The notes beneath the pieces were generated by a model. That model worked only from the letters and a program-made list of their open reading frames with translations, was not told where the DNA came from and ran no database searches. This document shows, in pieces, positions 1 through 64,000 of a stretch of 64,000 bases of DNA. Numbering within the stretch: the first letter of the stretch is position 1; each line of letters begins with the position of its first letter. Source of the stretch: Bacillota bacterium (GTDB taxonomy: Bacteria > Bacillota > Clostridia > Lachnospirales > CAG-274); NCBI GenBank assembly GCA_017460805.1, contig JAFUAF010000013.1, forward strand, positions 1 through 64,000, written 5' to 3'. The position numbers and the translations under genes were made by a program.

Positions 1-1
1 T

Positions 2-361
2 ATTATTATTATTATTATTATTGTTTTGTTGGGTGCTGTTTTTTTCGGCATACATTACAATAAGCATCGTTTCACGACCGAAAAATGGCTGTCGGCACAG
101 GAAAACGAGCGTGTTGAGATAATTGATGATCTTTTGTCTCGGCTTAAAATCAAAAAATATAAAAATGGCGGGATAACCCGCAGCGAGATACATAATATGC
201 TCGGACAGCCTATGGAAGAGTATTCGGTCAACGAAGTTGACCATGATCTTGAAGAATCGTATTATGTGGGGTATATGGGCTTTATGCCTATCGACCCATA
301 TACTTTGGAGATGGAATATCGGGACGATAAAGTGACATTTTGGTATCTGTTTGAGCGATAA
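2..361 (+). CDS. small membrane-anchored protein, 5' truncated by window edge
   Basis: The reading frame is already open at base 2, where a run of ATT codons encodes a poly-isoleucine membrane segment, so the true start lies outside the window. The visible part is one N-terminal membrane helix and a roughly 90-residue domain exposed outside the membrane. It is a paralogue of the next gene: both have a W-x(2)-AQ-x-NER motif after the helix and a T-x-x-EI-x-x-x-LGQP segment. That second motif and the length resemble the SmpA/OmlA (BamE-like) fold, which is inference. The two genes are 8 bases apart, so they are probably co-transcribed. Function unknown. Confidence 0.7.
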   Translation: MIIIIIIVLLGAVFFGIHYNKHRFTTEKWLSAQENERVEIIDDLLSRLKIKKYKNGGITRSEIHNMLGQPMEEYSVNEVDHDLEESYYVGYMGFMPIDPYTLEMEYRDDKVTFWYLFER

Positions 362-369
362 AGGAAAAA

Positions 370-717
370 ATGAAAAAGAAAAAAATAATTGTGTTTTTGT
401 TTATACTGTTTATAATTGTGCTTGCCGTGTTATTCGGCTTTTACAAATATCATCACGACCGTTATTTCAGTACGGCAAGGTGGGTCAATGCGCAGAAAAA
501 CGAAAGAGCGGATATGATGGATAACCTGCTTGAAAGATACGAATTCAAGGGCATGACAAAGGGTGAGATACGCGCAGTACTGGGTCAGCCCGAATATGAG
601 AAAGACGAGACAGATACTTACATTGTGGGATATTTTTTCCCCGCACTCGATCCGTATGTACTAACCATAACTTATGAAAATGATACCGCAGCAGAGTGGG
701 AGCTGAGTGAATCTTGA
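370..717 (+). CDS. small membrane-anchored protein, tandem paralogue (SmpA/OmlA-like domain)
   Basis: A 115-residue protein with a Lys-rich N-terminus, one membrane helix (about residues 5-25) and a small soluble domain. The domain contains GMTKGEIRAVLGQP and a closing two-strand pattern like the SmpA/OmlA fold. It is a clear duplicate of the gene just upstream, sharing the AQ-x-NER motif, the LGQP motif and a VGY-x(4)-P-x-DPY segment. It overlaps the uvrC start by 4 bases, suggesting translational coupling. The fold call is family-level inference and no function can be assigned. Confidence 0.75.
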   Translation: MKKKKIIVFLFILFIIVLAVLFGFYKYHHDRYFSTARWVNAQKNERADMMDNLLERYEFKGMTKGEIRAVLGQPEYEKDETDTYIVGYFFPALDPYVLTITYENDTAAEWELSES

Positions 718-2579
718 AGAAAAACAATACATTCAATCTTGCCGAGGAATTGCAGAAACTGCCAGATCAGCCGGGGGTTTATCTGATGAAAAACGATGAT
801 GACGAGATAATTTATGTCGGCAAGGCAAAGATATTAAAAAACAGGGTACGCCAATATTTTCAAAAGAACAAACAGCATTCTGTCAAGGTGCTTAAAATGG
901 TGGAAAACATAGCTTCTTTTGAATATATCGTTACCAATAACGAGGTCGAGGCGCTTATCCTTGAAAACAATTTGATAAAAAAGTACGACCCGCATTACAA
1001 CATACTTTTAAAGGATGATAAGACCTATCCTTATATAAAAGTGTCCGTAAACGAGATGTTCCCGCGTGTGACGGTAACGCGCAGGCATCTGAAAGACAAG
1101 GCAAAGTATTTCGGTCCTTATACGTCGGGGCTTGCGGTCAAAGAGTCGATAGAGCTGATACACAGGCTTTATCCGATAAGAAGCTGTCAGAAGTCGTTTC
1201 CGCGGGATACAGGCAAGGAGCGCCCGTGCCTTAATTATCATATCGGCAAGTGCAAAGCGCCCTGCAATAATATGATAAGCAGGGAAGAATACGATTCTTA
1301 TATAGAAAAAGTCCTTGATTTTCTTAACGGCAAGACCAAGGATATAATAGCCGAACTGACAGAAAAAATGGAAACCGCTTCCGAAAACCTTGAATTTGAG
1401 CAGGCGGCGGAATACCGCGATATAATAGGGGCGGTAAAGAAGGTCTCGGAGCGTCAGATAATAGAAAACATGGCGGAAAACAACCGCGATGTTATTGCCT
1501 TTGTTCGCGAAAATGCGGATGTTGTGTTCCAGGTGTTTTTTATCCGAGGCGGCGTGATAACGGGGCGGGAGAGCTTTATGCCCGAATGTACGCCCGATAC
1601 GGATGATACCGAGCTTATGACCGATTTTGTAAAGCAGTTTTACAGCGGAACACCGTATATCCCGAAAGAAATTATTTTACAATGTGATATAGATGATTTT
1701 GATTTGATAAGCAGCTGGCTGTCACAGACAAAGGGGCAGAGGGTAAATATCCTTGTGCCGCAGAAAGGCGAGCGGCATAATCTTGTAAATCTTGCAAAAG
1801 AAAATGCAAAGGTAGTGCTGGAGCGCACGGGCAACCGCCTGAAACGCGAATATAAGCAGACTTTGGGTGCGCTTGAAGAGATAAAGCAGCTTTTAGGGCT
1901 TGATTTTGACCTTAACAGAATAGAAAGCTACGATATTTCAAATACACAGGGCTTTCAGAATATCGGCGCAATGGTCGTTTTTGAACAGGGCAAGCCGAAA
2001 CGCAGCGATTACCGCAAGTTCAAGATAAAAAGTGTTATCGGTGCGGATGACTATGCTTCTATGGAAGAGGTCATAACCCGCCGTTTTACCCGCTATGTAA
2101 ATGAAAACAGCGGCGAGACACAAAAGACGGGATTTGACAAACTGCCCGATGCGATATTTACCGACGGCGGCAAGGGTCAGATGAAGTCCGTGCAGACCGC
2201 CCTTGACAATGTGGGTGTGAATGTGCTTGTCTGCGGTATGGTAAAGGACGACCGCCACCGCACAAGAGGTCTTATCTACAACGGCAAAGAATACATCATG
2301 TCGCCCCACAGCGAGGCTTTTAAGCTTATTACCCGCATACAGGACGAAGTTCACCGCTTTGCGATAGAATACCACCGCAAACTGCGCGCACAGAAACAGA
2401 TACACAGTATTCTTGACGATATACCCGAGATAGGCGAGAAACGCAGAAAGGCACTTATGGCGTACTTCGGCGATATAAACGCGATAAAAGCCGCCGAGGT
2501 CGACGAACTTGCCAAAGCCGACGGCATGACCGCAAAAGCGGCGGAGCAGGTGTATAATTTCTTCTGCGGGATAAAGTGA
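714..2579 (+). CDS. uvrC: excinuclease ABC subunit C
   Basis: UvrC makes both incisions around bulky DNA lesions after UvrA/UvrB recognition in nucleotide excision repair. The 621 residues match the usual length. The N-terminal GIY-YIG nuclease has GVYLM near residue 21 and YVGKA near 35. A UVR helix-pair (LEFEQAAEYRD) that contacts UvrB lies near residue 225. An RNase H-like second nuclease follows, with SYDISN and FTDGGKGQ. The C-terminus has a helix-hairpin-helix pair (IPEIGEKRRKAL). The TTG start overlaps the preceding stop by 4 bases; it gives the standard N-terminus directly before the LPDQPGVY motif. Confidence 0.97.
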   Translation: MKKNNTFNLAEELQKLPDQPGVYLMKNDDDEIIYVGKAKILKNRVRQYFQKNKQHSVKVLKMVENIASFEYIVTNNEVEALILENNLIKKYDPHYNILLKDDKTYPYIKVSVNEMFPRVTVTRRHLKDKAKYFGPYTSGLAVKESIELIHRLYPIRSCQKSFPRDTGKERPCLNYHIGKCKAPCNNMISREEYDSYIEKVLDFLNGKTKDIIAELTEKMETASENLEFEQAAEYRDIIGAVKKVSERQIIENMAENNRDVIAFVRENADVVFQVFFIRGGVITGRESFMPECTPDTDDTELMTDFVKQFYSGTPYIPKEIILQCDIDDFDLISSWLSQTKGQRVNILVPQKGERHNLVNLAKENAKVVLERTGNRLKREYKQTLGALEEIKQLLGLDFDLNRIESYDISNTQGFQNIGAMVVFEQGKPKRSDYRKFKIKSVIGADDYASMEEVITRRFTRYVNENSGETQKTGFDKLPDAIFTDGGKGQMKSVQTALDNVGVNVLVCGMVKDDRHRTRGLIYNGKEYIMSPHSEAFKLITRIQDEVHRFAIEYHRKLRAQKQIHSILDDIPEIGEKRRKALMAYFGDINAIKAAEVDELAKADGMTAKAAEQVYNFFCGIK

Positions 2580-2591
2580 GAGTGTTTTTAT

Positions 2592-3161
2592 ATGAAGAAA
2601 AATTTATTGATATTTTGTCTGTTGATAACGACAACGGGCTGTTTGGGTTCAATGCCCGTACCGCCGCAGCTCCAACAGATAACACCCGAAAAAAATGACT
2701 ATTGGGAGCATTACACAAGTAAATATTCTGCGCAGGAGTACTACGACATGACAGCGGATGCGTTTAAAAAGAAATATCCGACAAAAATGAAAGAACTGTT
2801 TTGTCAAAAAGTAAAAGATACTCACGACCTTGACAGCGAGATAGCGGCGGCATTTGATTTTATTGATGGGAATATAGTTTCTTATTTTGATGACAGGCAT
2901 GTAAGTACAAGCGGTGGGGCGACAGAGGATGGAAAATTTGTAGATCTCTATGCAGACGGCTGCATATGGGATATAACGACCGACAAAGGAGAACGATATC
3001 GCATATATTTTTTTGCCCGTCTTAAATACCCCGATGTGCCCGAAGAAGTGGGACTTCAGGATGTAATAGTGCAGCATATTATAAAGGAAGACACAAGCGG
3101 AGAAGAAGAAACGGAAGAAATAACAATAGGCGAATATTTCAAAGGAAATTACGGAGTCTGA
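2592..3161 (+). CDS. putative lipoprotein of unknown function
   Basis: A 189-residue protein that starts with a short lipoprotein signal peptide ending in a TTGC lipobox (Cys about residue 17). It is therefore likely diacylated and held on the outer face of the membrane. The mature part is acidic at the C-terminus (EEETEE) and shows no motif I recognise. It begins 12 bases after uvrC and sits before the strong rpsB promoter, so it is probably the last gene of the uvrC transcript. Confidence 0.65.
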   Translation: MKKNLLIFCLLITTTGCLGSMPVPPQLQQITPEKNDYWEHYTSKYSAQEYYDMTADAFKKKYPTKMKELFCQKVKDTHDLDSEIAAAFDFIDGNIVSYFDDRHVSTSGGATEDGKFVDLYADGCIWDITTDKGERYRIYFFARLKYPDVPEEVGLQDVIVQHIIKEDTSGEEETEEITIGEYFKGNYGV

Positions 3162-3178
3162 AATTTTGAAAAAAATGC

Positions 3179-3207
3179 TTGCATTGGTGTAAAATATATG
3201 TTATAAT
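3179..3207 (+). promoter_or_regulatory. sigma-A promoter of rpsB
   Basis: TTGCAT at 3179-3184 and TATAAT at 3202-3207 are separated by exactly 17 bases. This would start an rpsB transcript with a leader of about 110 bases. Confidence 0.8.
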
Positions 3208-3209
3208 AG

Positions 3210-3325
3210 CAAGCGGTGTAAAAAACACACACAGGCTTTTTATCCGAGCCGGTGCCCGAAATATCGGGTCCTTGGGTAAAACTGTGGAGGAACTGACAAC
3301 CAAAAAACACAAGGAGGACGAAATA
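3210..3325 (+). ncRNA. rpsB mRNA leader, probable ribosomal-protein autoregulatory element
   Basis: Between the promoter and rpsB lie about 115 bases with several short hairpins: GTGT/ACAC near 3216, GGC...GCC around 3232-3249, and CCCGA-aata-TCGGG around 3256. A GGAG-rich unpaired stretch follows, before the rpsB ribosome binding site (AAGGAGG at 3311). Ribosomal-protein operons often carry such leaders for feedback by the encoded protein. That S2 binds here is inference; I cannot match it to a named RNA family with certainty. Confidence 0.4.
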
Positions 3326-4048
3326 ATGGCAGTTATTTCAATGAAGCAGTTACTTGAAGCGGGCGTTCATTTCGGTCATCAGACAAGAAGATGGAACCCC
3401 AAAATGGCAGAATACATTTTTGCCGAGAGAAATGGTATTTATATCATTGATCTTCAGAAAACAGTTAAGAAAGTAGAAGAGGCTTACCAGGCTGTTGCCG
3501 ACATCGTTAAGGACGGCGGCGAAGTTCTTTTCGTAGGTACAAAGAAGCAGGCACAGGATTCCATCAAGGAAGAGGCTGTTCGCTGCGGTATGTACTATGT
3601 AAACGAAAGATGGCTCGGCGGTATGCTCACAAACTTCGAGACTATCAAGACTCGTATCAAGAGACTTAAAGAGCTTGACGCAATGATCGAGGACGGTACA
3701 ATGGATGTACTTCCCAAGAAGGAAGTTGCTAAGCTTATGCACGAAAAGGAAAAACTTGACAAGAATATCGGCGGTATCAAGGAAATGACACGTATCCCCG
3801 ATGTTATCTTTATCGTTGACCCCCGCAAGGAAAGAATCGCAGTTAAGGAAGCACACAACCTTAACATTCCTCTTGTTGGTATCGTAGATACAAACTGCGA
3901 TCCCGAAGAGATCGATTACGTTATCCCCGGTAACGACGATGCTATCCGCGCCGTAAAGCTTATTGCAAGCCGTATCGCAGATGCAGTTATCGAGTCCAAG
4001 CAGGGCGAGATCGTTGCTGAAGAAGAAGCTAAGGTAGAAGAAGAATAA
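3326..4048 (+). CDS. rpsB: 30S ribosomal protein S2
   Basis: S2 is a 30S subunit protein that binds late in assembly near S1 and the mRNA exit region. The 240 residues show the family pattern: [22 protein letters not shown] at the N-terminus, [23 protein letters not shown], and PDVIFIVDP near the middle. A coiled-coil insertion (residues about 110-145) is typical. The ATG at 3326 is chosen over an upstream in-frame codon because AAGGAGGA sits just before it and the family N-terminus begins there. A terminator-like hairpin separates it from tsf, its usual partner. Confidence 0.98.
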
Positions 4049-4082
4049 TTTTTAGTATAGAGAAGTAAACACATCACATCAA

Positions 4083-4115
4083 AAAGGGCTTCAGCCATGG
4101 GGCTGAGGCTCTTTT
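4083..4115 (+). terminator. intrinsic terminator or attenuator between rpsB and tsf
   Basis: A 14-bp stem (AAAGGGCTTCAGCC with its complement, two G-U pairs) around an ATGG loop is followed by TTTT. Lying inside the rpsB-tsf operon, it probably attenuates rather than stops transcription, lowering tsf relative to rpsB. Confidence 0.75.
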
Positions 4116-4154
4116 ATTCTAAATTTATATTTTTTATTTAAGGAGGACAAAAAA

Positions 4155-5093
4155 ATGGCTGTTACTGCTGCTATGATCAAAGAACTCAGAGAACTTACAG
4201 GCGTTGGCATGAGCACTTGCAAAGAGGCTCTTGTAGAGGCTGACGGCAATATAGAAAAGGCTATTGAAGTATTAAGAAAGAAAGGTCTTGCACAGGCAGA
4301 GAAGAAGGCAGGCAGAATTGCTGCCGAGGGTCTCAGCTATGCTTACATTTCAGATGACAACAAAGTCGGTGTTGTTGTAGAAGTAAACAGTGAAACAGAC
4401 TTCGTTGCAAAGAACGCTCAGTTCCAGGGCTTTGTAAACAGTGTTGCAAAGCAGGTAGTTAATTCCGATGCTAAGGACGTTGAAACTCTTTTCACAGAAA
4501 AGTGGATCGAGGACGACAGCAAGACTGTTAAGGATGCTCTTACAGAAAAGATCTCCGTTATCGGCGAAAACCTTAACATCAGACGTTTTGCTAAGTTTGA
4601 AAATGACGGCTCGGGCTGCCTTGTTTCTTACCTTCATGCAGGCGGCAAGGTTGCAGTTCTTATCGAACTTACAACAGACAAGCAGGATGCCGCTGTTGTT
4701 GAAGCAGGCAAGAATGTTGCAATGCAGATCGCTGCCATGAGCCCCAAGTATGTTAGCCGTGACGAGATCTCCGAAGAGTTCCTTGCCAAGGAAAAAGAGA
4801 TCCTTATCGAAGCTGCAAAGAACGATCCCAAGAACGCTAACAAGCCCGATAATATCCTTGAAAAGATGATCCAGGGTAAGTTAAACAAAGAATTAAAGGA
4901 GATCTGCCTTGTAGATCAGGAATACGTTAAGGCAGAGGATAAGGAAACTGTCGGCCAGTATATCGCAAAGGTTGCAAAGGATCTTGGCGCAAACATTTCC
5001 ATCAAGAGATTTGTTCGCTTTGAAACAGGCGAGGGTATCGAAAAGAAGGAAGAGGACTTCGCAGCTGAGGTCGAGAAGGCTATGAAAGGCTGA
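4155..5093 (+). CDS. tsf: translation elongation factor Ts
   Basis: EF-Ts is the guanine nucleotide exchange factor that recycles EF-Tu-GDP. The 312-residue protein has the N-terminal UBA-like domain (IKELRELTGVGMSTCKEAL, residues 8-26) and the core signature with SETDFVAKN near residue 80. A dimerisation/core repeat follows, with VSRDEI and KMIQGKLNKELKEICLVDQ. An AGGAGGA ribosome binding site precedes ATG 4155. Codon use is strongly biased, as expected for a highly expressed gene. Confidence 0.98.
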   Translation: MAVTAAMIKELRELTGVGMSTCKEALVEADGNIEKAIEVLRKKGLAQAEKKAGRIAAEGLSYAYISDDNKVGVVVEVNSETDFVAKNAQFQGFVNSVAKQVVNSDAKDVETLFTEKWIEDDSKTVKDALTEKISVIGENLNIRRFAKFENDGSGCLVSYLHAGGKVAVLIELTTDKQDAAVVEAGKNVAMQIAAMSPKYVSRDEISEEFLAKEKEILIEAAKNDPKNANKPDNILEKMIQGKLNKELKEICLVDQEYVKAEDKETVGQYIAKVAKDLGANISIKRFVRFETGEGIEKKEEDFAAEVEKAMKG

Positions 5094-5174
5094 TTACATC
5101 GGCAAAGTTCGGTACTTGATGGCTGTAAAATATGCTTGAATAAAGGCAAACAAGAGATTTATAACTGCATTATG

Positions 5175-5299
5175 GAATTTGCGTAAAGTATCATAACTTA
5201 TCGGGAAATTGTGTAATTTATCGTAGGAATTTGCGTAAAATTTGCGTACGAATTTGCGTAAAAATTAAAACACTTCCCTTCGGCTAAGTTTACGCAAAT
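5175..5299. repeat. cluster of ATTTGCGTA repeats with one inverted copy
   Basis: The 367-base gap after tsf holds GAATTTGCGTAAA at 5175-5187, 5227-5239 and 5250-5262, a shorter AAATTTGCGTA at 5238-5248, and a degenerate copy near 5205. A reverse-complement copy (TTTACGCAAAT) lies at 5289-5299. The inverted copy can pair over 11 bp with each direct copy, giving mutually exclusive hairpins. No open frame or known RNA family is recognisable. It could be a regulator-binding array or a structured transcript tail. Confidence 0.6.
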
Positions 5300-5349
5300 C
5301 TGATGAGAATTTTAATTTTATAACTTAAATTAGGTACCAATATGTGAGA

Positions 5350-5379
5350 AAGGGATTGTTGAAAGACAGTCCCTTTTTT
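5350..5379 (+). terminator. intrinsic terminator downstream of tsf region
   Basis: A 10-bp stem (AAGGGATTGT, one G-U pair) with a TGAAAG loop is followed by a run of T. It ends any tsf read-through and any transcript covering the repeat cluster. Confidence 0.8.
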
Positions 5380-5400
5380 GCGTTTTATTGAAAATATATT

Positions 5401-5429
5401 TTGACATTCGGTATATAAAATCGTATAAT
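5401..5429 (+). promoter_or_regulatory. consensus sigma-A promoter
   Basis: TTGACA at 5401-5406 and TATAAT at 5424-5429 with a 17-base spacer form a perfect consensus. It drives the lipoprotein and HD-domain genes that follow. Confidence 0.9.
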
Positions 5430-5460
5430 TAAAGTATAATATAGCGAAGGAGGGGTCTTT

Positions 5461-6003
5461 ATGTCGGGTATAACGGCGGTTATTGCTGCGGCGGTCGCTG
5501 CGGTCGGGTTTTCGGGCTGCTTTGAAGCGGCGGCAAAGTTACCGTATATAAGTACAGTACAGACGGGGAGCGTGGACAAAATGGAAAAAACGGATTTTAA
5601 AAGAATAACGATAAGAGAATCGGGCATGATGGCACAGGTTACGGAATATGAGCTTTTAAAGACCGAGGACGGTATAACCGTTTCGCAGTATTTCGGCCGC
5701 TGGAGTTTATATGACGGTGCGGGACGTGAGGAATGTCTTTACAAAAAAGTCGAAGGCGATAAAGCAATGTATGAAAAGTTTGCGAAACTTGCGGCAAACT
5801 GCAATGTAAAGGGCTGGGACGGATTTGACGGTGTGGATATGGAGGTACTTGACGGTCAGTCTATAATGGTCGAGGCAGAACTTGCGGACGGCAAAACCAT
5901 TTATGCACACGGCTCAAATTCCTATCCCGCAGGCTATTTTGAATTTGTTGATGAAGTTTATAATGTGCTTAAAGATGCGGAAGTTTTAAATGAGCTTTAT
6001 TAA
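5461..6003 (+). CDS. putative lipoprotein of unknown function
   Basis: A 180-residue protein with a short hydrophobic N-terminus ending in FSGC, which could be a lipobox (Cys about residue 20), though the signal lacks the usual basic start. The remainder is a compact acidic domain with paired strands and a W-x-G-x-DGVD segment. I recognise no family. A strong AGGAGGGG site precedes the ATG, and the perfect promoter upstream suggests good expression. It is followed 11 bases later by the HD-domain gene, with which it probably forms a two-gene operon. Confidence 0.65.
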   Translation: MSGITAVIAAAVAAVGFSGCFEAAAKLPYISTVQTGSVDKMEKTDFKRITIRESGMMAQVTEYELLKTEDGITVSQYFGRWSLYDGAGREECLYKKVEGDKAMYEKFAKLAANCNVKGWDGFDGVDMEVLDGQSIMVEAELADGKTIYAHGSNSYPAGYFEFVDEVYNVLKDAEVLNELY

Positions 6004-6014
6004 AGGAGTTTTAA

Positions 6015-7265
6015 ATGAGATTAAATTTGACCGATATGCTTTTTTCTCTTTCGGATGCGCTTGATATAGTGGAGCATGAAATGACGGGTGTAAAGTCGTC
6101 ACACGGAAAACACGTTGCCTATCTTACGGCGCTTATGGGCATAGAGCATGGGCTTTCGGGGGAGGTTTTGTCAGACCTTGCGTGCTGTGCGATGCTGCAT
6201 GACAATGCTTTTACCGAGTATGTGCGCGAGGAGTTTACCGCGGGCAATGTGGTGGACAGCTATGAACTGAGAAAACGTGCCGAAATGCTCAACAGCGAAG
6301 AATATATGTGTTTTATCAGCGGAAGCAGACATTCGGCGGCGGGAGAAAAGAATATTGCGCTTATCCCCTTTGGTACGGATGTGTCCGAGATAATTCTGTA
6401 TCACCACGAAAACGCCGACGGCACGGGGCCTTTCGGCAAAACAATGGCAGAAACAAACCTTCATTCACAGATAGTGCATCTTGCGGACACCATAGATGTT
6501 ATCTGGGATATTTTAAGCGTGAGCGAAGAAGATTATAAGGAAATGTATGAAAGGGTATGCGCTTTGTCGGGCGTTATGTTTTCGCCCGAAAGCGTGGAGC
6601 TTTTTAAGAAAGCTGTTACCTTTGAAAAACTGGTGCATTTCAGACAGAGTGCGCCCGAGACCGTACTGCGTGAAGTAATCCCCGAAGTCGAAAAGGATTA
6701 TTCGGATGAAGAGATACATAATATAGCTCATTTCTTTGCGGATATCGTTGACTGCAAGTCATCTTTTACGCGCTGTCATTGTATCGGCACGGCGGAAAAG
6801 GCAGAGATAATGGCAAAATATTACGGATTTGATGATGAAAAACGCATAAGGTATTATCTGGCGGCGGCTTTGCATGATATAGGCAAACTTATCATACAAA
6901 ATGATATTCTTGAAAAACGCGGCAGACTTGACACAACGGAGTTTGCAAACATGAAGTCTCACGCGCTTGCAAGCCGTGTTATTCTGAGCAAGATAAAAGG
7001 CTTTGAAGATATTACCGAATGGGCGGGCAACCACCATGAAAAGCTTAACGGCAGCGGTTATCCCTACGGCATAGGTGCGGAAAGACTGACTCACGAGGAC
7101 AGACTTATGGCGTGCCTTGACATCTATCAGGCATTGACCGAGCCGCGCCCGTACAAAACACCTATCTCGCATAAAAAGGCAATGGCAATAATGTATGACA
7201 TGGCGGATAAAAACGAGATAGACAGAACTATAGTTGACGATATAAACAAAGTTTTTTCACAATAA
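6015..7265 (+). CDS. tandem HD-domain protein with C-terminal HD-GYP domain
   Basis: HD-GYP proteins are metal-dependent phosphodiesterases of cyclic-di-GMP. This 416-residue cytosolic protein appears to hold two HD halves. The first has LHD at 61-63 and HHE at 130-132 but lacks the GYP. The second is complete: H-D at 287-288 (ALHDIGKL), HHE at 340-342 and GSGYPYG at 347-352. The N-terminal copy may be degenerate or regulatory. There is no sensor or membrane domain. It pairs with the lipoprotein upstream, and a GGDEF cyclase lies elsewhere in the window. Substrate is inferred from the family, not shown. Confidence 0.85.
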   Translation: MRLNLTDMLFSLSDALDIVEHEMTGVKSSHGKHVAYLTALMGIEHGLSGEVLSDLACCAMLHDNAFTEYVREEFTAGNVVDSYELRKRAEMLNSEEYMCFISGSRHSAAGEKNIALIPFGTDVSEIILYHHENADGTGPFGKTMAETNLHSQIVHLADTIDVIWDILSVSEEDYKEMYERVCALSGVMFSPESVELFKKAVTFEKLVHFRQSAPETVLREVIPEVEKDYSDEEIHNIAHFFADIVDCKSSFTRCHCIGTAEKAEIMAKYYGFDDEKRIRYYLAAALHDIGKLIIQNDILEKRGRLDTTEFANMKSHALASRVILSKIKGFEDITEWAGNHHEKLNGSGYPYGIGAERLTHEDRLMACLDIYQALTEPRPYKTPISHKKAMAIMYDMADKNEIDRTIVDDINKVFSQ

Positions 7266-7291
7266 AAAAAGGCGGGGTCTCCGCCTTTTTT
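7265..7291. terminator. bidirectional terminator between HD-GYP gene and aqpZ
   Basis: The stem GGCGG/CCGCC with a GGTCT loop is flanked by A7 on one side and T6 on the other, so it can work on both strands between the convergent genes. Confidence 0.85.
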
Positions 7292-7296
7292 GTATA

Positions 7297-7977
7297 TTAT
7301 TTTTTATCAAGTGCGCTGTAGCAAAGTGCAGCAAGTGCGCCGCCGATAAGGGGAGCAACTATAAATACCCATACCTGTGGGAATGCTGTTGAATTGATGC
7401 CTGTGCATGCAGCTATAAGCGCGGGGCCGAAGCTTCTTGCGGGATTGACGGATGTGCCTGTAAGGGGCAGACCGAAAAGATGAACAAGTGTAAGCGAGAA
7501 ACCGATCACAAGGCCGGCGTTATTGCCAAAACTCTCTCTGCTTGTAACACCGCAGATAGCAAGTACAAATACAAATGTAAGTACAACTTCCGCGATAAAT
7601 GCGCCTGCCATGGAAATGCCTATATTTGATGCTTCGCCGAAACCATTGGTACCGAGACCGAGGTTGGATGCCTCTGCGCCGAGGATAACATAAAGTATAA
7701 GCGCGCCAACTATAGCACCGAGGAACTGGCTTACAACATAACCGCAGAATTCCTGAGGTGTAAGTTTTTTATTGACAAGCATTGCGACAGAAACCGCAGG
7801 GTTGATGTGGCAGCCCGAAATATTGCCGATAGAATAAGCCATAGCAATAATTACAAGACCGAATGCAAGCGCTATGCCCACATAACCTGTGCCAAAACCA
7901 TTGGTAGCGGCAACACCGCAGCCAAAAACAACAAGTACAGCCGTGCCGATAAATTCGGCTAAACATTTTTTACCCAT
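7297..7977 (-). CDS. aqpZ: aquaporin Z-like water channel
   Basis: A 226-residue, six-helix MIP-family channel. Both NPA half-helices are visible, NPA at 59-61 and NPA followed by Arg at 178-181. His 166 (LVHLFGLPLTGTSVNPAR) is the selectivity-filter residue found in water-selective AqpZ rather than the Gly of glycerol facilitators. Water specificity is inferred from this. AAGGAGG lies 8 bases before the ATG. It is convergent with the HD-GYP gene and stands alone. Confidence 0.92.
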   Translation of the reverse strand: MGKKCLAEFIGTAVLVVFGCGVAATNGFGTGYVGIALAFGLVIIAMAYSIGNISGCHINPAVSVAMLVNKKLTPQEFCGYVVSQFLGAIVGALILYVILGAEASNLGLGTNGFGEASNIGISMAGAFIAEVVLTFVFVLAICGVTSRESFGNNAGLVIGFSLTLVHLFGLPLTGTSVNPARSFGPALIAACTGINSTAFPQVWVFIVAPLIGGALAALCYSALDKK

Positions 7978-8085
7978 AAATCAAACCTCCTTAGTTTGTC
8001 TATTTAATTTTCAACCATATTTTATCATATTATTCCCGTTTGTTTATATTATTTATTATTAAAATTCAGTTACAGTTTCTTTACA

Positions 8086-8943
8086 TTACTGTATTTTTGC
8101 AAAAAAACTTTCGCTGCTTATCCCGCTTGGGCGGTTGTATCGGTGAATATTGAAAAGCCAGTCTATATTTTTATCATCAATATAATTCATGCGTTCGGTG
8201 CAGTCAAAAACAGCCGTAAAACCCAGTTTTCGCAGAATGGACGGACTTTCCTTTGAATATATGCCGTAAGGATAGGCAAAAATAGATGTGGAATACGGCA
8301 TTACTCTTCTGTATTTTGCGATATCTTCGGCAAGAGCGGTCTCATAGGCTTCGGGGCTTTCGCTTTTTATGCGGCCGCAGCCTTTTCTTTTGCCGAGACT
8401 GTGCATATCGTAGGTATGGCAGCCCATTTCAATTCTCCCGCTTTCCTGCAATTTTGTTATTTCGCTTAAAGTCAGATAGCAGTAATCGGGATTGTGACAG
8501 TCGGGGTGGTTTTGCTCTTCAAGGTCGGTATATTTTTCGGTAAAACTTCCGACATTGTTTACGACTGCCTTAAAATCATATTTTTCGAGCAGGGGATAGG
8601 CGTATGTATAAAAACTGCCGTAGCCGTCGTCAAAGGTTATTATAACGGGCTTGTCGGGCAGGGGAGCGGAGTTGTGGGCAAAAGCCGTCAGCTGTTTTAC
8701 GCTTATGGGCGTATAGCCGTTATTTTGCAGGTATTTAAGGTCATTTTCAAATTCCTGCACGGTAACACAGTATTTGCCGCGCAGGGCGGGCTTTGCGGTG
8801 ATATTGTGATACATAAGCACAAGCAGAGGGACTTTTCCCGAGTTTTGGTTTGACATACAGCTTACTGCCGCACCGAATGAACCAAGGATATATGCCCCTA
8901 CAAATATCGTTACTATAACTAAATTGGTATAAACAGTTTTCAT
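8086..8943 (-). CDS. secreted/anchored polysaccharide deacetylase (NodB domain, CE4)
   Basis: CE4 enzymes remove N- or O-acetyl groups from chitin-like or peptidoglycan glycans. The 285-residue protein has one N-terminal membrane segment (about 7-27), so it acts outside the membrane. Motif 1 is present as ITFDDGYG (metal Asp and catalytic Asp). A histidine metal motif follows as GCHTYDMHS, then FAYPYG. The family's opening VLMYHNIT motif lies near residue 45. It may modify peptidoglycan or a surface polymer; the substrate cannot be read from the sequence. Confidence 0.9.
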   Translation of the reverse strand: MKTVYTNLVIVTIFVGAYILGSFGAAVSCMSNQNSGKVPLLVLMYHNITAKPALRGKYCVTVQEFENDLKYLQNNGYTPISVKQLTAFAHNSAPLPDKPVIITFDDGYGSFYTYAYPLLEKYDFKAVVNNVGSFTEKYTDLEEQNHPDCHNPDYCYLTLSEITKLQESGRIEMGCHTYDMHSLGKRKGCGRIKSESPEAYETALAEDIAKYRRVMPYSTSIFAYPYGIYSKESPSILRKLGFTAVFDCTERMNYIDDKNIDWLFNIHRYNRPSGISSESFFAKIQ

Positions 8944-9016
8944 GGCGGTTTTTCACGTTTTTTTATAAGTTTATTGACAGCGCAAAAGATTTATTCATAT
9001 TTTTAACTCTTTTTAC

Positions 9017-9045
9017 TTGACAAGCATAAACTAAAGTGATAATAT
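9017..9045 (+). promoter_or_regulatory. promoter of the isc operon
   Basis: TTGACA (9017-9022), 17 bases, TAATAT (9040-9045). The -10 region and the bases around it (ACTAAAGTGATAATATAAGT) form an imperfect dyad where an Rrf2-type repressor could sit; that operator is inference. Confidence 0.75.
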
Positions 9046-9100
9046 AAGTTGAAAGCAATTCATACAAAAATACTTGGAATTAAAAATCGGGAGTAAAGCT

Positions 9101-9526
9101 ATGAAAATGTCAACAAAAGGACGGTACGGCCTGCGCGCAATGGTAGATATTGCCGTGAACTGCGGCAAGGGCGAATGTGTGTCGCTGAAAAGCGTTGCCA
9201 ACCGTCAGAATTTAAGTGAAAGCTACCTGGAACAGCTTATTTCACCGCTGAAAAAGGCAGGCATAGTCAAAAGCACAAGGGGCGCTCAGGGCGGTTATGT
9301 GCTGGCAAAAAGTGCCGCCGATATAACGGTGGGCGAGATACTGAGGGCGCTTGAAGGTCCGCTTGACATAGTGGAATGTGACAAGGGTACGGCATCTTGC
9401 GGCAGCGCAAGCTGCAAAAACTGCGTCACAAAAAACGTATGGGAAAAACTCAGCGAAAGCGTGAATGAGACCGCGGACAGCATAACCCTTGAAATGCTTG
9501 CCAGACAAAGTATGTCACAGGACTAA
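9101..9526 (+). CDS. iscR: Rrf2-family Fe-S cluster regulator, IscR-like
   Basis: A 141-residue Rrf2 repressor with the winged-helix N-terminus MKMSTKGRYGLRAMVDIA and the recognition motif LSESYLEQL. Four cysteines (93, 100, 105, 108) occupy the cluster-binding loop, so it probably senses [2Fe-2S] status and controls its own operon. The ATG at 9101 is preferred to an upstream TTG because GGGAG lies 8 bases before it and the family starts there. It heads an iscR-iscS-iscU operon, which supports the role. Confidence 0.92.
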   Translation: MKMSTKGRYGLRAMVDIAVNCGKGECVSLKSVANRQNLSESYLEQLISPLKKAGIVKSTRGAQGGYVLAKSAADITVGEILRALEGPLDIVECDKGTASCGSASCKNCVTKNVWEKLSESVNETADSITLEMLARQSMSQD

Positions 9527-9553
9527 AATAAATTTGAAAGAGAGATGTTAAAA

Positions 9554-10732
9554 ATGGAATATTATTTTGATAATGCGGCGACCACAAAGGTACGCCCCGA
9601 GGTGCTGGAGGCCATGCTTCCGTATTTTACGGAAAATTACGGCAATCCCTCCAGTATATATAAAATAAGCCAAAAGACCAAAAAGGCAGTCGAAACGGCA
9701 AGGGAGCAGGTCGCTAAGGCGATAAATGCACCAAATGCAAACGAGATATATTTTACGGCGGGCGGCTCGGAGTCCGATAACTGGGCTTTAAAGGGTATTG
9801 CCGACAGCTATGCTTCAAAGGGCAAGCATATAATCACAAGTGCTATCGAGCATCATGCTATTCTTCATACCTGCGAATACCTTGAAACAAAGGGTTATGA
9901 GGTAACTTATCTGCCCGTTGACGAATACGGCGTTGTTTCGCCCGAAAGCGTTAAGGCGGCTATCCGCCCCGATACCATACTTGTTTCTATCATGTTTGCA
10001 AACAATGAAATAGGTACGATAGAGCCGATCAAGGAGATAGGTGCCGTGTGCAGGGAAGCAGGCGTGCTTTTCCATACCGATGCTGTTCAGGCTGTGGCTC
10101 ATGTACCCATCGACGTACAGGATATGAATATTGATATGCTTTCTATGAGCGGTCATAAATTCTACGGTCCCAAGGGTATCGGTGCAATGTATATCAGAAA
10201 GGGCATAAAGATCCCGTCGTTTATACACGGCGGTGCTCAGGAGAGAAAACGCCGCGCAGGTACGGAAAATGTACCGGGTATCGTTGGTATAGGCAAGGCG
10301 ATTGAACTTGCCGTTTCCGAGCTTGATACCGAGATGCCGCGTCTTATCGCTTTAAGGACAAAGCTTATAAACGGTATTCTTGACAAAGTGCCTTATGCAC
10401 GTCTTAACGGACATCCCGAAAACAGACTTCCGGGCAACGTAAATATCAGTTTTGAATATATCGAGGGCGAGAGCATCCTGCTTTTGCTTGACATGAACGA
10501 GATATGCGCAAGCAGCGGCAGTGCTTGTACAAGCGGCTCGCTCGACCCGTCTCACGTTCTTTTGGCTATCGGCCTGCCTCACGAAAAGGCTCACGGCTCG
10601 TTAAGACTTACAATGGGTCATTTCACTACGGAGGAAGAAGTGGATTTCGTACTTGAAAAACTTCCGCCTATCGTAGAAAGATTAAGAGAAATGTCACCTT
10701 TGTACGAACAGATAAAAAACGCAAATAAATAA
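9554..10732 (+). CDS. iscS: cysteine desulfurase, IscS/NifS family
   Basis: A PLP enzyme that takes sulfur from cysteine to a persulfide for Fe-S cluster assembly. The 392 residues show [10 protein letters not shown] at the N-terminus, the PLP-contacting SAIEHHAI and HTDAVQA, the PLP lysine in [10 protein letters not shown], and the catalytic cysteine loop [10 protein letters not shown]. The ATG at 9554 is used because GAAAGAGAG is about 9 bases upstream; an ATG three codons earlier would touch that site. It sits between the regulator and the scaffold gene. Confidence 0.96.
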
Positions 10733-10772
10733 AGTTATTTTTAGTAAAGTTATTTTAGTAAAGTTATTTTTA
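10731..10772 (+). repeat. three tandem AAAGTTATTTT(T)AGT units
   Basis: Units of 15, 14 and 13 bases begin at 10731, 10746 and 10760, the first overlapping the iscS stop and the last running into the iscU ribosome binding site. The tract likely arose by slippage; it sets iscS-iscU spacing and could alter iscU translation. Confidence 0.85.
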
Positions 10773-10786
10773 AGGAGATAATTCAA

Positions 10787-11230
10787 ATGATGTACAGCGA
10801 AAAAGTAATGGATCATTTTATGAACCCCAGAAATGTGGGCGAGATAGAGGATGCAAGCGGTGTCGGTACTGTCGGCAATGCAAAATGCGGCGATATAATG
10901 AAAGTTTATCTTAAAATAGAGGACGGCATTGTAAAAGATGCCAAGTTCAAGACTTTCGGCTGCGGTGCGGCAGTTGCGACAAGTTCTATGGCTACCGAGC
11001 TTATCAAGGGAAAGACTATAGAGGAGTCTTTAAAGATAACAAACAAGGCCGTTATGGAGGCTCTTGACGGACTTCCGCCTATCAAGGTACATTGTTCATG
11101 TCTTGCGGAAGAGGCTCTTCATGCTGCACTCTGGGACTATGCGCAGAAAAACGGTATTGTGATAGAGGGTCTTGAAAAGCCCGTAAACGACATAAGCGAG
11201 CATGAAGAGGTGCCCGCAGAAGATTATTAA
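10787..11230 (+). CDS. iscU: Fe-S cluster assembly scaffold, IscU/NifU-like
   Basis: The scaffold on which clusters are built from IscS sulfur. In 147 residues it has the three cluster-ligand positions Cys34 (NAKCGD), Cys59 (GCGAA) and Cys103 (HCSCLAEE), and the conserved Asp36. The C-terminal tail (residues about 125-147) is acidic and longer than minimal IscU, as in many clostridial NifU-like scaffolds. AAGGAG lies 9 bases before the first of two adjacent ATGs. It is the last gene of the operon, ended by a hairpin. Confidence 0.95.
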   Translation: MMYSEKVMDHFMNPRNVGEIEDASGVGTVGNAKCGDIMKVYLKIEDGIVKDAKFKTFGCGAAVATSSMATELIKGKTIEESLKITNKAVMEALDGLPPIKVHCSCLAEEALHAALWDYAQKNGIVIEGLEKPVNDISEHEEVPAEDY

Positions 11231-11238
11231 AAATTTTT

Positions 11239-11280
11239 ATGCCCGATTTTTAAACTTAGGATTGAAATTCGGGCATTTTA
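11239..11280 (+). terminator. probable terminator of the isc operon
   Basis: ATGCCCGA and its complement TCGGGCAT form an 8-bp stem with a 22-base loop, followed by TTTTA. The long loop makes it weaker than other terminators here. Confidence 0.55.
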
Positions 11281-11353
11281 GTATTATACTATACTTGTTA
11301 GGTTTATTATGAAATTTATCCGAAGTCATATCTTCGGGCAAGGAGGAAACAAA

Positions 11354-13450
11354 ATGAAAAGAAAGTTACTGGCACTTGCTCTTGCAGCAGCAATGGCATT
11401 GTCAAGCGTAAGTTTTGCTTATGCGGATGGAACGAGTGATGCCGCAGCATCAACCACGACGACAGATACAGCGGATACTTCTTCATCCGACAACTCTTCA
11501 TCCGATGCATCAAGTGATTCATCATCAAGTGATTCATCTTCAAGTGATTCATCTTCATCGGATTCATCTTCAAGCAGTTCTTCATCATCCGATTCGGGAA
11601 GTTCGTCTTCTTCAACGGAAAAGGCAACAGAAGCGGCTACAACTGCTCCTACAGAGGCAACTACTGCGGCAAGCAGTTCATCAAGCAGCAGTTCTTCAAG
11701 TAGCAGTTCATCAAGCAGCAGTTCATCAAGCAGCAGTTCTTCAAGTGTAAAGAATTATGAGCAGACTATTGCTGTTACTGTTAATGTTGATGATACAAAA
11801 AACCTCGGACAGTATGTTGAGGGCGATACAGACCCAAGTAATTTCTCATGGTCATCCGACGATAAAAAGATCTGTACCGTAACATCAGCGGGTAAGATCA
11901 CAGGTGTTAAGAAAGGCGAAGCAACTATTACGGCTACTTACACATCAAGCAAGGCAAAATATATCTATACATTCAATGTGACTGTAAAGGGCGAAAGTTC
12001 TTCTTCAAGCAGTTCTTACAACAAGACATTTACTATCAAGGTAGATAAGACACTTGACCTTTATGATTATGTTGATGATGATTATTCCGCAAAGGAATAC
12101 GACTGGACAACAAGCGATAAAAGCATTGCAGCGGTATCAAACAAGGGTGTTGTTACCGGTAAGGATGACGGTGTTGCAACTATCAAAGCGGTAATTGACG
12201 ACGAGGATGTTTCCTACAAGTTCAAGGTTACCGTTGGCAATGGCAGCGATGATGACGATGATGATGACAGTTCGTCATCAAAGAAGAGTTCTTCATCTTC
12301 ATCAAGCAAGACTGTTTCCAAGAAACTTTCATGGGATATTTATCTTGGTACAAGTGATGAACTTGATATAAGCGGTATTCTTGAAGAAAAGGCTTCTTCA
12401 TACGATTGGACAGTAAAGGATGAAGAGGTTGCCGATATTATCGAAAAGAGCGGTACTATCACAGCCGAAGGCACAGGTTCAACAAAGATCACAGCCGAGG
12501 GCGACGATGACGATTATACATTCAATGTGAAAGTTGCAAAGGAATACAAGGTTGAAACCTTCAAACTGAGCGGCGAGTCCTCAAAGAGCATTGAAAGCTA
12601 TCTTGATTATGATATTGACGAATACTCCATTTCATCGGGCAGAAAAGATGTTGTTACAGTCACAGACAGCGGCAAGGTAACAGCAGTTGCAAATGGTGTG
12701 GGCTATATACTTTGCAAGCATGAGGACGGCGATATCGTACAGATATTTGTTACGGTAAGCGGCATTTCAAGCAGCACAAAGGAAACAACAACAGAAACTA
12801 CAACAAGCAGTGAAAAGACGACTTTTGCAGATGCGGCAAGTGCAGCAAAGAGTTTGCAGGGAACGGCTCCCGTAAGCTCGGCACCCGCTTTCGATGATAT
12901 TTCATCAAGACCATGGGCTATCGAGGCTATCAACGCTATGGCTGCAAAGGGCATTATCCTCGGTATCGGCAACAACAAGTTCGATCCCGACAACAACTGC
13001 AAGAGATGTGATTTTGCTATCGTTCTTACTAAGATAATCGGTCTTGACGGCGAGATAGCAACTACAAACTATTCCGATGTTAAACTTGGCGAATACTACT
13101 ACAATTATGTGGGTGTTGCCAAGAAATACGGTATTGAATCGGGCGTAAGCGCTGATTCCTATCGTCCTCTTGATATGATAACCCGTGAAGATATCATGGT
13201 TATGACATACAAGGGTCTTCTTCAGAAAGGCTACCAGTTCAATACAGACCAGAGCGTACTTGCCAACTACACGGATGCTGACAAACTCAGACCCGAGAGC
13301 AGAGAGGCTGTTGCGGCACTTATCAATGCAAAGGCCGTTACGGGTACATCCGATACGACCATCGACCCGACAAGCAATATCACACGCGCTCAGATGGCAG
13401 TTCTTATGAACAATGTTGTCAAGTTTGTTGACAACGGCGGCAAGTTATGA
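11354..13450 (+). CDS. secreted Ser-rich surface protein with Big2-like and SLH domains
   Basis: A 698-residue exported protein held on the cell wall. The signal peptide ends near AYA-DG (residue 23). A low-complexity Ser/Asp then Ser/Thr region (about 25-135) acts as a flexible spacer. Several bacterial Ig-like (Big2) repeats follow, recognisable by the VTSAGKITGVKKGEATITA pattern, then further Ser/Asp linkers. The last 180 residues hold three SLH-type repeats that bind secondary wall polymer (FDDISSRPWAIEAINAMAAKGI, YSDVKLGEYYYNYV, YTDADKLRPESREAV). AAGGAGG precedes ATG 11354. It overlaps rsmG by 4 bases, an odd coupling of a surface protein to an rRNA methylase. Confidence 0.88.
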   Translation: MKRKLLALALAAAMALSSVSFAYADGTSDAAASTTTTDTADTSSSDNSSSDASSDSSSSDSSSSDSSSSDSSSSSSSSSDSGSSSSSTEKATEAATTAPTEATTAASSSSSSSSSSSSSSSSSSSSSSSSSVKNYEQTIAVTVNVDDTKNLGQYVEGDTDPSNFSWSSDDKKICTVTSAGKITGVKKGEATITATYTSSKAKYIYTFNVTVKGESSSSSSSYNKTFTIKVDKTLDLYDYVDDDYSAKEYDWTTSDKSIAAVSNKGVVTGKDDGVATIKAVIDDEDVSYKFKVTVGNGSDDDDDDDSSSSKKSSSSSSSKTVSKKLSWDIYLGTSDELDISGILEEKASSYDWTVKDEEVADIIEKSGTITAEGTGSTKITAEGDDDDYTFNVKVAKEYKVETFKLSGESSKSIESYLDYDIDEYSISSGRKDVVTVTDSGKVTAVANGVGYILCKHEDGDIVQIFVTVSGISSSTKETTTETTTSSEKTTFADAASAAKSLQGTAPVSSAPAFDDISSRPWAIEAINAMAAKGIILGIGNNKFDPDNNCKRCDFAIVLTKIIGLDGEIATTNYSDVKLGEYYYNYVGVAKKYGIESGVSADSYRPLDMITREDIMVMTYKGLLQKGYQFNTDQSVLANYTDADKLRPESREAVAALINAKAVTGTSDTTIDPTSNITRAQMAVLMNNVVKFVDNGGKL

Positions 13451-14118
13451 GATATCTGACCGAAAACCAACAGGCGTTTGATATCTACGAAAAGCTTTTG
13501 CTTGAGTGGAACGAAAAAATAAATCTTACTGCAATAACCGATCACGACGAAATTGCGGTAAAGCATTTTATGGACAGTCTTACGCCGCTTGAATTTCGTG
13601 ATTTCAAAAATAAAAGCGTTATTGACGTTGGCACAGGGGCGGGCTTTCCCGGTCTGCCCCTTAAAATTGCCGTTCCCGAAATGAAGCTTTGCCTGCTTGA
13701 CTCACTTAACAAGCGTATAAATTTCCTTAATGAGGTCGTAAGCACGCTTGGGCTTAAAGATGTACAATGCGTACACGCAAGAGCGGAGGAGGGCGGCAGA
13801 GACAAAAATTTCCGCGAAAAATTTGATTTTGCGCTTTCCCGTGCCGTAGCACCGCTTAATGTTCTGGCGGAATACGACCTGCCTTTTGTAAAGGTTGGCG
13901 GCGAGTTTATAGCACTGAAAGGGCCTGCTGCCGATGAGGAAGTCAAACAGGCGCAGGGTGCTGTCAAACTGCTCGGCGGCGAGATAAGCGACATCAAAGA
14001 AGTGGAGATAGAGGGCAGCGGTCTTAAACACAGAATAGTGTTTGTTGCCAAAGTCAGGTCTACGCCGAATATATATCCGCGCAGAGCGGTAAAAATATCA
14101 AAAAGTCCTTTGTCATAA
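13447..14118 (+). CDS. rsmG: 16S rRNA (guanine-527-N7)-methyltransferase
   Basis: RsmG (GidB) methylates G527 of 16S rRNA using S-adenosylmethionine. The 223 residues contain KINLTAI and HFMDSL near the N-terminus, the SAM-binding loop DVGTGAGFPGLPL, and LSRAVAPL and ALKGP later on. All are family signatures. The ATG overlaps the stop of the surface-protein gene (ATGA). The last codons are unusual: they lie inside the transcription terminator, so the C-terminal KISKSPLS is encoded by the hairpin arm. Confidence 0.96.
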   Translation: MRYLTENQQAFDIYEKLLLEWNEKINLTAITDHDEIAVKHFMDSLTPLEFRDFKNKSVIDVGTGAGFPGLPLKIAVPEMKLCLLDSLNKRINFLNEVVSTLGLKDVQCVHARAEEGGRDKNFREKFDFALSRAVAPLNVLAEYDLPFVKVGGEFIALKGPAADEEVKQAQGAVKLLGGEISDIKEVEIEGSGLKHRIVFVAKVRSTPNIYPRRAVKISKSPLS

Positions 14119-14130
14119 AAGGGCTTTTTT
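14101..14130 (+). terminator. terminator overlapping the rsmG stop codon
   Basis: An 11-bp stem (AAAAGTCCTTT with AAAGGGCTTTT, one G-U pair) is followed by T6. The rsmG stop TAA lies across the loop and the start of the right arm, so ribosomes finishing rsmG would compete with hairpin folding. Confidence 0.8.
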
Positions 14131-14134
14131 GTTG

Positions 14135-14163
14135 TTTACATATATAAATTTTTGTGGTAAAAT
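14135..14163 (+). promoter_or_regulatory. sigma-A promoter for the next two genes
   Basis: TTTACA (14135-14140), 17 bases, TAAAAT (14158-14163), followed by a leader and an AAGGAG site before the ATG at 14205. Confidence 0.7.
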
Positions 14164-14204
14164 TACAATGTAACGTTTTATATTAAAAAATAAGGAGAAA
14201 AAAT

Positions 14205-15794
14205 ATGGACGAGAATAAAACTAATGATACTGCGGGTTCATCATTGGATAACCCTGTGACAAATTCGGAAGATACGGCGTTTGAGATACCCGAAAAGAAG
14301 AAAAAATCGGCGCTTCCGCTGGTGGCGGCAGGTGTTGCTGCGGCCTGTGTTGGTATTACGGCAGCTGTAACGCGCGTTGCCTCGCCCGAGACCAATGTTA
14401 AAAACGAGATAAGCAGGTGCGTGGAGGATTATTCTTCGCGTGAGACCATAAAAAGTCTTATTTTTGACAAGGAACTTGAAGATGTGCTTGTGAGCGGCGA
14501 TTATACGACCGAGGGTAATATAAAGCTTACCGAAAATACTTCTTCCGACAAGGCAAACGGGCTTGGTATCGGCTTTTCAAATGTGGTGGCTTCAAGCAAA
14601 AAGAAGATCTCATCCGACATTAATGTCAATTACAATGGGGCGGATATTGTAAGAATAATGCTTACAATGGATGAAAATACGACAAGAGTGCATATACCTA
14701 AGCTTTTCAGTGAAAGTTTTTCGGTCGAAAACCAAAACGTGCTTACACAGCTGTCAAAATCACAGGTATTCAGTAAATATGCAAAAGAAGCACTGGAAGA
14801 AACCGGCGACTTCTCAATTATGCCTTTTGCGGGCATAGAAACAAGCTCGGCGGCCTATGCACTTAAAGATAAAGTCAAGGAATACGGCAAAGCGGCATTA
14901 CAGGAGGCGGACTCCAATCTCACATACGAAAAAGGCAATAAGACTACCGCACCCGACGGTACACAGGCCGATATCTATATCGTGACCCTGCCCGCGCCCG
15001 CTGCAAAGCAGGCACTTGGCGGTTTCTTGACCAATGTAAGAAACAGTGAAGAATACGCAAATACATTAAATTCCGCTGCCGATTATGCCTTTTCGTCAAA
15101 GCCCGACGCGGCAGCTAAGTACGGCGATAAGGAAAGCCTTATCCAAGAGTGCAACAGTGAATTTGACAAGCTTATCCAATCCGTAAATGATGCGGAGACC
15201 GAGGATATAAAAATAAATGTTATCCCGCTTAAAGACGGCATTGTATTTGGCGTGGATCAGCCTGTTGCAGGTGTGAACGTAAAAATTGACGGCGAATACA
15301 ACTGCGAGGCAAATGTCCTTAAAATAAACAGTGAATTTGCAAAAGACGGCAAGGAATTTAAGTTTGACTATGACGACAGTATAAATACGGTCGAGGGCAT
15401 AGTGACCGAAAACCGCGCATTCAGCGTAGGCAGCGACGGTTCGGTTTCTGTATTTACCATTAACAGCGACTACGACAAAAATGACAGCAGCTTAAAATCC
15501 AATATTGAAATGAACACAGGCGAACAGGCAGTAAAACTTGATTTTGAGGGTACAGCTCAGAAATCGGACAAAAAACTGGAGGTAAAGGCCGACAAACTTT
15601 CTATGGATAACGGGGAAGTATCGTTTGTATTCGACGGCGACTATACATTCAGGGAAAGAACGGAAGACCCGCGCGAGATAAATTCACCGACAGAGTATAA
15701 AGTCAGCGAGATAGGCATAATGCAGGCGCTTGGTCTTTATAACGAGGCTAAGGACAATCTCGGCAGTATTGCGGGAATGTTGGGGTTAGACTGA
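14205..15794 (+). CDS. single-pass surface protein of unknown function
   Basis: A 529-residue protein with about 37 charged cytoplasmic residues, a Lys cluster (KKKK), one membrane helix (about 38-60, Ala/Val-rich) and a large outside domain. The outside part is rich in Asp, Asn and Lys and in alternating strand patterns (VNVKIDGEYNCEANVLKI). That suggests a beta-rich fold like the lipoprotein-carrier or YcnI-type domains, but I recognise no named family. The stop overlaps the next start by one base (TGATG), so the two genes are translated together. Confidence 0.6.
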   Translation: MDENKTNDTAGSSLDNPVTNSEDTAFEIPEKKKKSALPLVAAGVAAACVGITAAVTRVASPETNVKNEISRCVEDYSSRETIKSLIFDKELEDVLVSGDYTTEGNIKLTENTSSDKANGLGIGFSNVVASSKKKISSDINVNYNGADIVRIMLTMDENTTRVHIPKLFSESFSVENQNVLTQLSKSQVFSKYAKEALEETGDFSIMPFAGIETSSAAYALKDKVKEYGKAALQEADSNLTYEKGNKTTAPDGTQADIYIVTLPAPAAKQALGGFLTNVRNSEEYANTLNSAADYAFSSKPDAAAKYGDKESLIQECNSEFDKLIQSVNDAETEDIKINVIPLKDGIVFGVDQPVAGVNVKIDGEYNCEANVLKINSEFAKDGKEFKFDYDDSINTVEGIVTENRAFSVGSDGSVSVFTINSDYDKNDSSLKSNIEMNTGEQAVKLDFEGTAQKSDKKLEVKADKLSMDNGEVSFVFDGDYTFRERTEDPREINSPTEYKVSEIGIMQALGLYNEAKDNLGSIAGMLGLD

Positions 15795-17152
15795 TGGATG
15801 CACCCTTATATAACAGAATAATTCAATTATCACACAGCGCTTATCCTATGCACATGCCGGGGCACAAGCGCTGTGCTCCTTTTAAAGAAGATCTTCTTTT
15901 GCTGGATATTACGGAAATAAAGGGGAGTGACGATCTGCATGCTCCGAGCGGTGTGATAGATCGGGCTCAGCGGAAAATGGCGGAAAGTTACGGAAGTGAC
16001 GAGTGTATTTTTTGCGTAAACGGCGGCAGCAGCGGCGTGCTTGCGGCTGTGCTTGGCACCTGCAAAGAGGGCGATGCCGTGCTGACGGTCAGAAATGCAC
16101 ATAAAAGTCTGCATAACGCACTTGTTTTAAGCGGGGCGGATGCCATGTACTTTTCAACAAGGTCGAATGGTTATGGTTTTGCTCTGCCCGCACAGGCCTG
16201 CGAAATAGAAGAGGCATTAAAAACAAATGCCAAAATTAAGGCCGTTTTTATCGTAAGCCCGACTTATGAGGGCTGCTGTGCCGATATAAAGGCGATAAGC
16301 GAAACTGTACATAAATACGGCAAAATTCTTATAGTTGACGAAACACACGGCGCACATTTTCCGTTTGATACGGCTTTTCCCAAAAATGCGGCAAGGCTCG
16401 GCGCGGATATTTCCATACAAAGCTGGCATAAGACCATGCCTGTGCCAAATCAATGCGCACTGATAAATATAAAAGGCGACAGAGTGGATAAAACCCGTAT
16501 AAAACAGGCTTTTTCCATGGTAACGACCACAAGCCCGTCTTATATTTTTATGGGGCTTATGGATAAAGTTCGGGCATTTTATACCGAAAATACACATCTT
16601 TTTGCGGCTTATGCGGATAAAATGAAAGAAATAAGAGCAAAACTTGGCGGGCTTAACTGCCTTGGCTTGCTTGAAAGTGATGATATATCAAAACTGACTC
16701 TGCTTGCGGACTGCGCGGAAGATACGGCGGCAATAGCGGATAGGCTCAGAAATAAAGGCTTTGAGCTTGAAATGACTGCGCCTTTCTATCTTTTGGCAAT
16801 GACTTCGGTCGCGGATGATCATAATGCACTTGATAAGTTTGTTGAAGCTGTAAAAGAAACTGATAAAACGCTTACATATAAAAAACGCGGGAATTGCGGA
16901 TTTGATATTCTGCCTGTTTCAAAGCCGATAAATCAAAGAAAGATTTTCTATGCGAAAAAAACAAAAATGCCGCTCGATAAGGCTGTCGGACTTACCGCGG
17001 CAGAGCATATAACACCTTTTCCGCCCGATATCCCGCTTGTTATAGCAGGCGAGACCATAACAGAAAACAGCATTGCGGCAATAAAAAGATATATTGCGCA
17101 GGGTGCCGATATACACGGGACAGAGAACGGCATGATATCTGTTTTATCATAG
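15794..17152 (+). CDS. Orn/Lys/Arg decarboxylase-family PLP enzyme
   Basis: A fold-type I PLP decarboxylase of the short Gram-positive type (452 residues; related to SpeA/YaaO/Cad). Visible motifs are PMHMPGHKR near residue 19, DDLHAPSG, the glycine loop FCVNGGSSG, and VDETHGAHF with the PLP-contacting Asp and His. The PLP lysine lies in QSWHKTMP. A C-terminal domain closes over the active site. It would make a polyamine precursor such as agmatine, cadaverine or putrescine; the substrate cannot be decided. It is translationally coupled to the anchored protein upstream. Confidence 0.88.
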   Translation: MDAPLYNRIIQLSHSAYPMHMPGHKRCAPFKEDLLLLDITEIKGSDDLHAPSGVIDRAQRKMAESYGSDECIFCVNGGSSGVLAAVLGTCKEGDAVLTVRNAHKSLHNALVLSGADAMYFSTRSNGYGFALPAQACEIEEALKTNAKIKAVFIVSPTYEGCCADIKAISETVHKYGKILIVDETHGAHFPFDTAFPKNAARLGADISIQSWHKTMPVPNQCALINIKGDRVDKTRIKQAFSMVTTTSPSYIFMGLMDKVRAFYTENTHLFAAYADKMKEIRAKLGGLNCLGLLESDDISKLTLLADCAEDTAAIADRLRNKGFELEMTAPFYLLAMTSVADDHNALDKFVEAVKETDKTLTYKKRGNCGFDILPVSKPINQRKIFYAKKTKMPLDKAVGLTAAEHITPFPPDIPLVIAGETITENSIAAIKRYIAQGADIHGTENGMISVLS

Positions 17153-17255
17153 TATAGTGAACGTCAAAAATATTTGGACGTTCACTATAGGATGGGGCTC
17201 ATAAATAATCAGCCTTAAGCAAGCTTAAGTCCGATTATTTAATTCGCTTACTATA
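17153..17255. repeat. structured inverted-repeat element, copy 1
   Basis: It starts one base after a stop codon. A left hairpin (perfect 12-bp stem ATAGTGAACGTC at 17154-17165 and 17177-17188) is followed by GGGGCTCATAAATAATC. A second hairpin comes next (AAATAATC...GATTATTT enclosing CTTAAGC-AA-GCTTAAG). The right end CGCTTACTATA mirrors the left end TATAGTGAACG, 9 of 11 bases. The same design recurs at 37.97 kb and its end sequence at 57.4 kb. This fits a MITE-like or REP-like mobile repeat. Confidence 0.75.
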
Positions 17256-17295
17256 AAAAAGCCATACACTTGAATTTTTTGTGTATGGCTTTTTT
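17255..17295. terminator. bidirectional terminator
   Basis: A 15-bp stem (AAAAAAGCCATACAC) with an 11-base loop is flanked by A and T runs. It serves the decarboxylase gene on one strand and the wall-synthesis group on the other, and adjoins the stop of the minus-strand gene. Confidence 0.85.
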
Positions 17296-17766
17296 TTAGT
17301 TGTTGTTATTATAATTGTTGTAGGCTTCTTTGAATTTATCAAAGGCGTTTGTCAGTTCTTCTTTGTACATTCTGTAGGCTGATATATCTTCTGCCGAGGC
17401 CTCGTAGGCATTGCCGAGTTCAAGCGCAAGCTCGTAAAGGCTTTCGGGGTCGTTCATATTGACCCTGTTTTGCACATAAGTGAGCATGATATTGGTGTAG
17501 TAGGCTCTTTGTGCCATGCTGTCGGTGTTTTGTATATTGGCGGTGTAGATATCAAGGTCGGCCTTTAAATTTTCGTTTATCTCGATTTTTTGGTCGTAGG
17601 ATGTGCAGACAGTGACAGCATTGTCTATTGCAGACTGAAGATCTGCTTCTAAAGCCTTTTTTCTGGTGCTTTCCTTTGATACAATAACGGCAAATACAGA
17701 AAGGAAGATAAGTGTAAGTACCGCTAAAATTATTTGTGCAAGTCTTAAATAACCAATTTTTTTCAT
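17296..17766 (-). CDS. small membrane-anchored coiled-coil protein
   Basis: A 156-residue protein with one N-terminal membrane helix (about 8-28) and an outside helical region with heptad-like Leu/Ala/Ile spacing (about 33-145), ending in an Asn/Tyr tail (NNYNNNN). I recognise no family. It is the last gene of a minus-strand group with PBP2 and FtsW/RodA, so a role in wall synthesis or division is possible, by context only. Confidence 0.6.
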   Translation of the reverse strand: MKKIGYLRLAQIILAVLTLIFLSVFAVIVSKESTRKKALEADLQSAIDNAVTVCTSYDQKIEINENLKADLDIYTANIQNTDSMAQRAYYTNIMLTYVQNRVNMNDPESLYELALELGNAYEASAEDISAYRMYKEELTNAFDKFKEAYNNYNNNN

Positions 17767-17793
17767 TTTAAACCTCTTTTTAAACCTGTTTTT

Positions 17794-19311
17794 CTATTCC
17801 TCATAACATTCGGAAAGATAGTATTTCATAACATTTCGGGCGATAGGAACGGCTTTGCTGCCTTTGCCCGCATTTTCAAGCAGAACGGCTACGGCAATAT
17901 GCGGGTCGTCTGCGGGAGCAAATGCCACAAACCACGCATGGTCATCGCCGCCGCTGTTTTCGGCTGTACCAGTTTTGCCTGCGACTGTAACGGGGTAGGA
18001 CTCGTAATAAGTCTCGGTGTAAAATCCCCCGCCCGATATCGCTCCGTCCGATTCCACATAGTCATTGACTTCGTATTCTTGCTCGCTTTCAAGTGAAAAT
18101 GCCGCATCTTCGCCCGTACCGTAATCAACTACCTGTTTCATAAGGCTTGTGACCTTTGCCGCATCATCTGCGCTCATTACCTGTGTCAGCTTCTCGGGGA
18201 TAGTTACATTGCTTTTTAACCCGAAGCTTGAAATGCTGTGGTCAAGCAGGTAGGGCTTCATCATCGTGCCGCCGTTTGCGACAGCACCCGTTACCATTGC
18301 CATAAAAAGCGGTGAAACAAGGGTCTTGCCCTGACCTATGGAAGTATCTACAAGTTCATGCACGGGAGAGCCCGAATTGAGTGAAAACAGCGGTTTGCTG
18401 TATTCCAGAGGAAAGTCGGGGTCGATAAAAAATTGGTCGGCCTTAGCTTTCAGTTTATCCGCACCGAGCATCATGCCTATCTGTGCAAAATATGTGTTGC
18501 ACGACTGTGCAAAGGCATTGTTCATGTTCTCGCTGCCGTGGCTGTAGGAATTGTAGCAGTGTAAAGTTTTGCCCTGAAAATCCTCTTCGCCGTAGCAGTA
18601 ATACTCGTAATTCAATAGGTTTGGGTCGTTTTCGAGAGCCGCCGCAGCCGTTATTATTTTAAATGTAGAACCCGGCGGATAAAGTCCCTGCGCCGCGCGT
18701 GAGAGCAGGGGAGAATTTTCCGTGTCGGTATTGAGTTCCGACCAGTTTTGTGCGACCGTGTTCGGGTCATAATTCGGGTAAGATACCATTGTAAGTATTT
18801 TGCCTGTATCGGGTTCGAGAGCAACTACTGCGCCCTTGCTTTCTCCGAGCTGTTCTGCCGTGTAGTGCTGCAAGTCCGCATCTATCGTCAGCACAATATC
18901 GTTGCCCTTTATATCCTTTTTTGCTATGACCGAAGCAAGGCTCTGATAAAGTTCGTTGCTGACGGATTCGAGAATATAATTGTATTCTTTTTCCGCACCC
19001 GTCTTGCCCTTGCCCGTATAGCCCGTTATATGTGCAAAAGAGTAGGGATAATTGTATTTTCGCCAATAGCTGTAGCCCCTGCCCAAAGGGTCGTTTTCGT
19101 TGTCATAACGCACAGTCTCGGCTATGGGGCGTTCCTTTGCATCATAGATAGTACCGCGCATTATTGTCTGCGACGAGTTTGATATACGCGGGTTATAGGG
19201 GTTATTTACTATTTTATCCCTGTCAAATACGCTTATTTTGATAAGATTTGCGATTATCAGAAAAAAGAGAAGCGCATATATCCAAAAAACTGTTTTGACT
19301 GATTTTTTCAT
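17794..19311 (-). CDS. pbpA: class B penicillin-binding protein (PBP2/FtsI type)
   Basis: A transpeptidase that crosslinks peptidoglycan, partnered with an SEDS glycosyltransferase. The 505 residues have one N-terminal membrane anchor (8-28), a pedestal domain with RGTIYDAKERPIAET, and the penicillin-binding domain. All three active motifs are intact: serine in PGSTFK (Ser215), SCN at about 270, and KTGT in AGKTGTAEN near 448. PASTA domains are absent. It overlaps the stop of ftsW/rodA upstream by 4 bases, the usual SEDS-PBP pairing. Confidence 0.95.
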   Translation of the reverse strand: MKKSVKTVFWIYALLFFLIIANLIKISVFDRDKIVNNPYNPRISNSSQTIMRGTIYDAKERPIAETVRYDNENDPLGRGYSYWRKYNYPYSFAHITGYTGKGKTGAEKEYNYILESVSNELYQSLASVIAKKDIKGNDIVLTIDADLQHYTAEQLGESKGAVVALEPDTGKILTMVSYPNYDPNTVAQNWSELNTDTENSPLLSRAAQGLYPPGSTFKIITAAAALENDPNLLNYEYYCYGEEDFQGKTLHCYNSYSHGSENMNNAFAQSCNTYFAQIGMMLGADKLKAKADQFFIDPDFPLEYSKPLFSLNSGSPVHELVDTSIGQGKTLVSPLFMAMVTGAVANGGTMMKPYLLDHSISSFGLKSNVTIPEKLTQVMSADDAAKVTSLMKQVVDYGTGEDAAFSLESEQEYEVNDYVESDGAISGGGFYTETYYESYPVTVAGKTGTAENSGGDDHAWFVAFAPADDPHIAVAVLLENAGKGSKAVPIARNVMKYYLSECYEE

Positions 19312-20753
19312 CTGCCGTCTCTCCTTTTTCTGTTATATTGAAGCACCTCGTCAAGGGTTATATCCTCTTCGGGCGCTTGTTTTCGGCGCTTGGGTTTGAG
19401 CGGCTTTTTAGGCTCCGGTTCTTCCTTTTTGGGAGGAAGATCGGCATATTGTACGCAGCTTTGGTATATCCATTGTATTATTGCCACAAGCACATAGCAC
19501 ATCAAAAGTGAAGTGCCGCCGTAGCTTAAAAACGGCAAAGTTACACCCGTCAAAGGGATAAGTTTTGTCACGCCGCCCAGTATGACAAAACTCTGGAAAG
19601 CGAGCAGGGAAGTCAATCCTGCACAAAAAAGGCATAAAAAACGGTTATGCGCGTTCAATGCGCCGACTGCGCCCTCCAAAAATATCATCAGAAAAACAAG
19701 AACTATGCCTATACCGAAAATCACACCGAATTCCTCACAAACGGCAGAGAAGATAAAATCTCTGTCAACAACGGGTATGCTTGTGGAATAGCCGCGTGTA
19801 AGACCTGCGCCCGTAAGGCCGTAGGTCGCAATGGCAAAAAGTGAATGAGCTATCTGATAGCCCTTGTTTGCGACATCCGACCAGGGGTCGAGCCATGCGG
19901 AAACGCGCACCTGTATATGCGGGAAAATGCGGTAGGCGATATAAGCGCCCGCTGCCGCCGTCAGCGTACCTGTCAGAAAATAGCTTATTTTTGATGTGGC
20001 GATATAGACTACCACCATAAAACTCATAAAGAATATAAGCGCCGAGCCGAGGTCTTTTTGTGCCACAAAGCAAAGCATAACGATCATGCAGAGCACCGCA
20101 GGCACGAGCAGCTGTTTTAAATTCGGCTTTTGGCTCAATCCCGATGCAAGATAGGCAATAAACAGCAGTTTAACGACCTCCGAAGGCTGGAATGTCAATG
20201 GGCCTATTGTTATCCAGTTTTTGGAGCCGAATTCCTCGTTACCGAACAGAAGTGTCGAAACAAGCAGGATTATCGCAAAAACTATATAAAATGTCTTGAA
20301 TTTGTCAAGCCTTGGCAGTCTGTCCAGTATATAGGGCAGCAAAAGTGCGGCGATTATGCCGACAATATGCCATATAAGCTGTTTACCCTCAAGGTCGGGG
20401 TTAAGAGTATAAAGAATAACAAGCCCCGCATCACTCAGGAAAAATACACCGTTCCACAGTATATGACTGCTGTTGGGATAGAATTTTTTTGTGATAAAGC
20501 AGGATGCGCACAAAAAGACAAATATGCCGACACTTCTTTTGATTATCTGCGTAATATCAACAGGGTCTGCCATTACAAGTATAAGCGAGGCGTTGATATG
20601 AAAAAGAAGCATCATTATGCGCTGGACCGAAAGTGAATGTTCGTATTTTTCGGCGTTGTTTTTGTTTGTGGCGGCAATAAAGCCATGCCACAGAAAAGCC
20701 AGAATATAAAATATAAAAAGGTATTTGGACAGAATGATGATTATCTGTGCCAT
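19308..20753 (-). CDS. FtsW/RodA/SpoVE (SEDS) glycosyltransferase
   Basis: SEDS proteins polymerise lipid II into glycan strands. The 481-residue polytopic protein has about ten membrane helices, the conserved loop GSKNWITIGPLTFQPSEVVKL, QKDLGSALIFF and the late GVTLPFLSYGGTSLL. It has a basic cytoplasmic tail (about 435-481) rich in Lys/Arg/Pro and Glu, longer than typical. The paired PBP follows with a 4-base overlap. Whether it works at septum, side wall or spore cortex cannot be told. Confidence 0.94.
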   Translation of the reverse strand: MAQIIIILSKYLFIFYILAFLWHGFIAATNKNNAEKYEHSLSVQRIMMLLFHINASLILVMADPVDITQIIKRSVGIFVFLCASCFITKKFYPNSSHILWNGVFFLSDAGLVILYTLNPDLEGKQLIWHIVGIIAALLLPYILDRLPRLDKFKTFYIVFAIILLVSTLLFGNEEFGSKNWITIGPLTFQPSEVVKLLFIAYLASGLSQKPNLKQLLVPAVLCMIVMLCFVAQKDLGSALIFFMSFMVVVYIATSKISYFLTGTLTAAAGAYIAYRIFPHIQVRVSAWLDPWSDVANKGYQIAHSLFAIATYGLTGAGLTRGYSTSIPVVDRDFIFSAVCEEFGVIFGIGIVLVFLMIFLEGAVGALNAHNRFLCLFCAGLTSLLAFQSFVILGGVTKLIPLTGVTLPFLSYGGTSLLMCYVLVAIIQWIYQSCVQYADLPPKKEEPEPKKPLKPKRRKQAPEEDITLDEVLQYNRKRRDGR

Positions 20754-20755
20754 AA

Positions 20756-23071
20756 CTACTGTACCCTCCTGAAATAGTGGCCGCTTGTGTGGTCAAAGTC
20801 GGGCGGAGAATTTATTTCGCCGTCAAGGGCTTTGGTGTAAAGCGACATTATTTTTTTTGTTTCGTCATAAGTTTCCGTTGTAAAGTCAAGCCGCATGAAC
20901 TCCGAGCCGATGTCTTTTATCTCCTGCATTTTGTGTGCAAGATACAAAGGCTTTGAGTTGAGTATAAAGGCAGTGCAGCTGCGGCAATGGGTAAGTATCG
21001 GCATCATTTCGCCCGTTCTGTCTTTAAGGAAATATTTGTCGATATTGCCTTTTTTGGAACACCATCTGCCGTTTTTATTGCCCGTACCATTGCCGACGGG
21101 GCATTGGTGTGTGCTCATAAGCACAAGTCTGCCGTATACGACTATTTCGGTATCGTCGCCTGCAAGCGGGCTTAGTTCCTTTGCCGTAAGCTCGGGCGAA
21201 AGGGTGATATTTTGGAAATAGTCCGCCGATATAGTGTTAAAAGCGTTAAAAGTGTAGTCATACATTATTTGCTTTTTTGTTTCGGGCGGCGGGAAATTCC
21301 TCAAAAGATAGCCGTCAACAGTACTGTTTTCGATTTTTTGCAGCAAAGGCATAATTTCCTTGTGATAATAGTCGCGCTCTATACGAGGAAGTGCCGCAAA
21401 TATCGAAATATTGTTTTTATGCGCCTTTTCCGCTGCCGTAATTATGCCGTCAGCCGTGTCTGCATTGAGTTCGGCATATATCCTTGCGGGGGCATAGTCG
21501 AGTGCGGCTTCAAGCTGTTCAAGCGTTTCGGTAAAAACAGTAAGCTTTTGCGGCTTTGTAAGTCCGCGCCGGTTTATTGTTACCGCAGGCAGCTGTGCTT
21601 TTCTTTCGTAAGAAGAGATAATATGTTTTTCGGCTTCTTCGACTGCCGCACGTTTAAGGTTATTGAGTACCGATACGGGAATGAACAGTCCGTCATCGAC
21701 CTCATATTTTGTAAAAGTAAATTTAAAAGGTGTGTCGCCCGTCTTTGAAAGACGTGAAATAATATCCTCCGCCGTCATGGGTTTGTTCTGTGCCTGCATG
21801 GGGATGCCGCCCGTTATTTCGATCTCTTTGTCAAGCGTGAGCGTTATTTTAAGCGGCATATCGGTTTTGGCTGTAAGACTTGCCTTTATTTCACTTTGCC
21901 TTGTGAATTTTTGGCTTGCCTTTTTAAGTCTGTCACTTAAATTTTTATCGAACGAGCGGTAAACGGGCGCGCCCTTTTCGCCGTATATATCAAGCCGAAG
22001 CGTACTGCCCGCAGAGAGTTCGCGGGATATGCCGCAGCCCGTGTTTTCGCGTTTTTTGTTCCATATCTCTATTCCGTCGCCGCAATGGAGAGGGATGTCG
22101 GTCTTTATGACACAGCCTTTTTTGTCGGCGGAGATAACAGAGCCTATTTTAACGCCGCTGCTTTTGGGCGAGGGACTCAGCATATTATTTCCCGCGAAGC
22201 AGTCGTAATATCCGTGTGTGGAGCTTCCGCCGCGGTTGAAGACCTGTTTAAGATCTGTCAGTTCTTCAAAAGAAAGCTTTTTGCCGTCAATGGCAAAGCG
22301 ATAGGAAGATACGACCTGTGCCGCATATTCGGGGCTTTTCATCCTGCCCTCGATTTTAAATGAATAGATGCCCGCTTCGCAAAGCTTGTCTGTTATATCG
22401 ACCGTTGAAATATCCTTTGGCGACAAAAGATAGCCGCTTTTTTGTATTTTGCCGTCTTTTACAAGAGAATATTCCATACGGCAGGGCTGGGCACAGCGGC
22501 CGCGGTTGCCGCTTCTGCCGCCTATAATGCTGCTCATAAGACAGCGCCCCGAATAACTGACACATAAAGCGCCGTGTACAAAACACTCGGTATCACAGTT
22601 TATGTTTGAAGTTATGTTTTTTATCTCGTCAAGGGATAGCTCACGGCTCAATACAACACGCTCGGCGCCCGCTTTATCAAAAAAAACGGAAGCGGCGGTG
22701 CTGTGTGTCGTCATTTGTGTGCTGCAATGTATCTCGATATCGGGAAAGAATTTTTTTGCAAGCAGAAAAAAGCCCATATCCTGCACTATAAAAGCATCCG
22801 CACCCATTTCGTAATACTTGTGTGCGGTGGACATAAGCTCTTGCAGTTCGCTGTTTTTGTAGAGGGTGTTAAGCGTGATAAAGACCTTAACTCCCCGCAG
22901 ATGACAGCTGTCGATTATTTCTTTCAGCCCGTCGTCATCGGGGCTGTCGGCAAAGGCGCGCGCATTGAATGTGCGGCCGCCTATATAAATTGCATCGCAG
23001 CCGCTGTTTACCGCGGCTACGACACTTGCATAACTGCTTGCGGGAGCAAGAAGCTCCGTTTTGTTTTTCAT
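20756..23071 (-). CDS. peptidase U32-family protein with DUF3656-like C-terminal part
   Basis: U32 proteins were named as collagenase-like peptidases, but bacterial members such as TrhP and RlhA take part in hydroxylation of tRNA or rRNA. The 771-residue protein has the N-terminal LLAPASSYASVVAAVNSGCDAIYIGG barrel strand. The U32 signature ECFVHGALCVSYSGRC follows, with further Cys in GRCAQPCR that may bind a metal or cluster. A long C-terminal extension has GNKNGRWCSKKG and THCRSC. ATG 23071 follows GGTGA; an upstream TTG (23083) is also in frame. It lies 15 bases after the zapA-like gene. Confidence 0.88.
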   Translation of the reverse strand: MKNKTELLAPASSYASVVAAVNSGCDAIYIGGRTFNARAFADSPDDDGLKEIIDSCHLRGVKVFITLNTLYKNSELQELMSTAHKYYEMGADAFIVQDMGFFLLAKKFFPDIEIHCSTQMTTHSTAASVFFDKAGAERVVLSRELSLDEIKNITSNINCDTECFVHGALCVSYSGRCLMSSIIGGRSGNRGRCAQPCRMEYSLVKDGKIQKSGYLLSPKDISTVDITDKLCEAGIYSFKIEGRMKSPEYAAQVVSSYRFAIDGKKLSFEELTDLKQVFNRGGSSTHGYYDCFAGNNMLSPSPKSSGVKIGSVISADKKGCVIKTDIPLHCGDGIEIWNKKRENTGCGISRELSAGSTLRLDIYGEKGAPVYRSFDKNLSDRLKKASQKFTRQSEIKASLTAKTDMPLKITLTLDKEIEITGGIPMQAQNKPMTAEDIISRLSKTGDTPFKFTFTKYEVDDGLFIPVSVLNNLKRAAVEEAEKHIISSYERKAQLPAVTINRRGLTKPQKLTVFTETLEQLEAALDYAPARIYAELNADTADGIITAAEKAHKNNISIFAALPRIERDYYHKEIMPLLQKIENSTVDGYLLRNFPPPETKKQIMYDYTFNAFNTISADYFQNITLSPELTAKELSPLAGDDTEIVVYGRLVLMSTHQCPVGNGTGNKNGRWCSKKGNIDKYFLKDRTGEMMPILTHCRSCTAFILNSKPLYLAHKMQEIKDIGSEFMRLDFTTETYDETKKIMSLYTKALDGEINSPPDFDHTSGHYFRRVQ

Positions 23072-23086
23072 TTCAGTCACCAAATT

Positions 23087-23992
23087 TTATTTCTTTTTTG
23101 TACCGGTTGATGTTCCTTTTGACTTTAAAGCCTTGTAATCTTCGGAAAGCTTGGCGTTTTCTTTTTGAAGAGCCTCACAGGTCTCCTTAAGACGGGCGTT
23201 TTCTGCCGCAATATCGCTTAACTCACGGTCAAGCTCGGTCTTTTCTTTCTGGAGAGAAGTGTAGCCCTTTGAGCCTAAGTGCATTTTTGCTTCCATGCTT
23301 TCAAGCTGTTTTTCAAGTTCAAGGTTTTTGTTTTTGCTTTCCTTTAATTTTATTGCCAGCTCATCACGTTCTTTGTTAACGGCAGTGAGTTTCTGGTTTC
23401 TTTCTGCGGACTTGGTGTTAAGCTCGTTAAGAATACGGTTTTTCTCGGCAAGCTTAACGCTCAGATTGTTAAGTTCCTGGTTTTTGTCATTGTTTTTCTT
23501 TGCGGCCGCTTCAAGAGCCTCGGCTTTTTCCGCAATTTCCTGCTCGTATTTCTTTTCGGTTTCGTCGGCTTTTGCGTATTTTTCCTTTATTTCGTTCAAT
23601 TCCTCACTAAGCTGCTTGTTTTCGGCAGCACTTGTCTGCAGCTGATGTATAAGGTCATCCCAGCGCACTTTGTTTTTATTGTCCTGCTCGCGGTAGAATT
23701 CTATCTTACCGTTGAGAGACTCTATCTCCTGTTTAAGTTCGTTTTCGTGCGCAGCCGCATCCCCCGAGTTGTATTTTTCCCTTTCGGTAAAAAGATCTTC
23801 GGCTATATTAAGGGCAAACATTATGGGAAAAGCGTCCATTCGTGTTATGTTTCTGCCGCTTTCTTCAATAATGGTGCTGAGCTTGTTGTCTATATATTCC
23901 GCAAGCTGTTTTACAAAGTCCTCGCCTTTGTCGCTTGCCGAAAGACGATAGTTCTTGCCGCCTATTGTCACATTAACATAATTCTGGCTCAT
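23087..23992 (-). CDS. zapA: ZapA-domain protein with long coiled coil
   Basis: ZapA promotes FtsZ bundling at the division ring. Residues 1-90 match the ZapA head (NYVNVTIGGKNYRLSASDKGEDFVKQLAEYID and a helix with NIAEDLF). Residues about 90-285 form a continuous Glu/Lys-rich coiled coil, with a Ser/Thr/Lys tail. Ordinary ZapA is about 100 residues, so this is a threefold extended form, known in clostridia but worth noting. It heads the minus-strand group with U32, FtsW/RodA and PBP2, which fits division. AGGAG-like CGGAGGA precedes the ATG. Confidence 0.85.
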   Translation of the reverse strand: MSQNYVNVTIGGKNYRLSASDKGEDFVKQLAEYIDNKLSTIIEESGRNITRMDAFPIMFALNIAEDLFTEREKYNSGDAAAHENELKQEIESLNGKIEFYREQDNKNKVRWDDLIHQLQTSAAENKQLSEELNEIKEKYAKADETEKKYEQEIAEKAEALEAAAKKNNDKNQELNNLSVKLAEKNRILNELNTKSAERNQKLTAVNKERDELAIKLKESKNKNLELEKQLESMEAKMHLGSKGYTSLQKEKTELDRELSDIAAENARLKETCEALQKENAKLSEDYKALKSKGTSTGTKKK

Positions 23993-24141
23993 ATTTTATC
24001 CTCCGTATATGTAAAATTTAAAAATGAATATTCTTAATAAGATTATAACACATAATTACCGAAAATGATAGTAATTTTTGTTAATTTTTATAAATTTGTA
24101 AAATAAAATTTCTGCGTACCCAAAATTAAAAAATATTTTAC

Positions 24142-24170
24142 TTGCAAAAGATAATATGTTATTATATAAA
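24142..24170 (+). promoter_or_regulatory. probable promoter of dus
   Basis: TTGCAA (24142-24147), 17 bases, TATAAA (24165-24170). The -10 ends only 15 bases before the start codon at 24186, so the leader would be very short. Confidence 0.5.
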
Positions 24171-24185
24171 AGAAGGAGAATGGAA

Positions 24186-25124
24186 ATGAAATTTTATCTT
24201 GCGCCCTTAGAGGGCATAACCGGCAATATATTCCGCGCGGCGCTTGACAGGCACTTCGGCGGTGTTGATAAATATTTTACGCCCTTTATACCCGTGGCGG
24301 ACAAAGGCGGGCTGAGCACAAAGGCCTATCGTGACGTTCTGCCCGAAAACAATAAGGGTATGCACCTTGTACCGCAGATACTTGCAAATTCCGCAGAGGG
24401 GTTTCTGGTAATGTGTGACAGGATGAGTGCGGATTTCGGTTATGACGAATTCAATATAAATCTCGGCTGTCCGTCGGGGACTGTCGTGTCAAAGGGCAGG
24501 GGAGCGGGCTTTCTTGCCTTTCCCGATGAATTGGACAGATTTCTTGACGGGATATACAAAAGCAGATATAAAATTTCGGTCAAGACCCGTATCGGCAAAA
24601 ACGAGCCCGATGAATTTTACCGACTGCTTGAAATTTATAATAAATATCCCGTTCACGAGCTTATAATACATCCCCGCACGGGTAAGGACAAATACGGAAA
24701 CACACCTAATTGGAAAATGTATTATCATGCCGTTAAAAATTCAAAACATAAGCTTTGCTACAACGGCGATATTTTTACCGTTGATGATATGAAGCGCTTT
24801 TCGGAGACTTTTCCCGATACCGATACTATAATGCTCGGGCGCGGCGCAATAGCAAACCCTGCGCTGCCAAGTCTTTTAAAAACGGGGGAAATGGCGGATG
24901 CGGACAAATTAAAAGCCTTTTTTGACGATATTTTTGAAGAATACGGCGAAGTTCTGAGCGGCAATACCAATCTTCTGCACAAGATGAAAGAGGTCGCGCT
25001 TTATATGTCGTGGCGGTTTGAGGACTGCACCAAAACCATAAAAAAAATTAAAAAGGCAAAAAATGTTGTTGAATTCAAAGCGGCTGTTTATGAAATGCTT
25101 GACAGCGGAAAAATGACGGTCTGA
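24186..25124 (+). CDS. dus: tRNA-dihydrouridine synthase
   Basis: Dus enzymes reduce uridine to dihydrouridine in tRNA using FMN and NADPH. The 312-residue protein starts MKFYLAPLEGITGNIFR, has the catalytic-cysteine motif NLGCPSGTVVSKGRGAGFL, SVKTRIG, LIIHPRTGKDKY with the FMN-site His, YNGDI and MLGRGAIANP. All are family hallmarks. ATG 24186 lies 7 bases after AAGGAG; the ATG six bases earlier is too close. It begins a three-gene run with a papain-fold protein and rluB, so two of the three modify RNA. Confidence 0.94.
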   Translation: MKFYLAPLEGITGNIFRAALDRHFGGVDKYFTPFIPVADKGGLSTKAYRDVLPENNKGMHLVPQILANSAEGFLVMCDRMSADFGYDEFNINLGCPSGTVVSKGRGAGFLAFPDELDRFLDGIYKSRYKISVKTRIGKNEPDEFYRLLEIYNKYPVHELIIHPRTGKDKYGNTPNWKMYYHAVKNSKHKLCYNGDIFTVDDMKRFSETFPDTDTIMLGRGAIANPALPSLLKTGEMADADKLKAFFDDIFEEYGEVLSGNTNLLHKMKEVALYMSWRFEDCTKTIKKIKKAKNVVEFKAAVYEMLDSGKMTV

Positions 25125-25134
25125 GGGAGAAAAT

Positions 25135-25749
25135 ATGGAAAAAGAGTTACAGCTTTTTTATGTTGAGGGTCATACGGGCTATGACCAGGAGTGGTTCAGT
25201 GATTGGTGGATGAATAAGGGCGGCTGCGGTGCTGTTACGGCCTGCGACTGCTGCATATATTTTGCAAGGTATTTCGGGCTGAAAAAGCTTTACGGCGGCA
25301 ATACCGACAATATCACAAAAAAAGAGTACGAAAGTTTTGCTATGCAGATGAAGCCGTTTTTAAGCCCGAGATTCAGCGGTATTGATAAGCTTGAAATATT
25401 TGTGGACGGTTTTAACGACTATCTTGAAAGTGTAAAGGAAGACCGCGTAAAAATGACTTATCTCTATGCGGACTGTACATACGAACAGTTTTTAAGCACA
25501 GTAAAAAGACTGCTTGATAATGATATGCCCGTACCTATGCTTGTGCTGCGGCATAAATCGCCGGCTATGAAAGATTTTGTCTGGCATTGGTTCTGGCTTG
25601 CGGGCTATAAGGAATTTGAAGATACCTGCATGGTCAAGGTTATATCCTACGGCGAGTGGGTTTGGTTTTCGCTGCATGAGATATGGGACACGGGATATAA
25701 GGCAAAGGGCGGCATAGTCTGCTTTGAACCGATAGAGAAAGAGGGGTGA
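25135..25749 (+). CDS. putative papain/C39-like cysteine-fold protein
   Basis: A 204-residue cytosolic protein without signal peptide. GGCGAVTACDCC near residue 29 resembles the active-cysteine loop of C39-like and transglutaminase-type papain folds. HWFWLAGY near residue 147 could supply the histidine and YGEWVWF follows. I infer the fold from these motifs; no substrate is evident. It lies 10 bases after dus and 4 bases before rluB, so it is co-expressed with RNA-modification genes. It might instead be a non-catalytic relative. Confidence 0.55.
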   Translation: MEKELQLFYVEGHTGYDQEWFSDWWMNKGGCGAVTACDCCIYFARYFGLKKLYGGNTDNITKKEYESFAMQMKPFLSPRFSGIDKLEIFVDGFNDYLESVKEDRVKMTYLYADCTYEQFLSTVKRLLDNDMPVPMLVLRHKSPAMKDFVWHWFWLAGYKEFEDTCMVKVISYGEWVWFSLHEIWDTGYKAKGGIVCFEPIEKEG

Positions 25750-25753
25750 GCGC

Positions 25754-26452
25754 GTGCGCCTGCAAAAATATCTTGCGGATGCCCAGGTGGCATCGAGAAG
25801 AAAAGCGGAAGAAATGATACTTGAGGGCAGAGTGAGTGTAAACGGCGAGGTAATAACACAGCTTGGCACAAAGGTCGAAGACGGCGACAGAGTGGAAGTT
25901 GACGGAAAGAAAGTTCATCCCGCCGACAAACTTGTATATATAATGCTGCACAAACCCGAGGGTTATGTTACGACGGCAAAGGAGCAGTTCGGCAGACCCG
26001 CTGTGCTTGATCTGGTGGACTGCGGCTACAGAGTCTATCCCGTCGGCAGACTTGACTACGATACATCGGGACTTTTGCTTTTGACAAACGACGGCGAGCT
26101 GACTTACAGACTTACCCACCCGAAGCACAATGTAAACAAGACCTATATCGCGATGGTAGAGGGCGTGCCCACGGAAGATGAAATGAAGAAATTTTCATCG
26201 GGGCTTGTGATAGACGATTATAAGACTGCGCCTGCGAAAATAAGCATAATTAAAAAAGGCAAATATACCGCTCTTAAAATTATCATACATGAGGGCAAAA
26301 ACCGCCAGGTAAGGAAAATGTGCGCTGCAATAGGCCACGAAGTAAAATATCTGAAGCGTGTATCTACGGGCAAACTTGACCTCGGCACACTTGAAAAGGG
26401 CCAATACCGTTATCTTACCGAGGACGAGGTAGAATACCTGAAAAGTTTATAA
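25754..26452 (+). CDS. rluB: rRNA pseudouridine synthase, RluB/RsuA family
   Basis: Converts a uridine of rRNA to pseudouridine. The 232 residues have an N-terminal S4 RNA-binding domain (MRLQKYLADAQVASRRKAEEMI), the catalytic-Asp motif GRLDYDTSGLLLLTNDGEL near residue 100, KTYIAMV and the closing KNRQVRKMCAAIGH. Start is GTG with GAGGGG about 8 bases before. Which rRNA position is modified (23S 2605 or 16S 516 type) cannot be settled by eye; RluB is the more likely. Confidence 0.93.
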   Translation: MRLQKYLADAQVASRRKAEEMILEGRVSVNGEVITQLGTKVEDGDRVEVDGKKVHPADKLVYIMLHKPEGYVTTAKEQFGRPAVLDLVDCGYRVYPVGRLDYDTSGLLLLTNDGELTYRLTHPKHNVNKTYIAMVEGVPTEDEMKKFSSGLVIDDYKTAPAKISIIKKGKYTALKIIIHEGKNRQVRKMCAAIGHEVKYLKRVSTGKLDLGTLEKGQYRYLTEDEVEYLKSL

Positions 26453-26644
26453 ATAAAACTTTGTTAAATGTGCATAAAATTATTTAAAATAATTGTAAAT
26501 AATAACCGAATAAGATTTTGAAAGTTTTTAAAGGGAATATTTTAGTACATAAAAACGCTTTCTGTGTGTAAAAGAACATAAAATCTCGTTGGCAGTCGGA
26601 AATTTTATCGTAAAAAACGCCAAGACGGAATTTTAAACTCATAT

Positions 26645-26673
26645 TTGACAAATCTTTGATTTAAGGTTAATAT
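26645..26673 (+). promoter_or_regulatory. promoter of the HPr-like gene
   Basis: TTGACA (26645-26650), 17 bases, TAATAT (26668-26673), then GAGGAGG before the ATG. The rest of the 265-base gap after rluB is A/T-rich with no gene. Confidence 0.85.
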
Positions 26674-26717
26674 GTATTTGTAAACAAAATTACTTATATT
26701 ATTGAGGAGGTAATAAT

Positions 26718-26948
26718 ATGAAATCTTTAAATATCAGCATTAACTCGATCGACAAGGTAAAATCATTCGTAAACATTATCAATACATTTGACGGCAATTT
26801 TGATCTTGTATCTGACAGATACGTTGTAGACGCTAAGTCTATTATGGGTATCTTCAGTCTTGATGTAAGCAATACCTTAAAGCTTGATATTCACGATGAG
26901 AGCGAGTATGATGCAGTTAAGGAAGCATTAAAAGACTTTATTGCTTAA
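26718..26948 (+). CDS. HPr-family protein lacking the phospho-histidine
   Basis: A 76-residue protein with the HPr fold pattern. The regulatory-serine region DAKSIMGIFSLDVS (Ser41) matches HPr around Ser46. The N-terminal segment where HPr has GLHARPA reads NSIDKVKSFVN, so the phosphoryl-carrier His15 is missing. It cannot act as a PTS carrier, and resembles Crh, the regulatory HPr homologue. It has its own consensus promoter and terminator and stands alone. A role in carbon signalling through Ser41 is inference. Confidence 0.8.
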   Translation: MKSLNISINSIDKVKSFVNIINTFDGNFDLVSDRYVVDAKSIMGIFSLDVSNTLKLDIHDESEYDAVKEALKDFIA

Positions 26949-26960
26949 TTAAAGCACAGG

Positions 26961-26991
26961 ATGACTGTCGGTTTCGGCAGTCATTTTTTTG
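26961..26991 (+). terminator. terminator of the HPr-like gene
   Basis: A 10-bp stem ATGACTGTCG/CGGCAGTCAT (one G-U pair) with a GTTT loop is followed by T7. Confidence 0.9.
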
Positions 26992-27001
26992 TAAAAAATT
27001 A

Positions 27002-27030
27002 TTGAAAATCATTTTCAAAAGTGTTAGAAT
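27002..27030 (+). promoter_or_regulatory. plsC promoter overlapped by a Fur-like palindrome
   Basis: TTGAAA (27002-27007), 17 bases, TAGAAT (27025-27030). The -35 is the left arm of a perfect 8-1-8 palindrome TTGAAAAT-C-ATTTTCAA (27002-27018), close to the 7-1-7 Fur-family site TGATAATNATTATCA. Binding there would block RNA polymerase. The regulator is inferred. Confidence 0.6.
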
Positions 27031-27077
27031 AGGGGTGTAACAGCTATATACAGGGGACATATAAAAGAGGGATAAAT

Positions 27078-27845
27078 ATGTTGGTAAGAAGTCTTGCATA
27101 CTATTTGAGCGAGGCACTTGACCTTGTTGCAATGATGTTCAAAGTGCCTAAGTGCAAAGAACTTTTAAAAAACGGCAGACAGAGGGAATATACCGATGCC
27201 GTTACAAAGATAGTGTCACAGTGGGGCAAAAGGCGTGTACTTATTTCGGGTGCAAAGCTGAATATAATAGGGCTTAACAATATACCCAAGGACCGCACGG
27301 TGCTGTTTGTTTCAAACCATCAGAGCGATTTTGATATACCCGTATTTCTGCACTGCATACCCGGCGATAAAGCTTTTGTAGCAAAAAAAGAGTTGGAGAA
27401 AGTGCCGCTTTTGGGCTATTGGATGAAAATGGACAGCTGTTTGTTTCTTGACAGAAAGGATATAAAGCAGTCTGTAGGCGTTATAATGCAGGCGGCGGAT
27501 AAACTGAAAGAGGGCATGAATATGGTCATCTTTCCCGAGGGTACGCGAAGCAAGGGCGGCCCTGTCAAGGAATTTAAGGCAGGAAGCTTCAAGCCTGCTA
27601 TAAAAGCGGGTGTTCCGATTGTGCCGGTTACCCTTGACGGCACGTATAAGGTCATAGAGGGCACTCCGAAATATATAATAACGCCCGCGGAGGTAAATGT
27701 CGTTATACATCCTCCCATTGAGACTGCGGGACTGAGCCGTGCGGAGATAAAAGAACTGCCCGAGCGCGTAAGACAGCAGATAATTGATGCTATGCAGACG
27801 AATGATAACACCGAAACTGAGTTTACACAGGCTTTTGGCTGTTAA
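27078..27845 (+). CDS. plsC: 1-acyl-sn-glycerol-3-phosphate acyltransferase
   Basis: PlsC adds the second acyl chain to lysophosphatidic acid in phospholipid synthesis at the inner membrane face. The 255 residues contain the acyltransferase motifs: NHQSDFD (the HX4D catalytic pair), KKELEKVPLLGYWM, FPEGTRSKGG and VPIVPVTLDGTY. A TTG or ATG start is not in doubt, as the ATG at 27078 follows GAGGG. The 3' end overlaps the convergent hydrolase gene by 23 bases. Its promoter carries a possible iron-regulator site. Confidence 0.93.
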   Translation: MLVRSLAYYLSEALDLVAMMFKVPKCKELLKNGRQREYTDAVTKIVSQWGKRRVLISGAKLNIIGLNNIPKDRTVLFVSNHQSDFDIPVFLHCIPGDKAFVAKKELEKVPLLGYWMKMDSCLFLDRKDIKQSVGVIMQAADKLKEGMNMVIFPEGTRSKGGPVKEFKAGSFKPAIKAGVPIVPVTLDGTYKVIEGTPKYIITPAEVNVVIHPPIETAGLSRAEIKELPERVRQQIIDAMQTNDNTETEFTQAFGC

Positions 27846-28794
27846 ACATATATTTTTGCGTAAAATCAAAAACTTTTTTCCAGTAAGCGTCTATATCCGT
27901 ATAAGCGCTTACACCATGCCCCGCGCCTTTGACTATAAGCAGGTCTTTGGGGCAGGAAGCGGCATTGTAAAGCTTGTATACATTTGAGGTGGGGACGATA
28001 TTGTCCGCGCCGCCGTGGATAAAAAGTGTCGGGGTGACAGAGCCTGCGGCACTTTTTTTAATGTCTGCATTTTTCAGCGAAAATCCCGTTTTTTTATGGT
28101 AAACCCTGTCAAGGTCGTTTATCAGAGGAAAGGTCGGTACATGAAAAATATTGCCGAGCTGGAATTTAAGGACAGAACGTGCATCGCTGAAAGAGCAGTC
28201 ACTTACAACGCAGTCTATATTTTTCGGTCTTGTGCCTGCCGCGGTAAGGACGGTCGCCGCACCCATTGAAATGCCGTAAAGCAGTATTTTTGCGTCGGCA
28301 TAAAGTGCTTTTATCTTATCGGCGATTATCAGTATATCCTTGTATTCATACTGCCCCATGCCGATATATCTGCCGTAGCTTCTGCCGTGACAGGGCAGAT
28401 CGGGGATAATGACATTAAAGCCGTTTTCATAAAATTTTTTTGCGCAGAAAAGCATGGAACGCCCCGTACAGCCGTAGCCGTGGGCGGCTATGACCCATTT
28501 TTGGCTTTTTATGGGCTGTTTTATCATGCGAAGATAAAGAGGGCGTTTTGACGAGCCGAGGATATACATTCTTTCGGGTCGAACTTTTTTGTACCATTTT
28601 TTTATTTTCGGAAATTCACCGCGTATATTCTCGTAAGCTTTCAATTCGGTCGTGATATTATTGCAGTTGAATAAAAAAGCCTTGCTGCCGCGGCAAAGAC
28701 TTAAATTGCAGATGTAGTCAAGCCCGTGCATATATTCACGGTGCACCATAAATGCCGCAGCCGCCGCTGCCGTTAATACAGTATATTTTTTCAT
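27823..28794 (-). CDS. alpha/beta hydrolase, membrane-anchored or secreted
   Basis: A 323-residue serine hydrolase. An Ala-rich hydrophobic N-terminus (residues 5-18) may anchor it to the membrane. The oxyanion-loop motif AAHGYGCTGRS is followed by the nucleophile elbow GISMGA, FIHGGADNIVP with the likely acid Asp, and GAGHGVSAY with the catalytic His. Length and layout match the YfkN/bem46-like clostridial hydrolases. Substrate unknown. Its last codons overlap convergent plsC. Confidence 0.88.
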   Translation of the reverse strand: MKKYTVLTAAAAAAFMVHREYMHGLDYICNLSLCRGSKAFLFNCNNITTELKAYENIRGEFPKIKKWYKKVRPERMYILGSSKRPLYLRMIKQPIKSQKWVIAAHGYGCTGRSMLFCAKKFYENGFNVIIPDLPCHGRSYGRYIGMGQYEYKDILIIADKIKALYADAKILLYGISMGAATVLTAAGTRPKNIDCVVSDCSFSDARSVLKFQLGNIFHVPTFPLINDLDRVYHKKTGFSLKNADIKKSAAGSVTPTLFIHGGADNIVPTSNVYKLYNAASCPKDLLIVKGAGHGVSAYTDIDAYWKKVFDFTQKYMFNSQKPV

Positions 28795-28932
28795 ATTCTC
28801 TCTCCTTGTGGTTTTATCTATATTTTTTCACATAAAAATATAAATATTCATCAGCACATTGCATAATGGCTGTAATTATTGGCGATATGTCGAAAAACAG
28901 CGATTTTTACTGTATTTTGCTTAAAAAAATAA

Positions 28933-28961
28933 TTGACATTTGTTGGAAATTATGTTATTTT
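28933..28961 (+). promoter_or_regulatory. promoter of the cold-shock gene
   Basis: TTGACA (28933-28938), 17 bases, TATTTT (28956-28961). The leader of about 60 bases is A/T-rich, as common for csp mRNAs whose translation depends on leader folding. Confidence 0.75.
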
Positions 28962-29027
28962 TAAAACATAGATATCACATATATTATTTGCGGTCTATGT
29001 ATTTTTTATTTTTAGGAGGATTTTCTG

Positions 29028-29228
29028 ATGAAACAAGGTACAGTAAAATGGTTTAATGCCGATAAGGGTTATGGCTTTATTTCCGTGGAGGGCGGCGATG
29101 ATGTATTCGTACATTTCTCTGCTATCAACTCCGAGGGTTATAAAACACTTGAAGAAGGTCAGAGCGTAGAATTTGAGCTTGTTGACGGACCTAAAGGTCC
29201 TATGGCTTCAAATGTAATTCGTTTATAA
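29028..29228 (+). CDS. cspA: cold-shock protein, CspA family
   Basis: A 66-residue single OB-fold protein that binds single-stranded RNA/DNA and melts mRNA structure. Both RNA-binding motifs are intact: KGYGFI (RNP1) and VFVHF (RNP2), with the VKWFN start. TAGGAGGA sits 9 bases before the ATG. It is a single-gene unit with its own promoter and terminator, consistent with high expression. Confidence 0.97.
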
Positions 29229-29240
29229 TTACATACACGC

Positions 29241-29269
29241 AAAAAGCTGCCCGTTTGGACAGCTTTTTT
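29241..29269. terminator. bidirectional terminator after cspA
   Basis: AAAAAGCTG and CAGCTTTTT with an inner CC/GG pair and GTTT loop; flanking A and T runs allow use by the convergent transporter gene as well. Confidence 0.88.
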
Positions 29270-29277
29270 ATTTCGTT

Positions 29278-30150
29278 TTATTGATTTGCTTTGTTGTAAA
29301 AAAACATAAAAGCGGATGCACCGATAACAATGATATAGCCTATAAAGCTGTAGATATCGGGTATCTGGTCAAAGAGGAAATAACCGAAGAGTGCCGCAAA
29401 GATTATCTGTGAATAATCAAAAATGGATATTTCTTTTGCAGGGGCGTTGGAGTATGCCGCCGTTACCGAAAACTGACCTCCCGCCGCGGCAATTCCCGCA
29501 CCAAGCAAAGTCAGTATCTGTGTACCTGTCATGGGTGCATAGTCAAAAATCAGCACGGGCAGGGTCACAGCGCAGGAAAATCCCGAAAATATCAGTACTA
29601 TCCAGCTTCCCGCTACGCCGCGCCCCGAAAGTATGCGTACAAAGGTATAGGCAAGCCCCGCACCAAGTCCGCCGCACAAACCGATAAGTGCAGGCATTGA
29701 ACGGCTGAAATCCATAGACGGCTTTATTATAAACAAACTGCCGACAAAGGCAAGTATAACGCAGACCGTCTGGAAAAGTTTGGGCTTTTCTTTGAGTATC
29801 AGATAAGAAAAGATTATCGTGAAAAACGGTGCCATTTTATTCAGCATTGAAGCATCGGAAATGCTTGCCATGTGGTCAACGGCGTAAAAATTGCCGAGAA
29901 TGCCAATAGTACCTGCCGCAGAGCGAACAAAAAGATAGGGGATGTCGCTTTTATGCGGGTGAGTTTTTTCGCCGCTTTTTATAAGTACGAATGCCGCAAT
30001 TATAAAGGCGATAAAGTTGCGGAAAAAGCTTTTCTGCGGTGTGGGCAGGTCGCCCGAAAGCCTTACAAAGCAGTTCATAAGCGCAAAGAAAAATGCGGCG
30101 CTTATAATGCAGAGTATGGCTTTTTTTCTGTTCTGCGGGCGGGAAGTCAT
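29278..30150 (-). CDS. EamA/DMT-family transporter
   Basis: A 290-residue polytopic protein with about ten membrane helices in two homologous EamA halves (first half with FFALMNCFVRL and FFRNFIAF, second from about residue 150). These carriers export metabolites or drugs; the substrate cannot be predicted. It follows larC with a 4-base overlap (ATGA), so the two are translationally coupled, although no functional link is evident. Confidence 0.88.
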   Translation of the reverse strand: MTSRPQNRKKAILCIISAAFFFALMNCFVRLSGDLPTPQKSFFRNFIAFIIAAFVLIKSGEKTHPHKSDIPYLFVRSAAGTIGILGNFYAVDHMASISDASMLNKMAPFFTIIFSYLILKEKPKLFQTVCVILAFVGSLFIIKPSMDFSRSMPALIGLCGGLGAGLAYTFVRILSGRGVAGSWIVLIFSGFSCAVTLPVLIFDYAPMTGTQILTLLGAGIAAAGGQFSVTAAYSNAPAKEISIFDYSQIIFAALFGYFLFDQIPDIYSFIGYIIVIGASAFMFFYNKANQ

Positions 30151-31388
30151 AGACCTGTCTCCCTTCGTATCTCGTCAAGTGAAAGCCCGCTTACCTCGGC
30201 GGCTTTTTTTATGTCCTCAAATTCGGCCTTTCTGCGGCTTACGCCGTAGCCCGATGCGGTTTTTACACCTATCTCGCCGTATTTTGTGGCGATCGTATCT
30301 TCACTTCGCTCAAGAATATACCGCTCGCATTTTTTCTCTCTTATTCCAAGGGTAGTGGTGTGTTTGAATATCGCTTTCACTATCCCGTCTTTTTTATCAT
30401 TTGTGCAAATACAGCTCAATAAAACGGCGGGACGGCCTTTTTTCATATAAATCGGTGTGGTGAACACATCTCTTGCACCTGCTTTGAAAAGCATTTCACA
30501 GGCAAAGGCAATATCTTCGCCCGTCATATCGTCTATATTGCAGTTAAGTTCGTATATCTCGTCCGTTTTGTCGGGTGTTTCGCCAAAAAATACTCTTAAA
30601 ATATTCGCAGTTGAAAAATGCTTTGTGCCTGCGCCGTAGCCCGATCTTTCAACCGTCATAAGCGGCATTTCGCTAAAATCCGAAACGAAATGCTTTAAAA
30701 GCGCAGCGCCCGTAGGTGTACAGCGCTCGCCCTCGTTTCCGCTGCCGTAATACGGTATGCCGTGCAGAAGCTGTTCCGCTGCGGGGGCGGGAACGGGCAG
30801 TATGCCGTGCGCGCATTTTACAAAACCTCCGCCGACATTTACGGGCGAAGCGATTATTTTATCGGGCGCAAGTTCGTCTATAAGCATACATACACCCACT
30901 ATATCGGCAACGGCATCCATTGTGCCGACTTCGTGAAAATGTATGTTGTCTATCTCTTTTCCGTGAACATGGGCTTCTGCCCGAGCAAGCAGGGTATAGA
31001 CAGAAACGGCGTTTTTCTTTACGTTTTCGTTTATATCAAGACTTTCGATAAGTTTTTTTATATCGGAAAGATGAGTGTGCGAATGGTGGTGTTCGTGCTC
31101 ATGTTCATGTTCATGTTCATGCCCGCGCTCATGCTCGTGGTTATGTTCATGTTCGTGATGATGTTCGTGCATATGCTCATCTTCTTCTTTATTGTTTACA
31201 AGTACATGAAGATGTGTGCCGACAATGCCGTTTTGCTCGGCTTTGCCGTATTTTAAAACAACATCGGGGATACCGATCGTGTTGAATTTTTCTATAAAAC
31301 CCGCAGGGTCGGGGTGTATTTCCGAAAGTGCGGACATAAGCATATCGCCCGCCGCACCTGCATTACATTCTATAAATAGTGTTCTCAT
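30147..31388 (-). CDS. larC: nickel-insertion protein LarC (pincer cofactor synthesis)
   Basis: LarC puts nickel into the pyridinium bis-thiocarboxylate cofactor of lactate racemase-type enzymes. The 413 residues start MRTLFIECNAGAAGDMLMSAL, the family signature. A His/Glu-rich insert (about 75-115, repeated HEH units) probably binds nickel. NIHFHEVGTMDAVADIVG, CTPTGAALL and CNIDDMTGEDI follow. In lactobacilli the gene is split and joined by frameshift; here it is one frame. AGGAG is 5 bases before ATG 31388. larA, larB and larE are not in this window, so its partners must lie elsewhere. Confidence 0.93.
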   Translation of the reverse strand: MRTLFIECNAGAAGDMLMSALSEIHPDPAGFIEKFNTIGIPDVVLKYGKAEQNGIVGTHLHVLVNNKEEDEHMHEHHHEHEHNHEHERGHEHEHEHEHEHHHSHTHLSDIKKLIESLDINENVKKNAVSVYTLLARAEAHVHGKEIDNIHFHEVGTMDAVADIVGVCMLIDELAPDKIIASPVNVGGGFVKCAHGILPVPAPAAEQLLHGIPYYGSGNEGERCTPTGAALLKHFVSDFSEMPLMTVERSGYGAGTKHFSTANILRVFFGETPDKTDEIYELNCNIDDMTGEDIAFACEMLFKAGARDVFTTPIYMKKGRPAVLLSCICTNDKKDGIVKAIFKHTTTLGIREKKCERYILERSEDTIATKYGEIGVKTASGYGVSRRKAEFEDIKKAAEVSGLSLDEIRRETGL

Positions 31389-31400
31389 AAGCTCTCCTGT

Positions 31401-31426
31401 AAAAAAAGACGGTCGCAATGACCGCC
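31401..31426 (-). terminator. terminator of the small membrane-protein pair
   Basis: On the minus strand GGCGGTC/GACCGTC (one G-U pair) with a 5-base loop is followed by T7. It separates the pair from larC. Confidence 0.8.
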
Positions 31427-31432
31427 TCTGGT

Positions 31433-31744
31433 TTAGTTTTTACTTGTTAAAGCAGCCTTTATCTTGCCGTTGGGGTCTTTTGCCAATACGATAACGAGCC
31501 ATATTATAAGACCGAATGCAACAACGCAGGAGCCTAAAAATGCATCATTTATCATATCTTCGGCAGCAGGTACAAAGTAGTCCGCGCCAAGCTCGATATA
31601 TTCTGCTATTGCATCGACAAGCCACATAAGTGATGCGCCCCAGTACATAAGTGCAAGTGTGCCTATCTTCATTTTATTGTTTGGAATCGTATACCAGCAT
31701 ATTGTTGAGATAACGGCAGCAAATGCAGTTATAAGCAGTGTCAT
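31433..31744 (-). CDS. small conserved membrane protein (pair member B)
   Basis: A 103-residue protein with about three membrane helices and a short basic tail (NGKIKAALTSKN). Start ATG 31744 is chosen because GAGGAG lies 8 bases before it, discarding an upstream in-frame stretch. It overlaps the preceding gene by 4 bases, so the two are surely co-translated. I have the impression that such pairs recur in clostridia but know no function for them. A two-component membrane complex is inference. Confidence 0.75.
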   Translation of the reverse strand: MTLLITAFAAVISTICWYTIPNNKMKIGTLALMYWGASLMWLVDAIAEYIELGADYFVPAAEDMINDAFLGSCVVAFGLIIWLVIVLAKDPNGKIKAALTSKN

Positions 31745-32115
31745 TTTGCAGCGCTCCTCTCGGTGTCGGGCTGTTTTTCGATAGAACGGGAAACAAGCAC
31801 CATGCCTGCCCATACGGCGGTAACAAGCACAGCCATGCCAACACCCGATGTTGCCATTTCGTTAAGCATTTCAACAAGATCCTCGGGATTGGCTGCGTTT
31901 GTTAAAAACGGGAAGAACGGTGTAACTTCGCCGTGCCAAACGTGTTCAAAGGCAAGCAGAGCACTGCCGCCCCAAAGCATATTGTTAAGCCAGTTAAGTC
32001 TTTTGATAAAAGGATTTGTGATCTCGGTCGCTGTTTTTTCGGCCTTATGATCGACAGCCTTTTTTACGGCTGTGGTAAAGATCGCCTCTGTTGTGGGTAC
32101 TATAAAACAAGCCAT
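31741..32115 (-). CDS. small conserved membrane protein (pair member A)
   Basis: A 124-residue protein. It begins MACFIVPTTEAIFTTAVKK and continues with NWLNNMLWGGSALLAFEHVWHGEV, a striking motif with two His and a Trp near a membrane helix, then PFFPFLTNA and a second helix (ATSGVGMAVLVTAVWAGMVLV). Conserved His and Glu in or near the membrane could bind a metal or heme, which is speculation. AAGGAGGA precedes the ATG. It leads the two-gene operon. Confidence 0.75.
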   Translation of the reverse strand: MACFIVPTTEAIFTTAVKKAVDHKAEKTATEITNPFIKRLNWLNNMLWGGSALLAFEHVWHGEVTPFFPFLTNAANPEDLVEMLNEMATSGVGMAVLVTAVWAGMVLVSRSIEKQPDTERSAAK

Positions 32116-32171
32116 AGTATAATTCCTCCTTCTTGATATGTATTAAAATAATTGTATCATAAAACAAATAA

Positions 32172-32897
32172 TTATTCAATATTTTTTTTGAATATATCGT
32201 TTATAACTTCGGATGCGATTATCAGTCCCGCAACAGACGGGGTAAAAGGTGTGCTGCCGGGGGTCTGTCTTCGGGATGAAGAGGGGTCTGTTTCCGCCGA
32301 TGGAAGCGGAGTGAGCGGCACTTCTTTTGAATAGACCACTTTAAGGCTTTCTATGCCGCGTACACGCAGTTCCTTTCGCATAACTTTTGCAAGAGGACAG
32401 ACGGAAGTGCTGTAAATATCGGCGACCTCGAAACGTGAGGGGTCGAGCTTGTTTCCCGCTCCCATTGCACTTATTATCGGTGTACCGCAGTTTTTTGCCT
32501 GCGTTATAAGGCCTATTTTGCCCGTTACGGTATCAATGGCATCGACAACATAGTCATACTGTGTAAAATCAAATTCATCCGCTGTTTCGGGCAGATAAAA
32601 GGTCTTGTATGTGTTTACGGTACAGTTTGGGTTTATATCGTGTATGCGCTGTTTGGCGGCATCGACTTTATACATCCCGATAGTGCTGTGCAGGGCGATT
32701 ATCTGGCGGTTCAGATTGCTTTCGACAACTTTGTCGCTGTCTATCAGATCAAGTGTGCCTATGCCGCAGCGTGCAAGTGCTTCTGCCGTGTATCCGCCGA
32801 CACCGCCTATGCCGAAAACGGCTACCCTCGATCTATTGAATATTTCCGTGGACTCTTTGCCGTATAAAAGCTCTGTCCTTGTAAATTGTTCTGACAT
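32172..32897 (-). CDS. tcdA: tRNA threonylcarbamoyladenosine dehydratase (TcdA/CsdL)
   Basis: TcdA cyclises t6A at position 37 of ANN-decoding tRNAs to ct6A using ATP. The 241-residue ThiF/E1-fold protein shows the nucleotide loop VFGIGGVGGYTAEALARCG, the Arg finger region ESNLNRQ, DAIDTVTGK and ISAMGAGNKLDPS. A segment rich in Ser and Pro (about 200-218) precedes the C-terminal helix. ThiF and MoeB are close relatives, but no thiamine or molybdenum gene is nearby and the GNKLDP motif favours TcdA. Confidence 0.88.
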   Translation of the reverse strand: MSEQFTRTELLYGKESTEIFNRSRVAVFGIGGVGGYTAEALARCGIGTLDLIDSDKVVESNLNRQIIALHSTIGMYKVDAAKQRIHDINPNCTVNTYKTFYLPETADEFDFTQYDYVVDAIDTVTGKIGLITQAKNCGTPIISAMGAGNKLDPSRFEVADIYSTSVCPLAKVMRKELRVRGIESLKVVYSKEVPLTPLPSAETDPSSSRRQTPGSTPFTPSVAGLIIASEVINDIFKKNIE

Positions 32898-32980
32898 ATT
32901 TATCTTCCTTTTCTTTAATATAATTATATGATATCAAAAAAAGTATAATTTTACAATAAAAATAATTTTATGCTTTATTT

Positions 32981-33009
32981 TTGATATGTTTTATGATAAA
33001 ATATAAAAT
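32981..33009 (+). promoter_or_regulatory. promoter of the Tim44-like gene group
   Basis: TTGATA (32981-32986), 17 bases, TAAAAT (33004-33009); AAGGGGG precedes the ATG at 33064. Confidence 0.65.
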
Positions 33010-33063
33010 AGAAATTATATATCCGAATTATATATTCTTTATGGATGTGAAGGGGGCAATATT

Positions 33064-34164
33064 ATGAGAAAACGCATATTGGTCATAATGCTTATTATAT
33101 TTTCAATGTTTTTTGCAACAAAAGCATTTGCTGACCTTGGCGATTTTAACGATTACAGCAGCGACAGCGGCTGGGACAGCAGCGATTGGGGCGGCAGTTC
33201 CGACAGTTGGGACTGGGATGACGATGATGACGACGATTACTATTATTATAACGGAAGCAGCGGCGGAGGCGGCAAAAGCAGCGGAAGTCCTGCCGATTTC
33301 TGGCTGGCGGTGATAGTTGTTGCGGTAATTATTATCATTTCCATGAGAAAGAACAAGGGCGGCGGTTCGTCTTCGGGCGGCAATGTTTCTTCGGCAGGAC
33401 CCGAGATAAAGGACAACACCAACGAAATAGTAAAAGAAATTATAAAGGTAGACCCCAATTTCAGTGAAACAAGGTTTATCAGCTGGGTAAAAGAAGTGTT
33501 TATCACTTTACAGACGGCATGGTCGGACAGAGAATTCGATAAAGTTCGCCCGTTTGAGAAAGAGGAACTTTTCAACCAGCATAAGACCCAGATAGAGGGT
33601 TATATCAAGAACAACCGTATAAATGTGATAGAGCGCATAAATATCAACAACGCTCACTTCTTTGAATACAAGCGCGACAACCAGTACGAATATCTGACGG
33701 TATTCTTAAAGGCGCGTATGGTGGATTATATCAAGGACGCAAACACCGAGCAGGTATTAAAGGGCGACCCGAACAGAGACTGCTATCCGCGTTATCTGCT
33801 TACCTTTATGAGAAAGAAAGGCGTTTTGACGGATGCGGCGGTAAGCAACAAGTCAACTACAAATTGTCCTAACTGCGGTGCGCCTACACAGATAACAAGT
33901 TCGGGTATGTGCGAATACTGCGGCAGCGTTATCACAACGGGCGATTATGACTGGGTACTTTCCGATATTCAGGGTGTTAAGCGCAATATGACCTACGGTT
34001 ACGGCGGTGTATTTATCAGCGAGACCGACAACTATGCACAGCAGTGTCAGGCAAAACGCGAGCAGGAACAGAATATGCACGTACACGAAGACGGCACTGT
34101 CCATTACGGCGATCATACGGAAAACGGTTCCGATGAGAATATCAATGATAATTTCAGAGATTAA
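33064..34164 (+). CDS. Tim44-like domain membrane protein with zinc ribbon
   Basis: A 366-residue protein. A signal peptide ends near AFA-D (residue 23). An Asp/Ser/Trp/Tyr-rich low-complexity segment (D7, Y4) follows, then one membrane helix (about 78-94). A cytosolic or outside Tim44-like domain (about 125-255) has the pattern DPNFSETRFISWVKEVF. Next is a Cys4 zinc ribbon (CPNCG...CEYCG, about 273-294). The tail is His- and Asp-rich. Bacterial Tim44-like proteins are linked to membrane transport, but this role is unproven. It leads a run with another zinc-ribbon protein and a YfhO-like protein. Confidence 0.75.
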   Translation: MRKRILVIMLIIFSMFFATKAFADLGDFNDYSSDSGWDSSDWGGSSDSWDWDDDDDDDYYYYNGSSGGGGKSSGSPADFWLAVIVVAVIIIISMRKNKGGGSSSGGNVSSAGPEIKDNTNEIVKEIIKVDPNFSETRFISWVKEVFITLQTAWSDREFDKVRPFEKEELFNQHKTQIEGYIKNNRINVIERININNAHFFEYKRDNQYEYLTVFLKARMVDYIKDANTEQVLKGDPNRDCYPRYLLTFMRKKGVLTDAAVSNKSTTNCPNCGAPTQITSSGMCEYCGSVITTGDYDWVLSDIQGVKRNMTYGYGGVFISETDNYAQQCQAKREQEQNMHVHEDGTVHYGDHTENGSDENINDNFRD

Positions 34165-34175
34165 AAGGTGATATT

Positions 34176-34409
34176 ATGTACTGTAAATACTGCGGTCAGC
34201 AGCTGGCAGAGGGCGCGGTCTTCTGCCACAGCTGCGGACGGAAATATGTTGAGAAAAAGAAAAAAGAACCCGACGAGAAAAAAGAATTTATTGACGTAAA
34301 GGCATATTGGCAAAATCTTGCGTTTTTTAAAAAAGTATGTTTTATTTTTACTTTTTTTGTGGCAGCGCTTTGGTCAGCTCTGTTTACCGTTAGTTTTTTT
34401 GTGGGATAA
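34176..34409 (+). CDS. small zinc-ribbon membrane protein
   Basis: A 77-residue protein: N-terminal Cys4 ribbon (MYCKYCGQQL...FCHSCGRKY), a Lys/Glu linker and one C-terminal membrane helix (about 53-75). The zinc-ribbon type is common in clostridial membrane proteins; its role is unknown. It lies 11 bases after the Tim44-like gene, which has a similar ribbon, and 6 bases before the YfhO-like gene, suggesting one transcript. Confidence 0.75.
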   Translation: MYCKYCGQQLAEGAVFCHSCGRKYVEKKKKEPDEKKEFIDVKAYWQNLAFFKKVCFIFTFFVAALWSALFTVSFFVG

Positions 34410-34415
34410 AATGAA

Positions 34416-36431
34416 ATGGACAGGATAAAAAACAATAAAGAGATCATTATTGCACCTATAATTGTTATTTTGGTTATGTCGGCCGCTTATCTTTTGGGCA
34501 TTTGCTCATTAAGCACGGGCGAAAGGTATTTTTCAAACTATGCTTTTATACATGATGTTCTTCATAATAACGCTTCGCCTTTCTTTAATTTCAATACGGC
34601 GTGCGGTACGGGGATGGCGGGGGCTTATGTGTTTTCCCCGCTTAACCTGTTTTTGCTGTTTGTAAAGAGAAACAGCCTGTTTGAAGGACTGAAATGTTTT
34701 TATATCTTTAAGCTTGCGCTTTCATCGGCGGCGGTTGCGTTTTTTATGAAAAAAGTATTTAAAAAGAGTGCTTTTTTCAATGTTAAGGCAGCTTTGGCCT
34801 ATACAGCTGCGGCCTTTATTATCCAAAAAATAACAACGATATATATTTTGGATGCCTTTGTGTTTCTTCCGCTTGTTTTATACGGATATAAAAAGATAAC
34901 GGAGGGCAAAAGCGGCATTTTGTTTACGGTGGTTTTGTTTGTAAGCTTTGTTTCTGCGCCTTTGCCGACTGCTGTGGTATGGCTGTACCTTATTCCCGTT
35001 ATTTTCGCATTTACTGTTAAGAAAAACAAAAATGAAACACTTAAAAAGACGGCGGCTTCCGTTACAATGCAGACTCTGGCGGCTGTCCTTATGTCGATGT
35101 TTGTAATTGCACCCGCGGTCTTTGATTGGTATGAAGATCTGCCCGAAAATGCGGACACTGTAAAAGAGGCGGCCGCACACGTTAAAAATTTTTTTACGGT
35201 AAAAGAAAAAAGTGTGGGCTTGCAGGCAGCAAGGCAATGTGTTTACGTCAAGCGTAACGGTTTTATAAGCAAAGACCTGTCAAGAATAAAAACCATAGGG
35301 GATGGTCTGCCCGAAATATACGGCAGTATAATGGGCTTGCCAAGCTTGTGCGATGATGCGGATACGGCTTCTTCGGGGTATAAGTTTTTTATGGAAAAAT
35401 TCGGCTATAACCCAAAATGCACGGAGGGCGGAACGGCCTTTACCGATGCTTTTCTCGGGGTAGGGGAAGCCGTGTCAAAACAAAAACTCAACAGTGCATT
35501 ATATAATGAAGAATGTTGGGTAGACGGAGAATATGGCATTTATTCTCCCGTATACAAGTTTCCTGCGGGATTTTTTGCGGGCTTTAATTTTCTGTATACA
35601 TCTTTTCCCGCAAAGGGCATAAAAATGCAAAACCTTATGTATAATGCACTTACGGGTACAATGGATCAGATAATAAAAAGCTGTGACGAGTACCGCGGCA
35701 AGACACTTGATCTGGCGGGGCAGAAACTTGTCAGCTATATTATGCCCGTCAAGGAGAAAAGTACACTTTATTTTTATAACGAAGACCCGAAAAACGGCTA
35801 TTTTCTGTATCTGAACGGAAGTCCCGTCCGTAATGACTGCAAAAGCTGTATGGACTATCTTTCGGACGGAAAAAGCGGATTTACGGAACTGGGTACTTAT
35901 GAAAATGAAACGGTCACGCTTACAATAAGATGCAAAACGGGAACGGAAGATCTTTTTGAGGTTGGACTGCTTGATAATTCGATGCTTGAAGATGTTATAA
36001 AAGACTATGAGACCAAGTGCGCTTCAAGTATATCGGTGTCAAAAAACAGTATATCGATCTCGGCAGAACCCGAAAACGAGTGTCTTATGTTTTTGCCGAT
36101 CGAATATTCAAACGATTGGAAAGCAACGGTAAACGGCAGTGAAGTTGATGTGTTCCCCGTTATGGATAACGCGTTTATGGCGGTATATCTTCCCGGCGGT
36201 GCCTGTGAAGTGAAAATGAAGTATGTTCCGCGAAGCTTTATGGCGGGCATGGCGGCGGCTCTTGTCGGTCTGATGTTTGCCGTGTGGATAGAGATACGCA
36301 AAAGGGAAAATCTCGATTGGAGCGATTTTAAGGCGGTGCAGTATTTATGCGGCTTTGTCTGTGTCTGCTCCTGTGCGGCCTCAATTATTTTTATGTATAT
36401 GATCCCGCTTATTTACCTGATAAAACATTAA
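34416..36431 (+). CDS. YfhO-family polytopic membrane protein
   Basis: A 671-residue GT-C-like membrane protein. About eight helices fill residues 10-240, then a long outside region, with the YfhO closing segment (LPIEYSNDWKATVNGSEVDVFPVMDNAFMAVYLPGG) and two last helices. YfhO of Bacillus helps glycosylate lipoteichoic acid from an undecaprenyl-linked sugar; the same is inferred. The protein is shorter than the 800-900 residues usual for the family, with fewer helices after the first block. The ATG at 34416 follows a weak GTGGGA site. Confidence 0.82.
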   Translation: MDRIKNNKEIIIAPIIVILVMSAAYLLGICSLSTGERYFSNYAFIHDVLHNNASPFFNFNTACGTGMAGAYVFSPLNLFLLFVKRNSLFEGLKCFYIFKLALSSAAVAFFMKKVFKKSAFFNVKAALAYTAAAFIIQKITTIYILDAFVFLPLVLYGYKKITEGKSGILFTVVLFVSFVSAPLPTAVVWLYLIPVIFAFTVKKNKNETLKKTAASVTMQTLAAVLMSMFVIAPAVFDWYEDLPENADTVKEAAAHVKNFFTVKEKSVGLQAARQCVYVKRNGFISKDLSRIKTIGDGLPEIYGSIMGLPSLCDDADTASSGYKFFMEKFGYNPKCTEGGTAFTDAFLGVGEAVSKQKLNSALYNEECWVDGEYGIYSPVYKFPAGFFAGFNFLYTSFPAKGIKMQNLMYNALTGTMDQIIKSCDEYRGKTLDLAGQKLVSYIMPVKEKSTLYFYNEDPKNGYFLYLNGSPVRNDCKSCMDYLSDGKSGFTELGTYENETVTLTIRCKTGTEDLFEVGLLDNSMLEDVIKDYETKCASSISVSKNSISISAEPENECLMFLPIEYSNDWKATVNGSEVDVFPVMDNAFMAVYLPGGACEVKMKYVPRSFMAGMAAALVGLMFAVWIEIRKRENLDWSDFKAVQYLCGFVCVCSCAASIIFMYMIPLIYLIKH

Positions 36432-36462
36432 AAAACGGCTGCCGGTTAAACGGCAGCCGTTT
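36431..36462. terminator. terminator between yfhO-like gene and rubrerythrin
   Basis: A 12-bp perfect stem AAACGGCTGCCG with a 6-base loop. The T run is on the minus strand, so it best serves rubrerythrin; on the plus strand it lacks a T tract. Confidence 0.8.
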
Positions 36463-36468
36463 ACATTA

Positions 36469-37005
36469 TCAATAGTTTTCGGAACGTACTTCAAAGAAGC
36501 TCTGCTTGTGTGCGCAAACGGGACAAGCTGCGGGAGCTTTTGTACCGATTACAAGATGACCGCAGTTGCGGCATTCCCAAACCTTGACTTCGCTCTTTTC
36601 AAATACCTGAGCGGTTTCTACATTTTTAAGAAGTGCGCGGTAGCGTTCTTCATGGTGCTTTTCGATCTCGCCAACCATGCGGAACTTAGCTGCAAGAGCC
36701 TTGAAGCCTTCGGCTTCCGCTGTCTTTGCAAAATCTTCGTACATATCTGTCCATTCATAGTTTTCGCCGTCGGCTGCCGCACCGAGGTTCTCTGCTGTAG
36801 TGCCGATGCCCTCAAGCTCCTTTAACCAAAGCTTAGCGTGCTCTTTTTCGTTGTCTGCCGTCTGAAGGAAGATAGCGGCGATCTGCTCGTAGCCCTCTTT
36901 CTTTGCTACGGAAGCAAAGTATGTGTACTTGTTGCGTGCCTGTGATTCGCCCGCAAAAGCTGCCTGTAAGTTTTTCTCTGTCTGTGTACCTGCGTATTTA
37001 CTCAT
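36469..37005 (-). CDS. rbr: rubrerythrin
   Basis: Rubrerythrin reduces hydrogen peroxide in anaerobes through a diiron centre fed by a rubredoxin-like iron. The 178 residues have the ferritin-like domain with ExxH diiron motifs ([31 protein letters not shown]). The C-terminal FeS4 domain has CRNCG and [16 protein letters not shown] precedes the ATG. Its promoter lies beside a 29-bp Fur/PerR-type palindrome, which fits peroxide or iron control. Confidence 0.97.
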
Positions 37006-37048
37006 AATTTTGTCTCCTTTCCAAAATAGGGTAGTTATTTATATATAT

Positions 37049-37078
37049 AGTATAATACATAACATAGCGGTTGTTCAA
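37049..37078 (-). promoter_or_regulatory. rubrerythrin promoter
   Basis: On the minus strand TTGAAC (37078-37073) and TATACT (37054-37049) are 18 bases apart, or TTATAC at 17. Confidence 0.6.
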
Positions 37079-37090
37079 GCCTAACTTGTA

Positions 37091-37119
37091 TTTTAATTGA
37101 TAATAATTATCAATTAAAA
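37091..37119. promoter_or_regulatory. 29-bp perfect palindrome, Fur/PerR-type operator
   Basis: Half-site TTTTAATTGATAAT, a central A, then the exact complement (14-1-14). It contains TGATAAT-A-ATTATCA, the classic 7-1-7 Fur box (the PerR box differs by one base per arm). It lies 12 bases upstream of the rbr -35 and about 55 bases upstream of the yceD -35. Peroxide sensing by PerR is the simplest reading given the rubrerythrin gene. Confidence 0.75.
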
Positions 37120-37173
37120 CGATAGCATCGTATATATAGTTTATTATTTCCCGAAAAAAAACTAAATATACTA

Positions 37174-37202
37174 TTGACAAAACGCTTGACAGGTGCTACA
37201 AT
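37174..37202 (+). promoter_or_regulatory. promoter of yceD-rpmF
   Basis: TTGACA (37174-37179), 17 bases, TACAAT (37197-37202). A second TTGACA at 37186 has no well-spaced -10. Confidence 0.8.
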
Positions 37203-37261
37203 AATATCTGATGTGTTGTTGGGTAAAGTCAAGTGATTTTACTTAACACCCCGGAACAGAG

Positions 37262-37297
37262 GGCTTATATGCTGACAGGAGGCTTATATGCTGATAG
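37262..37297 (+). repeat. duplicated yceD start region with 11-codon upstream frame
   Basis: GGCTTATATGCTGACAG (37262-37278) and GGCTTATATGCTGATAG (37281-37297) differ by one base. The second holds the yceD ATG; the first makes an ATG at 37269 whose 11-codon frame contains the yceD ribosome binding site and ends at 37304, past the yceD start. Confidence 0.8.
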
Positions 37298-37755
37298 ATG
37301 TTAAGAAACTTTCCCTTGGCGAACAGCTTGATTTTGATTATAAAGAAAACCTTGTTGTGAGAAACGTGCCTGTTGAAGTACACGCTTTCGGCAAGGTAAG
37401 CTTTACGGAAGAGGGCTATATCGTAAGCGGAAAATTTGATGCCGTCTTAAACCTTAAATGTGACCTGTGTCTTGATGCTTTTACGCAAAGAGCAGAGGGC
37501 GTACTTGACGAAGTATACTCAAACGATGCGGACGAGGAAAAAGAGTACTGGCATTTTGAGGACAAGACACTTGATCTTAAGCCTGCGCTGGAAGCGAATA
37601 TAATGCTTAAAATACCCATGAAAGCGGTTTGTTCCGATAATTGCAGGGGGCTTTGTCCAAAATGCGGCCAAAACCTTAACAAAGGCGAATGCGGCTGTGA
37701 CAGGGAATATTCAAACCCCGTGTTTGAGGGTCTTATGGACCTTTTTAAAGATTGA
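37288..37755 (+). CDS. yceD: YceD-family (DUF177) protein
   Basis: A 155-residue protein of the YceD family, which is nearly always encoded just before L32 and is linked to 23S rRNA or large-subunit biogenesis. The family pattern LKCDLCLDAF is present near residue 55 and a Cys-rich end (CSDNCRGLCPKCGQNLNKGECGC, about 110-133) probably binds zinc. ACAGGAGG lies 8 bases before the ATG. rpmF follows after 25 bases, the expected pair. Confidence 0.93.
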   Translation: MLIDVKKLSLGEQLDFDYKENLVVRNVPVEVHAFGKVSFTEEGYIVSGKFDAVLNLKCDLCLDAFTQRAEGVLDEVYSNDADEEKEYWHFEDKTLDLKPALEANIMLKIPMKAVCSDNCRGLCPKCGQNLNKGECGCDREYSNPVFEGLMDLFKD

Positions 37756-37780
37756 AAATATTTATAGGAGGTGCAAATAA

Positions 37781-37963
37781 ATGTCTATATGTCCTAAGGG
37801 CAGAATGTCAAAGTCCAAGAGAGATAAGAGAAAGGCTCAGAGCTGGCAGATAGCTACACCTACATTAGTTGCATGCAGCAAGTGCGGTTCTTTAATGAGA
37901 CCTCACAGAGTATGCAAAGAATGTGGTTCTTACAACAAAAGAACTATCGTAGCAGTTGACTGA
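37781..37963 (+). CDS. rpmF: 50S ribosomal protein L32
   Basis: A 60-residue zinc-type L32 of the large subunit. KGRMSKSKRDKRKAQSW at the N-terminus and two CxxC pairs (CSKCG, CKECG) that bind zinc are visible, so it is the Zn-containing (C+) form not made as a zinc-free paralogue. TAGGAGG precedes the ATG. Confidence 0.97.
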   Translation: MSICPKGRMSKSKRDKRKAQSWQIATPTLVACSKCGSLMRPHRVCKECGSYNKRTIVAVD

Positions 37964-37968
37964 TCTGA

Positions 37969-38070
37969 TTATCGCGAACGTCAAAAATGTTTCGGCATTC
38001 ACGATAAGTTGAGGCTCATAAATAATTGTTATTAAGCAAGCTTAACTCAATTATTTAATTCGCTTTATAA
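37969..38070. repeat. structured inverted-repeat element, copy 2
   Basis: Same design as the 17.2-kb element: left hairpin TATCGCGAACGTC...GGCATTCACGATA (G-U pairs replace two base pairs), then GAGGCTCATAAATAATTG. The second hairpin follows (AAATAATTG...CAATTATTT enclosing TTAAGC-AA-GCTTAA), then TTAATTCGCTT. It starts right after rpmF. The stem bases differ from copy 1 but pairing is kept. Confidence 0.75.
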
Positions 38071-38096
38071 TAAGATATTTTGCAAAGTAACTTAAA

Positions 38097-38123
38097 GAGG
38101 GTCGTTTATCGGCCCTCATTTTT
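38097..38123 (+). terminator. terminator of yceD-rpmF
   Basis: An 8-bp stem GAGGGTCG/CGGCCCTC (one G-U pair), loop TTTAT, followed by ATTTTT. The structured repeat lies between rpmF and this terminator. Confidence 0.8.
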
Positions 38124-38128
38124 GTGTG

Positions 38129-38158
38129 TTGACATATAATGCGGGATTATGTTAAAAT
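38129..38158 (+). promoter_or_regulatory. promoter of a small membrane-protein gene
   Basis: TTGACA (38129-38134) and TAAAAT (38153-38158) spaced by 18 bases. Confidence 0.65.
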
Positions 38159-38193
38159 AAATCAAATCAATAATTATAGATGAGGTTTGTTTT

Positions 38194-38571
38194 ATGGATA
38201 TGACAAGAGACCAATATGCAATGCTGCTTATTTTTCATACACTTCTGCCTGCGGTCATTTCGGCGGTGCTTATGCTTATCCTGCCGCAAAAATATGCCAA
38301 GCCGCTTATGAAAACGGTGTTTTTAATAATTGTACTGTGGTATGGCATAATTGTGCCGACAAGGCTGATGTTTCGGAGTTTCGGTTTGTTTCACGACTAT
38401 GTTGGCGGTACGGGCATTATTCAGCTTTTAAAAGAAAGTCATTTCAGGACGTCTTTACTATCCACAATTGCGATTAGTTTTTGCAATGCTCTTGTTAAGG
38501 CTGTTATCGCACTTGTGAGCATGGCGCTGTGTTTGGGTATAAAAAGGCGGTTTTCTAAGAAGAATGAATAA
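38194..38571 (+). CDS. small polytopic membrane protein of unknown function
   Basis: A 125-residue protein with about three membrane helices (about 10-30, 38-58, 88-113) and a basic tail (KRRFSKKNE). No family is recognised. It has its own promoter. Its last 17 bases overlap the convergent spoIVFB gene, so the ends are antisense to each other. Confidence 0.65.
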   Translation: MDMTRDQYAMLLIFHTLLPAVISAVLMLILPQKYAKPLMKTVFLIIVLWYGIIVPTRLMFRSFGLFHDYVGGTGIIQLLKESHFRTSLLSTIAISFCNALVKAVIALVSMALCLGIKRRFSKKNE

Positions 38572-39358
38572 GGGCAAGCATAGACCCTTTTATCCCGTTT
38601 TTCATTATATGCGACAGCAGTTTTTCTTCGCTGACGGCGTAAAGAGCGTTATTATCGCGGACATAAACAAGTGTATAATAATCCCATCCAAGCCTGTAGA
38701 GCACGGCTTTAAGTTCCATTTTTGAACTTGTTGTTATGCTTCTTACGGGCATTATTTTATTTTCGCCTTTATTTATAATGGTTTTGTAAAATCCGTAGGT
38801 CAGATTTATGGTATTGAGCTTGTTAAGGCGGTAAAAATAAACGCCGAGACAAAGCAGACTGATATTCGGCGGGCAGAGTATAAGCTGTACAAGTCCTGCC
38901 GAAACGAGGCTCATACTTAAAATAATGCTCAATTTTACCGCAAGTATATTTCCGCGCAGTACACCCGTAAAATAGCTTATTATATAATGAAATATCCTGC
39001 CGCCGTCAAGGGGATAGAGCGGGAGAAGATTGAAAAGAGCAAGCGCAAAATTTATCTGTCTTAACGGCGTTTTGCAGAAAGGGCAGAGTGCAAGATTAAA
39101 AAGCGGCCCTGCAAGGACGATAAGCAGGCGTTTTGTGATATGAATGTCGTTTATGCCGTTTATCTCGGCATAAGTGCCAATGGGCGTTACCGTTACGGTC
39201 TTTGTTTTAAGTCCCCATATCCCTGCTGTAAAAATATGACACAGCTCGTGCAGTATCACAAGTATAAACAAGGTAAGGAAATATTGTCCAAACCCCATAC
39301 AAACCGAAAAAGCCGCCACAATAAAAAATGACGGCTTGAATTTTATTTTGGGAAACAT
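38555..39358 (-). CDS. spoIVFB: SpoIVFB-like intramembrane metalloprotease (M50)
   Basis: SpoIVFB cleaves pro-sigma-K in the mother cell during sporulation. The 267-residue membrane protein has the zinc motif HELCH (HExxH, near residue 37), the second metal motif PLYPLDGGR near residue 118, and several membrane helices. The C-terminal soluble part (about 190-267) fits the CBS-like region. ATG 39358 is chosen because AAGGAG sits 8 bases upstream, within the end of the previous gene. It follows the spoIVFA-like gene by 4 bases, the same order as in Bacillus. Confidence 0.87.
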   Translation of the reverse strand: MFPKIKFKPSFFIVAAFSVCMGFGQYFLTLFILVILHELCHIFTAGIWGLKTKTVTVTPIGTYAEINGINDIHITKRLLIVLAGPLFNLALCPFCKTPLRQINFALALFNLLPLYPLDGGRIFHYIISYFTGVLRGNILAVKLSIILSMSLVSAGLVQLILCPPNISLLCLGVYFYRLNKLNTINLTYGFYKTIINKGENKIMPVRSITTSSKMELKAVLYRLGWDYYTLVYVRDNNALYAVSEEKLLSHIMKNGIKGSMLALIHSS

Positions 39359-39362
39359 AGCT

Positions 39363-40117
39363 TTACTCCTTAAAAAGAAAATCGGGGTCGATATTGGTAT
39401 CTCCTTGGTAAAGCTCAAAATGCAGATGAGGACCTGTGGACTGACCCGTACTGCCCGAAAGTGCGACTGTCTGACCCTGCATTACCTTGTCGCCCTTTGT
39501 TATGTTCAGTTTGTTAAGATGCGCATAAACGCAGGTATATTCTTCGCCTTTGATCTTAAGAAAATAACCATAGCTTCCGGAATATCCGCAGTTTTCGACA
39601 ATTCCGTCAAAACAGGCTTTTACGGGTGTATTTTCCGTGACGGCAAGATCTGTGCCTTTGTGAAATTCACTTTTGCCCGTTACGGGATTGACTCTGCTGC
39701 CGAAAACATCACTCACCAAAGGCTCGTCAACGGGACTTATCGGTTCGTTTTTCAGGGCGTTTTTTTTTGCGTGTTTTCGTATGCGCTCTCTTTTTGGTGC
39801 ATTTCTTCTATTATATTGCCGTCAATGCTTATTTCATGGTCTTCGCCTGCAAAAACGGATATGCCCTCGCCGTTGAGCATGGTCTCGAATTTTTGTTTCA
39901 AATCGTCGATGATTTCCGTTTTTGATATCGTTTCCTTTACCTTGTCGGTAAAAGTATTTGTTATATCAAGGTCTATCATATCCGCACAAAGCACCAGTAC
40001 ACCCAGCGCAAGCGCCATATTGAGCCTTAGCATAAAATAGCTCTGCCTTTTTTGCTTTTTTGATTTTTGTGCACCGCGTATCTGATTTCTGCGCTCTATG
40101 TAGTTGTATTCTTCCAT
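39363..40117 (-). pseudogene. spoIVFA: SpoIVFA-like M23 protein, split by a frameshift in an A9 run
   Basis: Two frames form one protein. The first (40117 to 39752, 121 residues) has basic residues, a membrane helix (about 33-50) and a linker, then stops with KKTP. The second (39719 to 39363, in a different frame) has a full LytM/M23 domain with EFHKGTDLAV and GPHLHFEL. Between them is A9 on the coding strand (39768-39760). Adding one A would continue the frame through NALKNEPISPVDEPLVSDVFGSR. This may be a real mutation, a programmed -1 slip, or a read error. The adjacent M50 gene supports SpoIVFA, the regulator of SpoIVFB. Confidence 0.75.
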
Positions 40118-40215
40118 TTTGTTTTCCTCCCGTTTGCTGATGTGTAATTATATGCGGGCATATCATAATTTATAACTTGTTCGCATAAGCTGTTAAAAAC
40201 GAAAAGGACAAAAAT

Positions 40216-40800
40216 ATGCTTAACTATCTGTGGGGAGGTTTTATTCTTATAGGTATACTTTGTGCGGCTTTTACGGGGCGGATGCACGCTGTCACAACGG
40301 GAGTGATAAATAATGCAAAAGAGGCCGTCACGACCTGTATTACCATGCTCGGCGTTTTGTCCATGTGGACGGGTTTTATGAATATCGCCGATAAAAGCGG
40401 GCTGACTGAAAATATCACAAAAAAGATGATGCCGTTTTTAAAATGGCTTTTTCCCGATATTCCAAAGGGGCACAAGGCGTTTGAACATATAGGGAGCAAT
40501 GTTGCGGCAAATATTTTGGGGCTTGGCTGGGCATCAACGCCTGCGGGCATCTATGCCATGGAGGAACTTGACAGGCTGAACGGCGGCAAAAGCGGCGCAA
40601 GTGATATGATGTGTGATTTTATGATATTCAATATGTCATCTTTACAGATAATATCCGTTAATATGATAGCCTACAGAAGTCAGTACAATTCCGCCAATCC
40701 GTCCGAGATAATAGGGGCGGGGCTGTTGGCGACCCTTGCGTCCACACTTACAAGTATATTTTTTATTATGCTTCGCAGGAGGTTTTTCAAAAAACGATGA
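40216..40800 (+). CDS. spmA: spore maturation protein A
   Basis: SpmA is a mother-cell membrane protein that, with SpmB, helps dehydrate the spore core. The 194-residue protein has nucleoside-recognition-type (Gate) motifs GLGWASTPAGIYAMEELDRLN and FNMSSLQIISVNMIAYRSQYNSANP, and about four helices. It overlaps spmB by 4 bases, the conserved arrangement, and lies beside spoIVFAB, a cluster of late sporulation functions. Confidence 0.93.
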   Translation: MLNYLWGGFILIGILCAAFTGRMHAVTTGVINNAKEAVTTCITMLGVLSMWTGFMNIADKSGLTENITKKMMPFLKWLFPDIPKGHKAFEHIGSNVAANILGLGWASTPAGIYAMEELDRLNGGKSGASDMMCDFMIFNMSSLQIISVNMIAYRSQYNSANPSEIIGAGLLATLASTLTSIFFIMLRRRFFKKR

Positions 40801-41327
40801 GACTTGTTATTCTGCTTTCGGATATGATGATACCCGCTGTTATGGTATACATAGTTTTGTACGGCGCACGCAAAAAAGTCGATATTTACGATGCCTTTGT
40901 CGAGGGTGCGGAAAAGGGCATGAAAATTGTTGTGACTATCCTGCCTACGCTGCTCGGACTTATGGTGGCGGTGGGAGTGCTGCAAAACAGCGGCCTGCTC
41001 GAAATTTTGTGCAGACTTGCTTCTCCTGCTGCGGATAAGATAGGCTTTCCCGCCGAGGCTCTGCCGCTTACTCTGATGCGTCTTGTTTCTTCAAGTGCCG
41101 CAACGGGGCTTTTGCTCGATATTTTTGCAAAATATACACCCGACAGTTTTATAGGGCGGTTTGTCAGCGTTATGATGTGCTGCACCGAGACCGTTTTTTA
41201 TACCATAAGCGTGTATTTTATGAGCATAAAAGCGAAAAAAAGCCGTTATACCCTTGTCGGGGCTATGATTGCAAATGCCGCGGGTGTTGCCGCAAGCTTG
41301 ATTATATGCAAACTTTGCTGGGGCTGA
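40797..41327 (+). CDS. spmB: spore maturation protein B
   Basis: The 176-residue partner of SpmA. Family motifs are YDAFVEGAEKGMKIVVTILPTLLGLMVAVGVL, then GFPAEALPLTLMRLVSSSAATGLLLDIF and TETVFYTISVYFMSIKAKKSRY. It is a polytopic Gate-domain protein. It starts within the spmA stop (ATGA), so translation is coupled. Confidence 0.94.
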   Translation: MRLVILLSDMMIPAVMVYIVLYGARKKVDIYDAFVEGAEKGMKIVVTILPTLLGLMVAVGVLQNSGLLEILCRLASPAADKIGFPAEALPLTLMRLVSSSAATGLLLDIFAKYTPDSFIGRFVSVMMCCTETVFYTISVYFMSIKAKKSRYTLVGAMIANAAGVAASLIICKLCWG

Positions 41328-41336
41328 AAATTATGG

Positions 41337-41365
41337 TTGACAATTCTGATTTTAAGTGATATAAT
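41337..41365 (+). promoter_or_regulatory. consensus promoter of the leuA T-box transcript
   Basis: TTGACA (41337-41342), 17 bases, TATAAT (41360-41365), a perfect consensus just upstream of the T-box leader. Confidence 0.92.
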
Positions 41366-41392
41366 ACATACATATTGAAATTTTGTTTAACA

Positions 41393-41647
41393 CGATGACG
41401 AGGAGTAGTAGCTTATCAAAACTTTTCAGAGAGCTGTCGTTTGGTGCGAGACAGCAGGTCGAAATAAGTGAACTCGCCTTTGAGTGGCTTGGCTGAAATG
41501 ACAGTAGGTCAAGACGGATGCCGACCGATACAGCGGCAGAATATCGGCTGCGGCCCGTATTCGTAGAGTGCATCGCGTTTGCGGTGAAGTAAAGTGGTAC
41601 CACGGAATCATGCCTTTCGTCTTTATGTAATAAGATGAAAGGCTTTT
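41393..41647 (+). ncRNA. T-box riboswitch with leucine (CTC) specifier
   Basis: T-box leaders read uncharged tRNA. Visible landmarks: GAGGAGTAGTAG at the stem I base, AGAGAGC and TTGGTG in stem I, specifier loop GAACTCGCC with the leucine codon CTC at 41473-41475, TTTGAGTGG, and the antiterminator bulge GTGGTACCACGGA at 41594-41606. The terminator stem (GCCTTTCGTCTT with AAGATGAAAGGC, 41612-41643) ends in TTTT. A leucine specifier upstream of leuA makes biological sense. Confidence 0.93.
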
Positions 41648-41670
41648 ATAATTTTCAGGAGGAAGAAAAA

Positions 41671-43317
41671 ATGAATCATCAAAAATACCGCGCATATCCC
41701 ACAATGAATATGCCTAACAGAAAATGGCCCAACAATGTAATAACAAAAGCGCCCGCATGGTGCAGCGTCGATTTGCGCGACGGCAACCAGGCGCTTGAAA
41801 AGCCCATGAACCTTGAACAGAAGATAGAATTTTTCAAATATCTTGTAAAGATAGGCTTTAAGGAGATAGAAGTCGGTTTCCCCGCAGCAAGCGAGACCGA
41901 ATACGAATTCTGCCGTGTGCTTATCGAGCAGAATTTGATACCCGATGATGTTGTGATACAGGTGCTGACACAGAGCCGCGAACATATCATCAAGCGTACA
42001 TACGAGGCTTTGAGGGGCGTTAAAAAGGCTATTGTTCATCTTTACAATTCAACTTCGACTTTACAGCGCGATGTTGTTTTCAACAAGCCCAAGTCCGAGA
42101 TAACGGAACTTGCCGTATTCGGCGCAAAACTTGTAAAGCAGCTTGCGGAAGAAGAGGGCAGGGAGCATTTTCAGTTTGAATATTCGCCCGAAAGTTTTAC
42201 GGGCACGGAAATGGACTATGCCGCAGAAATATGCAATGCAGTTCTTGATGTATGGCAGCCCACATCCGACAACAAAGTAATAATCAATTTGCCGAACACC
42301 GTTGAAATGGCAACGCCCAATGTTTATGCAGACCAGATAGAATATATGTGTGACAATCTTAAATACCGTGAGAATGTTATTGTAAGTCTTCACGCGCACA
42401 ACGACCGCGGCACAGCCGTAGCCGACAGCGAACTTGGCGTAATGGCAGGTGCGGACAGAGTAGAGGGCACACTTTTCGGCAACGGCGAGAGAACGGGCAA
42501 TGCGGATATTCTTGTTATGGCGCTTAATATGTTCAGTCAGGGTGTAGATCCAAAACTGGATTTCAGCCATATAAATGATGCGATAAATATTTATGAGTCC
42601 TCGACACTTATGCAGGTGCATCCCCGTCATCCTTATGCGGGTGAGCTGGTTTATACCGCATTTTCGGGCTCTCATCAGGATGCTATCAAAAAAGGCATGG
42701 CAAAAATGGCGGAGCATCCCGACCGCTGGGAAGTGCCTTATCTTCCTATCGACCCCTTGGATGTCGGCAGAAACTACGACCCCATTATCCGTATCAACAG
42801 CCAGTCGGGCAAGGGCGGCGTAGCTTATATCCTCGAAACGAATTATTCGCTTAGCGTGCCTAAGATAATGCAGCAGGATTTCGGTCCTATAGTTACATCC
42901 GAGTCCGTAAAGAAAGACAAGGAACTTACACCGCAGGAGATATACGACCTGTTTATCGACACTTACTATGTGCGTGAGCCTATCAAGGTAGAATACTACA
43001 CGGAACACGCGACCGATGACAAGGTTGAAATTTCGACACGTCTTATTGTAAACGGCGAAGAAAAGAATTTTGACGGCGAGGGCAACGGTATCGTTGACGC
43101 TTTCTGCAAGATAATCACAAGAGAATTCGGCATCAATTTCAATGTTGCTCACTACAGCGAGCACGCTATGGAATACGGCAACAGCTCCAAGGCTATTACC
43201 TATATCCAGATATTTGATGCAGAACAGAAGTCGCACTTTGGCGTGGGTATAAGCAGCAATATCGCAAAATCATCCCTGCGTGCCATCATAAGTGCCGTTA
43301 ATCAGATCAAAAGGTGA
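41671..43317 (+). CDS. leuA: 2-isopropylmalate synthase
   Basis: Catalyses the first step of leucine synthesis, condensing acetyl-CoA with 2-ketoisovalerate. The 548 residues match the longer LeuA2 type (Corynebacterium-like): start YRAYPTMNMPNRKWPNN, WCSVDLRDGNQAL with the metal Asp, VGFPAASETEYEF, LHAHNDRGTAVADSELG with metal His pair, and GTLFGNGERTGN. The C-terminal leucine-binding regulatory domain spans about 430-548. AGGAGGA precedes ATG 41671. Control is by leucine T-box plus probable feedback inhibition. No leuBCD genes follow here. Confidence 0.95.
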   Translation: MNHQKYRAYPTMNMPNRKWPNNVITKAPAWCSVDLRDGNQALEKPMNLEQKIEFFKYLVKIGFKEIEVGFPAASETEYEFCRVLIEQNLIPDDVVIQVLTQSREHIIKRTYEALRGVKKAIVHLYNSTSTLQRDVVFNKPKSEITELAVFGAKLVKQLAEEEGREHFQFEYSPESFTGTEMDYAAEICNAVLDVWQPTSDNKVIINLPNTVEMATPNVYADQIEYMCDNLKYRENVIVSLHAHNDRGTAVADSELGVMAGADRVEGTLFGNGERTGNADILVMALNMFSQGVDPKLDFSHINDAINIYESSTLMQVHPRHPYAGELVYTAFSGSHQDAIKKGMAKMAEHPDRWEVPYLPIDPLDVGRNYDPIIRINSQSGKGGVAYILETNYSLSVPKIMQQDFGPIVTSESVKKDKELTPQEIYDLFIDTYYVREPIKVEYYTEHATDDKVEISTRLIVNGEEKNFDGEGNGIVDAFCKIITREFGINFNVAHYSEHAMEYGNSSKAITYIQIFDAEQKSHFGVGISSNIAKSSLRAIISAVNQIKR

Positions 43318-43322
43318 GTTGA

Positions 43323-43865
43323 ATGGTCTATTTTATAGCTGTAAACGGCTTTACACCGCGTTTTATAGTGGCGCTTGTCACAATGTGCATACTGTGCATT
43401 TTGTTCTGGTATGTGGCTGTGCCGTATATTGCGGTGAAGTTTTTTAAACCCGTAAGCAGAGTTAAATTTTTTATTAGAATGATGCTCTATGCCGCCTTTT
43501 TATCGGCGCTGTATGCGTTCTGGTTCTATGCGGAATATAAAATGGCGGAAGATAGTTTTATGGATGAGACTTTGTACGCGGGAAACATTGCTGTTGCTTT
43601 TATTGTGGGCGCTGCAATAATATCGTTTGTGAGTGCGATTATCAGCTACAATATTTTTAAACATACAAAAGGCGTTGATGTGGCTTTGCCTTATGATTAT
43701 ATCCGTGCAAAGACGGTAAAGGCAAAGGTCACCGAAGTAGACAGCCTGACCGCTGTCGAATACAACCAAAAAACATATTATCTGTCCAAAAATTTCAATT
43801 TCAGACTGCGTGATGAAGTGAAAGTCAAATTGATAGAGGACAGAGAGAATTGCTATCTTGCATAA
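43323..43865 (+). CDS. polytopic membrane protein of unknown function
   Basis: A 180-residue protein with about four membrane helices (about 10-30, 45-65, 90-115) and a C-terminal soluble part (about 118-180) that looks like a small beta-barrel (VKAKVTEVDSLTAVEYNQKTYYL). No family is recognised. It begins 5 bases after leuA with an AGGTGAG site, so it shares the leucine-regulated transcript and is followed by a terminator. Confidence 0.65.
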   Translation: MVYFIAVNGFTPRFIVALVTMCILCILFWYVAVPYIAVKFFKPVSRVKFFIRMMLYAAFLSALYAFWFYAEYKMAEDSFMDETLYAGNIAVAFIVGAAIISFVSAIISYNIFKHTKGVDVALPYDYIRAKTVKAKVTEVDSLTAVEYNQKTYYLSKNFNFRLRDEVKVKLIEDRENCYLA

Positions 43866-43870
43866 AAAAA

Positions 43871-43901
43871 GGGCTGCCGTAAATTTGCGGCAGCCCTTTT
43901 T
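43871..43901 (+). terminator. terminator of leuA operon
   Basis: GGGCTGCCG/CGGCAGCCC, 9-bp stem with 8-base loop, then T5. Confidence 0.88.
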
Positions 43902-43957
43902 GCGTGCTTTACATTGCCTTTTAATTTCAAATAATATTTGAATTTTCCTGAAAAAAG

Positions 43958-43987
43958 TTGACAATTTAATAAGAGTTATTTTATAAT
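43958..43987 (+). promoter_or_regulatory. promoter of the dockerin-protein gene
   Basis: TTGACA (43958-43963) and TATAAT (43982-43987) with an 18-base spacer. Confidence 0.8.
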
Positions 43988-44022
43988 GTAGAAGTATTTA
44001 TAACATGATAAGGGGGATAAAA

Positions 44023-45285
44023 ATGTTAAATTTCGGGAGGATTTTTTCCGCCGCGGTATCGGTCTGCCTGTTGTCGGCAAACATAATACCGACCTATGCC
44101 GCAGAAGGAGATAAATTTAATGTCGGCGAAAAAGCCGTAAAAGTCGGCGATTATTTTCAAATGGGTACATATTATGAGGATCCGATACTTTGGAGATGTA
44201 TTGCGTATGACGAAAACGGTGCGCTGATATTAAGCGACAAAATAATTTGTATGAAAGCTTTTGATGCATCGGGAGAAAGCGAAAACGGAAGCCATAAAAG
44301 AGAAAGCGAAAACGGGCTGTACAGAAAAAGATACGGCAGCAATTACTGGGGCGACTCCAATCTGAAAGATTGGTTAAACAGCGATGCGGACACGGGCAAA
44401 GTCGTATGGAGCTGCGGAAATCCGCCCGATGCCGAACATTTATTCAACGGCTATATGCCATACGACCAAGAGGCGGGTTTTCTGCACGGCTTTACAAACA
44501 GCGAGAAAAGTGCGATAAAGACCGTAAAGCAGAAACAGATACTCCCCATGAGGGAATATAGTACCGAGCCTGCCGAAAACTACCATATTTTTCATGAAGA
44601 GAGGGACGGTTATTATTCTGTCTCGCCCATAGAGCATCTTCTTCAGAATTACGATACCGCATACTGTGAATACTCCGATGACAAGGTCTTTTTATTGGAT
44701 GTAAAGCAGGCTGATGATCTCCATAGAGATTTTGGAGAGTATCTTGCTGCCGAACCTACACAAAAGGCCGCGTTATATGTAAGAAATAACAGCGGTATGA
44801 CTATGGCTTATGTCCACGAATGGAGCTATTGGCTAAGGACTCCGAGCAATCACAGGAACGGCGGTTTTCATGTGCGTACCGTAAGACAGCGCGGCAGAAA
44901 TGATAATTATTTTAATATTTATGAAGATATGACTTATGACGGCGACTCATTCGGCGTGCGCCCCGCATTCTATCTTGACAGCGCAAAAGCAAAGCTTACA
45001 AGCGGTACGGGTACAGCGGCAGACCCTTATGTTATCAACGGAAAGGGTTTTGTATACGGCGATGCCGATGCCGACGGGAAAGTTACCGCAAGCGATGCGG
45101 CTCTCGTTCTTCAAAAAACAATGACGGGCACACTTGAACTTCCCGTCCAAAAGAAAACTGAAAATTGGCTTGAATATATAGATGCGGACAACGACAATAA
45201 AATAACCGCAAGCGATGCTTCTTTTATAATGCAGAAAACGCTTGTCGGCACGTATCTTCTGCCCGCAGAAAAGACGGCAAAATAA
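44023..45285 (+). CDS. secreted protein with DUF6273-like domain and dockerin-like repeats
   Basis: A 420-residue exported protein. The signal peptide ends near TYA-AEG (residue about 27). The body resembles the DUF6273 family (W-x-C-I-AYDENGALILSDK, WSYWLRTPS, GVRPAFYLD). The last 70 residues hold two calcium-binding dockerin type I-like repeats (DADADGKVTASDAALVLQK, DADNDNKITASDASFIMQK). Dockerins plug enzymes into cellulosomal cohesins; here the partner is unknown. ATG 44023 follows AAGGGGG. It sits alone between terminators. Confidence 0.85.
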   Translation: MLNFGRIFSAAVSVCLLSANIIPTYAAEGDKFNVGEKAVKVGDYFQMGTYYEDPILWRCIAYDENGALILSDKIICMKAFDASGESENGSHKRESENGLYRKRYGSNYWGDSNLKDWLNSDADTGKVVWSCGNPPDAEHLFNGYMPYDQEAGFLHGFTNSEKSAIKTVKQKQILPMREYSTEPAENYHIFHEERDGYYSVSPIEHLLQNYDTAYCEYSDDKVFLLDVKQADDLHRDFGEYLAAEPTQKAALYVRNNSGMTMAYVHEWSYWLRTPSNHRNGGFHVRTVRQRGRNDNYFNIYEDMTYDGDSFGVRPAFYLDSAKAKLTSGTGTAADPYVINGKGFVYGDADADGKVTASDAALVLQKTMTGTLELPVQKKTENWLEYIDADNDNKITASDASFIMQKTLVGTYLLPAEKTAK

Positions 45286-45317
45286 AAAAGGCGGCACCGT
45301 AAAAAGTGCCGCCTTTT
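45286..45317. terminator. bidirectional terminator
   Basis: A 12-bp stem AAAAGGCGGCAC/GTGCCGCCTTTT between convergent genes, flanked by A and T runs. Confidence 0.88.
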
Positions 45318-45320
45318 GCA

Positions 45321-46094
45321 TTACATTGCGGTATATCCGCCGTCAACGGGAATGATACAGCCGTTTACATAGCTGCTCATGGGTGAAGCAAGGAAGATGG
45401 CGGCTGTGTCCAGCTCGCCCTCTTTGCCGTAGCGTGCCATTGGTATCATTGTCTTTGCGTAGTTCTGGAAGAATTCGCTGTCAAGGGTCTCCTTGGTAAG
45501 CGGGGTTTCAAAATAACCCGGGCAGATAGCGTTTACGGTAATGCCCTTATCGCCCCATTCTGCGGCAAGTGCGCGGGTAAGGTTTACAACGCCGCCTTTT
45601 GCTGCGTGGTAGGGTGCTGCGGGAGCGATTTTGTTGCCCACAAGGCCGTACATTGACGCTATATTTATAATTCTGCCGCTGCCTGCGGAAAGCATAGCCG
45701 CATTTGCAACTGCGCGCGACATTTTGAATGTGCCCGCAAGGTCGATATTGAATTCGTTGAAGAACTGCTCGTCCGTTATCTGTTCGGCGGGAGCAACAGC
45801 GCCCGTGCCCGCATTGTTGATAAGAATATCAATTCGGCCGAATTTGTCCATTATGGTCTTGACTGCGTTTTCGACTTTTTCCGTGTCCGTAATGTCGCAT
45901 GGGACGGGGAGAGTCTCAACCCCGTATTCGTCCGCGATCTCCTTTGCTACCTGTTCTATAAGGTTTTGGCGGCGCGCAAGAACGGCGATATTTGCTCCCT
46001 GGTTTGCAAGTGCCTTTGCCATCTGTACGCCAAGTCCCGTAGAGCAGCCTGTTACAACTGCTGTCATTCCCGTAAGGTCAAAATAATTTTTCAT
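45321..46094 (-). CDS. short-chain dehydrogenase/reductase (gluconate 5-dehydrogenase-like)
   Basis: A 257-residue classical SDR: TGCSTGLG coenzyme loop (near residue 15), NNAG, catalytic Ser near IINIASMYG, YHAAK active Tyr/Lys, and C-terminal GGYTAM. The size and the PYHAAKGGVVNLTRALAAEW stretch are like gluconate 5-dehydrogenase or KduD-type sugar-acid enzymes, but the substrate is not certain. ATG 46094 follows GGAG by 7 bases. It stands alone. Confidence 0.88.
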   Translation of the reverse strand: MKNYFDLTGMTAVVTGCSTGLGVQMAKALANQGANIAVLARRQNLIEQVAKEIADEYGVETLPVPCDITDTEKVENAVKTIMDKFGRIDILINNAGTGAVAPAEQITDEQFFNEFNIDLAGTFKMSRAVANAAMLSAGSGRIINIASMYGLVGNKIAPAAPYHAAKGGVVNLTRALAAEWGDKGITVNAICPGYFETPLTKETLDSEFFQNYAKTMIPMARYGKEGELDTAAIFLASPMSSYVNGCIIPVDGGYTAM

Positions 46095-46166
46095 AAAAAT
46101 CTCCTTTGAGTTTATTTGGTAAGTCACAACTAACCGATATTATTTTAGCACATTTTTTTGCGCTTG

Positions 46167-47930
46167 TCAATTATCGGCTGTTATGACACAATTTCTGCCG
46201 CGGGCCTTTGCCTGATACAAAGCCTCATCGACCTTTATGTAGAGATTTTTTCTGTCGCTGTCGCTGCTGCTGTGTATAACGCCAAAACTTGCTGTCAATC
46301 GTCTTACATTTTCAAACCTGTTCTCTTCTATGGCCTTGCGTGTATTTTCTGCAAGTGCGGCAGTATCTTCAAGCGACATATCGGGCAGCAGCATGAAAAA
46401 TTCTTCGCCGCCCCAACGTCCCACAGCTTCGCCTTTTGCAGGATCGACAGCGGCTTTTAATATGTCTGCGACCTTTCTTAAAACCTTGTCGCCCACATCG
46501 TGGCCTAAAATATCATTTACTTTTTTAAAGTGGTCTACATCGACCATTATAAGACCGACGCCGTTTTTTGAATCAGCTTCATTGTCAAGTGCGGCGTTTA
46601 TGCGCTTTTCAATCTCACGGCGGTTGTAAAGCTGTGTCAGCTCGTCCGTTATAGCCATTTTTAAAAGCTGTTCGTTTTTCTGCTGAAGTTCCTCGTTTGT
46701 AGACTGCACAAGCTGTGCAAGGCGCTTTAAAAGATATGCCTGACCGACAAGCATGGAATCGTCTATTTTTGCATCGGGCAGGGCAAGTCCTTTTTTTTCT
46801 CCCTCGCGCATACAGATAGTGAGCATGGTTATATTGTGCTCAAATACCGTGCCTCTGTCGGACATTCTTATAAGTTCACCGCCCGTAAAGAAGCCTGCGG
46901 CGCTGCCGAATTCTCCGAAAGGAGCAATTTCACGGCTTGCCATAACATCGCCCCAGAATGCTTTTCTTGCGGCGCAGGAGTAGAGGAAGATGACCTCGGG
47001 CTCAAATTCGCGGATAGCGGCACAGCGCTTGTTTACCTGCTCAAATATACCCGAAGGGTTTCCGTAGGTAAGGTAGAGCTTTTCGCCGACTTTTACGTTG
47101 CCCGAAAGATAAATGCTGCCGTCTTCCGCATAAGTGGCGGCATGACGCAGTATCTCCTCGTTATTGTCAACTATAAGCAGGGGGAATTCCACGGTATCGC
47201 GCGTAAAATTTCCCGCCTGTGTTATTTTAAGATATTTTTCATAAACTTCAAGTGCGGGGATATTGTCCACATCATAAAGTGTATGGCCGTCCGCCGCGGT
47301 AATTGTAAACGAATTTCCGAGTTTTTCCCAGCCCGCTGTTTTATCTGCGTTTACATGAAGGTCTTTGCCCGAATACATTATCGCTATAACGGTGTCGCGG
47401 TCGGCGCTTTTTGTCGTTACAACAAAAGGCTCGTCGTTGTCCATGTCGTGACCGATAGGGTAGCCGCCGAAAATAGAAACATTGGGCGCACACTCGCTCA
47501 CTCTGTCCAATATACCCATAGACTTCATTACCGACCCCGGGAAAAGAAGTTCTATTGCGCAAAGGTCGTGTGTCTTGTCGGCTGCGTTTTTAATGGCTTC
47601 GCCTATTTCGTCCGTGCGTGCGCCCGCATTGCCGTATGTGTAGATATCGACTTTTGAACTTTCAAAAACGATAGCCGATACAAGCAGATCCTGCGGGATT
47701 ATTTTGCTGTCCATGATCTCGCCGTTTGATGCAACACCTGCGATAGGTGCAGCGGGGAAATTCTCTTCAAGCGTTTTTACCTGTTTCATTATAAGCTCTT
47801 TGTCTGTCAGCCCGCAGTACAAGTGAAAAACGGTCGAGGATACTTTGTTTGCCGAAAGATATTCCTTCAGCCTGTTCATGCCTTCGTTAAGCTCACTGTC
47901 ACTGCCTGCGCGGAATAAAAACTGTTTCAT
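46167..47930 (-). CDS. FIST-sensor diguanylate cyclase
   Basis: A 587-residue cytosolic signalling protein. The first 210 residues are a FIST N domain (GVASNGEIMDSKI, PNVSIFGGYPIGHD) and the next 160 the FIST C domain (LFLYSCAARKAFWGD pattern), a small-molecule sensor thought to bind amino acids. A coiled linker (LAQLVQSTNEELQQKNEQL) leads to a GGDEF domain (ITDELTQLYNRREIEKR, active loop RWGGEEFFMLLPD) that makes cyclic-di-GMP. The inhibitory RxxD site before GGEEF is not evident. Start ATG 47930 is 7 bases after GGGAGG. Confidence 0.92.
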   Translation of the reverse strand: MKQFLFRAGSDSELNEGMNRLKEYLSANKVSSTVFHLYCGLTDKELIMKQVKTLEENFPAAPIAGVASNGEIMDSKIIPQDLLVSAIVFESSKVDIYTYGNAGARTDEIGEAIKNAADKTHDLCAIELLFPGSVMKSMGILDRVSECAPNVSIFGGYPIGHDMDNDEPFVVTTKSADRDTVIAIMYSGKDLHVNADKTAGWEKLGNSFTITAADGHTLYDVDNIPALEVYEKYLKITQAGNFTRDTVEFPLLIVDNNEEILRHAATYAEDGSIYLSGNVKVGEKLYLTYGNPSGIFEQVNKRCAAIREFEPEVIFLYSCAARKAFWGDVMASREIAPFGEFGSAAGFFTGGELIRMSDRGTVFEHNITMLTICMREGEKKGLALPDAKIDDSMLVGQAYLLKRLAQLVQSTNEELQQKNEQLLKMAITDELTQLYNRREIEKRINAALDNEADSKNGVGLIMVDVDHFKKVNDILGHDVGDKVLRKVADILKAAVDPAKGEAVGRWGGEEFFMLLPDMSLEDTAALAENTRKAIEENRFENVRRLTASFGVIHSSSDSDRKNLYIKVDEALYQAKARGRNCVITADN

Positions 47931-47988
47931 GTGCATACCTCCCGTAAACGAATTTCGTACATCATATATTTTATTTTATTTTATTTTA

Positions 47989-49119
47989 TCATACATCACT
48001 TTGATTTGCAAATTTTTTTAACTCGATCAGCTTCATCATTTTTAACAAAAATACTTTTAAAAGTGCCGCCGCAGGAACGGCAAAGACCATTCCCCATATG
48101 CCAAACAGATTTCCCGCTATGCCGACAGAAGCGATAACGGCGGGAGGAGACAGACTGACACGCTCGCCCACAAGCCGCGGGGCAATAACAAGACTGTCGA
48201 TTTGCTGTAAAATAAGCATAATACCCGCCGCGGCGGCAGCTCGTCCGAAATTTCCGTCAAGAAGAGCCGCGCCAACGGATAAGACCAGCCCCGTCAATGC
48301 GCCGAGGTAGGGTATGATATTTGTAAAACCCGTTATTATACCTATTATTCCCGCAAAAGGCAGATGAACTATGCTCAAAAGGCAGGATGCGAGTATGCTT
48401 ATAATGACGGCATCGGCAAGCTGTCCCCGTATATAGCCCGAGAACACATTGTCAAGTTCGCGGAAAATATATATGATATGCGGCTGTATTTTTTTCGGTA
48501 TCAGCAGACGGAAAATATGTCTTGTGCCGTGCAGAAGTTTAATTTTATCTTTAAGAAAGTAAAAGGCGAGTATAAGACCGAGAAAAAAGTCGGCAAGCAG
48601 ACTTCCCGCACGGCGGAAAACAGAGATGTAATCAATATCATCGGTGCTTAATTTCTTTTGCAGACGTGGGATAAAGCCAAAACGGTCGTATTTTGAAAGG
48701 CTGTGTATGTGTTGTGTTATGTTTGAAAATTTGTTTTGATAATCTTTTACAAGAAGTGAAAAAGCATTTGAAATATCGTTTTTATCGTAGATAAATACAG
48801 TATTGATAATTTTGAAAATTAAAAAAAGCAGAAGCAGAACAACTGTCAGATATAGAATTACAACAGCACCCGTGCGCCCAACGCGGGTCTTTTTTGCAAT
48901 ATATACAACAGCGGGGTCGAGAATATAGGCGCTAAGCAGACCGAAGAGAAGTATGGCAAAAATGTGCGCAAGCCAAAGTATGGTATCTGCCGCCCCGCGG
49001 AACATACTGCCCATATTCATGACCATATATGCCAAAGCATCAATAAGATATTTTGTGCCGTACACCGCGGCAAAAACAGCCGCGGCATACAGACAGCAGG
49101 AAAAAATTTTTTCTTTCAA
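47989..49119 (-). CDS. AI-2E/UPF0118 family membrane protein
   Basis: A 376-residue polytopic permease of the AI-2E family: about eight helices, middle loop with amphipathic segments (YQNKFSNITQHIHSLSKY), and the family motif GFTNIIPYLGALTG followed by QQIDSLVIAPRLVGE. Members export or import small molecules such as autoinducer-2 or sodium; the substrate is not predictable. It lies 21 bases before pepD on the minus strand, in the same direction. Confidence 0.88.
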   Translation of the reverse strand: MKEKIFSCCLYAAAVFAAVYGTKYLIDALAYMVMNMGSMFRGAADTILWLAHIFAILLFGLLSAYILDPAVVYIAKKTRVGRTGAVVILYLTVVLLLLFLIFKIINTVFIYDKNDISNAFSLLVKDYQNKFSNITQHIHSLSKYDRFGFIPRLQKKLSTDDIDYISVFRRAGSLLADFFLGLILAFYFLKDKIKLLHGTRHIFRLLIPKKIQPHIIYIFRELDNVFSGYIRGQLADAVIISILASCLLSIVHLPFAGIIGIITGFTNIIPYLGALTGLVLSVGAALLDGNFGRAAAAAGIMLILQQIDSLVIAPRLVGERVSLSPPAVIASVGIAGNLFGIWGMVFAVPAAALLKVFLLKMMKLIELKKFANQSDV

Positions 49120-49140
49120 AAATCACACCTTATTCCGTTA

Positions 49141-50583
49141 TTATTCAATTACATCGAGTATATGAAGCAAAAACTTCCATACGCGCTCTATGGAGGCTAT
49201 CTCCGCGCGTTCCTGCGGGGTGTGTATATCGAGCAGGTTAGGACCTATGGATATCATATCCATATCGGGTATTTTTTTGCCGATAAGTCCGCATTCAAGG
49301 CCTGCGTGCACGGTCTCCACAACGGGTGCGCTGCCGTAAACAACCTTGTATTCCTTTACAAAAAGGTCTAAAAGCTTTGAATTTTTGTTGAACTCCCAAC
49401 CCGGATAATCGCCGACACAGTCAAGTGTGCCGCCGCAAAGTTTTGTAAGCATTTCAACTTTCGTGCGCATCATTTCTTTAAGGCTTGCCGTGCCGCTTCT
49501 TAATGCACAGATAAATTCAACCTCGTTTTCATGCGTTTTTACAACGCCGAGATTATTTGAACTTTCGGGCATATTGAGTATAAGGTTGTTTGTCTGCACG
49601 CCGTTCGGTACAAAGGCGGCAAAAGCAAGCAGAGCGGCTGTGCTTTTTTCGTCAAAAACAAATTCGCTCTTTGTTTTTTCAAGCGTTATCTCAAGTTTGT
49701 CTTTGCCCGTAAGTTCGGTGTTGAATATGTTTTCTATTGTTTTTGATACGGCTTTTATTTTGTCTGTCGGCGCTGATGTCGAAACTGTCATTTTGGCATT
49801 TCTCGGAATGGCATTGTCCTTTGCGCCGCCGTTTACTTCTGCAAGTGCAAGGTCGGGAAGCTGCTCTTTAAGCATGGCAAAAAATCTGAATATCAGCTTG
49901 TTTGCATTGCCGCGCTCCTTGTGTATCTCTATGCCCGAATGTCCGCCCTGCAAGCCGCCTAAGGTGAAAACATAAGCGGGAGCGGTGGTTTTTACTTTTG
50001 TTACGGGTATGTGCGAATGTGTTTTTACACCGCCCGCACAGCCGACCGTAAAAACGCCCTCTATTTCGGAGTCGATATTTATCATACGTCTTGCGCTTAT
50101 ATAGGACGGGTCGAAAGCCGCCGCACCAAGCATACCGACCTCCTCGTCCGTGGTGATAAGAACTTCAAGCGGAGGGTGGGGGATAGTGTCGCTGTCAAGC
50201 AGAGTAAGCGCCATTGCAACGGCTATGCCGTCATCTGCGCCGAGAGTTGTGCCGTCGGCGTGGATATATCCGTTTTCAACACAGTATTTTATCGGGTCTT
50301 TCTCAAAATCGTGTATAACGTCTTCACGCTTTTCACAGACCATATCCATGTGACCTTGCAAAGCCACGGGCGCAAGGTTTTCTTTGCCCTTTGTACCCGC
50401 CTTTTTTATAATGACGTTGTTTGCGCTGTCGCGGTGAGCAAAAAGCCCGCGCTTTACAGCAAAATCATAAAGATATCTGCTTACAGCTTCCTCGTTTCCC
50501 GAGCCGCGGGGTATCTTGTTTATCTCCTTAAAAAAATGCAGTACCTGTTCCGATTTTAATGTTTCGTGTTGAAGTTTTTCCAT
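49141..50583 (-). CDS. pepD: cytosolic non-specific dipeptidase PepD (M20)
   Basis: PepD cleaves a wide range of dipeptides for amino-acid recovery. The 480-residue M20C protein has the metal ligands in GHMDMV, LGADDGIAVA, TTDEEVGM and DIHTPQE, with the catalytic Asp and Glu in place. It is a two-domain enzyme with a dimer lid (about 200-380). GAGGT lies 8 bases before the ATG. Upstream is ung and downstream the AI-2E permease. Confidence 0.92.
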   Translation of the reverse strand: MEKLQHETLKSEQVLHFFKEINKIPRGSGNEEAVSRYLYDFAVKRGLFAHRDSANNVIIKKAGTKGKENLAPVALQGHMDMVCEKREDVIHDFEKDPIKYCVENGYIHADGTTLGADDGIAVAMALTLLDSDTIPHPPLEVLITTDEEVGMLGAAAFDPSYISARRMINIDSEIEGVFTVGCAGGVKTHSHIPVTKVKTTAPAYVFTLGGLQGGHSGIEIHKERGNANKLIFRFFAMLKEQLPDLALAEVNGGAKDNAIPRNAKMTVSTSAPTDKIKAVSKTIENIFNTELTGKDKLEITLEKTKSEFVFDEKSTAALLAFAAFVPNGVQTNNLILNMPESSNNLGVVKTHENEVEFICALRSGTASLKEMMRTKVEMLTKLCGGTLDCVGDYPGWEFNKNSKLLDLFVKEYKVVYGSAPVVETVHAGLECGLIGKKIPDMDMISIGPNLLDIHTPQERAEIASIERVWKFLLHILDVIE

Positions 50584-50616
50584 GTTGTTTACCTCTTTTT
50601 TATTTTTGTCTTATTT

Positions 50617-51288
50617 TTAATTATTATTCCAATTTATTTCGTCAATGCCGTTTTCACGCAGAAAATCATTTGCCTTTTTAAAATGGCCGCAGTCCAGAAA
50701 ACCGCGGTAGGCAGAAAGAGGACTTGGATGCACGCTTTCAAGTATAAGGTGTTTTTTGTTGTTAAGAAGTTTTGCCTTTTTCTGTGCAGGCGAACCCCAA
50801 AGCAAAAAAACAACGGGGCGGTCGATCTCGTTCACTTTTTTAATAACGGCATCCGTGAATTTTTCCCAGCCTTTGTCTTTGTGGCTGTTGGCCTTTCCGC
50901 TTTCCACGGTAAGAACAGTGTTGAGCATAAGTACGCCCTGTTCTGCCCAGGCGGAAAGGTCGCCGTGATTTGGCGGGTCAAAAGCGTAATCGTTATTTAT
51001 GGCCTTGTAGATATTATTCAGCGACGGCGGTATCTTTTCGCCTTTTGGCACAGAAAAGCACAAGCCCATAGCCGCCCCGGGGGTATGATAGGGGTCTTGT
51101 CCTATTATTACCGCTTTTATTTTGTCGGGCGGCGTTGATTCCAATGCGTTAAAAATTTTGTTGTATGGCGGGAATATCGTCTTTTGAGCATATTCCCTCT
51201 CCACAAAATCCGAAAGCTCCTTGAAATACGGCTTTTCAAATTCGTCCGCAAGCAGCCTTGCCCAGTCTTTGTTATGTATTGTCAGCAT
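50617..51288 (-). CDS. ung: uracil-DNA glycosylase
   Basis: Removes uracil from DNA in base-excision repair. The 223 residues show the family-1 motifs: GQDPYHTPGAAMGLCFSVP (water-activating Asp and catalytic region), VLMLNTVLTVESGKANSH, FLLWG and HPSPLSAYRGF (His and Leu that push uracil out). Full length. AGGAGCAATT site before ATG. It is followed by pepD. Confidence 0.97.
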   Translation of the reverse strand: MLTIHNKDWARLLADEFEKPYFKELSDFVEREYAQKTIFPPYNKIFNALESTPPDKIKAVIIGQDPYHTPGAAMGLCFSVPKGEKIPPSLNNIYKAINNDYAFDPPNHGDLSAWAEQGVLMLNTVLTVESGKANSHKDKGWEKFTDAVIKKVNEIDRPVVFLLWGSPAQKKAKLLNNKKHLILESVHPSPLSAYRGFLDCGHFKKANDFLRENGIDEINWNNN

Positions 51289-51301
51289 AATTGCTCCTTT
51301 G

Positions 51302-51634
51302 CTACATAAAACAGTAATCTATTTCTGTTTTTGTTATAAGTATCGTATCGGTATTAATTTTCTTTTTCAGCCGTTCGCCCAAAAGCTCGACCTCTTCTTC
51401 GTTTATTCCTATTATTATCACTCTCAGGCTTGTTTCTGTGGTGTAGCCTTTATTGTGCGTATAGCCGCCGAATTGGGTCAGCAAAGAAAAACTTATCTGT
51501 TTTTCGGTGCATATCTCCGTCAGTATTTCTTTGAAATCATTTTCGTCAAGATATTCCTCATAGGTGTCTTTGTCCTTGATACCGATAAAGATCTCATATT
51601 TTATTCCTTGTTTGAAAAGATTATTCCGTATCAT
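51302..51634 (-). CDS. small conserved protein, paralogue B (DUF3574-like pair)
   Basis: A 110-residue cytosolic protein, no signal peptide. It shares with its neighbour the motifs Y-x-IFIG, K-x-I-x-F-x-x-L, and GGY-x-HN-x-G, then a strand VIIIG. Both give an alternating strand/helix pattern like a ferredoxin-type fold. I recognise no firm family. It lies 8 bases after its paralogue and just before ung, so the three genes form a run. Function unknown. Confidence 0.7.
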   Translation of the reverse strand: MIRNNLFKQGIKYEIFIGIKDKDTYEEYLDENDFKEILTEICTEKQISFSLLTQFGGYTHNKGYTTETSLRVIIIGINEEEVELLGERLKKKINTDTILITKTEIDYCFM

Positions 51635-51642
51635 TTTATACC

Positions 51643-51960
51643 TCAGCTGAATTTTATTTCTGCTTTGTTTTTTACAATAAGAGACCGCTCCTGATTCATA
51701 AACATTGAAAGACTTTTTGTAAGCTTTATGATGTCAAGATCGGTTGCTCCTATTATATTTATGCACAAAGTGTTTTCCGTTATAAAAGTACCGTCGTTGT
51801 GACGGTATCCGCCTTTTGCGCTAAGCATGGTAAAATCAATTTTTTTTCGCTTAAAAAAATCTGCTGTCAGTTCTTTCAGTTTCTCTTCGCCGATGATCTC
51901 TTTTTTTGAATAAGAATCACTGCATCCTATAAATATCTGATATTCAACATTGTCCTGCAT
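51643..51960 (-). CDS. small conserved protein, paralogue A (DUF3574-like pair)
   Basis: A 105-residue protein, tandem paralogue of the next gene on this strand. Shared motifs: Y-x-IFIG near the N-terminus, GGYRHNDGTF in the middle and an IIG strand. Divergence is high, so the duplication is old. The conserved GGYxHNxG loop with a His is a candidate binding or active site. Ribosome-binding site weak. No function can be given. Confidence 0.7.
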   Translation of the reverse strand: MQDNVEYQIFIGCSDSYSKKEIIGEEKLKELTADFFKRKKIDFTMLSAKGGYRHNDGTFITENTLCINIIGATDLDIIKLTKSLSMFMNQERSLIVKNKAEIKFS

Positions 51961-52145
51961 ATTGTTTTTCCTTTTGGCGCACTTGCCGCATCTTTGCTTA
52001 TAATTACCTTAAATAATAATCTATATAGAATAGTATACCACACATAAAAATCATTGTCTATTAAAATTTGCCGGCCTGTGTAAGTGAATTGCGGCTATCG
52101 CGGTAAATAAAATAACCCGCCGCAGCAATTATCACACCATCGCAT

Positions 52146-52190
52146 AAAAAAACAGGGAATGAAGCACATAAGTACAGCATCCCCTGTTTT
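52146..52190 (-). terminator. terminator after the dockerin/cyclophilin gene
   Basis: On the minus strand a 9-bp CAGGG-rich stem with one mismatch and three further pairs is followed by T7. The rest of the 275-base gap upstream of the DUF pair (51961-52235) shows no gene. Confidence 0.65.
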
Positions 52191-52235
52191 GGCAGAACAA
52201 ATATTATTCGGCATAAATCGGACTTTATTATATTT

Positions 52236-52796
52236 TTATTTTGTAAATACCGCCGTTATATTTCCGCTGCCGACAGTTTCTTCAAGTGCATCGGTGTTTG
52301 TGATATGTCCTATTTCGGTATAGCGGTAGGGCGTGTCGAAACTTTTATAAAACAGCACAACACAGTCATTGCCGTAAAGCATTATATCTCCTGCATTTAT
52401 ATGTCCGACTTTTTGTGCCGCCGCTGTAAATTCCATATCGGTGTAAATATATTTTTCGTTGCCGTTAAGTTCCGTCATATTAAATGTCTGCGGCAATATA
52501 TCGGCAAATTCGGCAGCAGCCGTTGTATCGCCGAGTTCGATATAAAATGTTTTGCCGTTTATTGTGACGGCGGGGTTTGACGTTTCGGGCTGCTCCGAAA
52601 AAATATTTTTCAATATCGCAGCACAGTCCTCGAGAGATATTTTTCCGTCGCTGTTAATATCAAAACGCTTATCGTATGCCTGATGATTTTCGGCAATTTT
52701 AAGTACTGCTATTGCATCGAGCAAATCAAATGTATCGGCATATATGTTTGTTGTAAGCATAAAAACAGCGAATACGGTAAGAATTATTTTTTTCAT
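52236..52796 (-). CDS. secreted dockerin-like plus cyclophilin-like fold protein
   Basis: A 186-residue exported protein. A signal peptide (about 1-21, ending YA-D) is followed by a dockerin-like unit (TFDLLDAIAVLKIAENHQAYDKRFDINSDGKISLEDCAAILKNIF) with one complete calcium loop (DINSDGKISLED) and one degenerate one. A cyclophilin-like beta-barrel follows (TINGKTFYIELGDTTAAAEFADILPQTFNMTEL, HINAGDIMLYG) of the cyclophil_like2 type. The domain order puts dockerin first. ATG 52796 is preferred, 9 bases after AGG; an upstream GTG is in frame. Next gene downstream is the DUF pair. Confidence 0.8.
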   Translation of the reverse strand: MKKIILTVFAVFMLTTNIYADTFDLLDAIAVLKIAENHQAYDKRFDINSDGKISLEDCAAILKNIFSEQPETSNPAVTINGKTFYIELGDTTAAAEFADILPQTFNMTELNGNEKYIYTDMEFTAAAQKVGHINAGDIMLYGNDCVVLFYKSFDTPYRYTEIGHITNTDALEETVGSGNITAVFTK

Positions 52797-52805
52797 ATAC
52801 ATCAC

Positions 52806-53372
52806 CTACTCAAAAACACTTTTTATTACTTTTGCGGGGGAGCCGACAGCTATCATATTTTCGGGAATATCCTTTGTGACAACGGAACCCGCACCTATAA
52901 CGGCATTATCGCCGATATTTACACCCGAGAGAATTATCGAGCCCGAACCTATCCACACATTTTTGCCTATATGTATCGGCCTTGGGATAAGGTCGTGTCT
53001 TTCTTCGGGCTTTAAGCCGTGGTTAAGGGTGGCAAATATCGTACTGTGACCTATTTGCGCACCTTCGCCTATATAAATGCCGCCCTGATCCTGAAACTTG
53101 CATCCGCTGTTTATAAAAACGCCTTTGGCAATATGCAGATTTTTGCCGCAGTCGGTATAGATCGGCGGAAAAAGTCCAAACGGTTCAAGCTTCCTGCCCG
53201 TGAGTTCTTCCATAAGTGTATGGAGTTCCGCTTCGGTATGATAATTTCCGTTTATCTCACTTGTAATGCGCAAAGCTTCCTGACTCAGTTCGTGCATTTT
53301 TAAATGGATATCGGAAAATCCTTTTACAGTCTCGCCGCTGTTCATTATTTCAATAAATTCTTCTGTTGTCAT
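52806..53372 (-). CDS. sugar O-acetyltransferase, maltose/galactoside type
   Basis: A 188-residue left-handed beta-helix (hexapeptide) acetyltransferase that transfers acetyl from acetyl-CoA to a sugar. Motifs: N-terminal helices, FATLNHGLKPEERHDLIPRPIHIGKNVWIGSG with the catalytic His, SVVTKDIPENMIAVGSPAKVI at the C-terminus. Compared with LacA/Maa, the length is normal. It lies 2 bases before the alcohol-dehydrogenase remnant, likely once in one operon with it. Confidence 0.88.
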   Translation of the reverse strand: MTTEEFIEIMNSGETVKGFSDIHLKMHELSQEALRITSEINGNYHTEAELHTLMEELTGRKLEPFGLFPPIYTDCGKNLHIAKGVFINSGCKFQDQGGIYIGEGAQIGHSTIFATLNHGLKPEERHDLIPRPIHIGKNVWIGSGSIILSGVNIGDNAVIGAGSVVTKDIPENMIAVGSPAKVIKSVFE

Positions 53373-53374
53373 TA

Positions 53375-53779
53375 TTATAAACTCTTTCTTAAAATATCTT
53401 TAACTTCTTCTTTTGTAAGTGTTTTATATCCGCCGTCAAGCAGGAAAGTTGCATCGGCAATGCCGTCAAGCATATCTTCCTTTACGCCGAGTTCGGTGAT
53501 ATTCATAACAACACCTATCTCGTTCATCCATTTTTCCATTTCGTCCAGACCTGCCGAGGCAATTTCTTCATCTGTTCTGCCGTTTGTATCAACGCCCCAT
53601 ACGTTTACGGCAAAGCGTTTGAATTTCGCAAGACCGTTTGTCATAATATAACGGTAATAGGGGAGGGAAGCTGCCGAAAGTGTCATGCCGTGTGTAGCAT
53701 CGGTATAAGCACCTATCGCCTGACCTATCATGTGTACTTCCCAATCGGTCGATAAATTCCTCCTTGATTTTATTGACAA
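53375..53779 (-). pseudogene. iron-type alcohol dehydrogenase, N-terminal part deleted
   Basis: Only the last about 120 residues of a group III (butanol-dehydrogenase-like) Fe-ADH remain: DWEVHMIGQAIGAYTDATHGMTLS with the metal-site His, SLPYYRYIM, FAVNVWGV and GGYKTLTKEEV. A full protein is about 390 residues. An AGGAGG binding site and a good promoter survive directly before the break, and the open frame runs back through the AGGAGG, so this is an internal deletion from just after the start to the C-terminal half. Any protein would start at the internal ATG (53731) and lack the NAD-binding fold. Neighbours: acetyltransferase and divergent LysR gene. Confidence 0.85.
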
Positions 53780-53835
53780 GACTGTATGATCGGGAATACT
53801 GTCTTTAGTTTTTCCTGTTTTTATTTGTTGATATT

Positions 53836-53864
53836 ATTATAGCACATCGGAATATAAATTACAA
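53836..53864 (-). promoter_or_regulatory. promoter of the deleted alcohol dehydrogenase
   Basis: On the minus strand TTGTAA (53864-53859), 17 bases, TATAAT (53841-53836). It lies between the remnant and the LysR gene, so it probably was the LysR-controlled promoter. Confidence 0.65.
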
Positions 53865-53891
53865 ATACCTATATTGAATATATGTATATGC

Positions 53892-53920
53892 TTGAAAGTA
53901 ATATGATTTTGTGGTATGAT
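53892..53920 (+). promoter_or_regulatory. promoter of the LysR gene
   Basis: TTGAAA (53892-53897), 17 bases, TATGAT (53915-53920), then AAGGAGG before the ATG at 53942. Confidence 0.7.
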
Positions 53921-53941
53921 AAAAAGAAAAGGAGGTTATTT

Positions 53942-54829
53942 ATGGATATTCGCGTACTTAAATATTTTCTTGCGGTCGCAAGGGAACAGAGTTATTCAAT
54001 AGCGGCAGAAAGGCTGCATTTGTCGCAGCCTACACTTTCAAGACAGCTGAAAGAACTTGAAGAAGAACTTGGGAAAACTTTGCTTATACGCTCGAATAAA
54101 GGTGTTACGCTTACCGAAGAAGGTATGATATTAAGAAAAAGAGCCGAAGAGATAGCGGAACTTTTGGATAAGGCCGAACAGGAAGTGAAGCAAAGCAGCG
54201 AAACGATATCGGGAAAGGTCTATATCGGTGCGGGAGAAACTCATGCGATAAAACTTATAGCCGATACCGCAAGGAAGCTTCAAAAAGAACATCCTTACAT
54301 AAGTTACAGTATTTACAGTGCGGACGGAGCGGATGTGACAGACAGGCTTGACAAGGGGCTTATTGATTTCGGACTGATATTTCAGTCTTATGACATAACG
54401 AAATACGAAAGCATTGAAATTCCTCTTAAAGACAAATTCGGTGTACTTATGCGCCGTGATGCCGAACTTGCCAAAAAAGACAAACTGCATATCTCTGACC
54501 TTGCAAACAAACCGCTGATAGTCCCCAGACAGGCAAATCATTCATACCTGATTGCAAAGATGCTTGGCACCGAAAAAGAAAACATGAATATTACCGCAGA
54601 GTATAATCTTGTATACAACGGTTCGGTTATGGCAAGCGAGGGAATGGGTTACTGTATCTGCTTTGACAAACTGATAAATGTAACGGGTGAGAGCAATATG
54701 TGCTTTAAACCGTTAGAACCCGAAATTGAAGCGGGCTGTAATTTTGTGTGGAAAAAACACACTGTATTTACAAAAGCCGCAGAATTGTTTTTGAAACAAT
54801 TCAAACAGGATGCGGAAATGATGAAATAA
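53942..54829 (+). CDS. LysR-family transcriptional regulator
   Basis: A 295-residue LysR activator: winged helix-turn-helix MDIRVLKYFLAVAREQSYSIAAERLHLSQPTLSRQLKELEEELG and an effector-binding domain (about 90-295). Start ATG 53942 is 6 bases after AAGGAGG. It is divergent from the deleted Fe-ADH/acetyltransferase genes, the standard LysR arrangement, so those were probably its targets. The ligand is unknown. Its target gene is now broken, so it may be an orphan. Confidence 0.92.
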   Translation: MDIRVLKYFLAVAREQSYSIAAERLHLSQPTLSRQLKELEEELGKTLLIRSNKGVTLTEEGMILRKRAEEIAELLDKAEQEVKQSSETISGKVYIGAGETHAIKLIADTARKLQKEHPYISYSIYSADGADVTDRLDKGLIDFGLIFQSYDITKYESIEIPLKDKFGVLMRRDAELAKKDKLHISDLANKPLIVPRQANHSYLIAKMLGTEKENMNITAEYNLVYNGSVMASEGMGYCICFDKLINVTGESNMCFKPLEPEIEAGCNFVWKKHTVFTKAAELFLKQFKQDAEMMK

Positions 54830-54920
54830 CATATAATCGAATTACCGAAAACCATACATTCAAAACAGTTTGGAGCCTTTTTTGTCTTTGCGGAGAACAG
54901 GGCAGCTTAAAAAGTTTAAC

Positions 54921-54949
54921 TTGAATGAGTTGACTGTATTTGGTATAAT
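54921..54949 (+). promoter_or_regulatory. promoter of the VanX-like gene
   Basis: TTGAAT (54921-54926), 17 bases, TATAAT (54944-54949), then CGGAGG before ATG 54978. Confidence 0.75.
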
Positions 54950-54977
54950 TAAAGAAAAAAATACGGAGGTATTGGAT

Positions 54978-55787
54978 ATGAAAAAGTCGAAATTTATTTT
55001 TACTTTAATGCTTACTGCGGCTTTGCTGTCAATGACAGCGTGTGCCAAAAATGAAACTGTGGAAAGTACGGTGGAGTCGGGGAGTCCTGCGGCGGAAGTC
55101 ACAACAGAAACCGAGCCGCACGAAACGGTAGGCGAAGACGGTGTAAAACTTTCGGATGACTCGTCGGATTTTGTGCTTTTAAGTGAGGCTGTTCCCGATG
55201 CTATACTTGAAATACGCTATTATTCCACATATAATTTTGTCGGCGAGCGTATTGACGGCTATGAAGAACCTATCGCCTTTGTAACAAAGGAAGCGGGCGC
55301 GGCACTTAAAGAAGTAAGTGACGAGCTTACTAAAAAGGGTTATCGCCTTAAAATTTTTGATGCGTATCGTCCGCAAATGGCTGTAACGCATTTTATGAAT
55401 TGGGCTTTGGATGCGGAAGATACAAAAATGAAAGAATACTTCTATCCCGAACTTGAAAAAGATGTGCTTTTCCCTCAGGGCTATATTGCCGAACATTCGG
55501 GTCACAGCCGCGGCAGCACGCTTGACCTTACACTTTTTGATATGAAAACGGAAAAGGAAGTGGATATGGGCGGTACTTTTGATTATTTCGGAGAACTCAG
55601 TCATCCCGATTACACCGATATAACCGAAGAACAGTATGCAAACCGCATGATACTGCGCGAGGCTATGCTTAACCATGGCTTTAAACCGCTTGACGAGGAA
55701 TGGTGGCATTTTACTCTTGAAGATGAACCCTATCCCGATACGTATTTTACTTTCCCTATAAACAGCGATTTTGTTAAGAGCGAATAA
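54978..55787 (+). CDS. VanX-family D-Ala-D-Ala dipeptidase lipoprotein
   Basis: VanX/DdpX hydrolases cleave D-Ala-D-Ala or related dipeptides with zinc. The 269-residue protein has a lipobox signal (MTAC, Cys about 21), so it is anchored outside the membrane. The catalytic motifs are intact: SGHSRGSTLDLTL (SxHxxGxxxD) and EEWWHF (ExWH). Unlike cytosolic VanX of glycopeptide-resistance operons, it lacks vanHA neighbours and is exported, so it more likely recycles wall peptides than gives resistance. Confidence 0.92.
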   Translation: MKKSKFIFTLMLTAALLSMTACAKNETVESTVESGSPAAEVTTETEPHETVGEDGVKLSDDSSDFVLLSEAVPDAILEIRYYSTYNFVGERIDGYEEPIAFVTKEAGAALKEVSDELTKKGYRLKIFDAYRPQMAVTHFMNWALDAEDTKMKEYFYPELEKDVLFPQGYIAEHSGHSRGSTLDLTLFDMKTEKEVDMGGTFDYFGELSHPDYTDITEEQYANRMILREAMLNHGFKPLDEEWWHFTLEDEPYPDTYFTFPINSDFVKSE

Positions 55788-55801
55788 AACAGATAATAAA
55801 G

Positions 55802-55838
55802 AGAGCTGTACCGCAGACATTTAATGCGGCACAGCTCT
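55802..55838 (+). terminator. terminator of the VanX-like gene
   Basis: AGAGCTGT...ACAGCTCT plus an inner CCGCA/TGCGG stem with loop, then TTT-A-TT. The remaining gap to rlmCD (55839-55966) holds nothing I can name. Confidence 0.7.
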
Positions 55839-55966
55839 TTATTATTTATTAAATAAAACTACTATACAGATACCTATATGAACCTCAATGAATTTTTTCA
55901 GGGTCATAATTCTTGAGATCCGGCCCTTTATCCCAAAAGACCTATGCCACTCAAAGTGTCTGAAAT

Positions 55967-57337
55967 TCAGCTTTTCAAGGTATTATCTTTTTGGAGTAAA
56001 ACTATAGTCTCTATATGAAAAGTTGACGGGAACATATCACAGCATTGAACTTTTTTGACCTTATAGCCGTTTTCCTCAAATACAAGCAGGTCTTTTGAAA
56101 GTGAGCTTGCTTTGCAGCTTACATAGACCAGTGTTTTTGCGTTGAAAGCAATTATTTTTAAAATCGCTTTGGGGTTTATGCCCTCACGGGGAGGGTCGAG
56201 TATGATAAGGTCGGGGTCTTTGGGCAGGTCGTCCACCATATTGAGTACATCGCCCGCAATAAATTCGCAGTTGGTTATATTATTAAGGGCGGCGTTTTCC
56301 TTTGCGGCGGCAACCGCTTCTTCGACTATCTCTATGCCGTAAACCTTGTCGGCAATGGGGCTCATAAGCTGTGTTATCGTGCCCGTACCGCAGTAGAGGT
56401 CAAAGACTGTGCCGCATTTTTCGCTTCCCGCAAATTCGCGCACGGTGGAATAGAGGACTTCCGCACCTGCCGAGTTTGTCTGGAAAAACGAGAATGTCGA
56501 AATTTTGAATTCCAGTCCGAGAAGCCTGTCCGTAAAATACTCTCTGCCGTAGAGCAGGCGCATCTCATCCGCCTTTACAATATCGGCAACGCCGTCGTTT
56601 ATGATATGGCTTATGCCGACAAGTTTTCCGTCAAGTTTTAATTCAAGCAGGCTGTCTTTCCATTTTTCCATATCGGCCTTTGTTTCGGATGTGGTAACAA
56701 CGGCGGCTATCATTTCGCCCGTAAAGAAACCGCGCCTTACAAGCAGATGACGAAGTGTTCCCGTATGTTTTGTCCTGTGGTAGAAAGTCTCGTCCGTCTG
56801 GCTGAAAAAATCAAGAGTTGCGCTCAGAACTTTGCATACATCGGGGTGGGTTATCTTACAGCATCCCGCGTCCACAACTTCGTAAAAGCTTTCGCGCTTT
56901 CTCATGCCAAGGTTTAATTTGCCCTCAGGGCCGTTGTCTCCGAAACTGAATTCCATTTTGTTGCGGTAGCCCTCGGTAACGGGACTTGCCTTTACGGGCA
57001 GAAATTCATAGTCTTTTATGCCCGCATTGTCAAGCAGGTCTTTGACTGTCTTTTGCTTTATTTCAAGCTGTTTTTCATAGCTTATGTTTTGGTATGTACA
57101 GCCGCCGCAAAGCCCGAACTGCGGACAGGCGGGCTCCGTCTCATAATCCGCTTTTTGTATTATCCCTCTTAAACGCCCCTCAAACTGACGGCGCTTTCTT
57201 TTAACATCCGCAAGGACGATCTGCCCCGGCAGGGTGTTTTTTATCGTGACTTTGTTTCCCTCCCATTCGCCTATGCCTTTGTTCGGGAATTCTATGTCGG
57301 TTATCTTTATTTCCTGGTCAAAATATTTTTTGCTCAT
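55967..57337 (-). CDS. rlmCD: 23S rRNA (uracil-C5)-methyltransferase RlmCD/RumA type
   Basis: Makes 5-methyluridine in 23S rRNA (U1939 and often U747 in Gram-positives) using SAM. The 456 residues contain an N-terminal TRAM domain (about 1-60), a [4Fe-4S] motif (CPQFGLCGGCTYQ), the SAM motif FDLYCGTGTITQ, the catalytic-Asp motif DPPREG and the nucleophile cysteine in YVSCKASS. ATG 57337 follows AAGAGGT; an upstream in-frame extension overlaps a mobile repeat and is rejected. No neighbour supports a link. Confidence 0.93.
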   Translation of the reverse strand: MSKKYFDQEIKITDIEFPNKGIGEWEGNKVTIKNTLPGQIVLADVKRKRRQFEGRLRGIIQKADYETEPACPQFGLCGGCTYQNISYEKQLEIKQKTVKDLLDNAGIKDYEFLPVKASPVTEGYRNKMEFSFGDNGPEGKLNLGMRKRESFYEVVDAGCCKITHPDVCKVLSATLDFFSQTDETFYHRTKHTGTLRHLLVRRGFFTGEMIAAVVTTSETKADMEKWKDSLLELKLDGKLVGISHIINDGVADIVKADEMRLLYGREYFTDRLLGLEFKISTFSFFQTNSAGAEVLYSTVREFAGSEKCGTVFDLYCGTGTITQLMSPIADKVYGIEIVEEAVAAAKENAALNNITNCEFIAGDVLNMVDDLPKDPDLIILDPPREGINPKAILKIIAFNAKTLVYVSCKASSLSKDLLVFEENGYKVKKVQCCDMFPSTFHIETIVLLQKDNTLKS

Positions 57338-57361
57338 AATTACCTCTTTTAAATTTTTATA

Positions 57362-57504
57362 TATAGTAAACGACATTTAAAATGTCCTTTACTATAACCC
57401 TGCGGGGCATGCACACGACTGCGTACAAGGAATAAAGCCGCTTTGCGGCTCGCAGTCGGCGCAAGTAAACGCCCAAAGTCCAAAGACTTTTGTCGTTTAC
57501 TATA
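57362..57504. mobile_element. 143-bp MITE-like element with 14-bp terminal inverted repeats
   Basis: TATAGTAAACGACA (57362-57375) and its exact complement (57491-57504) bound the element. The left end is itself the arm of a near-perfect 35-base hairpin with TGTCCTTTACTATA (57383-57396). Inside lie CGACTGCG/CGCAGTCG and GCCGC/GCGGC hairpins. The ends share TATAGT-R-AACG with the 17.2-kb repeat. It carries no gene and lies 24 bases upstream of rlmCD (minus strand) and before spoIIA. Most of the 319-base gap is this element. Confidence 0.8.
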
Positions 57505-57549
57505 AAATAGTATATCACACTCAAATTTCATTGTCTATTAAAATTTATA

Positions 57550-57573
57550 GCAGGCGAAACCTGCCATTTTTTG
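57550..57573 (+). terminator. weak terminator-like hairpin upstream of spoIIA
   Basis: GCAGG/CCTGC, loop CGAAA, followed by ATTTTTT; only five base pairs. Confidence 0.4.
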
Positions 57574-57587
57574 TCGGACGAAAAAAG

Positions 57588-57616
57588 TTGATTTTATTCT
57601 GCGGGGAGCGTATCAT
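57588..57616 (+). promoter_or_regulatory. possible spoIIA promoter
   Basis: TTGATT (57588-57593), 17 bases, TATCAT (57611-57616). It reads as sigma-A-like; sigma-H control, usual in Bacillus, is not evident. AGGAGGA precedes the spoIIAA ATG. Confidence 0.5.
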
Positions 57617-57656
57617 AATAATTGGAAATAAATGGAAAATCATAGGAGGAAAAAAA

Positions 57657-58001
57657 ATGAACATAAACTATAAAAAAGACGGAGCGACCCTGCTTGTTAC
57701 ACTTGGCGGGGATATAGACCACCACACCGCGCAGGAGATAAGTGACGGCATAGCCCGCAGTTTCAGACATTCGCACTGCAAAAACATAGTTATAGATTTT
57801 TCGGGTGTTAATTTTATGGACAGTTCGGGGATAGGTATGCTTATCGGAAGATACAAGGAGACCGAGATATTCGGAGGAGCGCTTGCGGCGGTGTCGGTCA
57901 GCAGCGAGCTGATGAAAATATTCCGAATTTCGGGTCTTAATAAGATAATAGATTGTTATGACAATGCAAGACTTGCGCTTTCGGCGTTAAGAGGTGAATA
58001 G
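57657..58001 (+). CDS. spoIIAA: anti-sigma factor antagonist SpoIIAA
   Basis: SpoIIAA binds SpoIIAB and so frees sigma-F in the forespore; it is switched off by phosphorylation. The 114-residue STAS protein has the phosphorylation motif MDSSGIGMLIGRYKE (Ser56/57) and a strand pattern typical of the family. ATG 57657 follows AGGAGGA; an open stretch upstream is not coding. First gene of the spoIIAA-AB-sigF operon. Confidence 0.94.
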   Translation: MNINYKKDGATLLVTLGGDIDHHTAQEISDGIARSFRHSHCKNIVIDFSGVNFMDSSGIGMLIGRYKETEIFGGALAAVSVSSELMKIFRISGLNKIIDCYDNARLALSALRGE

Positions 58002-58002
58002 G

Positions 58003-58422
58003 ATGAAAAACAGATTTGAGATAGAATTTTCGGCTTTATCGCAGAACGAAGCCTTTGCAAGACTTTGCATATCGGCATTTTTGCTGCCGCTTGACCCGAC
58101 TGTAAACGAGATGTCGGATATAAAAACAGCTGTGTCGGAGGCTGTGACAAATTCGATAATACATGGTTATGAGGGCATTGGCGGCACGGTTCATATGTCG
58201 GCGGAGACCGACGAAAATATCGTATACATAGAAATACGCGACAAGGGCAGGGGAATAGAGGATATAGAAGCTGCCCGCAAGCCGCTTTTTACCACCAAGC
58301 CCGACTGTGAGCGCTCGGGCATGGGCTTTACGATAATGGAAGCATTTATGGATAAAATAACGGTAGTTTCCGAAAAAGACAAGGGCACAAAGGTCACTAT
58401 GACAAAAAAGCTGAGGGGATAA
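58003..58422 (+). CDS. spoIIAB: anti-sigma F factor SpoIIAB
   Basis: A serine kinase and anti-sigma factor that holds sigma-F inactive and phosphorylates SpoIIAA. The 139 residues have the GHKL ATPase boxes: SEAVTNSIIHGY (N box), IRDKGRGIED (G1) and SGMGFTIMEAFM (G2). ATG 58003 follows AGAGGTGA. It begins 1 base after spoIIAA and sigF follows after 1 base. Confidence 0.95.
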   Translation: MKNRFEIEFSALSQNEAFARLCISAFLLPLDPTVNEMSDIKTAVSEAVTNSIIHGYEGIGGTVHMSAETDENIVYIEIRDKGRGIEDIEAARKPLFTTKPDCERSGMGFTIMEAFMDKITVVSEKDKGTKVTMTKKLRG

Positions 58423-58423
58423 G

Positions 58424-59125
58424 ATGCGTGAGCTTATAATTAAGGCACAGCAGGGCGACAAGGCGGCGGAAGAGCGGCTTGTAAATGAAAATTCAAGGCT
58501 TGTGTGGAGCATTGTGATGCGTTTTGCAAACAGAGGCTGTGAAAAAGAGGACTTGTATCAGATAGGCACGATAGGTCTTATAAAGGCAATTCAGCGCTTT
58601 GACACAAGCTTTGACGTAAAGTTCTCGACCTATGCCGTGCCGCTTATAATTGGCGAGATAAAGCGGTTTTTAAGGGATGATGGAATGATAAAGGTCTCGA
58701 GGACTTTAAAAGAAAACTCGGCTAAGATACTGCGTGCGAAAGAGGAATTGGAAAAACGAAACGGCAGACAGCCGACCTTGACTGAACTTGCGGCATTCCT
58801 TGGCATAAGTACGGGTCAGATCGTGGAAGCAAGTGAGATACCAAGCCGTGTGGAGTCGCTGGACGAGCCTGTTTCTTTTGATACCGATACAAGCAGGGGC
58901 GCATTGCAGCCCGATTTAAAAAACAGCGGCGAAAATATGGCGGAGGGTCTTGCACTTAAACTTGCCGTTGCCGCATTGGAAGAGCGCGACAGGCAGATAG
59001 TGAAACTGAGGTATTATATGGACAAGACCCAGACCCAGACCGCAAAAATACTGGGTATATCACAAGTCCAAGTATCAAGGCTCGAAAAAAAGATACTTGA
59101 AAAAATGCGGCGGGAGATAAGCTGA
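58424..59125 (+). CDS. sigF: sporulation sigma factor SigF
   Basis: Sigma-F directs early forespore transcription. The 233-residue sigma-70 relative shows region 2 (RLVWSIVMRFANRGCEKEDLYQIGTIGLIKAIQRFD and FSTYAVPLIIGEIKRFLRDDGMIKVSR), region 3 (LTELAAFLGIS) and the region 4 helix-turn-helix (TQTAKILGISQVQVSRLEKKI). ATG 58424 overlaps nothing and lies 1 base after spoIIAB, the classic spoIIA order. Confidence 0.96.
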   Translation: MRELIIKAQQGDKAAEERLVNENSRLVWSIVMRFANRGCEKEDLYQIGTIGLIKAIQRFDTSFDVKFSTYAVPLIIGEIKRFLRDDGMIKVSRTLKENSAKILRAKEELEKRNGRQPTLTELAAFLGISTGQIVEASEIPSRVESLDEPVSFDTDTSRGALQPDLKNSGENMAEGLALKLAVAALEERDRQIVKLRYYMDKTQTQTAKILGISQVQVSRLEKKILEKMRREIS

Positions 59126-59136
59126 AGGAGACCTAA

Positions 59137-59165
59137 GCGACGGTTTGCCTTTGGCAAACCGTCGC
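59137..59165. repeat. strong hairpin after sigF and its structured neighbourhood
   Basis: A perfect 13-bp stem (GCGACGGTTTGCC) with a TTT loop lies 11 bases after sigF, without a T tract. From here to 59323 the sequence holds more inverted repeats, including GCACGGGA/TCCCGTGC (59170-59218 region) and GCGGACTTC/GAAGTCCGC (59299-59321). No open frame is credible. It may be a processed or eroded mobile element. Confidence 0.7.
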
Positions 59166-59323
59166 TGGAGCACGGGACTGGGAGCTGCGCGCCATAGGCG
59201 CAATGCGATTCCCGTGCGACTTCCCGCAACGCGCTTGCGCGCCACTGTTTATAAGTAACTATTTATTGGAATTTGTCGGGGTGTTGACGGCGAGGACAGC
59301 GGACTTCTATCCGAAGTCCGCAA

Positions 59324-59531
59324 ACCCCTCAGTCAGCCGTTGTAGTTTGGTTTACAATGCCAATAAAACGGCGGCTGCCAGCTCCCCTTGCAGTGGAGCC
59401 AAGAAACATGCCCCGCAGTCACAATGCTGTCGAAAGCCGAGAATCTTGCCCCACAAGCATTCAAGAAGCCTGCGCTTCGACACAAGCTCCACTGCAAGGG
59501 GAGCTGGCGCAGCTTGCTGCGACTGAGGGGT
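59324..59531. mobile_element. 208-bp MITE-like element with nested inverted repeats
   Basis: Outer inverted repeats ACCCCTCAGTC (59324-59334) and GACTGAGGGGT (59521-59531) are exact. Inside, a perfect 21-bp inverted repeat around AGCTCCCCTTGCAGTGGAG lies at 59379-59399 and 59486-59506. This AGCTCCCCTT...GACTGAGGGGT layout is a recurrent short repeat in clostridial genomes and often makes spurious small frames. It has no gene. It lies in the sigF-asd gap. Confidence 0.8.
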
Positions 59532-59631
59532 GGAGGGCTTTATTAAAAGCCCGACTTCGCGTGCCATTATCTCCTCGTCAAATTTTTATAGTTTTGCCGA
59601 ATACAAATCGACAAAAAATTTACAATATACC

Positions 59632-59660
59632 TTGACATAAGCGTGTTAAGATGTTATTAT
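59632..59660 (+). promoter_or_regulatory. promoter of asd-dapA operon
   Basis: TTGACA (59632-59637), 17 bases, TATTAT (59655-59660), directly before the lysine riboswitch. Confidence 0.85.
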
Positions 59661-59682
59661 AAAGTAAATAAATATGTAAATT

Positions 59683-59844
59683 GATAGAGGCGCGTTATTC
59701 ATCAGTAACTGCGGAACAGGCGGCAAAGCGCTGTAAGCCGCGGTGAAAGGGGATAATGCCGAGGGTCGTGTTTCTTTGCAAAGGACGGCTCGGTCGCTGC
59801 GGTCAACAGCCCTGTGACTGTCATCTTACGGATGGAGTGCTATC
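59683..59844 (+). ncRNA. lysine riboswitch (L box)
   Basis: Conserved parts are visible: P1 GATAG/CTATC, AGAGGCGCG near the 5' end, CAGTAACTGCGG, GGTGAAAGGGGATAATGCCGAGG, GACGGCTCGGTC, GACTGTC and TTACGGATGGAGTGCTATC at the 3' end. It precedes asd and dapA, the branch towards lysine, so lysine would favour termination in the following hairpin. Confidence 0.93.
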
Positions 59845-59871
59845 ATTATTACGCTGTTTTTGTGTACTAAT

Positions 59872-59895
59872 GGGCTGCATTCGCAGTCCTTTTTT
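59872..59895 (+). terminator. riboswitch expression-platform terminator
   Basis: GGGCTGC/GCAGTCC (one G-U pair), loop ATTC, then T6. It ends transcription when lysine is bound. Confidence 0.88.
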
Positions 59896-59963
59896 ATAAT
59901 GGTAAACTCTATATGTAACAACATAAAAAATTTTTAATATACTATTTTAAAGGAGCAATCAAA

Positions 59964-61043
59964 ATGAAAAAGTACAATGTTGGTATAATCGGTGCTACCG
60001 GTATGGTTGGTCAGCGTTTTGCGCTGCTTTTAAGCAAACACCCATGGTTTGATGTAAAGGTAGTTGCGGCAAGTCCCCGTTCGGCAGGCAAAAAATTAAA
60101 GGATGCTATCGGCAGCCGTTGGGCAATGACAGAGCCCATGCCCGCAGAAGTGGCAGATCTTGTTGTTATGGATGCGACAGCCGATGTCGAGAAGATAGCA
60201 GGCATGGTAGATTTTGTTTTCTGTGCCGTAGATATGAAAAAAGACGAGATAAAGGCTCTTGAAGAAAGATATGCAAAGGCAGAATGCCCCGTTGTCAGCA
60301 ACAACTCGGCTAACCGCGGCACACCCGATGTTCCCATGGTAGTGCCCGAACTCAATCCCGAGCATATAGAAATAATCAAAGCACAGAGAAAACGTCTCGG
60401 CACAAAGAGAGGTTTTATCGCCGTTAAGTCAAACTGTTCCATACAGAGCTATGTTCCCGCACTTCATCCTTTAAGAAAGTACGGCATCAAAAATGTGCTT
60501 GCTTGTACTTATCAGGCAATTTCGGGTGCAGGCAAGACTTTTGAAACATGGCCCGAAATGGTGGATAACCTTATCCCTTATATCGGCGGCGAGGAAGAAA
60601 AGAGCGAGAACGAGCCTTTAAAGGTTTGGGGCAAGATAAACGGAGATGTTATCGAAAATGCCACAACACCCAATATCACAACACAGTGCTTAAGAGTTGC
60701 TGTTTCCGACGGTCATACGGCTGCTGTTTTCGTAAGCTTTGACAAAAAGCCTTCAAAGGAAGAGATTTTAAAGGCATGGAAAGAATTCTCGGGCGTTCCG
60801 CAGGAGCTTGAACTTCCCTCCGCACCCAAGCAGTTCCTTAACTACTTTGAAGAGGACAACAGACCTCAGGCTAAACTTGACAGAATGTTAGAGGGCGGTA
60901 TGGCAGTTTCTATCGGCCGTTTAAGAGAAGATAAGCAGTACGACTATAAATTCGTCTGCCTTTCACACAATACATTGAGAGGTGCTGCGGGCGGTGCGGT
61001 TCTGCTTGCGGAACTTCTTGCAGCTAAAGGTTATTTTGATTGA
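59964..61043 (+). CDS. asd: aspartate-semialdehyde dehydrogenase
   Basis: Makes aspartate semialdehyde, shared by lysine, diaminopimelate, threonine and methionine synthesis. The 359 residues have the NADP loop GIIGATGMVGQRF, the active cysteine in AVKSNCSIQSYVPAL, a substrate Arg region and DGHTAAVFV. The CS-IQ active site and length mark the archaeal/fungal-like type, not the E. coli type. AAAGGAG precedes the ATG. Lysine riboswitch upstream, dapA after 36 bases. Confidence 0.96.
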   Translation: MKKYNVGIIGATGMVGQRFALLLSKHPWFDVKVVAASPRSAGKKLKDAIGSRWAMTEPMPAEVADLVVMDATADVEKIAGMVDFVFCAVDMKKDEIKALEERYAKAECPVVSNNSANRGTPDVPMVVPELNPEHIEIIKAQRKRLGTKRGFIAVKSNCSIQSYVPALHPLRKYGIKNVLACTYQAISGAGKTFETWPEMVDNLIPYIGGEEEKSENEPLKVWGKINGDVIENATTPNITTQCLRVAVSDGHTAAVFVSFDKKPSKEEILKAWKEFSGVPQELELPSAPKQFLNYFEEDNRPQAKLDRMLEGGMAVSIGRLREDKQYDYKFVCLSHNTLRGAAGGAVLLAELLAAKGYFD

Positions 61044-61079
61044 TAATTTGAAAGAATTTTTGGAAAGGGGTATCTCATT

Positions 61080-61970
61080 ATGGCAAAGAAAACTTTGTTT
61101 ACAGGCGCGGGCGTTGCTATCGTAACTCCGTTTCATCAGGACGGCAGCGTTAATTTCGATGCGCTTGGCGAAATGCTTGAATTTCAGATAGAGAACAAAA
61201 CAGACGCTATCATCATATGCGGCACAACGGGCGAGGCTTCGACCCTGACCGATGACGAGCAGATAAGCGTAATAGAATACACGGTAAAAAAGGTAAATAA
61301 GCGTATCCCCGTTATCGCAGGTGCGGGCAGCAATGACACGGCACACGGTATGCAGCTTGCAAAGCGTGCCGAGGCTGTCGGCGCGGACGGACTTCTTATC
61401 GTTACGCCTTATTACAACAAGACAACACAGCGCGGCCTTATAAAATACTACAAGGATATGGCGGGCGCAGTTAAAATTCCTATCATTATGTACAGCGTAG
61501 CAGGCAGAACGGGCGTGAATATCGCTCCTGCGACAGTTGCGGAACTTTCAAAGGTGGAAAATATCGTTGCCATCAAGGAAGCAAGCGGCAATATCTCACA
61601 GGTAGCCGAGATCGCGGCACTTTGCGGCGATAATATCGACATATACAGCGGCAACGACGACCAGATAGTTCCTTTGCTTTCGCTTGGCGGCAAGGGTGTT
61701 ATCTCCGTACTTTCAAATGTTGCGCCGAAATACACACATGATATGGTGCAGAGCTATCTTGACGGCGATGTAAAAAAGGCGTGTGAGCTTCAGCTTGGCG
61801 CTATCGACCTTGTAAAGAAACTCTTTATCGAGGTCAATCCCATTCCCGTTAAGGAAGCACTCAATATGATGGGTAAAAATGCAGGTGCTTTCCGCGCACC
61901 GCTGCTTGAAATGGCAGACGAAAACCGCGAAAAGTTAAGAGAAAGCATGAAGAAATTCGGCATTTTATAA
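61080..61970 (+). CDS. dapA: 4-hydroxy-tetrahydrodipicolinate synthase
   Basis: Condenses pyruvate with aspartate semialdehyde. The 296-residue barrel has GTTGEASTLTDDE, the catalytic Tyr in PYYNKTTQRG, the Schiff-base lysine in VAIKEASG and PIPVKEAL at the end. GGAAAGGGG site before the ATG. It shares the lysine-controlled operon with asd. Terminator after it. Confidence 0.96.
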   Translation: MAKKTLFTGAGVAIVTPFHQDGSVNFDALGEMLEFQIENKTDAIIICGTTGEASTLTDDEQISVIEYTVKKVNKRIPVIAGAGSNDTAHGMQLAKRAEAVGADGLLIVTPYYNKTTQRGLIKYYKDMAGAVKIPIIMYSVAGRTGVNIAPATVAELSKVENIVAIKEASGNISQVAEIAALCGDNIDIYSGNDDQIVPLLSLGGKGVISVLSNVAPKYTHDMVQSYLDGDVKKACELQLGAIDLVKKLFIEVNPIPVKEALNMMGKNAGAFRAPLLEMADENREKLRESMKKFGIL

Positions 61971-61978
61971 TGTTTTTA

Positions 61979-62010
61979 AGGCGGTTTAAATGCTAAACCG
62001 CCTTGTTTTT
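61979..62010 (+). terminator. terminator of asd-dapA
   Basis: A perfect 10-bp stem AGGCGGTTTA/TAAACCGCCT, loop AATGC, then TGTTTTT. Confidence 0.88.
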
Positions 62011-62038
62011 GTGTTGGGGTTTTGCGCTGCCGCGGTGC

Positions 62039-62067
62039 TTGACAACGGCAGAATAAGATGTTATCAT
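62039..62067 (+). promoter_or_regulatory. promoter of the toxin-antitoxin remnant and dapB
   Basis: TTGACA (62039-62044), 17 bases, TATCAT (62062-62067). Since dapA is terminated, dapB-ychF transcription likely starts here. Confidence 0.8.
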
Positions 62068-62112
62068 TAAATAAGTATAAGTTTTTTAGGATGACAAAGA
62101 GGGTGTATGGAT

Positions 62113-62310
62113 ATGTCAAGTGATACAATAACCTTAGACCAAACATTCGGTGTCGCGGATGACGAATTATCAAAGAGATTTAATGAGGTTTTGGAACTGG
62201 AAAATAAATTGAAAAGTATTAAGGGCGTGCCTGTAGCAAAGTTTGATAAGGAGTTAAAAAAGGCATATCTCGAATATCCCGACGGAAGAAGGGAGTATGT
62301 CGATGCCTGA
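62113..62310 (+). CDS. antitoxin-like protein of a zeta-type system
   Basis: A 65-residue helical protein, acidic then basic, ending in a PDGRREYVDA tail. Position and size match the small antitoxin encoded before zeta-type kinases in clostridia. AGAGGG is 9 bases before ATG 62113; another ATG is two codons earlier. It overlaps the toxin remnant by 8 bases. With the toxin broken it no longer has a partner in cis. Antitoxin identity is by context. Confidence 0.6.
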   Translation: MSSDTITLDQTFGVADDELSKRFNEVLELENKLKSIKGVPVAKFDKELKKAYLEYPDGRREYVDA

Positions 62311-62474
62311 TATAAAGTTGCCCGAAATACTTGTTTTTGCAGGCCCGAATGGTTCGGGAAAGTCTACGGTCACTAAAGCTTTAAATTTAGACGGAATATT
62401 TTTATTGGGAAAACGAATTTTGGGATAAGGACAAAATTATAAGCATTACAAAACAGATAGGAGAATTCAAATGA
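62303..62474 (+). pseudogene. zeta-type toxin remnant with internal deletion
   Basis: The start is normal: MPDIKLPEILVFAGPNGSGKSTVTKALN, with a Walker A loop (residues 14-22), but the frame shifts after about 30 codons and ends at 62428. In another frame the sequence then reads a C-terminal-like YWENEFWDKDKIISITKQIGEFK ending TGA at 62474. Zeta toxins are about 190 residues, so roughly 140 codons are gone from the middle. The stop overlaps the dapB ATG. Confidence 0.75.
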
Positions 62475-63232
62475 CAAAGATAATTATGCACGGATGTAAC
62501 GGCAAAATGGGCAAGGTTATTTGCGATTTGGTAAAGAATGATGCTTCGGCGGAGATAGCTGCGGGCATTGACATTATGCCCTGCAATGCGCCGTTTCCGA
62601 CTTATACAAATATAAACGACTGCGACACGGCGGCAGATGTGCTTATTGATTTTTCAACGGCAAAGGCTGTGCCTGCGGTCATAGAATATGCGGTTGCAAA
62701 AAAACTTCCCGTGGTTATATGCACAACGGGTCTTTCGGACGAAACGCTTAAAATGATGGACGATGCTTCAAAGGTCATTCCCGTTTTTAAATCGGCGAAT
62801 ATGAGTGTCGGTATCAATCTTATAGCAAGTCTTTTAAAGAAATATTCTCAGGTTTTATACGAGAACGGTTTTGATATCGAGATAGTGGAGCGTCATCACA
62901 ATCAGAAGATAGATGCGCCCAGCGGTACTGCACTTATGCTTGCCGATGCTGTAAACGAGGGTGTCGAGGACGAGCTTGAATATGTATACGACCGTTCACA
63001 GGTGCGTGAAAAGCGTACACACAAGCAGCTTGGACTTTCGGCTGTGCGCGGCGGTACTATCGTAGGCGACCACGAAGTTATTTTTGCGGGCAAGGATGAA
63101 GTGATAGAATTTACTCACTCGGCTTACAGCAAGGAAGTATTTGCGGTCGGTGCAGTAAAGGCGGCAAAATTTATCGCGGGCAAGCCTGCGGGAAAATATG
63201 ATATGCAGAATGTAATGGAGGAAATACAATGA
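62471..63232 (+). CDS. dapB: 4-hydroxy-tetrahydrodipicolinate reductase
   Basis: Reduces the DapA product with NAD(P)H. The 253 residues show the coenzyme loop IIMHGCNGKMGKVI, DFSTAKAVPAVIEYA, TTGLSDE, ERHHNQKIDAPSGTALMLAD and GGTIVGDHEVIFAG, all intact. TAGGAGAA lies 6 bases before the ATG, inside the toxin remnant. Separated from dapA by the broken toxin-antitoxin pair, yet in the same order as asd-dapA-dapB elsewhere. Confidence 0.96.
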   Translation: MTKIIMHGCNGKMGKVICDLVKNDASAEIAAGIDIMPCNAPFPTYTNINDCDTAADVLIDFSTAKAVPAVIEYAVAKKLPVVICTTGLSDETLKMMDDASKVIPVFKSANMSVGINLIASLLKKYSQVLYENGFDIEIVERHHNQKIDAPSGTALMLADAVNEGVEDELEYVYDRSQVREKRTHKQLGLSAVRGGTIVGDHEVIFAGKDEVIEFTHSAYSKEVFAVGAVKAAKFIAGKPAGKYDMQNVMEEIQ

Positions 63233-64000
63233 AACTTGGTATTGTAGGTTTGCCGAACGTAGGCAAAAGCACACTTTTTAATTCGCTTGCAGGCGGCGGA
63301 GCGGAGTCCGCGAATTATCCCTTTTGTACTATCGACCCCAATGTCGGCATAGTACCCGTACCCGACAAGCGCCTTGACGTGCTTGGCAAGATGTACGAAA
63401 CACAGAAGATAACACCCGCCGTTATAGAATTTGTGGATATTGCGGGTCTTGTAAAGGGTGCAAGCAAGGGCGAGGGTCTCGGCAACAAGTTCCTCTCCCA
63501 TATCCGTGAGGTGGATGCTATCGTACACGTTGTGCGCTGCTTTGAGGACACAAATGTAGTACACGTTGATGCAAATGTCGATCCTATCCGTGATATAGAA
63601 ACGATAAATTTAGAACTTATCTTTGCCGATATGGAAGTGCTGGAGCGCCGTATCGCAAAAACACAAAAGCAGGCTGTAAATGACAAGTCGCTTGCAAAGG
63701 AACTTGAAATTTTAAAGAAGATATATGCAGTGCTTGAACAGGGAAAATGCGCTTCGACAATAGAGTTTACCGACCCTGACGAGGAAGCCTTTGTTCAGAG
63801 CCTTACGCTTTTGACATACAAGAAAGTCCTTTTTGCGGCAAATGTCGGCGAAGAGGATCTTGCAGACGACGGCAAGAGCAATCCTTATGTGCAGAAAGTG
63901 CGTGAACTTGCGGCAGAGCAGGGCAGCGGCGTATTTGTTGTCTGCGCAAAGATTGAGGAAGAGATAGCGGAACTTGAAGAGGATGAAAAGCTTGAATTTT
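63229..64000 (+). CDS. ychF: YchF/Obg-like GTPase, 3' truncated by window edge
   Basis: A P-loop GTPase/ATPase that binds ribosomes. The 257 visible residues have [12 protein letters not shown] (Walker A), FCTIDPNVG (switch I), [10 protein letters not shown] (switch II), [21 protein letters not shown] and a coiled-coil (about 125-170). The NKxD-type nucleotide motif reads FAANVGEED as usual for YchF. The TGS domain lies beyond the window. It overlaps the dapB stop by 4 bases; GGAGG is 8 bases before the ATG. Confidence 0.95.

Follow-up and report, generated by a model that had tools for sequence, protein, structure and literature searches.

The RUP elements of Streptococcus pneumoniae, for which mobilisation by IS630-Spn1 has been proposed, resemble the repeat described here in their length of about 100 bp, their terminal inverted repeats (TIRs), the TA at their ends, their target duplication, and their link to IS630 (PMC2229807). 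They differ from it in sequence, and in the present repeat each half is palindromic, resembling paired IS ends. The Correia/NEMIS elements of Neisseria are also alike (105-155 bp, with TIR, terminal TA, target duplication, and stem-loop transcripts), although their sequence is different and RNase III processing and IHF sites have been reported for them (PMC2229807). In the CIR elements of Caulobacter and Brucella, the 5' and 3' halves each form long stem-loops, as in the present case, but these elements are listed without TIRs (PMC2229807), whereas the repeat studied here carries them.

The window, which is the whole stretch of 64,000 nucleotides analysed, contains two copies of a repeat of about 103 bp (Table 1), which is very probably a non-autonomous MITE of the IS630 type. 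A search for further copies yielded 64 distinct full-length insertions across two genera, representing 45 distinct sequences, 42 of which were included in alignment A1. The source genome alone has 20 full-length or nearly full-length copies together with several partial ones. Among the 48 genomes of the family that were searched, the repeat was present in nine, namely all six of its own genus and three of one neighbouring genus, and absent from the other 39. The carriers are metagenome assemblies (Bacillota, Eubacteriaceae or Clostridia) and, where a source is stated, this is the rumen or abomasum of ruminants. The repeat has no coding capacity, is multi-copy and dispersed, and varies in presence between species, as is characteristic of MITEs. 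With a simple ORF-based gene call, all 64 copies were intergenic, and the neighbouring genes were found in all four arrangements (++, 17; -+, 13; --, 11; +-, 9). The coding-like flank directly before copy L012 (G000:C73:137988-138091; ..ELENELK) reads into the element, which may supply the C-terminal codons of a gene. Copies L002 (G000:C50:4807-4910) and L018 (G000:C45:3563-3666) have the same flank and an identical site and belong to different subfamilies (A and C types, respectively), which suggests conversion between copies inside a duplicated region.

Table 1. Features of the window discussed in the text, by position in the 64,000-nucleotide stretch.
Feature	Position	Strand	Remarks
Repeat (MITE) copy 1, subfamily A	17153..17255	+	Span includes the TA at each end
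Copy 1, hairpin 1	17153..17189	+	TATAGTGAACGTC / GACGTTCACTATA; 13 perfect pairs; 11-nt loop
Copy 1, hairpin 2	17202..17241	+	Columns 50-89 of alignment A1; dyad centre AA
GCAAGC in copy 1, hairpin 2	17219-17224		Same 6 bp as the identity at island junctions in other copies
Copy 1, right terminal and subterminal repeat	17225..17255	-	TATAGTAAGCGAATTAAATAATCGGACTTAA; resembles the IS630 end of G006:C435
Repeat (MITE) copy 2, old degenerate C-type	37970..38072	+	TA at 37970-37971 and 38071-38072
Copy 2, hairpin 1	37970..38006	+	Three imperfect pairs: C-A, C-A, T-G
Copy 2, hairpin 2	38019..38057	+	
Copy of second MITE family, ~143 bp	57362..57504		TIR TATAGTAAACGAC, of the same kind; one end bears a TIR-TIR palindrome
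T-box leader and lysine riboswitch	41386-41627 and 59677-59850		Rfam; sole Rfam matches in the window

The earlier note had described the two window copies as elements with common sequence blocks and a two-hairpin plan; both lie where it had placed them, the limits of copy 2 now being set by its target duplication, the blocks are exact matches, and each copy folds better than shuffled sequences (copy 1, z = -5.4 on the + strand and -7.1 on the - strand; copy 2, z = -2.8 and -5.1, respectively). The same note had read the imperfect pairs in stem 1 of copy 2 as G-U pairs that preserve the stem. On the + strand, these are in fact C6-A32, C10-A28 and T12-G26, the C-A pairs becoming G-U only on the - strand, and all three are uncompensated, so this stem should be called degenerate, not compensated. 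Truly compensated changes between copies 1 and 2 occur at pair 4/34 in stem 1 (A-T vs C-G) and at pair 58/81 in stem 2 (C-G vs T-A).

The repeat has terminal inverted repeats across copies (TATMGTGAACG ... CGCTTACTATA). When 392 genomes of the order were scanned with a 22-base pattern derived from the TIRs, one match in genome G006, of a neighbouring genus, was located 92 bases before a frameshifted and truncated transposase gene (G006:C435), the halves of which matched PF13565, PF13592 and PF13358 above their cut-offs; each half also matched NF033545, though below the cut-off. The end of this single broken IS630 copy, found by means of the TIR pattern, is TATAGTAAACGACATAAATAATTGTGCTTG, and its agreement is 24/30 for the right end of the repeat, 22/30 for the left end and 21-23/30 for the second MITE family. 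Identity over the first 22 bases arises partly by selection, and a shuffle test of the end likeness overstates it; what does not depend on the pattern is that this end lies next to an IS630 gene and that the sequences also agree past base 22. In addition, the 5' arm of hairpin 2 has CATAAATAATTGT, an exact match to the same IS. No IS630 transposase (PF13358) exceeded the cut-off in the MITE-bearing genomes, and no intact IS630 with these ends was found; these genomes are drafts, and their assemblies could lack a multi-copy IS. A short-pattern TIR scan of the IS630 loci of the wider family gave no convincing pair of ends, G006:C435 being the only locus later tied to the ends described here, while viral contigs with an IS630 N-terminal protein included no relative and plasmids showed distant IS630 only.

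The anatomy of the repeat, read against these ends, suggests how it arose. Hairpin 1 would derive from two terminal repeats placed head-to-head, and such TIR-TIR palindromes of 36-37 bp are also found alone in G000 (L121), G006 and G339, where related elements occur too; hairpin 2 would consist of a subterminal copy of the IS end opposite the full right-hand terminal repeat. We infer that a DDE transposase of the IS630 family, provided in trans, would bind the terminal repeat TATMGTRARCG...; cleavage would take place at the outer TA, and the element would enter TA targets, which are thereby duplicated. The second MITE family is represented in the genome by about 12 copies or fragments at contig ends, counting the one in the window; five contigs begin inside it, indicating that it breaks the assembly. 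Its relatives were found in G003 and G006, with a similar plan in G339, which belongs to another taxonomic family.

The repeat has been mobile in recent times, and duplication of a TA target was evident from an empty orthologous site and from nested insertions. Copy 2, which in the window follows the rpmF stop codon and precedes a likely terminator, with a TA at each end, is missing at the rpmF locus of three sister species. The empty site reads GATCTTTT-TA-AGATATT in two of the sisters, against the occupied form GATCTGAT-TA..TA-AGATATT, and its sequence is GATCTTTTTAAGATATTTTGC in two sister species and GATCATTTTAAGATATTTTGC in one. Copy L120 is nested at a TA in a member of the second MITE family, again with TA on both sides, and other copies of that family display the empty form GGACATTTT-TA-AATGTC; L024 is nested likewise inside another repeat. 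At the loci homologous to copy 1, the three sister species have no room for the element and no MITE match; this locus is too divergent for an empty site to be defined at the base level, and the gap lengths and lack of a match fit such a site. The two-hairpin plan and extragenic position would also suit an IS200/IS605- or REP/RAYT-type element that a Y1 transposase moves in the form of single-stranded hairpins. However, such elements lack target duplication and their ends are not mutual inverted repeats, whereas the present repeat has the TA duplication and is bounded on both sides by true terminal inverted repeats, of a kind shared with the second MITE family and resembling an IS630 end, making this reading extremely unlikely. 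The suggestion in the earlier note that the repeat could be transposon-end DNA was right, as shown by its terminal inverted repeats, TA duplication, empty sites and IS630-like ends.

In the alignment, 92.4% of the cells of the two-helix structure pair, and two-sided changes were observed at 17/32 pairs (52 cells); the corresponding values for shuffles were 6.2 pairs and 13.8 cells. When the copies were placed on a tree, 11 co-changes of pairs fell on single branches, 10 of them passing from one Watson-Crick pair to another. When partners were permuted within helices, the mean number of co-changes was 3.3 and the maximum 10, and none of 5000 permutations reached the observed value. The covariation beyond phylogeny that the earlier note had asked to be tested is therefore real. 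Uncompensated stem changes, which that note would have counted against its reading, do occur in the further copies, as resident copies decay, yet the paired changes exceed what phylogeny explains. One-sided changes from Watson-Crick pairs produced A-C in 24 cases and G-U in 20, and 62/86 of the one-sided changes lie on terminal branches; accordingly, no strand is favoured, and resident copies gather uncompensated changes.

Covariation of this kind could be taken as the mark of a structured cis-acting RNA, such as a 3' UTR stabiliser, a terminator or a regulatory hairpin, kept by selection on RNA pairing. Both window copies have a stop codon before them and a likely terminator after them and are therefore probably transcribed, and they have stable folds in addition to the covariation. 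However, the near parity of G-U and A-C intermediates means that neither strand behaves as an RNA strand, uncompensated changes pile up in resident copies, presence at orthologous sites varies among sister species, and the Rfam scan of the window gave no match at the element. Orientation is unbiased, and 13 copies lie between divergent genes: the position just after a stop codon, noticed earlier, holds for both window copies (0 and 6 bases) and fails for the family as a whole. Neither a strand-specific wobble signature nor a fixed position relative to genes was found among the copies, which leaves selection on the structure as RNA unsupported and this explanation very unlikely. The strand symmetry, the decay of resident copies and the occurrence of all four gene arrangements favour causes at the DNA level instead.

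As for those causes, we infer that the covariation is better explained by paired transposase sites, by template-switch homogenisation of palindrome arms, or by both. In the first case, one protein would recognise both arms, now or in the past, and this would keep the palindromes paired in lineages that transpose; in the second, a polymerase switching templates would copy one arm of a palindrome onto the other. Copies that have landed would then decay freely. Template switching has been reported to give rise to paired changes in hairpins and to maintain them (PMC8794818), and also to homogenise the arms of inverted repeats (PMC8604942). A version in which the MITE is real and its covariation is purely mutational, owing to template switching between arms without selection on pairing, refines the MITE explanation and is not exclusive of it; we consider it a serious possibility, although short of probable. 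Besides being a documented process, it agrees with the direct passage of nearly all co-changes between Watson-Crick pairs and with L076, whose sole difference from its nearest relative is one two-sided pair exchange. However, old resident copies retain many uncorrected mismatches, so template switching, if active, must be slow per copy, and the co-changes at the branches founding subfamilies (pairs 4/34 and 67/72) fit selection for transposition equally well.

In several partial copies of the MITE, the sequence breaks off precisely at the centre of the hairpin 2 dyad. Left junctions (n=2; G000:C38 and G001:C5) consist of TTAAGCAAGC followed by ...TGACACCTTATAT, and right junctions (n=3; G000:C9, G000:C18 and G001:C30) of ATATAAAGTGTCATTGCGG followed by GCAAGCTTAAG. 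These five island junctions, from two species, use the same dyad, with GCAAGC shared by both sides, and the deduced island arms are dyad-symmetric at 17/24 positions. In G001, the right junction follows, at a distance of about 80 bases, an intact gene for a 520-aa recombinase (L155:1322-2884) with Resolvase and Recombinase domains, and the left part of this island, on another contig, encodes a replication-initiation-like protein and a MobA/VirD2-type relaxase. Recombinases that are 78-81% identical adjoin other targets (GGGYGTWCC...), so MITE use seems to characterise a single branch. Repeated use of hairpin 2 as an island target is suggested by two older junctions (L032 and L036). Islands that encode a relaxase and a large serine recombinase were observed at the centre of hairpin 2 in L154, L155, L156, L031 and L034; their cargo includes AAA/STAND-like NTPases and a phosphorylase-domain protein, which may represent defence or regulatory genes. 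Judging from these junction sequences, a family of relaxase-bearing integrative islands has probably adopted the second palindrome of the MITE as a putative attB, and transposition of the MITE would thereby scatter landing sites for a large serine recombinase. In the literature searched, nothing relevant was found on MITEs or repeats that serve serine recombinases as attB.

The IS630-type MITE family is new and ordinary in kind, and its covariation is unusually clear, with an explanation at the level of DNA. Strong covariation in a short repeat thus need not signal RNA, given that paired transposon ends can yield it. The most interesting part is the apparent role of the MITE as a dispersed attB, a concrete case of a MITE giving dispersed putative attachment sites to serine-recombinase islands, in which the attB core is easily testable. 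A parallel is offered by IS1397 and ISKpn1, which insert into REP palindromes: in both situations, a mobile element targets the centre of a repeated palindrome. However, IS1397 and ISKpn1 are insertion sequences of the IS3 family, whereas the guest in the present MITE is an island of the integrative type that encodes a large serine recombinase.
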